From a virus: a stretch of DNA of 33,517 nucleotides. A model generated the notes under the pieces. That model was not told where the DNA came from. It did no database searches and worked only from the letters and a program-made list of their open reading frames with translations. The translations under genes and the position numbers were made by a program. This document shows positions 1-33,517 of the stretch, piece after piece (the first letter of the stretch is position 1; each line of letters begins with the position of its first letter). The stretch spans positions 1 to 33,517 of the IMG/VR virus record IMGVR_UViG_3300031539_000164. One strand, 5' to 3'.

Positions 1-110
1 TTAACGGATAATGCGGTTTGAGAATCTACGCATAGTATCTTCTCAATCTTATGGGTAAATATTGCGACCGTGTCTGCAACTTCGAACTTGTACTTGTAAA
101 TAGTTTTCAT
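1..110 (-). CDS. Duplicate 5' part of the 94-aa hypothetical gene
   Basis: This is the N-terminal part (about 36 codons) of the gene present in full at 33216-33500, cut by the contig edge. In the circular genome the two are one gene. The ATG at 108-110 sits one base after the TAA of the upstream 96-aa gene (112-114), with a GGAGG SD nine bases before it. Confidence 0.9.
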   Translation of the reverse strand, partial: MKTIYKYKFEVADTVAIFTHKIEKILCVDSQTALSV

Positions 111-127
111 TTTACTTTTCCTCCGTG
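1..127. repeat. Left copy of the 127-bp terminal direct repeat
   Basis: Bases 1-127 are identical to bases 33391-33517. The repeat lies inside two adjacent genes: the start of the 94-aa gene and the end of the 96-aa gene. This is what a circular or circularly permuted molecule gives when a contig is closed with an overlap. The length 127 equals a common assembler k-mer size, so an assembly overlap is more likely than a biological terminal repeat. Confidence 0.95.
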
Positions 128-402
128 TACAATTGATCGTATATATTCATCCCCGTCTGCGTGAGCATGTAGATATATCCCTTGTTGCTCACGTTGGGGT
201 TTTTGTTCGTGAATTTGTTGTTGCGCAGCCGATATAGAATACCCGCCCTAAATAGACGTTTCGCGAGCTGACAGGCGTGATTATGACTAGCTTTCATGCG
301 CCTTGCGATTGTTTTTGCGGTATTGGGGATATCCGGGTCGAGTGACCAGGCCTTAATGAAATCCCGTTCCCGCTCGGTGAGTTGCGACGGTGAGGTTATC
401 AT
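112..402 (-). CDS. Winged-helix-like DNA-binding protein, 96 aa
   Basis: I read this as a small transcription-factor-like protein. Residues about 27-60 run through a helix-turn-helix pattern (IARRMKASHNHACQLAKRLF) followed by a basic, glycine-containing turn that fits the wing of MarR/GntR-type winged helices. It has no other domain. The ATG overlaps the stop of the upstream 68-aa gene (ATGA), so the two are translationally coupled. It lies near the distal end of the early operon. It could be a repressor or activator of phage genes, but its target is unknown and the family assignment is inferred from pattern only. Confidence 0.7.
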   Translation of the reverse strand: MITSPSQLTERERDFIKAWSLDPDIPNTAKTIARRMKASHNHACQLAKRLFRAGILYRLRNNKFTNKNPNVSNKGYIYMLTQTGMNIYDQLYTEEK

Positions 403-605
403 TGTTCGAACTCCTCCACATCGTAACCGCCTATTGAAAAATTACCACCGGTGGCAATTATCATAGTATGATTCTCTGCTAAGAGTTTACAGAATAAAGG
501 ATCACGATTTCTTACCTTGATCCCGGTTAATTCAACGCCGATAAGCTTTAATTCGGCGTCCAATTTACTTAGATATTTATAGAGGTTAAATTTTAAATCG
601 CTCAT
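399..605 (-). CDS. Hypothetical protein, 68 aa
   Basis: No family is recognised. The preferred start is the ATG at 603-605, which overlaps the stop of the preceding micro-gene (ATGA) and has a G-rich SD-like stretch before it. A longer reading from 656 would overlap the upstream gene in another frame. The N-terminus is charged and amphipathic; the C-terminus ends in an acidic run (DVEEFEQ). It sits in a chain of coupled small early genes. Confidence 0.6.
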   Translation of the reverse strand: MSDLKFNLYKYLSKLDAELKLIGVELTGIKVRNRDPLFCKLLAENHTMIIATGGNFSIGGYDVEEFEQ

Positions 606-709
606 CTGAACCCCCAAATTATGAGTATGGTAAAGAGCACGAACACCGTCGTCCAAAACAGGTTCCCGCCGATGTCAATTTGTATGTTCATCACTTTTTT
701 CTTAATCAT
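602..709 (-). CDS. Single-pass membrane micropeptide, 35 aa
   Basis: This short gene runs from an ATG at 707-709 to a TGA at 602-604. It is joined by ATGA overlaps both to the HNH gene before it and to the 68-aa gene after it. GGGAG lies six bases before the start. The product begins with a basic patch (MIKKKV), then a short polar stretch, then about 18 hydrophobic residues (TTVFVLFTILIIWGF), so it should insert in the inner membrane with its N-terminus inside. Function is unknown; holin-like or host-takeover roles are possible. Confidence 0.7.
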   Translation of the reverse strand: MIKKKVMNIQIDIGGNLFWTTVFVLFTILIIWGFR

Positions 710-972
710 TTGAATCTCCCTTTCGCGTCCCGCTTTTGCCGGGAGGCGCTTAATTGTTGGTGCCTTCTCCTGCTCATAAGCTCCAAGTTGCCCGGGTCGT
801 TGTTCGTGCGGTTGCCGTCGATGTGGTGGACGACCTCATCGGCGCGGATCGGGCGGCCTATAAGCCGCTCCATGATTACGACATGGCGCATGATGGTATT
901 GCGACCGGCGGCGTGGGGATGCGGGTTAACGCCGTTGATGTGGACCCGTTCGTAGCCGTCCTTATCCTTCAT
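706..972 (-). CDS. HNH endonuclease, 88 aa
   Basis: This is a small HNH nuclease of the kind that cuts double-stranded DNA with a single metal ion. The core motif is at residues 45-68: VVHHIDGNRTNNDPGNLEL, with the catalytic-type HH pair, the central Asn and the following N-x-E/L signature of HNH_3 family proteins. An upstream His (RHVVIMERL) matches the usual preceding strand. The C-terminus is basic (SASRQKRDAKGRFK) and suits DNA contact. It overlaps the preceding 68-aa gene by 11 bases. It is free-standing in the early operon and far from the terminase, so a homing-type role is more likely than a packaging role. Confidence 0.88.
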   Translation of the reverse strand: MKDKDGYERVHINGVNPHPHAAGRNTIMRHVVIMERLIGRPIRADEVVHHIDGNRTNNDPGNLELMSRRRHQQLSASRQKRDAKGRFK

Positions 973-1168
973 CGCGGGTCACCGTCACTTTTACGCATCG
1001 GTAATCGGGAAAGTGTGTTAACCACAACTCTTTCCAATTTCCGCGTAATCGAGTGTTAAAGAGCATGTAATCAGCTATGCATTTCTTTCGGGTATCCCTG
1101 ATACTGTCAAGCTCAATCTTGTCCTGCGGAGTAACAATCGCCCAGGCTTTCACGGGTTTGTCACTCAT
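962..1168 (-). CDS. Hypothetical protein, 68 aa
   Basis: No family is recognised. The ATG at 1166-1168 overlaps the stop of the upstream 21-aa micro-gene (ATGA), and the SD (GGAGGACGC) is made by the last codons of that gene. The protein is mixed charged and aromatic (WKELWLTHFPDYRC) with no membrane segment. It ends by overlapping the HNH gene. Confidence 0.65.
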   Translation of the reverse strand: MSDKPVKAWAIVTPQDKIELDSIRDTRKKCIADYMLFNTRLRGNWKELWLTHFPDYRCVKVTVTRDEG

Positions 1169-1230
1169 CGCTCGCGTCCTCCGGTTAAAGCTATCAGAAT
1201 GCTTGCTATAATTATGAAAGTTGCGATCAT
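1165..1230 (-). CDS. Membrane micropeptide, 21 aa
   Basis: This very short gene has an ATG at 1228-1230 and a TGA at 1165-1167. ATGA overlaps tie it to both neighbours, and GAGG lies seven bases upstream. The product is almost entirely a hydrophobic helix (IATFIIIASILIALT) with a basic tail (GGRER). Its last codons also supply the next gene's SD, so part of its value may be translational coupling. Without expression data I cannot prove it is made, but the stop-start architecture at both ends is unlikely by chance. Confidence 0.55.
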   Translation of the reverse strand: MIATFIIIASILIALTGGRER

Positions 1231-1313
1231 CCCTTCACCTCGATCTGATCTGCCATTGTGTCAGCAAAGCAGTTGATCAATTCCTCATCGGTCATTTTCG
1301 TCAGGTCAGTCAT
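1227..1313 (-). CDS. Small acidic protein, 28 aa
   Basis: The ATG at 1311-1313 is preceded by AAAAGG seven bases upstream, and the TGA overlaps the ATG of the next micro-gene. It overlaps the upstream 62-aa gene by eight bases. The product is acidic and helical (MTDLTKMTDEELINCFADTM) with no recognisable domain. Support comes from the SD and the tight coupling only. Confidence 0.5.
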   Translation of the reverse strand: MTDLTKMTDEELINCFADTMADQIEVKG

Positions 1314-1494
1314 GGCGCACCTTTTCTCTGAAATCATAATGTGTTACTTTCGCGGCCTCGACAACGGTCTTATGGTTATGCTTTCTGGCGTGTTCTCGCG
1401 CACGATCCGCCGCATACTTTTGATCTTCGCTGCGCCATTTGCAATCCATGCAACTCGCTATTCTGCTAGTAATCCAACTATGAGTTCTTTTCAT
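1306..1494 (-). CDS. Small zinc-binding-like protein, 62 aa
   Basis: I chose the ATG at 1492-1494, with GAGGTGAAGG just before it, over the longer reading from 1551 because the latter overlaps a better small gene. The product carries Cys15 and Cys18 (CMDC) followed about 17 residues later by histidines 35, 39 and 41 (HARKHNH), a plausible CCHH metal site like that in small phage zinc-finger proteins. The rest is basic and helical. A DNA- or RNA-binding role is inferred, not shown. Confidence 0.65.
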   Translation of the reverse strand: MKRTHSWITSRIASCMDCKWRSEDQKYAADRAREHARKHNHKTVVEAAKVTHYDFREKVRHD

Positions 1495-1498
1495 ACCT

Positions 1499-1615
1499 TC
1501 ACCTCGCCTTTCTGTATTTTCTCCAACATTGTGGGCAAAAATAATGGTCATACCATCGACTGTTCCGCCGGAATATTAGTTTATGCCAACATGCTGGGCA
1601 AATAAGGGTTGTCAT
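1499..1615 (-). CDS. Zinc-ribbon micropeptide, 38 aa
   Basis: The gene starts at the ATG 1613-1615, overlapping the stop of the 162-aa gene (ATGA), with GGGAGG eight bases upstream. It ends at the TGA 1499-1501, four bases before the next gene. The product has two matching knuckles, CPACW near the N-terminus and CPQCW about 20 residues later, with basic residues between and after. This is a minimal four-cysteine zinc ribbon. Its neighbour upstream also carries a zinc ribbon. Function is unknown. Confidence 0.7.
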   Translation of the reverse strand: MTTLICPACWHKLIFRRNSRWYDHYFCPQCWRKYRKAR

Positions 1616-2100
1616 TTCGCAGCCTCCCGTGCCCTCGCGATGAGGGCATTCGCTCGGTCTTTAATCTCACTACGCCTATCAATTGCCGGGGTTCTTTCCG
1701 TTATGAACATATCCGGCGGAACAATGGCTAGAGTATCGGTCAACCCGTCCGCCAGCTCGCGGATGAGGGCGAGGAGGGTGGCGTTATCAGCCTGCAATGA
1801 TTCAATGTGCATTTGCTCGTAGGCTAGAGTATCGGTCAACCCGTCCGCCAGCTCGCGGATGAGGGCGAGGAGGGTGGCGTTATCAGCCTGCAATGATTCA
1901 ATGTGCATTTGCTCGTAATCAGGTTCAGGATCAGGTTCAGGTTGTTGAGGTTCGGGCTGATGTTGAGATTCCCATTGCCTATTAAAACAATTAGGACATA
2001 AGCCATGATCGGGGTCGCCACCAGCACCCCAAATATTTACGCCACATACCGAACATGTAGCCTGTTTCCATTCGGGTCTAAGCCAATAGAGGTCAGTCAT
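1612..2100 (-). CDS. Zinc-ribbon protein with a perfect internal 32-residue duplication, 162 aa
   Basis: I chose the ATG at 2098-2100: it overlaps the preceding stop (ATGA) and has GGGAGG eight bases upstream. A longer reading to 2319 lies over another gene. Domains in order are a zinc ribbon (CSVC about residue 14, then CPNC about 19 residues later), a Pro/Glu-rich linker (QPEPQQPEPDPEPD), two identical 32-residue blocks each containing ADNATLLALIRELADGL, and a basic tail ending ALIARAREAAK. The duplicated block is a leucine-heptad helix, so the protein may form coiled-coil oligomers. Its tail is nearly identical to that of the adjacent 58-aa gene, which points to gene duplication. Function unknown. 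Confidence 0.75.
   Translation of the reverse strand: MTDLYWLRPEWKQATCSVCGVNIWGAGGDPDHGLCPNCFNRQWESQHQPEPQQPEPDPEPDYEQMHIESLQADNATLLALIRELADGLTDTLAYEQMHIESLQADNATLLALIRELADGLTDTLAIVPPDMFITERTPAIDRRSEIKDRANALIARAREAAK
1726..1917. repeat. Perfect 96-bp tandem duplication (two copies)
   Basis: Copy 1 is 1726-1821 and copy 2 is 1822-1917; they are identical along all 96 bases and abut exactly. The unit is 32 codons, so the frame is kept. Because there is no divergence, the duplication is either very recent or maintained, or is a copy-number artefact of assembly. Confidence 0.95.
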
Positions 2101-2273
2101 TTCGCGGCCTCCCTTGCCCTCGCGATGAGGGCTTTGTTGACAAGTTCGGGACGTATAATTGATATTCGCTCCAGCGCGTCCGTAAGCTCGCCGATGAGGG
2201 CGAGGAGGGTGGCGTTCTCGTCCTTTAATTTGATATAACCCACCGCTAGTATTTCGGCGCAATTTCCGCTCAT
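2097..2273 (-). CDS. Paralogue of the 162-aa protein's C-terminal helix, 58 aa
   Basis: The ATG at 2271-2273 overlaps the stop of the 135-aa gene (ATGA) with GGAGGAAGG before it. The TGA overlaps the ATG of the 162-aa gene. Residues 18-31 (KDENATLLALIGEL) match the duplicated block of the neighbouring protein, and the C-terminus (ALIARAREAAK) is identical to its tail. The DNA after both stops is also alike (2097-2135 against 1612-1650). It is therefore a short paralogue without the zinc ribbon, perhaps able to pair with it as a mixed coiled coil. Function unknown. Confidence 0.75.
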   Translation of the reverse strand: MSGNCAEILAVGYIKLKDENATLLALIGELTDALERISIIRPELVNKALIARAREAAK

Positions 2274-2677
2274 GATCCTTCCTCCACAAACTCGGCGCGG
2301 AGGCCGAGGGATGCGGCAAGCGCTTCCATCAATATAATCGCTTCGTCTCGCTCATAAAATCCACGCAACGACAGATACTGGGGCTGTCCGTATGGGCCTT
2401 GATTTCCGACGGGCTTATCCCCCAATAAAGTAATAATATATAACTTCTTGTTTGGCATAAGTTCTTCGTAACCAAGTCTAAACCTCAACACCGGCCTCAT
2501 CCCCGCCTCGATCTCGGCGCGGTGGGTGGTGAGGTAGTCAGCCCATCGTTCCACAATCGCGGCCTCGTGATAATAACCCGTGCAAGTTCGCGGATCGTGT
2601 TTTTTATAGCCATCTCCGCAAGCGCGAGCCTCTATAATTTCATCGCGCATCTTTTTTATCACATCGTCAAGTTTCAT
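2270..2677 (-). CDS. Hypothetical protein, 135 aa
   Basis: The start is the ATG at 2675-2677 with GGAGG seven bases upstream, rather than 2731, which would overlap the ASCH gene further. The N-terminal half is helical and charged (MKLDDVIKKMRDEIIEA) with a Cys pair near residues 20 and 32. The C-terminal half is a mixed alpha/beta stretch ending ALAASLGLRAEFVEEGS. No family is recognised. It overlaps the genes on both sides by a few bases and is part of the early operon. Confidence 0.7.
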   Translation of the reverse strand: MKLDDVIKKMRDEIIEARACGDGYKKHDPRTCTGYYHEAAIVERWADYLTTHRAEIEAGMRPVLRFRLGYEELMPNKKLYIITLLGDKPVGNQGPYGQPQYLSLRGFYERDEAIILMEALAASLGLRAEFVEEGS

Positions 2678-2996
2678 TCGGAGCCTCCGTGAGTTCGAAG
2701 TGGATAACATAAAAAATGCTCGACAAATCAAATTCTTTCGTGTATGTATTTTCTAAGAATTCCTTCAAATCAGTCCAATACTCGAATCCTTCAGTTCCCG
2801 GATCAATTTCATCCAGGCGACGATATCTGGCATCGATAATTTTAACCCAGGCGAATATGGTTCCGAATTTATGTTCGGGGTGCGGATTAATGCAAGCCCT
2901 TATTTCTCCGGTAGCCGCCTTCTGTTCAAGCCGCACTGTCTGCGTTTTCGTCCCGTCCAGTATCGCGTCGTTGAAACGCGGGTCGAATTTTAGCAT
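2667..2996 (-). CDS. ASCH-domain-like protein, 109 aa
   Basis: ASCH domains have a PUA-like barrel and are thought to bind RNA or modified nucleotides; some are nucleases or nucleoside deacetylases. The N-terminus shows the family signature: LKFDPRFNDAILDGTKTQTV, with the G-x-K-T-x-T-x-R motif at residues 15-22, close to the putative active or binding groove. The start is the ATG at 2994-2996 with AAGGAG seven bases upstream; the longer reading from 3032 has no SD. Length fits a stand-alone ASCH domain. The role in the phage (RNA metabolism, base salvage or defence evasion) is open. Confidence 0.7.
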   Translation of the reverse strand: MLKFDPRFNDAILDGTKTQTVRLEQKAATGEIRACINPHPEHKFGTIFAWVKIIDARYRRLDEIDPGTEGFEYWTDLKEFLENTYTKEFDLSSIFYVIHFELTEAPNET

Positions 2997-3035
2997 TGTC
3001 GTCTCCTTAATCCAATCGCCTTCCCTGCACACCGG

Positions 3036-3200
3036 TCAATCTTCGGTTTCTTCAACTTTGCAAATTCGCCAACCTTCTTTGAGTTCCGCTTCACCAAGTA
3101 TCTTGTTAATAGCACTAACAATATCTTTGGCAGATATGTATGCTATAACTCGCGGCTTTGCTCTTTTGCTACAGGCATAAATGCGGAAGTTAATATCCAT
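3036..3200 (-). CDS. Hypothetical protein, 54 aa
   Basis: The ATG at 3198-3200 has a near-perfect SD (AAAGGAGG) nine bases upstream and the frame stays open to the TGA at 3036. The product is basic in its first half (RIYACSKRAKPRVIAYISAK) and acidic at its end (KVEETED). It may form a small alpha/beta fold. No family recognised. The gene fills an otherwise empty stretch between the 63-aa and ASCH genes. Confidence 0.7.
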   Translation of the reverse strand: MDINFRIYACSKRAKPRVIAYISAKDIVSAINKILGEAELKEGWRICKVEETED

Positions 3201-3227
3201 TGTTCTTTCCTCCTTTCGTTTTGATAT

Positions 3228-3419
3228 TTAATCGATCATCTGCGTATACCCGCATCGTGGACACGTTACCTGTGTCGGGGCGGGTCTGTTCCGGCTCATC
3301 TCAAAGTCCCCCCAATCGGTGAGCACCAACGCAACGTAAAAAGCGAGCCATATCAGTGCCCAGAAAAATGCGTGCAGCAGGTTCACGCGAGCGTGGCGGA
3401 TGTAGCGTTGGAGTTTCAT
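3228..3419 (-). CDS. Membrane protein with a C-terminal CxxC knuckle, 63 aa
   Basis: The start has GGAGG before it. A basic N-terminus (MKLQRYIRHARVN) precedes one long hydrophobic segment, residues about 14-34 (LLHAFFWALIWLAFYVALVL), followed by a soluble tail with CPRCGY. The basic N-terminus predicts an inside N-terminus. The single CxxC could be half of a shared metal site in a dimer, or a redox pair. It is one of several tiny early membrane proteins. No function can be assigned. Confidence 0.7.
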   Translation of the reverse strand: MKLQRYIRHARVNLLHAFFWALIWLAFYVALVLTDWGDFEMSRNRPAPTQVTCPRCGYTQMID

Positions 3420-3452
3420 CGCTCGATCCTCCAGGTGTCGGGTGTGTCAGCC

Positions 3453-3713
3453 TTACTTTTGTTCAGGGACATCGCTGGCCTCCTCAACTTTCGTTGCGCT
3501 GTAAACGATTTCGGTTTCTGTCGTGATGCTATATTTCACCCATATGCCGTTTTCCAGAACCTCAACAATGCCGCCATCCTCATGTGCGTAGGGATAATCG
3601 CCTTCACAATCTATTTCTTCCGCGAATATCCTGGCGGCATGTTCCGGATCGAAAGCCTTAATCTCGCATTGATTATCTTCACATTCATCGCGGACTTGAT
3701 ATAGGTTAATCAT
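3453..3713 (-). CDS. Hypothetical acidic protein, 86 aa
   Basis: I chose the ATG at 3711-3713 because GAGGAGG lies nine bases upstream and the gene then overlaps the preceding one by only eight bases. The longer reading from 3749 lacks an SD. The protein is acidic, with a stretch (INLYQVRDECEDNQCEIKAF) like phage and plasmid proteins that have a short beta-alpha-beta fold, but I cannot name a family. Confidence 0.65.
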   Translation of the reverse strand: MINLYQVRDECEDNQCEIKAFDPEHAARIFAEEIDCEGDYPYAHEDGGIVEVLENGIWVKYSITTETEIVYSATKVEEASDVPEQK

Positions 3714-4008
3714 TACTGTCGGCCTCCTCAACCGTTGCATTTTTTGCAACAGCTCGCTTGTTCAGGTGGTCACGCGCCTCTTCTATTGCGTCATAGAGAG
3801 CCGATGGCGACTCACAGACTGCCACGATTTGCTTCAGTATCCTCCGATCCTCCCGGAGTTCCGCGAGCTCGGCCTCTTGCGTATCAAATCGATTAATAAT
3901 CTCCTCTCTATATTCTCTTTCTTTTGATGTATAAGTGGAGGGATATCCTTTGAGGGAAAGCCCGAAATTGTTTATAAGATCGGATAGACTTTTTTCTTTA
4001 ATATTCAT
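3706..4008 (-). CDS. Hypothetical helical protein, 100 aa
   Basis: The start overlaps the stop of the 217-aa gene (ATGA), and GGAGGTGAC lies just before it. Residues about 30-90 are rich in charged heptads (AELAELREDRRILKQIVAVC), which predicts a coiled coil. No catalytic motif is visible. It may be a small oligomerising early protein. Function unknown. Confidence 0.65.
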   Translation of the reverse strand: MNIKEKSLSDLINNFGLSLKGYPSTYTSKEREYREEIINRFDTQEAELAELREDRRILKQIVAVCESPSALYDAIEEARDHLNKRAVAKNATVEEADSND

Positions 4009-4658
4009 TCCGTCACCTCCGTGACATCGCTCGGATAAGCGTACAAATAACCCACATCCTCTGTGCCGGTATAGATATCAAGAGTATTTTCTATCCAGTC
4101 CGCCGTCCTGTCTACGATTAAATAACGACCGGCGGTTATCTCTCCTCCCGGATCGTCGCGCATTATTTCGACTACCGGATAATCGCCGGTCTTAACCCTC
4201 TCATACCAATCTTTTGCGACGGGGTTAGGTCCCGGGCTTATCGCCGCGATGCCGCAAATATTCATTCGCTTTGAAAGTGCGAGTCCCTGGAAATAGCCAA
4301 GCGGTTTATTCGCGGCGGTATTTTTGTCGTATGATTTTGAGCGGTAATGGGTCACAAAAAGGTTAACGGTGGGAGCCGGGTTGTCCGGCTCCCCTTGCAA
4401 ATCACTAGATACAATTTCCCCGGGAACATCCGTGTCCCCATTGAATCCGGCGGGTCCTTCCGCCTTCGTGCCTCTTACGTCTTCCGACGCGCTTCCGCGT
4501 CTTATCTGCCAGCTTGAATACTCCATGCCGATTGTAAAGCCGATTACCAGCGCGATGATAAGCCAGAAGGTAAATTCCTTGACCGATATCTTTATGAATC
4601 GGTTTCTGAATTCGCGTCGCGTGGTATTAAGATCATCGTTATGATAGGTAATCGACAT
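4005..4658 (-). CDS. Membrane-anchored 3D-domain-like protein, 217 aa
   Basis: The start is the ATG at 4656-4658 with GGAG eight bases upstream; the longer reading from 4697 overlaps the previous gene. The order is a basic cytoplasmic tail, a membrane helix (about residues 29-45, TFWLIIALVIGFTIGME), a Gly/Pro/Asp-rich linker, and a globular domain from about residue 98. That domain resembles 3D/RlpA-type double-psi barrels: FVTHYRSKSYD at its start, CGIAAISPGP in the middle, then RYLIVDRT and TLDIYTG supplying the conserved aspartates. Such domains bind or cut peptidoglycan outside the membrane. The family link is inferred from pattern. An accessory lysis or DNA-entry role is possible, but the gene sits in the early operon. 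Confidence 0.55.
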   Translation of the reverse strand: MSITYHNDDLNTTRREFRNRFIKISVKEFTFWLIIALVIGFTIGMEYSSWQIRRGSASEDVRGTKAEGPAGFNGDTDVPGEIVSSDLQGEPDNPAPTVNLFVTHYRSKSYDKNTAANKPLGYFQGLALSKRMNICGIAAISPGPNPVAKDWYERVKTGDYPVVEIMRDDPGGEITAGRYLIVDRTADWIENTLDIYTGTEDVGYLYAYPSDVTEVTE

Positions 4659-4659
4659 G

Positions 4660-4875
4660 TTATATCTCCGAAAGTTTCTTTTCGATGAATTTTGCAATCT
4701 GCTTTTTCAGATCCGCGGCGGCCTTCTCGCGTGTCCGATGATAGCCGGTGTTAGTCCAGCGTCCGCAATAGAATTCGCCGTGCCATTCGCCGTTGTCTTC
4801 TATCAGATTCCCAAACACAGCGGGGATTGAGAAGTCAGGCTTTTTTGTTTCGGCATCGGTTGTTTCATTCTCCAT
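4660..4875 (-). CDS. Hypothetical protein, 71 aa
   Basis: The SD AAAGGAGG is formed by the last codons of the upstream 55-aa gene, which it overlaps by 11 bases. The C-terminal half (REKAAADLKKQIAKFIEKKL) is a basic amphipathic helix. The N-terminal half holds aromatic residues in a GEWHGEFYCGRWTNTGYHRT stretch. No family recognised. Confidence 0.65.
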   Translation of the reverse strand: MENETTDAETKKPDFSIPAVFGNLIEDNGEWHGEFYCGRWTNTGYHRTREKAAADLKKQIAKFIEKKLSEI

Positions 4876-5032
4876 TCGTGGTGTCCTCCTTTCGTTCGTG
4901 TTCTTGCATATGATTTATAATCCAATGCGATATATAGGTGAGCGTTTTGTTAACGGCCATTGTCCAGAACAAAAGGAAAAGTATAAGTGTTATACAAACA
5001 GCGAATCCTATTTCGAGTTCATAGGGTTTCAT
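4865..5032 (-). CDS. Single-pass membrane protein, 55 aa
   Basis: The ATG at 5030-5032 overlaps the preceding stop (ATGA) and has AAAGGAGG eight bases upstream. Residues about 8-27 are hydrophobic (GFAVCITLILFLLFWTMAV), followed by a second mildly hydrophobic stretch (TLTYISHWIIN) and a charged tail, HERKEDTTNGE. The codons for ERKED form the SD of the next gene. One of a set of tiny early membrane proteins with no assigned function. Confidence 0.72.
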   Translation of the reverse strand: MKPYELEIGFAVCITLILFLLFWTMAVNKTLTYISHWIINHMQEHERKEDTTNGE

Positions 5033-5361
5033 TCCGCGTCCTCCTTTCGTTCGATTTCTATGAGTTGTAAAACGATGTCCTGATTGTTGTCCCAGAGCGT
5101 GTAGCCGAATCCCTTCCCGTCGAATTCCGTGACTTTTCGGATATGCAATTCCGTAAAATGTTCACTCACCAGGTCGATTATGATCTGATCGTTTTCGACC
5201 TGTGCGTAATTCCCCTCGCCGTCGCTGATATGCGGGATTGAGATTTGACTGACGGGCTTTTCGTCACTGATATATTCATCCTCACCGTAATCGCCCTCAC
5301 CGGGGATTTTCTCGACCTCGTAAATCCAAAAGTTCAGGATGACTTTTTCGTTGTCGGTCAT
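5029..5361 (-). CDS. Hypothetical acidic protein, 110 aa
   Basis: The start overlaps the stop of the ATPase gene (ATGA), with GGGGAG before it. The protein is strongly acidic (about residues 15-35 and 60-80) and looks mostly beta-stranded. It ends ERKEDAE, whose codons form the SD of the next gene. Being coupled to the SMC-like ATPase it may act with it, for example as a DNA-mimic or regulatory partner, but no family is recognised. Confidence 0.65.
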   Translation of the reverse strand: MTDNEKVILNFWIYEVEKIPGEGDYGEDEYISDEKPVSQISIPHISDGEGNYAQVENDQIIIDLVSEHFTELHIRKVTEFDGKGFGYTLWDNNQDIVLQLIEIERKEDAE

Positions 5362-6623
5362 GATTTAATCTCCCCGTCTTCGATGTAGATTCCGATCTCG
5401 CCGGTCGTATCGACGTATTCAAGCCAGAGCTGAAAGCCGTTTTCTTTTGCAAGTGAAACGACTAATGCTAGCATATCCTTGTCCATCAGCGACGCTCTGC
5501 GTATGAGCAAGACTTTCAGCGACGGGTTAAGAGCCATACCGATCATCATACTAATTTTGATTTTAGCACCATCGGAAATCTGACTCATTGGATTCCCGTT
5601 ATAAAGCAACGCCCCGCCGTCACTAAATTCTAAACCGGGAACCGGGTATTTCGCATTGCGAATCGCATCCGCCTTTTCCTTCTGCATATCGGCGATTCTC
5701 TTCTCGAATCCTTCGTGAACCGAAACGGCGTTCCGATATTGAGAATCGATTTCCGCCCGGCGCATATTCGATCTAATCTTGTTGTTGAGATCGTCCGCCG
5801 AATTCATGCGCGATTGAATTTCGGAAAGGATCGGGCAAAAGATGGGATCTGACAATGTTAGTTTTTTAACGTAATCGATTGATTTTTTCAAATCACTTTC
5901 CGCCACCTCGAGGGCTTCTTTCAAATCGGATACTTCTTTTTTCCGAATATTCAATATCCGTTCCGCATCATCGATAGCGTCCAATCGTTTGTTTTCTGCG
6001 TCGTGCGCCTTAAGCGCGTCCTGATATTCCGTGGCGATTGCCGCCGCCGAAACTTCCGTGTCGGGAACATCCTTAAATTCCTGCATTGTAGCAAGCGAGC
6101 CCTTGAGTCTGTCAACTTCACGACCGGCGATTGTCCGCTCCTGATACGCCGCTTTGTAATCGACTTCCCATGTGACGAAATCAATATCGAAATCGATCAT
6201 GTCCTTGAGAATTTCGCCCTGCTTTTTTTCGTCCAACTCCGCAAATGCGAGCGGATCGAAAGTGAGCTTGCCGATCAGTTCGTCCAGGACTTTTTGAGGG
6301 CTTGAAAGTTTCGATCCATCTTTCGCTATAACCTCAAGCGGAAGCATCGATGTCCCGCCGTCCTTATCCTTTTTGTATCGGCGGCGAACAAGTAAATCAC
6401 CTAAATCGATCTCCGTCAAAGCCTTGTCCTGTCCTCGCCGGATCGGTTCGACCGGAGCGAATTTCGGGCCGCCGATTGCGGTTGCAATCGTATCAAGTAT
6501 GCTCGATTTGCCCGATTCGTTTGGCCCTGAAAGTTTTATTACATCCCCGTCCGGGATAATCTCAACGACTTTCAGAACCTTAAAATTTTCTGCTTTTAGT
6601 CTGATAACTTTGAAATCCGTCAT
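5358..6623 (-). CDS. SMC/RecF-like ATPase, 421 aa
   Basis: This is an ABC-class ATPase of the RecF/SbcC/SMC type, which grips DNA through ATP-driven dimerisation. Residues 33-41 are the Walker A loop (GPNESGKSS) after the family N-terminus (VIRLKAENFKVLKVVEI). Residues about 160-320 are charged and helical, a short coiled-coil arm with one Cys-Pro turn (PIFCPILSE) like a reduced zinc hook. The signature region is QISDGAKIKISMMIGMAL (from 347). The Walker B equivalent reads LKVLLIRRASLMD (369-381), so the usual Asp-Glu pair is Arg-Arg. Many phage relatives known to me have an IRDGSLLD-like variant here, so this is a further loss. It lies in one operon with a RecB-like nuclease and a gp3-like protein, suggesting a DNA repair or recombination set. 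Confidence 0.82.
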   Translation of the reverse strand: MTDFKVIRLKAENFKVLKVVEIIPDGDVIKLSGPNESGKSSILDTIATAIGGPKFAPVEPIRRGQDKALTEIDLGDLLVRRRYKKDKDGGTSMLPLEVIAKDGSKLSSPQKVLDELIGKLTFDPLAFAELDEKKQGEILKDMIDFDIDFVTWEVDYKAAYQERTIAGREVDRLKGSLATMQEFKDVPDTEVSAAAIATEYQDALKAHDAENKRLDAIDDAERILNIRKKEVSDLKEALEVAESDLKKSIDYVKKLTLSDPIFCPILSEIQSRMNSADDLNNKIRSNMRRAEIDSQYRNAVSVHEGFEKRIADMQKEKADAIRNAKYPVPGLEFSDGGALLYNGNPMSQISDGAKIKISMMIGMALNPSLKVLLIRRASLMDKDMLALVVSLAKENGFQLWLEYVDTTGEIGIYIEDGEIKS

Positions 6624-6656
6624 AACATTTCACCGTCCATTTCCTTTAATCTGAGT

Positions 6657-6773
6657 TTAATGACCAATCCAGTACCCCAAGGCCGCGAATGCGATACAGA
6701 GGAGGACCAGTTTCCAAATCCTGATCTCCATGCATCCTGGCATCGGGTCGTATGTGTGCAGGATAACTTTCAC
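6657..6773 (-). CDS. Single-pass membrane micropeptide, 38 aa, GTG start
   Basis: The gene begins at the GTG 6771-6773, which overlaps the TGA of the 401-aa gene (GTGA) and has GGAGG eight bases upstream; it ends with the TAA at 6657-6659. The product has a short polar N-terminus and one hydrophobic helix near the C-terminus (LVLLCIAFAALGYWIGH). Downstream ATGs in the same frame (residues 11 and 15) are possible alternative starts. The competing 61-residue frame (6646-6831) lacks an SD and is arginine/proline-rich, so I reject it. Confidence 0.62.
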   Translation of the reverse strand: MKVILHTYDPMPGCMEIRIWKLVLLCIAFAALGYWIGH

Positions 6774-7975
6774 TTTTCGGCCTCCAAGTCGCTCGTATCG
6801 TCGGTTTCCATTCCCGCTCCGGTAGTCGCATCTTGTAATATCAACTCATTGAGCCATGCTAAAATCTTTAAGGCGGTCGATTCGGGCAAGGTCTTAAGGC
6901 TTTTACCGCCGAAAGTTTTCAGCCCCTTCCCCAAGATTTTCTTCATTCCGTATTCGTTCTGCCCGTAAGCTTTGGCAAGCTCGCGAATCCTCCGCTCGGT
7001 TTCGGGGCAAATCGTCGGTTCGCCCTGTGGCGGAATCGGCTCCGTATGATTATCCAGATTCGAGATATCGATCGGTTCCGCTTCCGGCTTCTCATTATTC
7101 CCGTCGACCAATTCGTCATAAGTACCCTCCGCATGATCGGGAATGGCGATATGCTTTGCCGATGCGGGGAGAGTGATAAAGGCATTCCCCGCCGTCAATT
7201 TCGGAATCGATTCGGGGATTTCCAGATATACTTCCGGGAAGGTTGTCTTTTTGAACGTGTTCGATTCATCCGCCGGTTGATAGCCCTCCGTCAGGCGGAC
7301 CTTCAATTCAAGGCGTAACAGCCCCGGCCATTGCCCGCCCGTGAGTCCCATAAAGGCCTGCACTTTCGTAATAATGCTCTGTAGCGTTCGGATTCCGCCG
7401 CTCACGAACCGGAACAGATTCAAATCGGGCAACTTGTAAAGATAAAGCTCCATGATTATCCGTTCCCGGCAAGCCGATTTGATTGTGTCCGAACCGATGC
7501 GATAGGGGCAGGTCATGGGGTCGCATTTGATTTCCGATTCCCCGAGCGTTTCCCGGGAACGTCGTGTAGCGTGTCCTGAGTCGCTCCAGAGGAAAGTTCG
7601 GGCATCCCATGCCCAATGATTCCGACAGAACAAATTTCGCCCCTGGTAGCATTCCAGGCCTATTGTGAGGCATTCCCTCGGATGAAGAAGGAAGGTGCAG
7701 TCCAACCGCGTCGGTTTTGGCCCGTATAGTTCGGTTATTTTGCCCTTAAGCCGCTCATCGATATTCCCAAAAGTGAAGTAATTCAAAGCCTGTGGGAATT
7801 CCGCGCCCCAGTTCGACTGCCCGCATTTCTCGCATTTAAGGTTCTCGATCGATTGGATCGTTTTACATTGTCCGCACTTATGAACCTTATGCCCGACCCG
7901 GATCGTTCCGGTCCGCATCGGATAGGGGTTGTGCATTTTATCGATCCGACTTTTTACGCGGTTTGGAGAAATCAT
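6770..7975 (-). CDS. Zinc-ribbon protein resembling the phage gp3/recombination-directionality family, 401 aa
   Basis: The start overlaps the nuclease stop (ATGA) and has AAGGTG upstream. Residues 34-51 form a zinc ribbon (CGQC then CEKC). The segment FPQALNYFTFGNIDERLKGK, then a cysteine-containing middle, then CRERIIMELYLYKLPDLNLF and the basic strand LRLELKVRLTEGYQ, follow the order I know from actinophage gp3-like recombination directionality factors: an N-terminal FRFTS-like strand, a Cys insert, a P-x-L-P-x-L segment and a final strand pair. No integrase is present here, so a role in excision is unlikely. A DNA-binding role with the nearby nuclease and ATPase is more plausible. Residues about 330-401 form a helical tail. 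The family call is moderate. Confidence 0.6.
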   Translation of the reverse strand: MISPNRVKSRIDKMHNPYPMRTGTIRVGHKVHKCGQCKTIQSIENLKCEKCGQSNWGAEFPQALNYFTFGNIDERLKGKITELYGPKPTRLDCTFLLHPRECLTIGLECYQGRNLFCRNHWAWDARTFLWSDSGHATRRSRETLGESEIKCDPMTCPYRIGSDTIKSACRERIIMELYLYKLPDLNLFRFVSGGIRTLQSIITKVQAFMGLTGGQWPGLLRLELKVRLTEGYQPADESNTFKKTTFPEVYLEIPESIPKLTAGNAFITLPASAKHIAIPDHAEGTYDELVDGNNEKPEAEPIDISNLDNHTEPIPPQGEPTICPETERRIRELAKAYGQNEYGMKKILGKGLKTFGGKSLKTLPESTALKILAWLNELILQDATTGAGMETDDTSDLEAEK

Positions 7976-8934
7976 TGTTCACCTTCTACGATCCGGACTG
8001 TTGCGACATCCGACTTGCATACCGATTGATAAGGGCAATCTGGGCAAGGGCTTTGATAAGCCGTCCGCCCGGTCGGTAGCCAGCATCCCGTTTCCTCGGC
8101 CAACTGGTACGATCTGATTTGAGCGGCCATTTTTTCCCGAAATCGTTCGATCTGCTCCTCGGTGAAAGTGCACTCGTAAAGTGCCGGGAATCGCGGATCG
8201 CCCTTTTTCCGACCGTCTTTCGCGTTCGATTTCAGGGGAACCAGGCCATAAGGATAATATCGGTAAACCGCATGAGGCCATGTCGCAAATCTCTGTCCCT
8301 TTATATGACATTTCGTGCATTCTGGCAAAAGATTATTTTCGGGGAAATCGTGAATGTGCGGGTTGTCCGGCGCATAAGGTTCATCGTCGAGAAGGACAAC
8401 CCCATATCGCATGGCATAATTCTGTAGCGGAACCTGCTCGTCGTTTTGCATTGCGCGAATTTCCGGGCGCATCTTCCCGGTTTTCAATTCGTAAATGACG
8501 AGCCGATTTTTATTCGTTCTGAGCTGATCGAAACGTCCGCGAATCGTAACGGGTTTTATCATGGGATGTTCGAATCTGACATAAAACCATCGTTCGCTTG
8601 AGAGCAATTCGACTCCCTCGTTGTGTTGCCAGTAAACCTCGATCAATTCGATCATATCCACTTCTCGCTTTTCGCGCCCGGTTGCGCCCCAATCGACCGG
8701 GACATCCTCGTTATCGCGGATTTCCGAATCGATCATGTCGCGGCAAAGTGATGGGATGTCGTAATTGGGATTTTCGTGCAGAAGTTTTATAGCGGCATGA
8801 GAAGCGGAACCGATTAGAAATGCCGCTGACCGAAATGCGGGTTTATGATCCGGACTTGTTCGGTAGAATCGCTTTTTGTTACACTCGCTGAATTCTTTCA
8901 GGCCCGAATAACTATATGCATGCTCAATATTCAC
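7972..8934 (-). CDS. RecB/Cas4-like PD-(D/E)XK nuclease, 320 aa, GTG start
   Basis: I start this gene at the GTG 8932-8934: GAGGAGGAG lies eight bases upstream and the GTGA overlap couples it to the preceding gene. A longer reading from 9015 overlaps that gene by 85 bases. Active-site elements appear in family order: His46 (SASHAAIK), Asp136 (IRGRFDQL), Glu149 and Lys151 (LVIYELKTGK), and the QLxxY-like motif QNYAM (171-175). Cysteines at CTKC (about 206) and the C-terminal CPDCPYQSVC resemble the Fe-S-binding cysteines of Cas4/AddB-type nucleases. It probably processes DNA ends as an exonuclease. The SMC-like ATPase and gp3-like gene downstream suggest a shared recombination or replication job. 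Confidence 0.85.
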   Translation of the reverse strand: MNIEHAYSYSGLKEFSECNKKRFYRTSPDHKPAFRSAAFLIGSASHAAIKLLHENPNYDIPSLCRDMIDSEIRDNEDVPVDWGATGREKREVDMIELIEVYWQHNEGVELLSSERWFYVRFEHPMIKPVTIRGRFDQLRTNKNRLVIYELKTGKMRPEIRAMQNDEQVPLQNYAMRYGVVLLDDEPYAPDNPHIHDFPENNLLPECTKCHIKGQRFATWPHAVYRYYPYGLVPLKSNAKDGRKKGDPRFPALYECTFTEEQIERFREKMAAQIRSYQLAEETGCWLPTGRTAYQSPCPDCPYQSVCKSDVATVRIVEGEQ

Positions 8935-9221
8935 GAACGAATCTCCTCCTCTACAAACATCTCCTCGGTTTCGACCGTCACGGTTTCGATTTCCAAGGCG
9001 ACCGGCCCGCGACAAAAGATACGCGCCGATTGCTCGTGGGTCGCGACGGTCTCGTACATCTTTTCCAGAATGTTGAATGCGCTGGTCTTCGACTTGCCCT
9101 CTATCTCCTCGGCAAGAATACGGGAGGAGCCGGGGCTGGGAACGAAATCGACCTTTTCAAAAATGGTGACCTCGCCCTGTTTGTCGGTCATCTTCGTGAC
9201 GATCCAGTGATGTGCAGACAT
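8931..9221 (-). CDS. Hypothetical acidic protein, 96 aa
   Basis: The ATG at 9219-9221 follows AGGAGAGAAGG. The protein is a mixed alpha/beta fold with an acidic C-terminus (LEIETVTVETEEMFVEEEIR) whose codons provide the GAGGAGGAG SD of the nuclease gene. No family is recognised. Coupling to the nuclease suggests a shared process, perhaps inhibition or single-strand binding, but that is a guess. Confidence 0.65.
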   Translation of the reverse strand: MSAHHWIVTKMTDKQGEVTIFEKVDFVPSPGSSRILAEEIEGKSKTSAFNILEKMYETVATHEQSARIFCRGPVALEIETVTVETEEMFVEEEIRS

Positions 9222-9257
9222 TCCTTCTCTCCTGCGTTTAAGCGCGCCCGCATAAGA

Positions 9258-9467
9258 TCATATTTTCCCCGCTAACAATTTCCGCCGGTACGCCCGTGCG
9301 GACTCGCGGTCTACCAAATACGTGCCAGTCTTACCGGGCAATTTATCGTACTTCAGATACCCCGCGAGGCAGAGTATCCGCACCGTGCCAATCGACTTGC
9401 CGAGCATTTTCGCGCACTCGGCAAGCGTCATAGGTCGTTGTTTTCGTTTCGGTTTTTTGTCATTCAT
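9258..9467 (-). CDS. Small helix-turn-helix protein, 69 aa
   Basis: This resembles excisionase/MerR-type small DNA-binding proteins (HTH_17 pattern): MTLAECAKMLGKSIGTVRIL is a clear helix-turn-helix, followed by a Tyr/Leu turn and a basic wing (KYDKLPGKTGTYLVDRES) and a final basic helix (RAYRRKLLAG). The start is the ATG at 9465-9467 with GGTGA upstream, overlapping the previous gene by eight bases; the GTG at 9479 is less likely. As second gene after the strong promoter it is a candidate early regulator. No integrase is present to pair with it, so an excisionase role is unlikely. Confidence 0.75.
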   Translation of the reverse strand: MNDKKPKRKQRPMTLAECAKMLGKSIGTVRILCLAGYLKYDKLPGKTGTYLVDRESARAYRRKLLAGKI

Positions 9468-9807
9468 AATTTTCACCACAATAAAAACAATGTGTCTTAA
9501 CGCGCTTTTTTTGTCCGCAAGCGGGGCATTTCCCGCGAGGTTCCCGCTCAGATTTAATCTTTTCTTTTATTTCCGCCAACTCATCCGCTTCCGGCATGTA
9601 TCCAAAAAACAATTTAGTCACATGGCCGTTATGTTTGACGTGGTGCCATTCTCGCCCGCACAGATGCTTGCGAGCGTTTGCGCGGGAAAGCCCGGTCATT
9701 TTCGCGAGCTGGATTTCATCAAACATCCCGTCGCATCGGGCGCGCATTGCACCGTTCGATAGGCCATGAATCGACGGGGATGAATTTTTGTAAGAGTGAA
9801 ATGACAT
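9460..9807 (-). CDS. HTH plus zinc-ribbon protein, first gene of the early operon, 115 aa
   Basis: The ATG at 9805-9807 follows AAGGA by six bases and lies about 20 bases after the predicted transcription start. The longer TTG reading from 9861 would start inside the promoter's -35 box, so I reject it. Residues about 30-50 form a helix-turn-helix (FDEIQLAKMTGLSRANARKH). The C-terminus has a four-cysteine zinc ribbon (C94, C97, C107, C110: CPAC and CFYC). As the leader gene after the strongest promoter, with a palindrome just upstream, it may regulate its own promoter. No named family is recognised. Confidence 0.72.
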   Translation of the reverse strand: MSFHSYKNSSPSIHGLSNGAMRARCDGMFDEIQLAKMTGLSRANARKHLCGREWHHVKHNGHVTKLFFGYMPEADELAEIKEKIKSEREPRGKCPACGQKKRVKTHCFYCGENYE

Positions 9808-9832
9808 CCGTTTTCCTTTTTCCAACACCCTA

Positions 9833-9861
9833 AATTTACCACACCCCGGACAGCTTGTCAA
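9833..9861 (-). promoter_or_regulatory. Sigma70-type promoter P1 for the early operon
   Basis: Read on the minus strand, the -35 box is a perfect TTGACA (9856-9861), the spacer is exactly 17 bp, and the -10 is TAAATT (9833-9838), preceded by TG one base before it (extended -10). Transcription should begin near 9826, just before the 115-aa gene. It lies 36 bases after the late-operon terminator. The same layout recurs at 26155-26183 and 31462-31490. Confidence 0.85.
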
Positions 9862-9865
9862 GAAG

Positions 9866-9877
9866 TTTCTTAAGAAA
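9866..9877. promoter_or_regulatory. 12-bp perfect palindrome next to the P1 -35 box
   Basis: TTTCTTAAGAAA is fully symmetric and ends five bases from the -35 hexamer. It could be a repressor or activator site for one of the small HTH proteins of the same operon. Being AT-rich it could also be chance or an UP-element-like sequence. Confidence 0.4.
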
Positions 9878-9896
9878 TATCGTAAAAAAACTGGTT

Positions 9897-9924
9897 AAAA
9901 AATCCCCGGCTTTTCGACCGGGGA
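9897..9924 (-). terminator. Rho-independent terminator ending the late operon
   Basis: On the minus strand a stem of CCCCGG and CCGGGG (9904-9909 with 9918-9923, extended by one T-A pair) and an eight-base loop are followed at once by a run of six U (9897-9902). It stands 30 bases after the last late gene and directly before promoter P1, separating late from early transcription on the circle. Confidence 0.92.
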
Positions 9925-9953
9925 GGAGAGGAGGGACGATCCCTATTGCCGTT

Positions 9954-10259
9954 TCATTTTATCTTGAATATACGTTTGAACCAATTCCGTACCTCGCGCT
10001 CCGTTTTTGCCGGTTGCGCCTTCGCGATTTTGCCCGGAGCCTCGCTCAAAAACTTTTTGAGCTTGCTCTCGAATTTCGCCATATACTTTTTAATCGCCGG
10101 AGCGATTATCGCTTCGAGTTCCTCACGGTCGATTTCGATGGAGGCGTTCTTAAAGAAATCCTGTACGCCGTTCAGAAAATAGTCTTTGGATTTGCCAATT
10201 TCGTATTCGGCGTGAGTCAGCCAAAAGCGCACACCCTCATCATTATTTATTTTCGCCAT
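9954..10259 (-). CDS. Hypothetical helical protein, last late gene, 101 aa
   Basis: The start has GGAGGG eight bases upstream and overlaps the preceding holin-like gene. The protein is charged and helical throughout, with a basic C-terminus (REVRNWFKRIFKIK) that may be an amphipathic membrane-binding helix, and a middle acidic helix (IDREELEAIIAPAIKKYMAK). No enzyme motif is seen. Its place after two holin-like genes suggests a lysis-cassette accessory, such as an antiholin or membrane-disrupting protein; this is inferred from position only. Confidence 0.6.
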   Translation of the reverse strand: MAKINNDEGVRFWLTHAEYEIGKSKDYFLNGVQDFFKNASIEIDREELEAIIAPAIKKYMAKFESKLKKFLSEAPGKIAKAQPAKTEREVRNWFKRIFKIK

Positions 10260-10536
10260 TCGTTTGCCCTCCGTTTTCTTTCATTCCCCTGATTATGTTC
10301 GCGGCAAACGTCCCCAAGTCGGCCTTGGTAACTTTGCCGTTTCCGGCTTTCGCGACGTCTAGATAATCCTTTGCGAATTTGACTCCCATGTACACGACAC
10401 CGGCGGTAAGCGCGATGTATTCCCAACGTTCAGGGGTCATGATCCGCATGATTGTAAGGACGGTCGCGCAAACAATAATCACGCCCGTGATAATCGCTCG
10501 CGTTTGATAATCTGCTTGTGAACTATTTCCGTTCAT
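10243..10536 (-). CDS. Holin-like protein with two membrane helices, 97 aa
   Basis: Holins form lesions in the inner membrane to end infection. This protein has two hydrophobic segments, residues about 13-29 (AIITGVIIVCATVLTIM) and 38-53 (YIALTAGVVYMGVKFA), separated by a short charged turn (RIMTPERWE), and a polar C-terminal tail. Size and layout fit class II holins. It follows the tail fibre and another small membrane gene, a usual site for lysis genes. The start overlaps the previous stop (ATGA); its SD is weak, so translation probably depends on coupling. Confidence 0.6.
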   Translation of the reverse strand: MNGNSSQADYQTRAIITGVIIVCATVLTIMRIMTPERWEYIALTAGVVYMGVKFAKDYLDVAKAGNGKVTKADLGTFAANIIRGMKENGGQTNGENK

Positions 10537-10748
10537 TTTTTTATGTCCCTTATCATGTCTTTAATCCACGACAAATCAGCTTTGATCGTGGTGATGTCGT
10601 TTTGAAGCTGTTCAATCGTGCATCGATGCCGCTCAATTTCATTTTGCGATTCCCGTATCTGATAGGCATATACGGAAGTCGCGGCGATGAAGCCGATAAG
10701 AATCAGAGTGGCCGGAATCCATTGCGCTAAATTAAAAGTTTTTTTCAT
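10533..10748 (-). CDS. Membrane protein with coiled-coil tail, 71 aa
   Basis: A basic N-terminus and one membrane helix (residues about 11-29, IPATLILIGFIAATSVYAY) precede a heptad-rich coiled coil (QNEIERHRCTIEQLQNDITT). This layout fits an inner-membrane spanin or a XhlA-like holin partner. The ATG overlaps the fibre gene's stop (ATGA). No outer-membrane spanin lipobox protein is visible next to it, so the spanin reading is not secured. Confidence 0.6.
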   Translation of the reverse strand: MKKTFNLAQWIPATLILIGFIAATSVYAYQIRESQNEIERHRCTIEQLQNDITTIKADLSWIKDMIRDIKK

Positions 10749-12199
10749 GGCAAACTCACATTCCCAAAGTTGATAATAGTCCCCGCGTTACCGGCATTCC
10801 CGTCCTGTCCGGTATCGCCGTCCTGACCCGCGCCCGCGCCGGAACCCCTTACGCCGCCTCCACCCAACGATCCGCCCGCGACAGTCCAGGTTCCATTAAC
10901 GGGCAATTTATTATAAATCGCGACGATTATACCACCATTGCCGCCCGATCCGCCCGCGCCTCCTCCTCCTCCTCCTGCATTTCCGAGAAGGGGTACGACA
11001 CCATCCGCGCCGTTGCCGCCCGCCCCGCCATTTCCGCCAGCCGCCGTGATAGTCCCATTGTTTTCTATTTCATCCGCCATGATGAGAAGACATGCGCCGC
11101 TCGCTCCGTCTCCCCCCGATCCTCCCCCTCCACCGCCGGTATTCCCGGCACGATCCGCCGCGCCTCCTCCCGCCGATCCGCCACCGCCGTGAGTCGCGTT
11201 GCCTTGGAATATAGCTGTGAAGCCGGTCGTAATGAGGCACCGCTGATGAATAGCCGTTATCAAATCTCTCGGTCGTCCGGCCTGTGCGCCGGGGATTGTT
11301 GCGGTGCCAGCCGCGCCGCCCGCGCCAGCCGCGCCGCCCGTTGCCGGTAAAGTGTCGCCGCCTTTGCCTCCGATTTTACCGGTCGATCCGCTCGCTCCGA
11401 TTGAGCTTGTCGTTGAACTTCCCGCGCCGCCCGCCGTTCCCGCTGTCCCGTTTCCGGTTCCAACCGAGCCATTGCCGCCCGCTTTCCCGGCTGGTCCCGC
11501 GAGTCCCCACCAAACCGTGCAATTCGACGACGGTGTGGCGATTGCGAACGTCGGCGATGTGCCAGGACTTCCCGCCGCGCCGCCGGTTCCGCCCGAAGCA
11601 TTTCCGCCCGCGCCCCCGTCGCCTCCCTTCGCGCTTATCGTCCCGTTGTTCGTGATTTTTGTTTTGCAGAATATCTTATAACCCTGCGTCGAAAGGGTTT
11701 TCCCGGAATCGATTGTTAGCGAATTGTAGTACACATCCGCCGTCAATCCGGTATCGACGGATATCGTTACGTCTCCGGTCGAACCGTCCGTCACCGCGAG
11801 GCGGATCACGTTCGCAAATTCGAGAGCGTTTTCAGCCGCATTCACGCAAGCCGCCTTGCCAGCCGCGCCGGTGTAATTCGCCGGGGTATCGGTAAGGGCG
11901 ATGAAGGTCGAAACGCCGGGCGATATCGCGCTGAAAATAAGTGCCCCATTTGTTTCATCGACTACAACAGCTTGTCCATCCGCGCCGGTGTAGGCATCGG
12001 GTGTGTCGGTCAATTCAAGAAATGTACCCAAGCTATCCGATCCGCCGCCGTGCGAATGCGTATCTGCATATTTTTCGCGAGCGATATTTAATTTCGACGG
12101 CGGTTTAGGCTGCTTATCCATGACCTTATGGATCATGGCGTTGACGAGATCGGGCAGTGTTCGGTTGCGAGTGCTTCTATCGATTGGATACTGGCTCAT
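10745..12199 (-). CDS. Glycine-rich tail fibre/adhesin, 484 aa
   Basis: This is a probable receptor-binding fibre. After a short N-terminal segment with THSHGGGSDS, residues 60-89 and 99-128 are two copies of a repeat (FLELTDTPDAYTGADGQAV against FIALTDTPANYTGAAGKAA) with a 39-residue period, a type known from phage fibres. A beta-rich segment (about 140-180) follows. The rest (about 180-475) is dominated by Gly-Gly-Ala/Ser/Asn runs, resembling the polyglycine-helix sandwich of T-even gp38-type adhesins. It follows the tail-tip protein with an ATGA overlap. The Gly-rich part creates proline-rich antisense frames that are not genes. Confidence 0.78.
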   Translation of the reverse strand: MSQYPIDRSTRNRTLPDLVNAMIHKVMDKQPKPPSKLNIAREKYADTHSHGGGSDSLGTFLELTDTPDAYTGADGQAVVVDETNGALIFSAISPGVSTFIALTDTPANYTGAAGKAACVNAAENALEFANVIRLAVTDGSTGDVTISVDTGLTADVYYNSLTIDSGKTLSTQGYKIFCKTKITNNGTISAKGGDGGAGGNASGGTGGAAGSPGTSPTFAIATPSSNCTVWWGLAGPAGKAGGNGSVGTGNGTAGTAGGAGSSTTSSIGASGSTGKIGGKGGDTLPATGGAAGAGGAAGTATIPGAQAGRPRDLITAIHQRCLITTGFTAIFQGNATHGGGGSAGGGAADRAGNTGGGGGGSGGDGASGACLLIMADEIENNGTITAAGGNGGAGGNGADGVVPLLGNAGGGGGGAGGSGGNGGIIVAIYNKLPVNGTWTVAGGSLGGGGVRGSGAGAGQDGDTGQDGNAGNAGTIINFGNVSLP

Positions 12200-14757
12200 A
12201 CGATCAAATCCGTGTTCGTGCTTAAAACCGTGCCGGTCGTGAAAGTTTCGCCACTTTCCAAGATCATCATCGTATACTCGCGCAACACGCCGGTGTAATT
12301 GACAACATCGTCCCCGTCTTCGTCACACGCGATTGTCAACCCGAGTTCGGGCACGCCGGGCATGACACCCTGATATTTATAGTGCCGTTGTCCCTGCATT
12401 CGCAGACTCGCGAGCAGTTGCAGGCGGGCAATCGATATCGCCGCCGCATCGGTCGATGCGCCGATTGACATGTTTTTAACTCGTTGACAACCCGCGACCC
12501 CGGTCGATGCCTTGACGCCTCCGCGCATCTTTTCAAAACTTGCCGGAGCATAGTAGTAATTCGGGTTTCCCTTTGTCGTGTCGGTAAGCTGGCATTCGGC
12601 GTATTTGACGACATCCGCGTTGACTTCGATATCGAAAATTTGAAACCATCGCCTTGCATCGCCCCACCATGCGCCTTGAGGATTTCCGTCACAATTCGGT
12701 AATGCTTCTATTCGCAGTCTCAAAGCGTTCGCCTGCTTAATGGCTATTTCGTCAAATTCGACCGCGACCCATTTCGCTTTTATATTGTCGGTGTTTTGCG
12801 ACGCTTCGCAGCCTATGTCGTACCAAGTTGACGATGCCGAATCGTGAGTGCCCGTACTGTAATCATTGCAACCTTCCCATCGGAAATGGAGACTTCCCGA
12901 ATAACCGCCCGCGCCGACGCGCATCGCTATTCTTTTCAGCGTAACCACGGGCGGTGTCGCGCCCGCGCCGAACCAGATGTGCAGTAAATCAGTTACGGGA
13001 TATGTCGGCACGTATTGGTAGACCGCAACTAATTTAGTTTTCGGGTCGTCGTCGAATATCCGCGCCATACCAAAGTTTCCAGCCGCCGTGCTTGCGGCAT
13101 CGTACATGTCGTTATATTTTTCCGCCTCGGAATTCCACGCGTAAAAGTTCGACGGCGTGTTATCGCCGATTCCGGCGGCGTGATTATGCCAGCCCCATTG
13201 TGCATTGCATCTATTCAAGGTCTGATCGTCGGTGTACTCAACCCTCACCGCCGAATAAACATCGTCAAGTCCCTTTTCTTCTTCGATGTAAGAGCAGTTC
13301 GGGAGCGTAATAGTCGGCGAACCGTCGTCGCTTATGACTTTCAGCCGAAACTTCCCGGTCGAGTGCTTAAACCAGAACTTCACCTCGTTTTCGAGCGAGA
13401 TCGATCGAATGAAGTCCTGAATCGCATCCCAGACGTAACGCGGCTTTTCCTGCGGGTCGTATTCGTAGCGGTTAATTTTTATCGCGTCGGTTGTCGAGTC
13501 GAGATCGAGATCACCCGCGACGAATCCCGGACCGAGCGATGCCGCCGGACCCAACATCATTTCGTTTATGACCGTATTAACCGAAACAGCCGCCGCGTCT
13601 TCTTCGTCGTAAATCGAATAGGTTCCGCGATAAACCGCGGTCGAATCCCACGGTTCCGACAGCACGAGACATCCGAGTTTGTAAACAAATTCCCACTTCG
13701 CGCCTCGCCTGATTTCCTCCCAGTCCGTGCCGCCGTCCGGATCGGATTCGATTGTGTATGTTCGCGGCGCAATTTGCATCCCGAGTTTTTCCTGCACGGT
13801 TGCGCCCTCCGTGTGAGTTGCACCGACAGTCCCGAGACAAGCGCGAACGCAATTCGTCAAGCGATACTTTCCATCGGCCTCGCTGTTATCGTAGCCGTCG
13901 AAATAAATCCACTCATCATCGATTTGCACCCAACCGCGAGGCACGAACGATTTCAAAGTTGTCGATAAAATAATTGTTGTCGCGACCGCCGTCAAATTGC
14001 CGCCTACCCCATCGACATAAAGCGTGTCCGATGCGCCGTCGATATAGCAAATGGCACCTTCCACATAAACAAGACCGTCGGCTGTATCGTCGGTAAGCCC
14101 GGATGTTATGATAATCGTAAACGTACCGTTGAATGTCGCGTTTCCGTCGCATTCGTATAGGCCGTCGTTCGACGATGAGCCGCGAATCTTAAACTTGCGA
14201 CCGTCTTTAAAATAATCGGTGTAATCTCCGGTAAGCGTTACGGTGTCAGGGTGAAATATCGCAGTTATATCGTACACCGTTTTCGGATCGGGCCACAGCG
14301 TATCGCCCTCGAATGAACCGTAATTGTCATCAGTTAAAAGTGAAACATCGGTTAATAGGATCGTCGGCGATTCAAGCATCCATGTCCGATCCCCGCTTTG
14401 ATTCACAACCAGTGTTTGCGCGAGAATCCCATCCCAACCCCAACATGTCACCATCAAATAAATCCCGTCGAGTACCTGGACGAATTTCGGCTTCCACATC
14501 ACGTAGCCGCGAAAATGATAATTAGCTCCCTCCTGAATCAGGACAGTCGAATTTTGTTGAAGCGGATTGTTATTGTCGTCTGTTTCGAGTGAGTATTTTG
14601 ACGCGACATCGGACTTGATAAAAAAAATGCACATGGATATCGTGTTGAAGGCATGCTTCTTCGTGAACGGAGGCGCGATGGGAACCGTGGCGGACGAACA
14701 TCCGCCGCCGGTGTAATTATGCGTCGGGTTCGATATTGTGGCTGTGATCGTCGGCAT
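12196..14757 (-). CDS. Large tail-tip protein, 853 aa
   Basis: This is the largest protein of the genome. It follows the tape measure and a Dit-position protein and precedes the fibre, so it is most likely the tail-tip hub or tail-associated protein. The sequence is beta-rich (SCIDG-type turns, many Thr/Ser/Asp) with no lysozyme or peptidase motif that I can see. Residues 172-234 are a domain also present in the 363-aa tail gene (DYFKDGRKFKIRGSSSNDGL, then YECDG). The later part (about 620-760) looks like a carbohydrate-binding jelly-roll stretch: FRWEGCNDYSTGTHDS and WVAVEFDEIAIKQANALRLR resemble discoidin/F5-8 type domains. It overlaps the preceding 64-aa gene by about 40 bases. Confidence 0.7.
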   Translation of the reverse strand: MPTITATISNPTHNYTGGGCSSATVPIAPPFTKKHAFNTISMCIFFIKSDVASKYSLETDDNNNPLQQNSTVLIQEGANYHFRGYVMWKPKFVQVLDGIYLMVTCWGWDGILAQTLVVNQSGDRTWMLESPTILLTDVSLLTDDNYGSFEGDTLWPDPKTVYDITAIFHPDTVTLTGDYTDYFKDGRKFKIRGSSSNDGLYECDGNATFNGTFTIIITSGLTDDTADGLVYVEGAICYIDGASDTLYVDGVGGNLTAVATTIILSTTLKSFVPRGWVQIDDEWIYFDGYDNSEADGKYRLTNCVRACLGTVGATHTEGATVQEKLGMQIAPRTYTIESDPDGGTDWEEIRRGAKWEFVYKLGCLVLSEPWDSTAVYRGTYSIYDEEDAAAVSVNTVINEMMLGPAASLGPGFVAGDLDLDSTTDAIKINRYEYDPQEKPRYVWDAIQDFIRSISLENEVKFWFKHSTGKFRLKVISDDGSPTITLPNCSYIEEEKGLDDVYSAVRVEYTDDQTLNRCNAQWGWHNHAAGIGDNTPSNFYAWNSEAEKYNDMYDAASTAAGNFGMARIFDDDPKTKLVAVYQYVPTYPVTDLLHIWFGAGATPPVVTLKRIAMRVGAGGYSGSLHFRWEGCNDYSTGTHDSASSTWYDIGCEASQNTDNIKAKWVAVEFDEIAIKQANALRLRIEALPNCDGNPQGAWWGDARRWFQIFDIEVNADVVKYAECQLTDTTKGNPNYYYAPASFEKMRGGVKASTGVAGCQRVKNMSIGASTDAAAISIARLQLLASLRMQGQRHYKYQGVMPGVPELGLTIACDEDGDDVVNYTGVLREYTMMILESGETFTTGTVLSTNTDLIV

Positions 14758-14911
14758 TTTTAGGAACCGTCAGGTAGTAAACGACCGCGAAAAGAGAAAA
14801 TAAAACTCCCATCCAAAAAGCGGTGAACGGGTCGCGGTTTTTCGACAGAGCAAGATTACGGCAAACGAGCCCCGCGAGAATCCAACATGCGATTGCAAAC
14901 ACCCAAGTCAT
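14717..14911 (-). CDS. Small membrane protein within the tail module, 64 aa
   Basis: Two hydrophobic helices are visible: residues about 3-19 (WVFAIACWILAGLVCRN) and 33-48 (WMGVLFSLFAVVYYLTV), joined by a charged loop (SKNRDPFTAF), and a polar tail with His and Asp. Its ATG overlaps the upstream stop (ATGA) and its end overlaps the large tail-tip gene. A membrane protein between tail genes is unusual. It could be a superinfection-exclusion or lysis factor, or it could act when the tail meets the membrane. Confidence 0.68.
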   Translation of the reverse strand: MTWVFAIACWILAGLVCRNLALSKNRDPFTAFWMGVLFSLFAVVYYLTVPKNADDHSHNIEPDA

Positions 14912-15999
14912 AGCGTCCTCCCCGTCAGCGAGTCCATCGTTGCGATATTGTCTATGACAAATTCGAGTGGATAATATGCGCCAGGCGCTAGTCCCATTTT
15001 ACCGGGCGTTTTGAAAACATCGGGGATGTTCACGAGAAAGCCCCGGAAATATCTGTAGTACGGATCGTATTGCGGATAAAGAATCCCCGGCGTGTTGAGC
15101 TCCTGAACGATGTATAGTTTAGTTTGATAGAGTTCCCATGAACAAAGCAGGCTCACATAATCCATATCCGAACCAAACGAAACTGCCGTCGCGTTAATGG
15201 TGTATTTGTTCGGACCCTTATATGTGATGTCCTTTTTATTCCAGTATCCGTTTATATCCTGAAAAAATCTCTCTTGCTCGAATTTCGGCCCCTCTGCATG
15301 AAGCGGAGCGGCAAGCGTCAGGTGCCGTTTCAAATGGTAAGCCGTCGGCACCGGATAGGGCGTGTCGTCCTGTCGGATGTTAATCCAGTAAGCCTCGTCC
15401 CCGTCAACGGTCGAAAGCCCCCAATCGCTCTCGATATCGAACAAGACCCAACCGCTTTGCGTGTATTCAAGCGTTCGGTCATAACGAACCGTGAGGGGGG
15501 CCCAGATCGAATGTGCCGCGATTGTCCCGTCGTCCGTATCGGCTGCCAATGTTTCGACAACGGTTATAGTCGTGTTCGGATCGGAATAGGTCGAATCTCC
15601 GTCACAGGTGTAAACCCCATCAATAAGGCCGCCGCTTGATCCGGTTATTGTGAAAGTGTATCCATCCTTAAATTTCAAATGGACATCAGCGGCTACGGTC
15701 AAGGTATGATTTAGTGTTGTGGATGCAATCGGGTAATCCGTGCTCGTTATCGAATATTTATAACTAAAAGTTCCGAGTCCGACACCCGCCGTGCCGATTT
15801 TGTGACCGAACGAATTAAATGTGGTGTCCTTGCCGATAAAAAGGATGTCCGCCGGTTGCCCCCAGAGCGCGAATGCCGCGCCCGCGATTGCGACAGCCTC
15901 ATCGTCGAGATCGACGAACGCCGTCGCGCTCGCGTCCCACAATCTGCAATAATCAAGGTTGTCCGAATACTGTTCGATTTCAAGCGTTCCGTCGGTCAT
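14908..15999 (-). CDS. Distal-tail-position protein, 363 aa
   Basis: It directly follows the tape measure (ATGA overlap), which is where siphoviruses encode the distal tail (Dit) protein. The sequence is beta-rich with many Thr/Asp turns. Residues 98-160 contain a domain shared with the 853-aa neighbour (VHLKFKDGYTFTITGSSGGL, then YTCDG). I do not recognise a Dit signature by sequence, so the call rests on position and on the shared tail domain. It might be an unusual Dit carrying an extra domain. Confidence 0.62.
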   Translation of the reverse strand: MTDGTLEIEQYSDNLDYCRLWDASATAFVDLDDEAVAIAGAAFALWGQPADILFIGKDTTFNSFGHKIGTAGVGLGTFSYKYSITSTDYPIASTTLNHTLTVAADVHLKFKDGYTFTITGSSGGLIDGVYTCDGDSTYSDPNTTITVVETLAADTDDGTIAAHSIWAPLTVRYDRTLEYTQSGWVLFDIESDWGLSTVDGDEAYWINIRQDDTPYPVPTAYHLKRHLTLAAPLHAEGPKFEQERFFQDINGYWNKKDITYKGPNKYTINATAVSFGSDMDYVSLLCSWELYQTKLYIVQELNTPGILYPQYDPYYRYFRGFLVNIPDVFKTPGKMGLAPGAYYPLEFVIDNIATMDSLTGRTL

Positions 16000-17549
16000 A
16001 TCGCGTTAATCCCCATTGCCTGTTTCGCGAGCGAATCAAGCGTTGTTATCCCGACTTGTGAAAGGCCGGTTTTGGAAATATTTAGAATAGCCGTCGCGAG
16101 GTCGCCCTTCGCAACTTCCTTGACGTATACCGGCTCGCTCGGAGTCTGTCCGCGTTGTTTCCCCATGCCGAATAAGCCGCCGATTAATCCGAGAGCCATC
16201 CCAGCCGGGCCGCCGACGAGCGCGCCCGCGCCCGAGAATAGCGCGGATGCCGCGCCAGCCCCGCCGCCGTACATCGCACCCGATGCGACACCCCCGGCAA
16301 GTCCCCACATCGCGTCGTTCGTCCAGGGCGATACGGCTCCGGGTTCAGGCGGGGTGAATGAGTAGCCGCCCTTTTTTGCGCGGAGCATATCCATGCGTGA
16401 AGCGTTTTCAGCACGATTCCAATAAGGTGTATATCTAAACGAATCCTGAATGGACATTCCTTCCGGCATTTCTGAACGTACCCGAACCGGCTCAACCCAT
16501 CGCCCGGCCCTCATTTCCTCCATATAAAATTCATAGGCTTCACGATCCGCTTTTTCTTCCTTGTAACGCGATATCATTTCCAAATTAGGGGCAAGCGAAC
16601 TCCACCAATCGGTAGCTTTTGGTACCGCCCCTGCGCCGCCACCACCCGTTTTTACTTGAGGCTTCGTGGGAATCGCTGGCTTTCCGCCAGCGTAAAGATA
16701 ATCTCTTAATAATCCTTCTTCAGGTTTATTCAATAGATCATAGAGTTTTTCTTTTTCCGTTTTATCACGCCAGTAACCTTGAGAAATTCCGGGAATACCG
16801 GAATCGCTCCAAATCTGTCCTTCATGGCTTTCTTCCTTGCTTTTGAAGTAAGGATCAAGCGCGAGTTTCGCTCCCCCGATCAAAATTATCAGAGCGGTTA
16901 TTTCGATAGCTGCCAACGAAGCGGAAATTTTCAAAGCGTCAAACCATCCTTTCAAAATTCCGACGGCAATGGCCATGTCGGATAAGCCCTTCACAACAGG
17001 CCCGGCGATAAGCGCAATAGCCGCTAATTTTATCTGTGCTTCCTTCGCCTCATCCGACTGATTCCCCCACGCCTCTGCCATGTCGCCCAAAACCTCGATG
17101 ACCTCTTTACCCTGATCGACAAATTCCTTCATCACCGGCGCGACGGCTTCCGCGAGTTGAACGCGAGCTTCAATCGTCGAATCCTTGAAATCGTCCATCG
17201 AATCGCGCAATGCGTACATGCTTGCGCGACCCTCTGCTGACAGCTTGTCCATCGCCTCGGGCATTTCGAGGAGCTTGATCGTGGAGAGTGCCGCCGCCGT
17301 GCCGATTGCGGTGAGCGGGACTGTGACGTGTTGCGTGAGGATGCCGCCGAGCCGTGCGCCTTTTTCGCCGAAAGACATCAACGCTTTACCGGCATCGTCG
17401 AAATCCGATTTTAATTTCTTAGTTGTCTCCTCGCCCTTTTTTTGAATGTCCGTAAGCGATTTATCGACTTCATCCTTTCCGTAAAGTTCGATATACGCCT
17501 TCAGGACGGGGCCGCTCATTTCGCCTAGATTTGAATATCTTGCAGGCAT
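15996..17549 (-). CDS. Tail tape measure protein, 517 aa
   Basis: The tape measure sets tail length and passes into the cell with the DNA. The protein begins with a helical, charged region (KDEVDKSLTDIQKKGEETTK), has hydrophobic helices near residues 70-95 and 175-245 (AALSTIKLL; LAAIALIAGPVVKGLSDMA; IEITALIILIGGAKLAL), and a glycine/alanine-rich segment near 420-470 (GLAGGVASGAMYGGGAGAAS). This fits the family, and it lies after the assembly chaperones. At about 0.15 nm per residue the tail would be near 78 nm. The ATG at 17547-17549 forms TAATG with the upstream stop; a second ATG at 17517-17519 (residue 11) has an AGG six bases before it and is a possible start. Confidence 0.85.
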   Translation of the reverse strand: MPARYSNLGEMSGPVLKAYIELYGKDEVDKSLTDIQKKGEETTKKLKSDFDDAGKALMSFGEKGARLGGILTQHVTVPLTAIGTAAALSTIKLLEMPEAMDKLSAEGRASMYALRDSMDDFKDSTIEARVQLAEAVAPVMKEFVDQGKEVIEVLGDMAEAWGNQSDEAKEAQIKLAAIALIAGPVVKGLSDMAIAVGILKGWFDALKISASLAAIEITALIILIGGAKLALDPYFKSKEESHEGQIWSDSGIPGISQGYWRDKTEKEKLYDLLNKPEEGLLRDYLYAGGKPAIPTKPQVKTGGGGAGAVPKATDWWSSLAPNLEMISRYKEEKADREAYEFYMEEMRAGRWVEPVRVRSEMPEGMSIQDSFRYTPYWNRAENASRMDMLRAKKGGYSFTPPEPGAVSPWTNDAMWGLAGGVASGAMYGGGAGAASALFSGAGALVGGPAGMALGLIGGLFGMGKQRGQTPSEPVYVKEVAKGDLATAILNISKTGLSQVGITTLDSLAKQAMGINAI

Positions 17550-17854
17550 TATATTCTCGTTTGTGCTTCTCGCTCCTCCGCTTTCAATCGCTCCTGCTCA
17601 TTGTAAAATCCTGTCAACAAATCGATCATTTCCGTGTACCAGTTCGGCTGATCCTCCCACGCGCCTTCGGCCAAAAGATGACCGCCCTTGTAAGCCGCGT
17701 GAATAGACGCGAAATAGTTAATATGCGGACTGACTGTTTTCCATATGCAACCCTTAACAATGATCGGCTCATATCGGCCTTCCGCAGTGATTACGTGATC
17801 GATCTCCGTTCCGTCCCGACATGTGCATGTTCGCTCGTCTCCCGTGCATTTCAC
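17549..17854 (-). CDS. Tail assembly chaperone, downstream (T-like) part expressed by -1 frameshift
   Basis: This frame has no good start of its own: its first start-like codon is a GTG at 17852-17854 with no SD. It continues the -1 frame of the 152-aa gene from the slippery site at 17878-17884. A -1 shift would give a fusion of 144 + 109 residues, 253 in all. The position between tail tube and tape measure is exactly where lambda gpG and gpG-T lie. The product is helical with a C-terminal charged helix (FYNEQERLKAEEREAQTR). Whether the GTG is also used is unknown. The reading as gpG-T-type chaperone is inferred from position and the frameshift signal, not from sequence similarity. Confidence 0.75.
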   Translation of the reverse strand: MKCTGDERTCTCRDGTEIDHVITAEGRYEPIIVKGCIWKTVSPHINYFASIHAAYKGGHLLAEGAWEDQPNWYTEMIDLLTGFYNEQERLKAEEREAQTRI

Positions 17855-17884
17855 TCCGGAGTAGACGAGCCTGGCGTATTTTTT
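17833..17884 (-). promoter_or_regulatory. Programmed -1 ribosomal frameshift signal
   Basis: On the minus strand the heptamer A-AAA-AAT (17884-17878) is in the correct phase within the 152-aa gene. Seven bases later comes a perfect 8-bp stem, GCTCGTCT (17870-17863) with AGACGAGC (17840-17833), enclosing 22 bases. The -1 frame after the shift starts TAC-GCC-AGG and joins the 101-codon frame with no stop. Slippery site, spacer and structure all match the classical pattern. Confidence 0.85.
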
Positions 17885-18309
17885 AACGCCTCGCTATCCT
17901 CCTCCGATACGTCGTTCCCGCTTTGAATAGCAACGAGAATTTCATCGAACAGGATTTTTGGGATTCGGTTAATGCACTCATCCTTAACTCGCTTGATGAA
18001 TTTGCGGCCAACGCGGGTTTCGTCGAATTCGAGTTCCAAACCTTCCAGACCCGAAAGGGCTTTCAGGCCGAAACCCACAATGTCGTAAGACGCGCCGCCC
18101 GAATCGTATGTATATTCCCGCTCGCGTGTAAATTTCTTTTTACATTCGGGACATAACAATTCCCGCTTTTCGCCCTCGTTCTCGTGCAGGTTGATACCCT
18201 GAATGTGGCTTACGATCTGATTTGTAAGCGGTTCGATCTCGAACGTAACAGTCGCGTCACATTGCGCCGTTATCGTTCTCACTTGATACTTTTCCGGTAA
18301 TGCTTTCAT
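17851..18309 (-). CDS. Tail assembly chaperone, upstream (G-like) part, 152 aa
   Basis: It lies directly after the tail tube gene and before the tape measure. AGGAG stands ten bases before its ATG. Residues 53-56 are a CPEC knuckle (LLCPECKKKF), which is not typical for these chaperones. The C-terminal half is helical and acidic (VSEEDSEALKN), and the slippery sequence encodes Lys143-Asn144, eight residues before the stop. In phages such as lambda the unshifted and shifted proteins coat the tape measure during tail assembly; I infer the same role here. Confidence 0.75.
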   Translation of the reverse strand: MKALPEKYQVRTITAQCDATVTFEIEPLTNQIVSHIQGINLHENEGEKRELLCPECKKKFTREREYTYDSGGASYDIVGFGLKALSGLEGLELEFDETRVGRKFIKRVKDECINRIPKILFDEILVAIQSGNDVSEEDSEALKNTPGSSTPE

Positions 18310-18336
18310 GCTCGCTTATCTCCTGTCATTTTGTTT

Positions 18337-19287
18337 TTATGTGAATGATATTATGATCGGTGAACCCGTCGCCCAGTCCATCCGCATGTTAATCCGTGCA
18401 CAATTTATTCCGCGGACATCGGTCACGCGGGGCACATCGGTGAGATATCCGTCTCCTGCTATTGATATAACGTATCCCGCCCCGGAACCTATTGCACACT
18501 CGAACGGGAGAAGGGTTCCCGCCGCGAGATCGGTGTAATAATTTTCGGTTGTGAATGACGGGTATGTTACGAGGAAGGAGATCGTCGGGTTCATCATCGT
18601 GAAATTCGGATCGGCAACGCCGCCGTCGGCACCTATACTGAGATTCGGCGAATCGTTACCCGCTCCCGAATTGATCGTGATTTCCTTGAATACGAGCGAG
18701 TCCTCATTCAGCTTGACCGTGCCTCCGATTGCCGCCGGAGCCGCGCCGCCGTTCGTAAGCGTATCGGTCAACGCCGCGCCTTCAGTCGGGACGGTCATTA
18801 TCCCGTCGAAATTCCAGTCGCACATGATCGGCTGCCCGGCCACTATGCGGAACGCGACGTTGCCAAGAGCGTTCGAACAGTTCTGTAAAAGGTTTTTATT
18901 CGTTACCGCCTCTATTCCCATCGATGTTGTGAGATCGACTGCCGTCAGATCATCCGGGTTTCCCGTCGCGGTGTAAGTCGCCGAGGTTGTCCCGGTTGCA
19001 GGCGGACCACCGCCGACAAGCGTCTCCTTCCATCCGCATCCTTTAAGTAGGTATCCATCCGGAGGAACTTTCGCGCCCGCCGAACTTCCCGAAGGATTGA
19101 GGCGGGTCGTAAACGACAGCCGCGAATACAACCCGCCCGCGACTGGAGGCTGTAAACGATTGAACGGATATTGTCCGGTGTCGTCGAAAACAATCGCCTG
19201 AACCGGATCGATGCTCAAATTGGAAACGGAGCGGGTAATGGAATTGAACCCGACCCGCGTTAATCTCGTTACATGTGGACTTGCCAT
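18337..19287 (-). CDS. Major tail tube protein, 316 aa
   Basis: The product of this gene should stack as hexameric rings around the tape measure. It is beta-rich with long Gly/Thr/Ser stretches, and its central segment (LLQNCSNALGNVAFRIVAGQ, then MCDWNFDGIM) resembles the gpV-like tail tube fold, where a strand pair is followed by an F-x-G turn. Its position after the tail terminator gene and before the chaperone pair supports this. AGGAG lies upstream of the start. At 316 residues it is longer than lambda gpV (246), so it may have an extra surface domain. No alternative assignment fits the order of genes as well. Confidence 0.78.
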   Translation of the reverse strand: MASPHVTRLTRVGFNSITRSVSNLSIDPVQAIVFDDTGQYPFNRLQPPVAGGLYSRLSFTTRLNPSGSSAGAKVPPDGYLLKGCGWKETLVGGGPPATGTTSATYTATGNPDDLTAVDLTTSMGIEAVTNKNLLQNCSNALGNVAFRIVAGQPIMCDWNFDGIMTVPTEGAALTDTLTNGGAAPAAIGGTVKLNEDSLVFKEITINSGAGNDSPNLSIGADGGVADPNFTMMNPTISFLVTYPSFTTENYYTDLAAGTLLPFECAIGSGAGYVISIAGDGYLTDVPRVTDVRGINCARINMRMDWATGSPIIISFT

Positions 19288-19304
19288 TTCATTCGCTCCT
19301 AAAC

Positions 19305-19712
19305 TTAGTATGTGTATCTAACTATCATAACGAATTCGACCTCACCCATGATCGGCTGCTGTGTAGTGCTTGAAAGCATGACCGCCGGGTAGTGTCGAAT
19401 GGGTTGTATGATTAAAACGCCCAATGCGTTCAGGACTGCCAGTTTCGATGCGCTTAGCCAGAGCTTTATAAGTTCTTCGATTGCAAGCTCGCACTCCTCA
19501 TCACTGTGCGCCCAAACGGAAACGGTGAAGGAAAATTCCCGGTCGAGAACCTGCGTCATGTCGAAATTGACCCCGCCACCGCCGAAAACGAGAAGCTCCG
19601 CAAACGGGTAATTTATCTTTTCGCTCGAAATTCCCGCGACGCATTTCGCAATCGACGTTGTTTCGATGTCGGTTATAAGCTGTGTTTTTATCGCGCTTAA
19701 AATGCTCGCCAT
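19305..19712 (-). CDS. Tail terminator-like protein, 135 aa
   Basis: The start is the ATG at 19710-19712, which forms TAATG with the upstream stop; the reading from 19805 is an arginine-rich extension over another gene. The product is an alpha/beta protein: N-terminal helix (ILSAIKTQLITDIET), strands, an acidic helix (DEECELAIEELIKLWLSA), and final strands (GEVEFVMIVRYTY). Length and pattern fit the gpU/gp17-like tail terminators that cap the tail tube, and it directly precedes the tail tube gene. The assignment is by position and fold pattern. Confidence 0.62.
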   Translation of the reverse strand: MASILSAIKTQLITDIETTSIAKCVAGISSEKINYPFAELLVFGGGGVNFDMTQVLDREFSFTVSVWAHSDEECELAIEELIKLWLSASKLAVLNALGVLIIQPIRHYPAVMLSSTTQQPIMGEVEFVMIVRYTY

Positions 19713-20245
19713 TATGTTTTCGGCTTCCCTTCCGCCATTAATGCGGCTTCCAGAGCGTATCGTGCGATATCGACGAGATTCAACATCCCGCCGCCGCCTT
19801 CCCACTGGACTTTCAGCGGAGGGCCTAAAAGATTTTCCGGTTGACTCGCGAAATCGGCCAAAGCGTCCATGACGTAATGCTGTCCTGGCAAATCAAAGCC
19901 CTTGCGCTTCGTGAAGAAAACGGTTTCCCCGCCGATCTCCGCAACCATGACTTTCCCCGGCGGGCACTCATAAGGCGGGATATATCCGCCGGTATCCTGA
20001 ATACGCGCATAGGGAAGCGGGTTGTCAAGTATAACCGTCCCGTCGGATTTCAATCGAACCGTGCCCGGGTCACTCCACGATGCCCGTAATGCGCCCGTAT
20101 CGACCGGGGAATGTTTCGCGAGAAGTCCGCGCAATTCACGCGCTCGATCGGTCGTCGAGATTTCGACAAGGCTTAAATATCTATCGGCGAATTCTAAAGC
20201 GATGGTCTTCCTCCGGTTTCGCCTTTTCGCGCCCAGCGAACCCAC
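19712..20245 (-). CDS. HK97 gp10-like tail completion protein, second copy, 177 aa
   Basis: The motif SPVDTGALRASWSDP followed by NPLPYARIQDTGGYIPP is the hallmark of the HK97-gp10-like family, which joins head and tail. It is the second such gene in a row. Its start is unclear: the GTG at 20243-20245 overlaps the preceding gene by 52 bases and has only a distant AAGGG. In contrast, an optimal GGAGG stands six bases before an ATC codon (20201-20203, residue 15). The gene ends with TAATG into the tail terminator gene. It may form heteromers with its upstream paralogue. Confidence 0.72.
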   Translation of the reverse strand: MGSLGAKRRNRRKTIALEFADRYLSLVEISTTDRARELRGLLAKHSPVDTGALRASWSDPGTVRLKSDGTVILDNPLPYARIQDTGGYIPPYECPPGKVMVAEIGGETVFFTKRKGFDLPGQHYVMDALADFASQPENLLGPPLKVQWEGGGGMLNLVDIARYALEAALMAEGKPKT

Positions 20246-20667
20246 GTGAACCGTCTTCCCTTCATTAGGTCTTCAAGCCAAGATTTAACGCCGTTTTCTA
20301 CGAAGTGTTTGCCGCGAATTCTGTTCGCTCTCATCAATACCGACTTAAAAAAGACGCGCCGTCCGTGCCACATGAAACTCAAAGCCTTTTTGAATCGCGG
20401 ATAAATCCGGATATCCCGGCTCGGCCCGCCGAAATTCTGAATAGCGGCATAGCGCGCCGCCGTCGCGGGCGGTTCGACGGCTACGGTGATAACGGTTTCC
20501 TCTTTGTTTATAACGGCGGATGTGGGATTGTCGAAAGCGTGTCGCAATGCGCCCGACGCATAGGGCGTATGATTCTGAATGCACCGGCGCAAGTGTGCGA
20601 GTTGGAAATCCCAATCGACAACGAGCGGGCGATCCCAGCCAAGTTTTATTGTTTCGCCGTTCGTCAT
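20194..20667 (-). CDS. HK97 gp10-like tail completion protein, first copy, 157 aa
   Basis: The region TPYASGALRHAFDNP, then AARYAAIQNFGGPSRDIRIY and a Trp/Phe strand (ALSFMWHGRRVFFKSV), and a C-terminal GKHFVENG, follow the HK97-gp10-like order of helix, loop and strands. Such proteins close the head-tail joint. The ATG at 20665-20667 overlaps the TGA of a 13-codon frame upstream. The C-terminus is basic. Sequence divergence from the following gp10-like gene is large, so the duplication is old or the two were acquired apart. Confidence 0.75.
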   Translation of the reverse strand: MTNGETIKLGWDRPLVVDWDFQLAHLRRCIQNHTPYASGALRHAFDNPTSAVINKEETVITVAVEPPATAARYAAIQNFGGPSRDIRIYPRFKKALSFMWHGRRVFFKSVLMRANRIRGKHFVENGVKSWLEDLMKGRRFTWVRWARKGETGGRPSL

Positions 20668-20705
20668 TTACGTTTGCCTTTTTTCTTTTTCTTTCCGCAC
20701 GGCAT
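20664..20705 (-). CDS. Lysine-rich mini-ORF, 13 aa
   Basis: The ATG at 20703-20705 has GAGG seven bases before it, and the TGA overlaps the next gene's ATG (ATGA). The peptide is MPCGKKKKKGKRK. It may be a real tiny basic protein or only a coupling leader for the gp10-like gene. Its position fits gene spacing exactly; nothing else occupies these bases. Confidence 0.42.
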   Translation of the reverse strand: MPCGKKKKKGKRK

Positions 20706-20713
20706 AATGCGCC

Positions 20714-21205
20714 TCACTTCAGGACTGTCACGCCCTGCCAGTATTCTATCATGTCGCGAATTTCGCGGGCGACCGATGTACTCGACACCGATCCGCCGCC
20801 GACCGACTCCGAAATTTCCTTGCATCGATGCGTCGCGAGCCAGTGGAGAATGTCAACCATGACCGTCGGGAAATCGACTCGCGCCCCGGTGACGTTAATT
20901 GTTTCCGTCGAGTGCGTCCCGGTTGTAACCGATATCGATCCGCGAGCGTTAACGAGATAGACGCAATCATCCTCACCCGTAAAGGTTGGGTTGTAAAGCA
21001 TTAACCCGTATGAATAGCCGTGATAGTTTTTATAAAGCCCGGTCGTGACCTTTTGAAATACCCACGTCGATTCCTCCGCCATGATGTGCTCGAAAATAAA
21101 ACGGTTTATTTCCGCGTCGCTCATGATCTTGTCCGTGCCCTTCCAGTCCAGGGCAAGGCGGATTTCGTCGAGCACTGTCACGTATGTGTAGGTTGCGGCG
21201 GCCAT
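20714..21205 (-). CDS. Head-tail connector-like protein, 163 aa
   Basis: The ATG at 21203-21205 forms TAATG with the upstream enzyme gene. The N-terminal half is helical (VTVLDEIRLALDWKG; DAEINRFIFEHIMAEES) and the middle beta-rich; the C-terminus is helical again (AREIRDMIEYWQGVTVL). Its place before two gp10-like genes is where a gp6-like adaptor is normally encoded, and the helix-rich ends suit that, but I see no diagnostic motif. Treat as a connector candidate by position. Confidence 0.55.
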   Translation of the reverse strand: MAAATYTYVTVLDEIRLALDWKGTDKIMSDAEINRFIFEHIMAEESTWVFQKVTTGLYKNYHGYSYGLMLYNPTFTGEDDCVYLVNARGSISVTTGTHSTETINVTGARVDFPTVMVDILHWLATHRCKEISESVGGGSVSSTSVAREIRDMIEYWQGVTVLK

Positions 21206-22989
21206 TATATTTCGAGCCTCGTTTCGGACAGAGTTTTAAAAACGATTCCTTCCCGTCGATAATAGTTTATCATACTTTGCAGATTTGCAAGTTGCGACCA
21301 GTTTTCGCCACGCGAATAATCGATAGAACATTCGGCGATTGTCCCGTCGAAATAAGTATCCCCTCGCATATCGACACCACAGAGGATGATTTCCCTCGCG
21401 CCTCCCCGGGCGGCAATATCGATTGCAACCGCGCTTATGCTTCCGTAAGCCCGATATCGTTCGGGGTCGGGTGTAAATTCGCCGTTGGTAAAGCGCGACA
21501 TCATAGGGATGACGTAATCGCCGTGTTTGGGTGCGATTTTCAACTCGACAGCTTCACCGAACAGGCGCAAGCCCTTGAACTTTTCAAAGCCGAATTTAAA
21601 CCATGCCGTTTTTGGAGCGTCACCGTCCGCGACAACCCACGCATTTATATCGATCGGTATCTCAACTGCCTTGTTTACGGCTATACAATACCCGTCTATT
21701 TCGCCCCAATGTTCTTTACCGTTTGGGCCCGGCGCAAGGATAAAAACGCGCTCGGGTACTGGAAGCGGGTCGTCTATTATGTTTTTGGGAGTCCGGGCGG
21801 GGATTCTCTCAACGTCGAGTTGAGTATCGGAAAGCGACACAATCCGGCATCCGGTCGTTTTCATTGCACGAATAAGATTATTAAAAGCGTCGGCGGCTTT
21901 CCAAGTCTGGCTTTCACGAGTTTGGATATTAATCTTTTTATCCGTTTCCGTCCCGTCGAAATATTTCTCACCGTACATGTCCACGCCACACAGGATTATA
22001 TTCCGGCTCCCAAGCAGATAAGCCAGTTGCACGGCCTGACACGCGATTGTCGCATGACAACGGAGTTCGCCGTTTATGCAGTAATGCCCGTCTTCGAGAA
22101 GACTTTTACCGTGCCGGAATGTGTAGCGAACATCCTTAAATTCCTGTGCGAGTTTGCCCGAATCGAAAACGGGAGTCGGGTTATTCCGATCCATCAGCTC
22201 GTATTCCGAGGCGATGTATTCCCTTGCCGCTTTTTTAAACCATTCCTTTTCCGGAAGCGAGCCGTCGGCACAGAGCCAGATCGATTTGTGAACGCCGGGG
22301 ATTTCGATTGCCTTATTGACGGCAATGACCCATGAGTGAGCGGGGATCTTGTCGTAATGCGCCGCTCCGTTCGGGCCTGTTCCCAATATGTAAACCGGCT
22401 CGGTCTTATCGAAGCGGAGTTCCGTCGCGAATATATCCGTCGGCTTGTCTCGCAACATCACGCCCTCGCGCTTGATTCCCCAAAACTGAACGTCCGTTCC
22501 GTCTGCGTTGTTTTTTAACTCGTATTCCGTAAAAGCCCGCTTCGGATCGAGCGTCTTTTCAAAGTCGGCGTTCGTGCGATTCTGATACCAATCCAGAGTG
22601 AACGGAGATGTATGCGAAGAATGTTTTTTCGTCCCGTGCTCATGCCGCTTTTCCGAGGCGCAAGTGATAATCAGAAGTCCGCCGGGCTTTAACATCCGAT
22701 ACATTGCCCGAAGCGAAAGCTGCCAGTAACGGTCGTGTTCCAACATCTCGGTCGAAATGATCGTGTCGAAATGCTCATCGTGACCGGGGTATTCGTGTGT
22801 GCGCGAAATGAAGTTTACGTTTTTACCTTCACCCAAATCGATGCCGGTGTATCCGCAATGCGCGAACAGCGGCTTGTTACAGCCGTTTATATCCAGACTT
22901 CCACAGTCCAGGGCGCGTATCCTAAAAAACTTTTCCGGGAATCGCGCCTTGACTTCGTTGCAGAATTTTATTTGGTCGTTGTGCGCCAT
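21205..22989 (-). CDS. Methyltransferase fused to two MAF/CST-I-like domains, 594 aa
   Basis: I start at the ATG 22987-22989; the longer frame from 23052 overlaps the upstream gene. Residues 1-165 are a class I SAM methyltransferase: motif I ALDCGSLDINGC (26-37), the acidic strand-2 end YTGIDLGEG (47-55), and MLKPGGLLIITC (99-110). Residues about 198-392 and 414-594 are two copies of one domain: each begins ILGTGPNG- or ILAPGPNG-like, continues VIAVNKAIEIP- or CIAVNKAVEIP-like, and contains the motif ILCGVDMYGEKYFDG (332-346) or ILCGVDMRGDTYFDG (535-549). This order resembles the GT42 sialyltransferase CST-I / MAF (DUF115, MptE-like) superfamily. The protein therefore likely builds or transfers a methylated sugar. 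Lying after the capsid gene, it may act on virion proteins. The family link is by pattern and needs profile search. Confidence 0.72.
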   Translation of the reverse strand: MAHNDQIKFCNEVKARFPEKFFRIRALDCGSLDINGCNKPLFAHCGYTGIDLGEGKNVNFISRTHEYPGHDEHFDTIISTEMLEHDRYWQLSLRAMYRMLKPGGLLIITCASEKRHEHGTKKHSSHTSPFTLDWYQNRTNADFEKTLDPKRAFTEYELKNNADGTDVQFWGIKREGVMLRDKPTDIFATELRFDKTEPVYILGTGPNGAAHYDKIPAHSWVIAVNKAIEIPGVHKSIWLCADGSLPEKEWFKKAAREYIASEYELMDRNNPTPVFDSGKLAQEFKDVRYTFRHGKSLLEDGHYCINGELRCHATIACQAVQLAYLLGSRNIILCGVDMYGEKYFDGTETDKKINIQTRESQTWKAADAFNNLIRAMKTTGCRIVSLSDTQLDVERIPARTPKNIIDDPLPVPERVFILAPGPNGKEHWGEIDGYCIAVNKAVEIPIDINAWVVADGDAPKTAWFKFGFEKFKGLRLFGEAVELKIAPKHGDYVIPMMSRFTNGEFTPDPERYRAYGSISAVAIDIAARGGAREIILCGVDMRGDTYFDGTIAECSIDYSRGENWSQLANLQSMINYYRREGIVFKTLSETRLEI

Positions 22990-24500
22990 AACCTCACGTT
23001 GCCGCCGTCCGGTTTGTAATCGACATTCTTTTCGTCCGGGCGGTCGCCGCATGTATTCGATTGTCCGTGAATGAAATAATATTTATAGCCGGTGTGGTGC
23101 ATGATCGGATCATAAATCTTTTCGATGTGGCGTTTCATCGTGTTGTCACGCGCCCCGCCGACAGGCTCTCCGCTCAATCGTTTCGGCGAACGCCATGACG
23201 ATTCGGCCTCATAGTCCGTGTTGTAAATTTGCTTTGCGATTGTTTTTAATTCAGCCGTTTTGATAACGAGCGTACCGATGGGCGAACGGTAGAAATAATC
23301 CCAGATCATGCCGTTCTGCACGACCGCGCAATCGTAATTCCAGCAAAGCGGATGCCCTTTGATTATCGGATCAACGGCTTTGATAGTGTAATCGGGCGGG
23401 TATCTGTCGTCCTCATCCCACCACATCGTGACAGGTTCGCTTGCGATTTCGCAGAATGCCATGAGCTTCAATGTCCATAAATCCGGCCACTCACCCTCTA
23501 CATCGATCTCAACAATGCGGATCGGGAAGTTATGTTTGATTCGAGGCGGGAATTCGCCTCCGTAATTTCGCTGTCTCAACAGGTAAATCGTTTTGAGTTC
23601 GGGCGGATAGTCCTGATTTATCGCGTCGATAATAGCGTTCATGCGGTCTATCGGGTCGAACGTGAAACAACAATATGCGACGGCGGGAAGCGTTGTCGGT
23701 TCCCCGTTAGCCTTGACCGCTTCGAGAATAGCAACTGTCGGCTTTCGGAGTTTCGTTTCGGAAAGCGTTTCGATCAAAATCCCCTTGCGCTGGTAATATT
23801 CGATGGTGTTATCGAACAGGTCGCGGGCTTGCCATGTTTTGCCGTGCCTCTCATCCTTGCGTATTTCGCCGTCGAAATATTCATCACCGGAAAGGTCGAA
23901 GCCGCACAGAATGATATGCTTCGCCCCGCACATCGCGGCGATTTCGACAGCCGCACTCCCGACAGTCCCGCCGACGCGAACGCCCGTCTTGTCCGGCTCC
24001 CATGCGCCGTGAGTCGGAGCGCATAGTTTAAATGTAAATTGTTTCGCGGGATCGTTGAAACCTTCCCCGGCCTCCTCCGAAAATATGCGAATGCCGCCGA
24101 ACGCTTTCGATGCGGCCTTGAACCATCCGGTCTTCACCGTATCCGGGTCGAGTACGACCCAGCATGAAGGCTTTATCTCCGCTATCGTGACGGCTTTGTT
24201 TACGGCTATAACGTAAGCAGTCGCGGGTATTTGCTTATAATGTTCGCGACCCTTCACGCCCGATCCGACGATATAAACGACATCGGGCATTTGCAACCCG
24301 GATGCGCGGATATCCTTGATGGGGATTTTTATTTTCGCAGGCCCCGCGAGGTATTCCTTTGCCTCAACAAAATCGAATTCCAGTCGTTCGCCGTCAGCGT
24401 TCGAAACGTATCTGCCGGTCGATTTGCACCGGATGAAATAAAACCCGGCATCCTTGATGTTCTTGTCTACGGTGAAGGCTTTTATCATCTCGTAAGGCAT
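22968..24500 (-). CDS. MAF/CST-I-like domain fused to a GT-A glycosyltransferase-like domain, 510 aa
   Basis: I start at the ATG 24498-24500 because the GTG at 24534-24536 lies inside a strong hairpin. An SD is not obvious. Residues about 1-65 are an unassigned N-terminal segment. Residues about 75-255 match the repeated domain of the 594-aa protein (VYIVGSGVKGREHYKQIP; YVIAVNKAVTIAE; motif ILCGFDLSGDEYFDG). Residues about 272-500 look like a GT-A (GT2-type) transferase: AVAYCCFTFDPIDRMNAIID, then MWWDEDDRYPPDY, where the acidic cluster would be the metal-binding DxD. It is the first gene after the capsid gene and is followed by the 594-aa enzyme, with a 22-base overlap. A joint role in virion or host-surface glycan modification is inferred. 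Confidence 0.7.
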   Translation of the reverse strand: MPYEMIKAFTVDKNIKDAGFYFIRCKSTGRYVSNADGERLEFDFVEAKEYLAGPAKIKIPIKDIRASGLQMPDVVYIVGSGVKGREHYKQIPATAYVIAVNKAVTIAEIKPSCWVVLDPDTVKTGWFKAASKAFGGIRIFSEEAGEGFNDPAKQFTFKLCAPTHGAWEPDKTGVRVGGTVGSAAVEIAAMCGAKHIILCGFDLSGDEYFDGEIRKDERHGKTWQARDLFDNTIEYYQRKGILIETLSETKLRKPTVAILEAVKANGEPTTLPAVAYCCFTFDPIDRMNAIIDAINQDYPPELKTIYLLRQRNYGGEFPPRIKHNFPIRIVEIDVEGEWPDLWTLKLMAFCEIASEPVTMWWDEDDRYPPDYTIKAVDPIIKGHPLCWNYDCAVVQNGMIWDYFYRSPIGTLVIKTAELKTIAKQIYNTDYEAESSWRSPKRLSGEPVGGARDNTMKRHIEKIYDPIMHHTGYKYYFIHGQSNTCGDRPDEKNVDYKPDGGNVRLWRTTTK

Positions 24501-24512
24501 AATATTATTGCA

Positions 24513-24541
24513 GGGGAGGGCGGTTTTTGCCGCCACTCCCC
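24513..24541 (-). terminator. Strong hairpin after the capsid gene
   Basis: GGGGAG-GGCGG (24513-24523) pairs with CCGCC-A-CTCCCC (24530-24541) around a six-base loop, 11 pairs with one bulged base. It lies 35 bases after the capsid stop and 13 before the next ATG. On the minus strand only a mixed TGCAATAATATT follows, not a U run, so it is more likely a partial terminator or an RNA 3'-end stabiliser that raises capsid over enzyme expression. Confidence 0.6.
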
Positions 24542-24575
24542 CTTATATCTCGGCTGACAGGAGACCGAAATTGGA

Positions 24576-25436
24576 TTACGAAGCCTGATTCTTAGCTTCT
24601 CCGATGAGTCCGGCGATAACCGTGCCGTGGCCGTAAGTGCCGACCGTTGTCCACTTCGTGACCATGTCGTTGTGAAGCATCGGGCCGCCACCTGCGACAC
24701 CGAGGTCGGTGAAGACGCAGGCTTGCGCGTCCTTGTGGAAAATGAACGCGGCGGGCTGCGATGCAACTCCGAAATTGGTCGAGTAAAGCGTGGAGAAAAG
24801 CGGTATACCCATGAACGTATACTGCCCGGTCAACTCGTTGAGGCGGGCGGGCATGAAGTCTGTTGACCGCAACCTTACGAAGTGGCCGAATGCAAGATAG
24901 TTCATGACTATAGCGAAATCGGAGGGAGCCGATCTCGCACGCGATGAGAAGAGAAACGAAACGAGCTGGGTCATAACGTCGAGAGCCGCATTGTTCGCGG
25001 TAACCGAGCCGTCGGTATTAAAATTCATATCACCGGCGGGAAGGTTGACGGAAAGACCCGGAGTCGCGGCGACCATATCCACGATGCAAGCGTTTTCAGC
25101 CGCGTAAGCGAGGGCATCCGTGTGGTTTTCTGCAATCCTTTGGAGATTGCCCAATTGTGCGTAATAACTCGCGGTCTGGGAGGGGAGCAACGAGTGTGTT
25201 ACCTGTTCAGGGACGAAGGTCAAATCCACCTGAACCGTCGCGGTCGAACCACTTACGGGTGTACCCTCAACGACTGTCGAGGGTGTCGAGGCGGTGAGCA
25301 CCGAACACGTCAGGGCACCCACGCGTGATCCGCTGGGGATATCGACCGCATTGTTGAAGTGGGAAATTAATCCACCCGAAGACAAAATTTGAGCGTGCAG
25401 TAAGCCTGCATACGATTCGGGGAATGGCATAGCCAT
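24576..25436 (-). CDS. Major capsid protein, 286 aa
   Basis: The ATG at 25434-25436 (MAMPFPESYA) follows TTAAGGAG by 11 bases; the GTG at 25448 falls inside that SD and is rejected. The protein is a size typical for compact HK97-fold capsids. It has an N-terminal arm, a strand-rich region (SGSTATVQVDLTFVPEQVTH), a long central helix stretch (YYAQLGNLQRIAENHTDALA) and a C-terminal strand region (FGVASQPAAFIFHKDAQACV) that looks like the A-domain loop of HK97-type capsids. A scaffold gene lies upstream and portal and terminase beyond it. The 5' leader contains a duplicated hairpin and the 3' side a strong stem. Confidence 0.8.
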   Translation of the reverse strand: MAMPFPESYAGLLHAQILSSGGLISHFNNAVDIPSGSRVGALTCSVLTASTPSTVVEGTPVSGSTATVQVDLTFVPEQVTHSLLPSQTASYYAQLGNLQRIAENHTDALAYAAENACIVDMVAATPGLSVNLPAGDMNFNTDGSVTANNAALDVMTQLVSFLFSSRARSAPSDFAIVMNYLAFGHFVRLRSTDFMPARLNELTGQYTFMGIPLFSTLYSTNFGVASQPAAFIFHKDAQACVFTDLGVAGGGPMLHNDMVTKWTTVGTYGHGTVIAGLIGEAKNQAS

Positions 25437-25448
25437 GAGATAATTCAC

Positions 25449-25569
25449 TCCTTAACGATTAAGATTTTGTCTCCCGACCGTTACGGGGCTGGTCTCGGCT
25501 ATGCCGGTGGGGTACTTATTCTCCCGACTATTACGGGGTTAGTCTCCCGGGTAGGCTCCGGGGCGGCCT
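25449..25569 (-). promoter_or_regulatory. Leader of the capsid gene with a duplicated 27-nt hairpin
   Basis: This 121-bp gap between scaffold and capsid genes contains two copies of a 27-base element, 25470-25496 and 25520-25546, exactly 50 bases apart. Read on the minus strand, both have the core CCCCGTAA and end GTCGGGAGA. In the copy at 25520 GACTA pairs with TAGTC around that core. In the other GACC pairs with GGTC: one T-A pair is replaced by C-G, while one further pair is lost. Only four bases differ and all four are in the arms or next to them. No -35/-10 pair or U-run terminator is apparent. A structured RNA regulating capsid translation or mRNA stability is the best explanation. Confidence 0.7.
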
Positions 25570-26130
25570 TTAAAATCCGACGAACGTTTTGCCCTTAAGG
25601 GATTCTGCCAAGTTAGCTTTTGCCGCCTCAAGTGAAGACGGAGCGCCGGTCTGGTGCTCCGGGATCACCGGAACATCTTTAAGTTTCGCGGGCTGCATGA
25701 ATTTGTTCGCCTCAATAACTTCAGGTTCGGTAGTGTTTGCGGGTGCCGGGGTTCCGGCCTTCGTAGCGTAAAGGTCGAGCCGCGCCTTGTAAGCCGCCGC
25801 GCTTGCCCTGATCTGTTCGGGTGTGTTGCCGGTAATGAAAGCGGCGTCTTCTTTCGAAAGTCCGTTTTCTTCGATCACGTCACGAACGAAGTCCTTGCGT
25901 TTCATTTCGGCAACTTCACGCCTGATGTTAACGACCCCGGAGGTTTCGAGTTCGTCAAGAACGGCCTGAAACTCTTCGGGATGCCGCGCAAAATGAGCGG
26001 CCTGTGATTTGATTTTCTGCGTTACTTCGGGTGCAGGTTGAGGTTCGGGTTGGGTTACGACCGGAACCGGGACGGGTTGCGCCGGTGTCGGTGTCGTTGG
26101 TGTTTGTGCGTTTGGATCGGTTACTGTCAT
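25570..26130 (-). CDS. Capsid scaffold protein, 186 aa
   Basis: Scaffolds guide capsid assembly and leave or are cut away. The first 35 residues are Pro/Thr/Gln-rich (TPTTPTPAQPVPVPVVTQPE), then a long charged helical region (HFARHPEEFQAVLDELETSG; IRREVAEMKRKDFVRDVIEE), and a Pro-Thr/Glu section near the C-terminus. No catalytic motif is seen. It lies just before the major capsid gene and just after the portal, the usual scaffold place. AGGAG precedes the ATG, and promoter P3 stands immediately upstream, so scaffold and capsid share a dedicated transcript. Confidence 0.75.
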   Translation of the reverse strand: MTVTDPNAQTPTTPTPAQPVPVPVVTQPEPQPAPEVTQKIKSQAAHFARHPEEFQAVLDELETSGVVNIRREVAEMKRKDFVRDVIEENGLSKEDAAFITGNTPEQIRASAAAYKARLDLYATKAGTPAPANTTEPEVIEANKFMQPAKLKDVPVIPEHQTGAPSSLEAAKANLAESLKGKTFVGF

Positions 26131-26154
26131 TTCGTTTGTCTCCTGTCTATAAGT

Positions 26155-26183
26155 TATTTATCACATTTCGGTGAATGTGTCAA
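26155..26183 (-). promoter_or_regulatory. Promoter P3 for scaffold and capsid
   Basis: Minus-strand TTGACA (26178-26183), 17-bp spacer, extended -10 TGA-TAAATA (26155-26160), in the short gap between portal and scaffold genes and partly over the portal stop codon. The layout and the TGTGA-TAA block match the other two promoters. The expected start lies about 20 bases before the scaffold SD. A separate promoter here would raise capsid and scaffold output over portal. Confidence 0.78.
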
Positions 26184-27217
26184 CGGAAAAGTTTCGTGCC
26201 CTTGCGTTTATAAAGTGCTTCATCAAGGAATCCCTCATCCCGTCCGCGTTTCAGCATGTCCAGTTCCTCGCCTATTTCAAGCGGCGTGAGAATCCCGATT
26301 CCACCGAAATCGACCTCATAGCCGATCATCTCGTAAATATCATCAAGCGCCCGCCGAATGAGTTTGATGTAATGCAGCATCGGTGTCATGGCCAGGCGGC
26401 GCGCCACTCCCGACATCGTGGCCGTCTCCGATATCTCGACGACGTGGGTGTTTTTGAACCAGAGTTGGATGAGCTTATCGCCTTCCCGCATTAACTGATC
26501 CGCCGTGTTGTTCGACGCGACACGGGTTATAGTCGCGTTGCCGGGGATGTAGATTATCTGCGCCCCCGCTTTAAGTGTCTCCTGCGCTTTTTTCACATCA
26601 CCGACATAGCCGGAAACGACGAGGGAAAGCGATGCCGGGCCTGTTTGCATGCGTATTGAATCCTCGATCTCCTCGATACGCTGATACGTTTTCCGATTCG
26701 GCTCAAGAATGCCCTTACCATACGGGTAAGCAATGAATGCTTCAAGCGGGTATTCGCCCCAATCTGCAATGAGCTTCTGATCCTGCGTGCCGTAAGCTTC
26801 GTAATCGCGCACTGTCCAACCCGTCGCCGTTTTCATATAGACGCGAGTATTCCCCGTTATCGCGCCCTTGTCGTTGCGGATGTGTTGCAGAACGAGATTT
26901 TTCTTTATGACATAACAATCTCGCAGGAATAAATACTTTTCATCCTCACCTTCGGGGATTAAGCGGAGCGCGAACGATCCGTCAACGAGAAGTTGCTCAC
27001 TCATTTTCTCAATCGGTATTTCCGGCCACTCGGTCGCGCTTGTCGCTTTTAATTCCGAATCGCCAGCGATGAATGCTTCAAGGATTTCCGGTGTGCTCTT
27101 GTTCAAGCCGGTGTAGCTTTGTTCCTCGAATATTTCGCGACCCGTGAGGATCGGGTATTCATCGCTCATTTTAACCGGGGTTATGATTGTGTCGAGTAAT
27201 CCTTTTTGTTCGGGCAT
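26180..27217 (-). CDS. Portal protein, 345 aa
   Basis: The portal is the dodecameric ring through which DNA is packaged. The gene sits right after the large terminase; the SD GGAGG is in the terminase's last codons, nine bases before the ATG. Recognisable portal features are the region HIRNDKGAITGNTRVYMKTA-like strands, the segment GKGILEPNRKTYQRIEEIED (clip/stem start) and the long stem helix near the C-terminus (MSGVARRLAMTPMLHYIKLI), followed by RRALDDIYEMIG. At 345 residues it is short for the family, which often exceeds 400, with little sequence after the stem helix, so the crown may be reduced. Confidence 0.8.
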   Translation of the reverse strand: MPEQKGLLDTIITPVKMSDEYPILTGREIFEEQSYTGLNKSTPEILEAFIAGDSELKATSATEWPEIPIEKMSEQLLVDGSFALRLIPEGEDEKYLFLRDCYVIKKNLVLQHIRNDKGAITGNTRVYMKTATGWTVRDYEAYGTQDQKLIADWGEYPLEAFIAYPYGKGILEPNRKTYQRIEEIEDSIRMQTGPASLSLVVSGYVGDVKKAQETLKAGAQIIYIPGNATITRVASNNTADQLMREGDKLIQLWFKNTHVVEISETATMSGVARRLAMTPMLHYIKLIRRALDDIYEMIGYEVDFGGIGILTPLEIGEELDMLKRGRDEGFLDEALYKRKGTKLFR

Positions 27218-27218
27218 T

Positions 27219-28514
27219 TTATAACGCCTCCATTGAATACATTCCCATCCAAGCCATGCATAGGGCCATCCATTTGTCGCTGTGTTCGAATTCCATTTTC
27301 CCGTCCTTCTCCCGAACCTCGTACATCAATCCCTCGTAGTGATCCAGCGCCGTTTGCGATGCGACTCCGAAACGCTCCTCGCGGATTGCTATCGACGTTT
27401 CATGCCAGAACTGCTCTTTGAGTTCGGCGGTCGTGTTCAGTCCGCGCAAGCCTTTGAACGGACCATCGTTGAGTATATCATAAAACGCCTGGCCGACTCC
27501 GTTCGTCTCGACGATGATGTTCTCGCGCCGCCAGTAATGCCGCCCGTTAATCCAGTCGTAAATCGCTTCTGCCTGATGCACGTAATCGACACCGCTTATT
27601 TCAAACTCGTCGATCTCGTTTATGATTTTCCCGTTCCGCCCGTTGACGACAGCTAGCACTTTAACGACGGTCGAGTCGATTATCTTGCCTACGTCGATTC
27701 CAAAATAGTTTTCAGGCATGATCCCGCGCTTGATGAAATCCATGATGTCGATTTTGCCCGGGACGCTCGGATACATGAGCCGCATTCCCTCAACGGCTTG
27801 CTCACAGAGATAGTGCTGTCTCCATTGCCAGTCGGGAAGGTTTTTCTTCTCCTCCTCGAAAACTGGAATCCATGAGGGATCGATACGGGTTATATCGTCA
27901 GCGGTGTATCGGATCAGCTTGTAATTGTCGTGAAGTTTCCGCTCCTCAATCAGCCGCGACTTGTGCCCACCGACTCCCAAGATAACGAAACGTGCACGCC
28001 CCTCCTGCCTCGCGATGTTGAGAAACGGAGAGAAAATCCCGGCGATATCCGGGCTTACGCGATGCCCCTCGTCGATAATGAGCATGTCCGCATGATAGCC
28101 CTCTGGCTTGGATGCGGTCGTCTCGTTCGACGAGAGCGCGTAAAGTTCGCCCTCGTAATCGGGATCGGCGGGGATGACCCAGCGTTTCTCGGTCACGTCC
28201 GCCTTTTTCTTTTTCCACCCGGGCACTTGGGAAGTAAACTTGTCAACGTTTCTCTCCGTCTCGCGTGCGAGAAGCCGCGTCGATTGTGTGAGTGTGGGGA
28301 ATGCGATGATGTCCGTGTTGCCGCCGATAATCGTTGTAGCGCCGACAAGAGCGGCAACCCATGTTTTCCCGAACGCCTGGCGCGGGCCCTGAATGATCGT
28401 ATTCGGGTTATCGCAAATGGCGCGTGCGCTTTCGGCCTGCCATTCGCCGCGCCATGAATAGTCCAGGCCGCGACGGATGCGGTCAACTGCCTGCATTGTC
28501 AGGGGATGCTTCAT
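27219..28514 (-). CDS. Terminase large subunit, 431 aa
   Basis: This enzyme pumps DNA into the capsid with ATP and cuts it. Residues 43-51 are the Walker A region, GPRQAFGKT, with one more residue than the common R-Q-x-GKT spacing. Residues 144-151, MLIIDEGH, are Walker B with the catalytic Glu. The C-terminal nuclease (RNase H-like) begins at residue 268 (ENYFGIDVGKIIDST, Asp273 the first metal ligand), continues through IIVETNGVGQAFYDIL (second acidic site) and ends SDKWMALCMAWMG (third). Overall length fits. Neighbours are small terminase and portal. The start's SD is weak, so coupling to the preceding gene is likely. Confidence 0.92.
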   Translation of the reverse strand: MKHPLTMQAVDRIRRGLDYSWRGEWQAESARAICDNPNTIIQGPRQAFGKTWVAALVGATTIIGGNTDIIAFPTLTQSTRLLARETERNVDKFTSQVPGWKKKKADVTEKRWVIPADPDYEGELYALSSNETTASKPEGYHADMLIIDEGHRVSPDIAGIFSPFLNIARQEGRARFVILGVGGHKSRLIEERKLHDNYKLIRYTADDITRIDPSWIPVFEEEKKNLPDWQWRQHYLCEQAVEGMRLMYPSVPGKIDIMDFIKRGIMPENYFGIDVGKIIDSTVVKVLAVVNGRNGKIINEIDEFEISGVDYVHQAEAIYDWINGRHYWRRENIIVETNGVGQAFYDILNDGPFKGLRGLNTTAELKEQFWHETSIAIREERFGVASQTALDHYEGLMYEVREKDGKMEFEHSDKWMALCMAWMGMYSMEAL

Positions 28515-28517
28515 GCG

Positions 28518-28808
28518 TTAATTGAAACCTATTTTTGGCACCAGCAGATTCCCGCCCTGTTGCGGCTGCTGCGGCGGCGGCGGCGGGTAAAGCACGTTAA
28601 CATTCCCGATATTCCACGCCTTGTCTATAATCCCACGAATCAAATCCCATTCGAGGATCATGACAACTTTTCCATCGCCGTGTTCCTTTACAACTAAACG
28701 TTTCGTTTGTCGCGCTTCAAACATAGCGATTAGGTTGTCCGGACAAACTATATCGAGGATCGTAGCAGGCGCACCGATTGCGCCATAGAGAATAACGTAG
28801 TGGTTCAT
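28518..28808 (-). CDS. Hypothetical protein between terminase subunits, 96 aa
   Basis: It starts with an ATGA overlap to the small terminase gene. The N-terminal 60 residues look like an alpha/beta fold (MNHYVILYGAIGAPATILDI; KVVMILEWDLIRGIIDKAWN) and the C-terminus is a proline/glutamine tail (YPPPPPQQPQQGGNL). The gene lies between the two terminase genes and is coupled to both, so a packaging accessory is plausible. No family recognised. Confidence 0.6.
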   Translation of the reverse strand: MNHYVILYGAIGAPATILDIVCPDNLIAMFEARQTKRLVVKEHGDGKVVMILEWDLIRGIIDKAWNIGNVNVLYPPPPPQQPQQGGNLLVPKIGFN

Positions 28809-29386
28809 TCTTTCATCTCCTGTTCACTCATGTCTTTCATTATCTCCGCGCCTTGCCCGTTCAGAGCGGACAGGCGGCGTTCGATCATTTCCATTTTGGC
28901 TTCGAGTTCTGCGTTACGCGCTTTCAGGGCTTCCACTTCCGAGGGCGCGCCGTATATTTTCGCGAGCATGTCGAGAGCGGGATTGGATTCGGATGTGGAT
29001 GCTATCGTCTCAAATTGTTTCGCATTTACCAAGTACCATTGCACCATCCGCGCCCCGCGTTCTATCACGCTTTGACGACCGGCTTCTATTGCGAGAATTT
29101 CTTCACGCTTCATTTCTTCCGGCGGTTCCCACTCTTCCATGTTTCGTGCCTTGTCTATCACGTCCTCAACAAACTTCCAACTCTTGGAAGCGATGCGGTT
29201 ATGAGCGCCTCCGCGCAATCGGTCACGTTCGGTTTTGTAAGTGGGGGATTGTCGATCAAGACATATTTGCGATTCGGAAACACCGTGTAAATCGGCATGG
29301 AATTTAGCGTTCAGGCAATCAAGAGCATCATGATCGGCTCTTGCGATTTCTTCTCTTCTTAACGCGACTTGAGCAGCACTGGCCAT
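28805..29386 (-). CDS. Terminase small subunit (probable), 193 aa
   Basis: Small terminases bind the packaging site and start DNA packaging. This gene is the first of the late block, lies two genes before the large subunit and follows a non-coding stretch that could hold the packaging site. Its N-terminus is basic and helical (AQVALRREEIARADHDALDC) and its middle resembles the oligomerisation part of small terminases (WKFVEDVIDKARNMEEWEPP). Residues about 148-185 form a coiled coil (EVEALKARNAELEAKMEMIE). I do not see a textbook helix-turn-helix, so the call is by position and architecture. There is no SD at the ATG. Confidence 0.6.
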   Translation of the reverse strand: MASAAQVALRREEIARADHDALDCLNAKFHADLHGVSESQICLDRQSPTYKTERDRLRGGAHNRIASKSWKFVEDVIDKARNMEEWEPPEEMKREEILAIEAGRQSVIERGARMVQWYLVNAKQFETIASTSESNPALDMLAKIYGAPSEVEALKARNAELEAKMEMIERRLSALNGQGAEIMKDMSEQEMKE

Positions 29387-29575
29387 TGGGATTAAAGTTT
29401 ACGGCAAAACTCAATTCTAAATAACGAATAGCACAAAAAAGCCCCGGGCGCAAGACCCGGGACTGGAAGAGAAGGACTGACAAGGCAGGGGGAGGGAGTT
29501 GGGATTTCGGCTAGGAGGTTTCGGATTGCCGTTCGTGTGGCGTTGTTGCGGGGACTCCCTCCCCGCGGAATTATA
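29387..29575. other. Non-coding region before the terminase genes; packaging-site candidate
   Basis: No gene is seen in these 189 bases. They hold a terminator (29435-29463), a 7-bp hairpin (GCGGGGA 29548-29554 with TCCCCGC 29560-29566), and a perfect 11-bp inverted repeat, 29489-29499 with 29554-29564. The two hairpin options exclude one another. The part nearest the small terminase (29387-29434) is AT-rich with a -10-like TAGAAT but no convincing -35. A pac/cos function is inferred from position. Confidence 0.5.
29435..29463 (-). terminator. Rho-independent terminator after the replication genes
   Basis: On the minus strand, CCCGGG (29456-29461) pairs with CCCGGG (29443-29448) around a seven-base loop, plus a flanking G-C pair, followed by a run of six U (29435-29440). 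It ends the P2 transcript before the terminase genes. Confidence 0.92.
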
Positions 29576-29962
29576 TCACGGTTTTATCCCATGTGATTTT
29601 TCCAAATATCTTACCCGCTCCTCCAGTGCCTTTATCCGCGCCGCGAATAATAGCGACGCCTTGACGTATTGCGGCGGGTCGGGTTCGGGATTATTCAAGA
29701 ACGCCGCCCTTCCAAAAATAGCGCATTTTAGATCATCCACGGTCTTTATCGGCGGCGGGTCGGGGTCGGGCTTGGGCTTGGGCTTGGGCTCCAATTCTTT
29801 CGCCAAGTCCGGTTTATTCCCGTCTCGCAAAATGTCCGTCCAATCCTCCGGAAGAAAATAAATATCCTTCACGGAATTGAAAATGTGCTTGATCGGTATT
29901 CCCCAGAGCCCTACAAATTCGGTTCTGCATGTCGGGCATACAATTTTAATTTCGGTTTTCAT
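29576..29962 (-). CDS. Hypothetical protein with CxxC, proline-rich linker and coiled coil, 128 aa
   Basis: The order is an N-terminal CPTC knuckle (residues 9-12), a helical region, a linker of Lys-Pro and Asp-Pro repeats (EPKPKPKPDPDPPPIK), and a C-terminal helix (ASLLFAARIKALEERVRYLE). The ATG overlaps the previous stop (ATGA), with the SD in the shared GAAAGGAACGG junction sequence. No family is recognised. It is the last gene before the terminator. Confidence 0.65.
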   Translation of the reverse strand: MKTEIKIVCPTCRTEFVGLWGIPIKHIFNSVKDIYFLPEDWTDILRDGNKPDLAKELEPKPKPKPDPDPPPIKTVDDLKCAIFGRAAFLNNPEPDPPQYVKASLLFAARIKALEERVRYLEKSHGIKP

Positions 29963-30192
29963 CGTCCGTTCCTTTCGTTCAGAATTTTCAATAGCAAAAA
30001 GACAATGAGGATTTCCCCGTCCTTAAGGCGCAAGGGATAATTCGGCCTATCAATGTCCACGAAATAATCGGGGCCCTGTTCGCCCGGAGAATAAAAAGAG
30101 GGGTTATTGAATTCAACTTCCATTTCCTGAAAAACATCGAAGTTGATTTGCCCTATTAAGTCTTTAACTTTCCCGCAATTTTCGATTGGCAT
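29959..30192 (-). CDS. Hypothetical protein, 77 aa
   Basis: The ATG forms TAATG with the upstream stop and has GAAAGGA before it. The first half is acidic and aromatic (FDVFQEMEVEFNNPSFYSPG) and the end is a hydrophobic stretch (ILIVFLLLKIL) followed by NERNGR. The hydrophobic stretch is short for a membrane helix and may be buried in a fold. No family recognised. Confidence 0.62.
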   Translation of the reverse strand: MPIENCGKVKDLIGQINFDVFQEMEVEFNNPSFYSPGEQGPDYFVDIDRPNYPLRLKDGEILIVFLLLKILNERNGR

Positions 30193-30653
30193 TATCGTCC
30201 GTTCCTTTCGGCTAATCCGGGTTGCACGGATCCGCCGTATTTGTTTTTATTTTTCGCGACAGGGCGTTCTCTGAGTCGTACCAATTTTTTCGATCGGTCC
30301 GCGAGGCACATCAAATCCATCCGGTAGGCTTCGGTTAGGTTGAAATATTCGTCCCATGCCGGATAGTCTTCCATAAAAAGCACGATCTGATCCGGGCGGG
30401 GATCGGGGCGGACTCCGAAAGCATCCATGCTCATTTGAAATTTCGTCCGTGTTTTCCAGTAGATTCGATGGGGTTCCGCCGGAAGTCGGGAGAAGGCATT
30501 CTTGATTTTCGGGACAAGTTGATTGATATCATCCTTCACGAGGGCAATTTGATATTCCAAAACCGTGTCGGGATCGAATCGACCGGGAATATTCGCATCG
30601 CTTAAAAGCATCCTTTCACGTGTGGAAAGCGTCTGTTCGTGCCAGTCATACAT
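30192..30653 (-). CDS. Hypothetical protein, 153 aa
   Basis: I start at the ATG 30651-30653 (MYDWHEQT), with GAGG six bases upstream, overlapping the replication gene by eight bases; the TTG at 30671 is less likely. The product is helical with several aromatic segments (FMEDYPAWDEYFNLTEAYRM) and a basic end (RSKKLVRLRERPVAKNKNKY). It is coupled to the replication-initiator-like gene and could be its partner, for example a helicase loader, but no ATPase motif is present. Confidence 0.65.
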   Translation of the reverse strand: MYDWHEQTLSTRERMLLSDANIPGRFDPDTVLEYQIALVKDDINQLVPKIKNAFSRLPAEPHRIYWKTRTKFQMSMDAFGVRPDPRPDQIVLFMEDYPAWDEYFNLTEAYRMDLMCLADRSKKLVRLRERPVAKNKNKYGGSVQPGLAERNGR

Positions 30654-31428
30654 AGTTATCCTCTTTCGCAAGGCTGATGTAATATGAGATTTTCTTTATA
30701 AAATGATCGAAGTCATGGCGCAGGAATTGCGTTTGCTTCTGATCGAAAAGGTAGTGAATCGAATTCCCGATCTCGTTTTCCGAGGCGGCTTTCAGTGCGC
30801 GGGTGACCTGCCCCTGCATTTTGATTATATCGCCGGAATATTCGTGACCGTGCTTTTCGAAGTAAAGCGAGTGCCAGCATTTGAGAAGGCGGGAGGAAGG
30901 GGTTTTCGCGTCACGGAGTCTGAGGGGGACATGCGGTTTTTCGGGTTCAGATATTTTCTTCTCTTCTTTTCCTTTCTCTTCCTTTCCTTTCGTTACGCCA
31001 ACTACCTCAGACTTATTACGCTTAGTATCGGATACTTCTGGGGTACTTATTCCATTCGGTGGCGGGATGTTTGATAATTTCGGCCTCCAGTTGCCGCGCT
31101 GGTAATGTTGCCAGCCGGTCAGGGAATAGTATTTCTGGCCGTTCACATCGTAGATTTCGACCGCGCCTTCATCGGCCATGATCTTAATCCACTCCTCAAC
31201 CTGTGCATCGGTGACTTCTTCGATAACGCCCGGTGTAGACAGGAACGCTTTCATGCGTAACACCGATGGGAGGTAGCGTCCACGCCCGAAATCGTCCGCT
31301 TCCAAAATCAGCATTTCGAAAATCCGTTGCGCCGCAAGTCCGAGAAGCCCGGCGGCTTCCGATCCGAGCCTGACCGCAATCGAACATTCGTAAATTTTCG
31401 TTGAGATCATGCGCCGTTCACTTGCCAT
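30646..31428 (-). CDS. Replication initiator-like protein (DnaD/phage O type), 260 aa
   Basis: The N-terminal region (about residues 8-115) matches phage replisome-organiser N-domains: MISTKIYECSIAVRLGSEAA, then RIFEMLILEADDFGRGRYLP and VEEWIKIMADEGAVEIYDVN, ending in GWQHYQRGNWRPK. This fold is a winged helix that binds the phage origin. A charged linker (KGKEEKGKEEKKISEPEKPH) leads to a helical C-domain (residues about 170-255), which in related proteins contacts DnaD/DnaB-type helicase machinery. It is the first gene after promoter P2, with GAGG six bases before the ATG. The origin may lie within this gene or just upstream. No helicase or polymerase is encoded, so host replication proteins are probably recruited. 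Confidence 0.75.
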   Translation of the reverse strand: MASERRMISTKIYECSIAVRLGSEAAGLLGLAAQRIFEMLILEADDFGRGRYLPSVLRMKAFLSTPGVIEEVTDAQVEEWIKIMADEGAVEIYDVNGQKYYSLTGWQHYQRGNWRPKLSNIPPPNGISTPEVSDTKRNKSEVVGVTKGKEEKGKEEKKISEPEKPHVPLRLRDAKTPSSRLLKCWHSLYFEKHGHEYSGDIIKMQGQVTRALKAASENEIGNSIHYLFDQKQTQFLRHDFDHFIKKISYYISLAKEDNYV

Positions 31429-31461
31429 AAGTAACCTCTAAGTAATTGAGAGTTATTAAAT

Positions 31462-31490
31462 ACCTTATCACATTTTCCGGCCTTTGTCAA
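31462..31490 (-). promoter_or_regulatory. Promoter P2 for the replication genes
   Basis: Minus-strand TTGACA (31485-31490), 17-bp spacer, extended -10 TGA-TAAGGT (31462-31467), in the short gap before the replication-initiator gene. The transcription start should be near 31455. A near-palindromic AACTCT...AGAGGTT (31432-31453) follows the start and could be an operator. Confidence 0.75.
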
Positions 31491-32818
31491 AACAGCTTCT
31501 CCTGCCGGGCCTCGGCCTCGATCCGCCTCAATCCCATCTCGCAATATTTTGGGTTCAACTCAATCCCTATCGCCCGGCGGTTCAGTTGCAAGGCCACGAG
31601 GAGCGTCATGCAAGCCCCGGCGAACGGGTCAAGAACCGTAGCCGGGACCGTTCCGGCATGTTCGCAATCACAATCCGAATCCCAGCCGGTCGTTTGCTTT
31701 GCGGGGGATATCGGCGAACCGTCGGCCTTAAAATTTCCAGAATGCCCCTTGAACGACGTTCCCCCGCCTCCCATTTCCGGCGTGAAGGGTTTGCAATCGC
31801 ATGAGGGTTGCCAGCCGAGGGTTTTGTTTTTCACCGGGACGTTCGATGCGTGATTTTTTGGCTGTAAATTTGTAAAACCATCGGGTTTCCCGGTATCATC
31901 CTTCCAAGCCTTATCACTTTTCAGTAATGCTTTATACTCATCGGTTAATTCCACCACCCTCACCCACGGCTTCCCGCACCGCTCGCAAACGCCCCGCTCG
32001 CTCGTGCCCGCGAGTATGCACTTGCGGGGAAGCTCCTCCGGGAAAGTTGCAAAGTGGGATTCGGGGTAGGGTTGGGTTGCCATAGTCCAGACGTTGCGGA
32101 GGTTGCGACCGGAAGGATTATATCCCATGCCGTCTCCACCTGAACGTTGAATATTAAATCCCTCACGCTCCCTTGCGGGATTTTTATAATTTTCCGCACG
32201 CCTAATATCATGTTCCTCCCTCACCGCCTCCGCGTCGTAAAAATACCGACTCGCTTTCGTTAACAGGTAAATCTTTTCGTGCGAGCTTGTCGGCCTGTCG
32301 GTCACGGATTCGGGCATGGGGTTCGGTTTCGCCCAGATGATCTCAGAGCGCAACCACCAGCCGTCGGCCTGTAACGCAATGGCAAGGCGGGCGGGCATCA
32401 TGAGGAGGTCTTTGGGTTTGAATGAATCGGGAACAGCTCGAGCCTCGAATAATTCCTCTCCGGTTTCGCCGTTCATTCTTCTACGTCTACGTCCATAAAC
32501 GCCATCACCGGCATCACAACTTTCAGGGTGAAAAGTCCCCGATTTTCCTTGTGCATAACAATCCCCGCAATTAAGCCAGAACGTCCCGTCGCTCCTGAGT
32601 ACCCGCCGAATCTCGCGGCATACCGTAACCATCTTGTCAAGCCAGTCCTGAAAGGTAGGTTCAAGGCCGATCATGCCGGAAACGCCGTAATCGCGCAAGC
32701 CCCAGTACGGCGGGCTTGTAACGCAACAATGCACAGATTCATCGGGCATCGCGGCGAGGCAGTCCATTACATCGCCCTGGTAAAGCGTCGCGTTGCCTAT
32801 AGTGACCGGGTTATTCAT
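31487..32818 (-). CDS. DNA methyltransferase (N4-cytosine/N6-adenine, beta-type order), 443 aa
   Basis: It transfers methyl groups from SAM to the exocyclic amino group of adenine or cytosine in DNA. The catalytic motif IV, TSPPYWG, is at residues 34-40, and the SAM-binding motif, DPFAGACMTL, at 397-406, followed by GIELNPKYCEMGLRRI. Motif IV before motif I is the beta class; S-P-P-Y is common in N4-cytosine enzymes. A central insert has cysteine pairs (GVCERCGKPW near 290, SCDCKPF near 348, DCDCEH near 385), a probable zinc-ribbon. It overlaps the endolysin stop (ATGA). No paired restriction gene is seen, so it probably protects phage DNA. The specificity cannot be read from sequence. Confidence 0.9.
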   Translation of the reverse strand: MNNPVTIGNATLYQGDVMDCLAAMPDESVHCCVTSPPYWGLRDYGVSGMIGLEPTFQDWLDKMVTVCREIRRVLRSDGTFWLNCGDCYAQGKSGTFHPESCDAGDGVYGRRRRRMNGETGEELFEARAVPDSFKPKDLLMMPARLAIALQADGWWLRSEIIWAKPNPMPESVTDRPTSSHEKIYLLTKASRYFYDAEAVREEHDIRRAENYKNPAREREGFNIQRSGGDGMGYNPSGRNLRNVWTMATQPYPESHFATFPEELPRKCILAGTSERGVCERCGKPWVRVVELTDEYKALLKSDKAWKDDTGKPDGFTNLQPKNHASNVPVKNKTLGWQPSCDCKPFTPEMGGGGTSFKGHSGNFKADGSPISPAKQTTGWDSDCDCEHAGTVPATVLDPFAGACMTLLVALQLNRRAIGIELNPKYCEMGLRRIEAEARQEKLF

Positions 32819-33219
32819 AGCGTTTTCGGCGGGGTCTTCATCGGGTCGTAGGTGACCTGCGCGTGCAGGTGATTATCGTATCCGCTCGCGTGCATCACCG
32901 TAAACCCTGCATCGCGCAAGAGCTTTGTCAACTTGTTACGCTGTGCGGTGTCCGTATATTTAAGCCCCTTTGAGCCGCTCTTCATCCAGACCCCCACGAT
33001 ATCGATAGCCTTGCGCCATGCGTGAGCGCTCCATTTATCAGTCCCGGCTATCTTGCGACGGTTGTAAATGCCCAGCGTGTCGACCTTCACGTACCCCAGC
33101 TTTACAATCGCATCGCAGAATTTACGGAGCGGTTCGACCATCTCCGAATCGACGATAACGCGGATCTCCGAACCATCGTAATAGAACTTGACTACTAAAT
33201 GATTAAATGCTGTTATCAT
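32815..33219 (-). CDS. M15/extensin-like peptidase, probable endolysin, 134 aa
   Basis: I start at the ATG 33217-33219, which overlaps the upstream stop (ATGA) and has GGAGG nine bases upstream; the longer reading from 33246 has no SD. The zinc-peptidase pattern of the M15/VanX-like family is clear: SAHAWRKAIDIVG (a His, six residues, an Asp) and later NHLHAQ (H-x-H). The usual glycine after the first His motif is Arg here. The enzyme should cut peptide bonds of peptidoglycan. There is no signal peptide, so it depends on a holin. It lies about 10 kb of circular map after the holin-like genes and in another transcript, which is unusual. A tail- or DNA-entry role cannot be excluded. Confidence 0.72.
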   Translation of the reverse strand: MITAFNHLVVKFYYDGSEIRVIVDSEMVEPLRKFCDAIVKLGYVKVDTLGIYNRRKIAGTDKWSAHAWRKAIDIVGVWMKSGSKGLKYTDTAQRNKLTKLLRDAGFTVMHASGYDNHLHAQVTYDPMKTPPKTL

Positions 33220-33500
33220 GATTGGATACCTCCGAAAAGATGCCATACAAAAGGCCCGTCGAAAACGGTCGTGAAATAAGGAAAGTTGCTGATATCCTTG
33301 ATTTCATGCCCTGTCCCGAATATCCGGAATATTATTCTCGATGAATCAGGTTTTGTTTCCGGATCGACAATCGCCCACAAGCACAGCTCATTAACGGATA
33401 ATGCGGTTTGAGAATCTACGCATAGTATCTTCTCAATCTTATGGGTAAATATTGCGACCGTGTCTGCAACTTCGAACTTGTACTTGTAAATAGTTTTCAT
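33216..33500 (-). CDS. Hypothetical protein across the circle junction, 94 aa
   Basis: The ATG at 33498-33500 has GGAGG nine bases upstream; the end overlaps the endolysin start (ATGA). The product looks like a small beta-rich protein: YKYKFEVADTVAIFTHKIEK near the start, a Pro-rich turn, and strands at the end (YFTTVFDGPFVWHLFGG). It resembles many short phage proteins with an SH3-like barrel, but I cannot assign a family. In the circular genome it directly follows the 96-aa winged-helix gene. Confidence 0.7.
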   Translation of the reverse strand: MKTIYKYKFEVADTVAIFTHKIEKILCVDSQTALSVNELCLWAIVDPETKPDSSRIIFRIFGTGHEIKDISNFPYFTTVFDGPFVWHLFGGIQS

Positions 33501-33517
33501 TTTACTTTTCCTCCGTG
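33391..33517. repeat. Right copy of the 127-bp terminal direct repeat
   Basis: Identical to bases 1-127. Removing one copy gives a circular map of 33,390 bp in which all gene frames continue across the joint. Confidence 0.95.

Follow-up and report, generated by a model that had tools for sequence, protein, structure and literature searches.

Organization of the locus

The window analysed here is the whole of a 33,517-nucleotide stretch of viral DNA (IMG/VR record IMGVR_UViG_3300031539_000164). In its list of open reading frames, two co-directional minus-strand genes, designated P2 and P1, occupy the entire slot at 21205-24500 between a 290-aa gene and a 163-aa gene (Table 1), with the presumed capsid gene on one side and the presumed head-tail connector genes on the other. 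The product of the 290-aa gene is presumed to be the major capsid protein solely from the gene order, which runs TerL, portal-like, scaffold, capsid, and the true start codon probably lies a few codons into the listed frame. It shares about 44% identity with its counterparts in the relatives L005 and L007, and received no support from Pfam, PHROGs, PDB or profile-profile comparison. The presumed adaptor on the other flank is 53-54% identical to proteins of L005-L007, where it likewise lies directly behind an MptE-like gene; it has no family match of weight in Pfam or PHROGs. Searches of named phages with the backbone proteins returned one weak terminase match (Thermus phage Riverbug, 21.5% identity) and none for the presumed capsid protein or an 853-aa tail-region protein. 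The base-composition jump that would mark a recent import was not seen, the GC content being approximately 50-54% within the cassette and its surroundings alike.

Table 1. Features of the P2-P1 locus and its flanks
Feature	Position	Strand	Basis
Presumed head-tail adaptor gene, 163 aa (flank)	20714..21205	-	Relatives in L005-L007
P1, 594 aa: methyltransferase + MptE-like domains A and B	21205..22989	-	ORF; PF01973, PF08241
MptE/GT42-like copy B (P1 residues 433-615 of the 615-aa ORF)	21208..21756	-	Pfam match in two stretches
MptE/GT42-like copy A (P1 residues 216-415 of the 615-aa ORF)	21808..22407	-	Pfam, BLAST, profile borders
SAM-dependent methyltransferase domain	22468..22989	-	phrog_32762, E value 1.7e-41
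P2, 510 aa: MptE-like domain C + GT-A-like domain	22968..24500	-	ORF; PF01973
GT-A-like domain with WWDEDDRYP	23016..23681	-	L008 relative; low-confidence model
DEDD of WWDEDDRYP	23406-23417	-	Within the GT-A-like domain
MptE/GT42-like copy C (P2 residues 83-265 of the 522-aa ORF)	23742..24290	-	Profile borders, model, Foldseek
Strong RNA hairpin in the gap between presumed capsid gene and P2	24512..24542	-	-24.1 kcal/mol, z -4.5
Presumed major capsid protein gene, 290 aa (flank, outside the cassette)	24576..25448	-	Gene order

Both proteins could be read in longer forms, P2 as 522 aa from an upstream GTG at 24536 and P1 as 615 aa from an upstream ATG at 23052. The shorter forms of the original prediction (510 and 594 aa) are plausible. 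For P2, the ATG at 24500 is favoured because the strong hairpin covers the upstream GTG; L007 and L005 carry hairpins at the equivalent place, with different stem sequences. For P1, GAGG immediately precedes the ATG at 22989, and the match to phrog_32762 starts at residue 22 of the 615-aa frame. P2 and the L007 gene have an N-terminal extension in common, but taken by itself it lacks significance, its score being equalled or exceeded in 55 of 2000 shuffles.

The repeated MptE/GT42-like domain

As had been predicted, three copies of one domain are spread over the two genes, A and B in P1 and C in P2, with mutual identities of 31-40% (BLAST E values 4e-30 to 7e-42). The DNA form of the motif CG-x-D-xx-G-xx-YFDG occurs 3 times in the window, against a shuffle mean of 0.00. 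Both P1 (37.7 bits) and P2 (36.9 bits) pass the PF01973 cut-off of 34.6, and the copies and their relatives conserve the positions G-x-G, N-K-A, D and G-x-D-xx-G-xx-YFD.

The structure model of copy C (pLDDT mostly 80-97) indicates an MptE-like domain with a GT42-like fold. Its best PDB matches in Foldseek are the sialyltransferases Cst-I (E value 3.8e-4) and Cst-II (E value 1e-3), both with probability 1.00, yet with only 12-13% identity and a target-normalised TM score of 0.43-0.46, so that the GT42 fold match counts as distant; any use of CMP-sialic acid here is putative. Thiamin pyrophosphokinase (3k94) is also among the fold matches. Searched against the PDB, profile A2 of the window domain did not find the solved GT42 enzymes directly; its sole match was weak, to the 6-hydroxymethylpterin diphosphokinase MptE (E value 0.27). 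The sequence link to GT42 therefore runs through A10, the profile of the phrog_4603 phage family, which matches Cst-II at 1e-6 as opposed to MptE at 0.07. Direct matches of the window domain to phrog_4603 (E values 1.3e-6 and 7.7e-4) cover part of it, while whole-domain comparison by hhalign with these proteins, annotated 'alpha-2,3-sialyltransferase', gave 99.1% (E value 7e-19; shuffled controls at most 0.3%). Members of this homologous family include the D3 orf6.5/orf7 region, PAJU2 gp10, PmgO and PmgP of phage P1, and proteins of S20 and Psp6.

The catalytic residues of Cst-II are a histidine base and two tyrosines. By eye, the GIDF-Y-FD stretch of the Cst enzymes is similar to the window motif; in the sequence alignment, the YFD tyrosine is kept in all copies, and the histidine that follows it is found in C and is absent from A and B. 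The motifs had been likened to MAF (DUF115, MptE-like) and GT42 proteins. The MptE-like and GT42-like character is borne out; no MAF-specific model matched.

In a tree, copy B groups with copy C, and the L007 gene groups with no single copy. This argues against the relatives' single gene having simply been triplicated in place, and exchange of a module is no less likely an origin. Orthology of copy A with L008:30-773 (39% identity, a common NPTPVF insert) is unsupported by the tree.

Methyltransferase and GT-A-like domains

The predicted SAM methyltransferase, which forms the N-terminal part of P1, is confirmed by two Pfam models above their cut-offs, PF08241 (30.8 bits, cut-off 21.2) and PF13489 (28.9 bits, cut-off 27), along with phrog_32762. 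It has 36% identity to genes of S-CBS4 and phiPsal1 that adjoin glycosyltransferases in head regions, between portal and capsid in S-CBS4 and between capsid and neck in phiPsal1.

A GT-A-like domain with DEDDRYP had also been proposed. A domain with this motif is present, a free-standing L008 gene is about 30% identical to it, and the DEDD is conserved in both known members of the family. The assignment to GT-A comes from a low-confidence model (pLDDT 46) that resembles GT-A enzymes without significance (best E value 0.044), and no profile in Pfam, PHROGs or NCBIfam matched.

Relatives and their genomic position

No relative came out of viral-contig searches queried with P1, with P2 or with the three-copy alignment A1; relatives were instead recovered by a DNA motif pattern, and five genome_contigs matches (L035-L039) were left out of the comparisons. 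The backbone relatives L005-L007 have a single MptE-like gene in the equivalent slot. The family adjoins capsid or connector genes in D3, Psp6, Tetraselmis virus S20, PAJU2, L007, and in L020, L021, L023, L026, L027, L028, L029 and L031; in the last eight, as in D3, Psp6 and S20, the gene lies just behind capsid genes of unrelated types. Neighbouring genes there encode GT2, GT-D, methyltransferase and NDP-sugar epimerase proteins. On sequence grounds, candidate cassettes like this one recur at the equivalent site in many phages that are otherwise unrelated. A position beside the capsid gene is therefore not unusual, and the view that such genes do not normally belong in the head-tail connector region does not hold. 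Exceptions are the L008 and phiNP genes, upstream of terminase genes, the CcrColossus gene, which follows a tail gene, and the phage P1 copies, which do not adjoin the capsid gene.

Members of phrog_4603 often lie in the interval from capsid to connector genes, accompanied by glycosyltransferase or methyltransferase genes. They are separate single-domain genes, whereas the window has divergent YFDG copies, seemingly a new subfamily, fused in two proteins. Two MptE-like copies each are present in S20, L023, L019 and L027, and L028 has a fusion of MptE-like, methyltransferase and glycosyltransferase domains; MptE-like BFVD entries of 685 and 700 aa are candidate fusions. The uncultured phage cassette L008/G004 carries three MptE-like genes, a GT-A-like gene and a methyltransferase gene in one run, the same kinds of component as the window. 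It differs in having separate genes upstream of the terminase, another methyltransferase family and two extra acetyltransferases, for which PseH is the best NCBIfam model, at a score under the cut-off. The claim that the triple-domain layout is undescribed is thus to be narrowed: no identical two-protein, three-copy layout was found among the relatives, and what seems to be new is the fused two-gene arrangement. In our literature search, no study of MptE/DUF115 genes in phages and no test of their function came up.

Proposed function

The glycan-related role originally suggested for the cassette is well supported, as it fits both the neighbours of the relatives and the GT42-like fold, and glycosyltransferase activity is, judging from sequence, quite probable. 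From the domains, their family, the fold of the modelled repeat and its recurrence beside capsid genes together with sugar-enzyme genes, we infer an activity, a donor, an order of steps, an acceptor and a benefit. Three GT42/MptE-like domains and one GT-A-like domain, on two polypeptides encoded among head genes, would draw on activated sugars of host origin; to judge by the GT42 and WaaZ relatives (the L007 gene has a weak WaaZ match, E value 4.6e-4, far below cut-off), these may be CMP-linked sugars of the sialic-acid type, or Kdo, in some of the steps. A short glycan would be built in the cytoplasm on a virion protein, most plausibly the adjoining capsid protein, and the methyltransferase of P1 would cap a sugar by methylation; the glycan may shield the particle or alter its surface properties.

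We lean slightly towards this reading of a phage-encoded virion glycosylation cassette with a virion protein as its target. In its favour, phage-encoded glycans on the capsid and tail tube are reported for mycobacteriophages (cited in PMC12619734). The reading is weakened by the L008, phiNP, CcrColossus and phage P1 placements, by the fact that no sugar-nucleotide synthesis gene was recognised among the window genes scanned (a part of the total), and by the identification of the window's own capsid protein by position. PmgO, PmgP and PmgQ of phage P1, the nearest studied relatives, are non-essential in the laboratory (PMC10695390), which also counts against it. A more ambitious version is possible, if on balance doubtful: a fused assembly line, in which three GT42/MptE-like transferases with separate specificities and the GT-A enzyme would build an oligosaccharide of up to four sugars directly on the capsid protein and the fused methyltransferase would cap it, as one of a widespread, unrecognised class of MptE-type virion glycosylation islands behind the capsid genes of unrelated tailed phages.

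Alternatively, the substrate of the enzymes might be the surface glycans of the host, altered in lysogens or towards the end of infection so as to shut out superinfecting phages or stop progeny from sticking to debris. Cst-II, WaaZ and GT-A enzymes act on bacterial cell-surface glycolipids, which favours such a target, as does the WaaZ match of the L007 gene; the genes, however, lie within the head cluster in many unrelated phages rather than in a separate conversion module, and we regard this alternative as rather unlikely. It is improbable that the cassette glycosylates phage DNA bases against restriction. Phage glycosyltransferases that hypermodify DNA are known (cited in PMC12619734), but nothing recognisable as a base-hydroxylation, kinase or similar partner turned up in the examined cassettes, and both the placement among head genes and the PseH-like acetyltransferase and NDP-sugar epimerase genes of relatives argue otherwise.

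That placement would also suit MptE-like domains that lack catalytic activity and help to assemble the head, as assembly factors or chaperones, and the phage P1 relatives are named 'putative morphogenetic' while a PAJU2 record calls the homologue a 'structural protein'. Conservation of the motif positions in copies and relatives, the dispensability of the phage P1 homologues (PMC10695390) and the fusion to methyltransferase and GT-A-like domains make this very improbable. Hardly credible is the role that the Pfam name MptE would imply, that of a pyrophosphokinase acting on pterins or on another substrate: PF01973 membership, the 3k94 fold match and MptE as the nearest PDB entry by sequence profile speak for it, but sialyltransferases lead the fold matches, the related phage family prefers Cst-II to MptE, and the neighbours are glycosyltransferases, with no pterin gene recognised. 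Pathway context and leading fold matches thus point away from MptE and toward sugar transfer.

Virion glycosylation would have an analogy in the MAF flagellin glycosyltransferases, which are related to MptE-like proteins. PMC4065374 and PMC11339370 describe the transfer of sialic-acid-like sugars in the cytoplasm to self-assembling flagellin; the window has no flagellin context. If the virion reading is correct, a family now labelled 'sialyltransferase', 'morphogenetic' or 'unknown' would turn out to be central to a common way of decorating phage particles, with consequences for the stability of phages, their surface recognition and their immune clearance, and MptE/GT42-like enzymes would have a new class of protein acceptors.

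Architecture of the cassette

In the window, a virus record of 33,517 bases, P2 and P1 are encoded on the minus strand between the 290-aa gene, presumed to be the capsid gene, and a 163-aa gene. The MptE-like copies A, B and C share 31-40% identity among themselves, and their motif, searched for in DNA form, has three occurrences in the window, against a shuffle mean of 0.00. The two-gene cassette with three like domains and a methyltransferase, as described in the original prediction, is real and well defined, and the domain borders then proposed are correct to within a few residues.

Features of the cassette and its surroundings in the window
Feature	Position	Strand	Content or basis
P2 (510 aa)	24500-22968	-	MptE-like domain C; second domain with WWDEDDRYP
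P1 (594 aa)	22989-21205	-	SAM methyltransferase (PF08241, phrog_32762); MptE-like domains A and B
290-aa gene, presumed capsid	24576-25448	-	Gene order only
163-aa gene	20714-21205	-	Flank on the P1 side
345-aa gene, portal position	26180-27217		
RNA hairpin	24512-24542	-	Between presumed capsid gene and first MptE-like gene
DNA N4/N6 methylase gene	31487-32818	-	PF01555, E 2e-44; upstream of packaging genes

Family and fold of the repeated domain

Both P1 and P2 exceed the PF01973 cut-off. The structure of P2 was modelled with AlphaFold2 from 17 sequences; confidence in the MptE domain is mostly good, with block means that are mainly 76-97 and dip around residues 210-220, and poor outside it. 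The top PDB matches of the MptE-domain model are the GT42 sialyltransferases Cst-I and Cst-II, with ST6GALNAC2 and thiamin pyrophosphokinase also among the matches. By hhalign, the alignment of window-type domains matches that of phage proteins of the phrog_4603 type (D3, PAJU2, PmgO of phage P1, S20 and others) with 99.1% probability (E value 7e-19), column-shuffled controls giving at most 0.3% in 8/8 cases, and the phrog_4603-type profile finds Cst-II at 1e-6. Taken together, these scores, fold matches and profile links identify the repeated domain as GT42/MptE-like, in agreement with the resemblance originally proposed from motif order. The GIDFYQNGSSYAFD stretch of Cst-II resembles the GVDM-G-YFDG of the window, a likeness by eye only. 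Following YFDG, copy C has a histidine, as do the L007-type gene found in same-backbone relatives and two genes of the uncultured contig L008, whereas copies A and B lack it; the copies may differ in chemistry or catalysis. Proteins of ~300 aa from metagenome-assembled genomes of Gallionellaceae and other proteobacteria (L035-L039) also match the window family.

For the GT-A-like domain of P2, profile searches gave no match; GT-A glycosyltransferases are frequent among the matches of its low-confidence model, but no match reaches significance.

Contigs that share the backbone

The head-to-tail gene order of the window is common to the contigs L005, L006 and L007 where they cover that region (e.g., 44% identity for the capsid, 53-54% for the adaptor). 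Each has exactly one 284-aa MptE-like gene, at the slot holding P2 and P1 in the window. This slot is therefore a feature of the phage lineage, and an enlarged version of it is found in the window. A tree joins copy B to copy C (98/95) but puts the L007 gene with no one copy, and so does not demonstrate a simple triplication of the single gene in place.

The strong RNA hairpin after the presumed capsid gene has counterparts at the same place in L007 (about 4947-4976) and L005 (between 1465 and 1570), with differing stem sequences; it may stabilise the capsid mRNA or lower read-through into the cassette. No similarity of the presumed capsid protein to Pfam, PHROG or PDB families could be detected, and the portal-position gene shows none of weight; the backbone looks like an undescribed lineage.

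Placement of MptE-like genes in other phages

The original prediction held that such genes are not normal in the head-tail connector region, which is refuted by their placement among the head genes of named phages. In D3, an MptE-homologous stretch lies between the capsid (orf6) and connector (orf9) genes. In Psp6 the capsid gene is followed by an MptE-like stretch, which the annotation splits into two small genes, then by an unknown gene, a methyltransferase and the connector. Tetraselmis viridis virus S20 has two MptE-like genes, a GT-D gene, a methyltransferase and another glycosyltransferase between capsid (phrog_10) and head closure; in PAJU2, an MptE-like gene follows head closure and a methyltransferase comes two genes later. 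Glycosyltransferases accompany the window's methyltransferase family in the interval from capsid to neck in phiPsal1, and in that from portal to head protease/capsid in S-CBS4. In phage P1, PmgO, PmgP and the glycosyltransferase PmgQ belong to one cluster that bears the name morphogenetic; none of the three is essential (PMC10695390; knockout survey PMC9024508).

Further uncultured contigs were retrieved by the MptE domain alone, regardless of position; they are motif-scan finds, not a census, and placement is a count, not a statistic. A recognised capsid gene precedes an MptE-like gene by no more than three genes in L020, L021 and L026 (mutually related; PF05065-type capsid), in L023, L028, L029 and L031 (mutually related; DUF6260-type) and in L027 (phrog_1005). 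This placement is absent in L008, L019, L022 and L024 within the stretch covered. The capsid gene is followed directly by MptE-like, GT2 and NDP-sugar epimerase genes in L029 (6392-10521), which adds a radical-SAM/B12 gene, and in L031 (5467-9122); in L028 (4570-6702) one 710-aa protein encoded after the capsid gene combines MptE-like, Methyltransf_24 and, by eye, GT-A-like stretches. The 47.9-kb contig L008, whose portal is P22-like, carries three MptE-like genes that are separate from one another, together with a GT-A-like gene (30% identity to the C-terminal domain of P2), another methyltransferase and a further gene, glycosyltransferase-like by eye. Two acetyltransferase genes stand among its MptE-like genes (724-1868), their best NCBIfam model being PseH, from the pathway to pseudaminic acid (E value about 1e-16, below cut-off).

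Proposed role

The GT42-like, GT-A-like and methyltransferase domains, with the epimerase and PseH-like genes of relatives, point to a glycan as the product, on which the methyltransferase would cap a sugar. The position of such genes in the head cluster, after capsids of unrelated types, suggests the virion as acceptor. Modification of host glycans, also suggested originally, and glycosylation of DNA are possible alternatives. Virion modification would take place in the cytoplasm, where MAF enzymes modify flagellin, a likeness by analogy only. Literature searches for phage MptE/DUF115 genes gave no paper testing any of the proposed steps in these phages. The cassette of the window is a new, fused form of a recurring kind of putative phage glycan-gene island.
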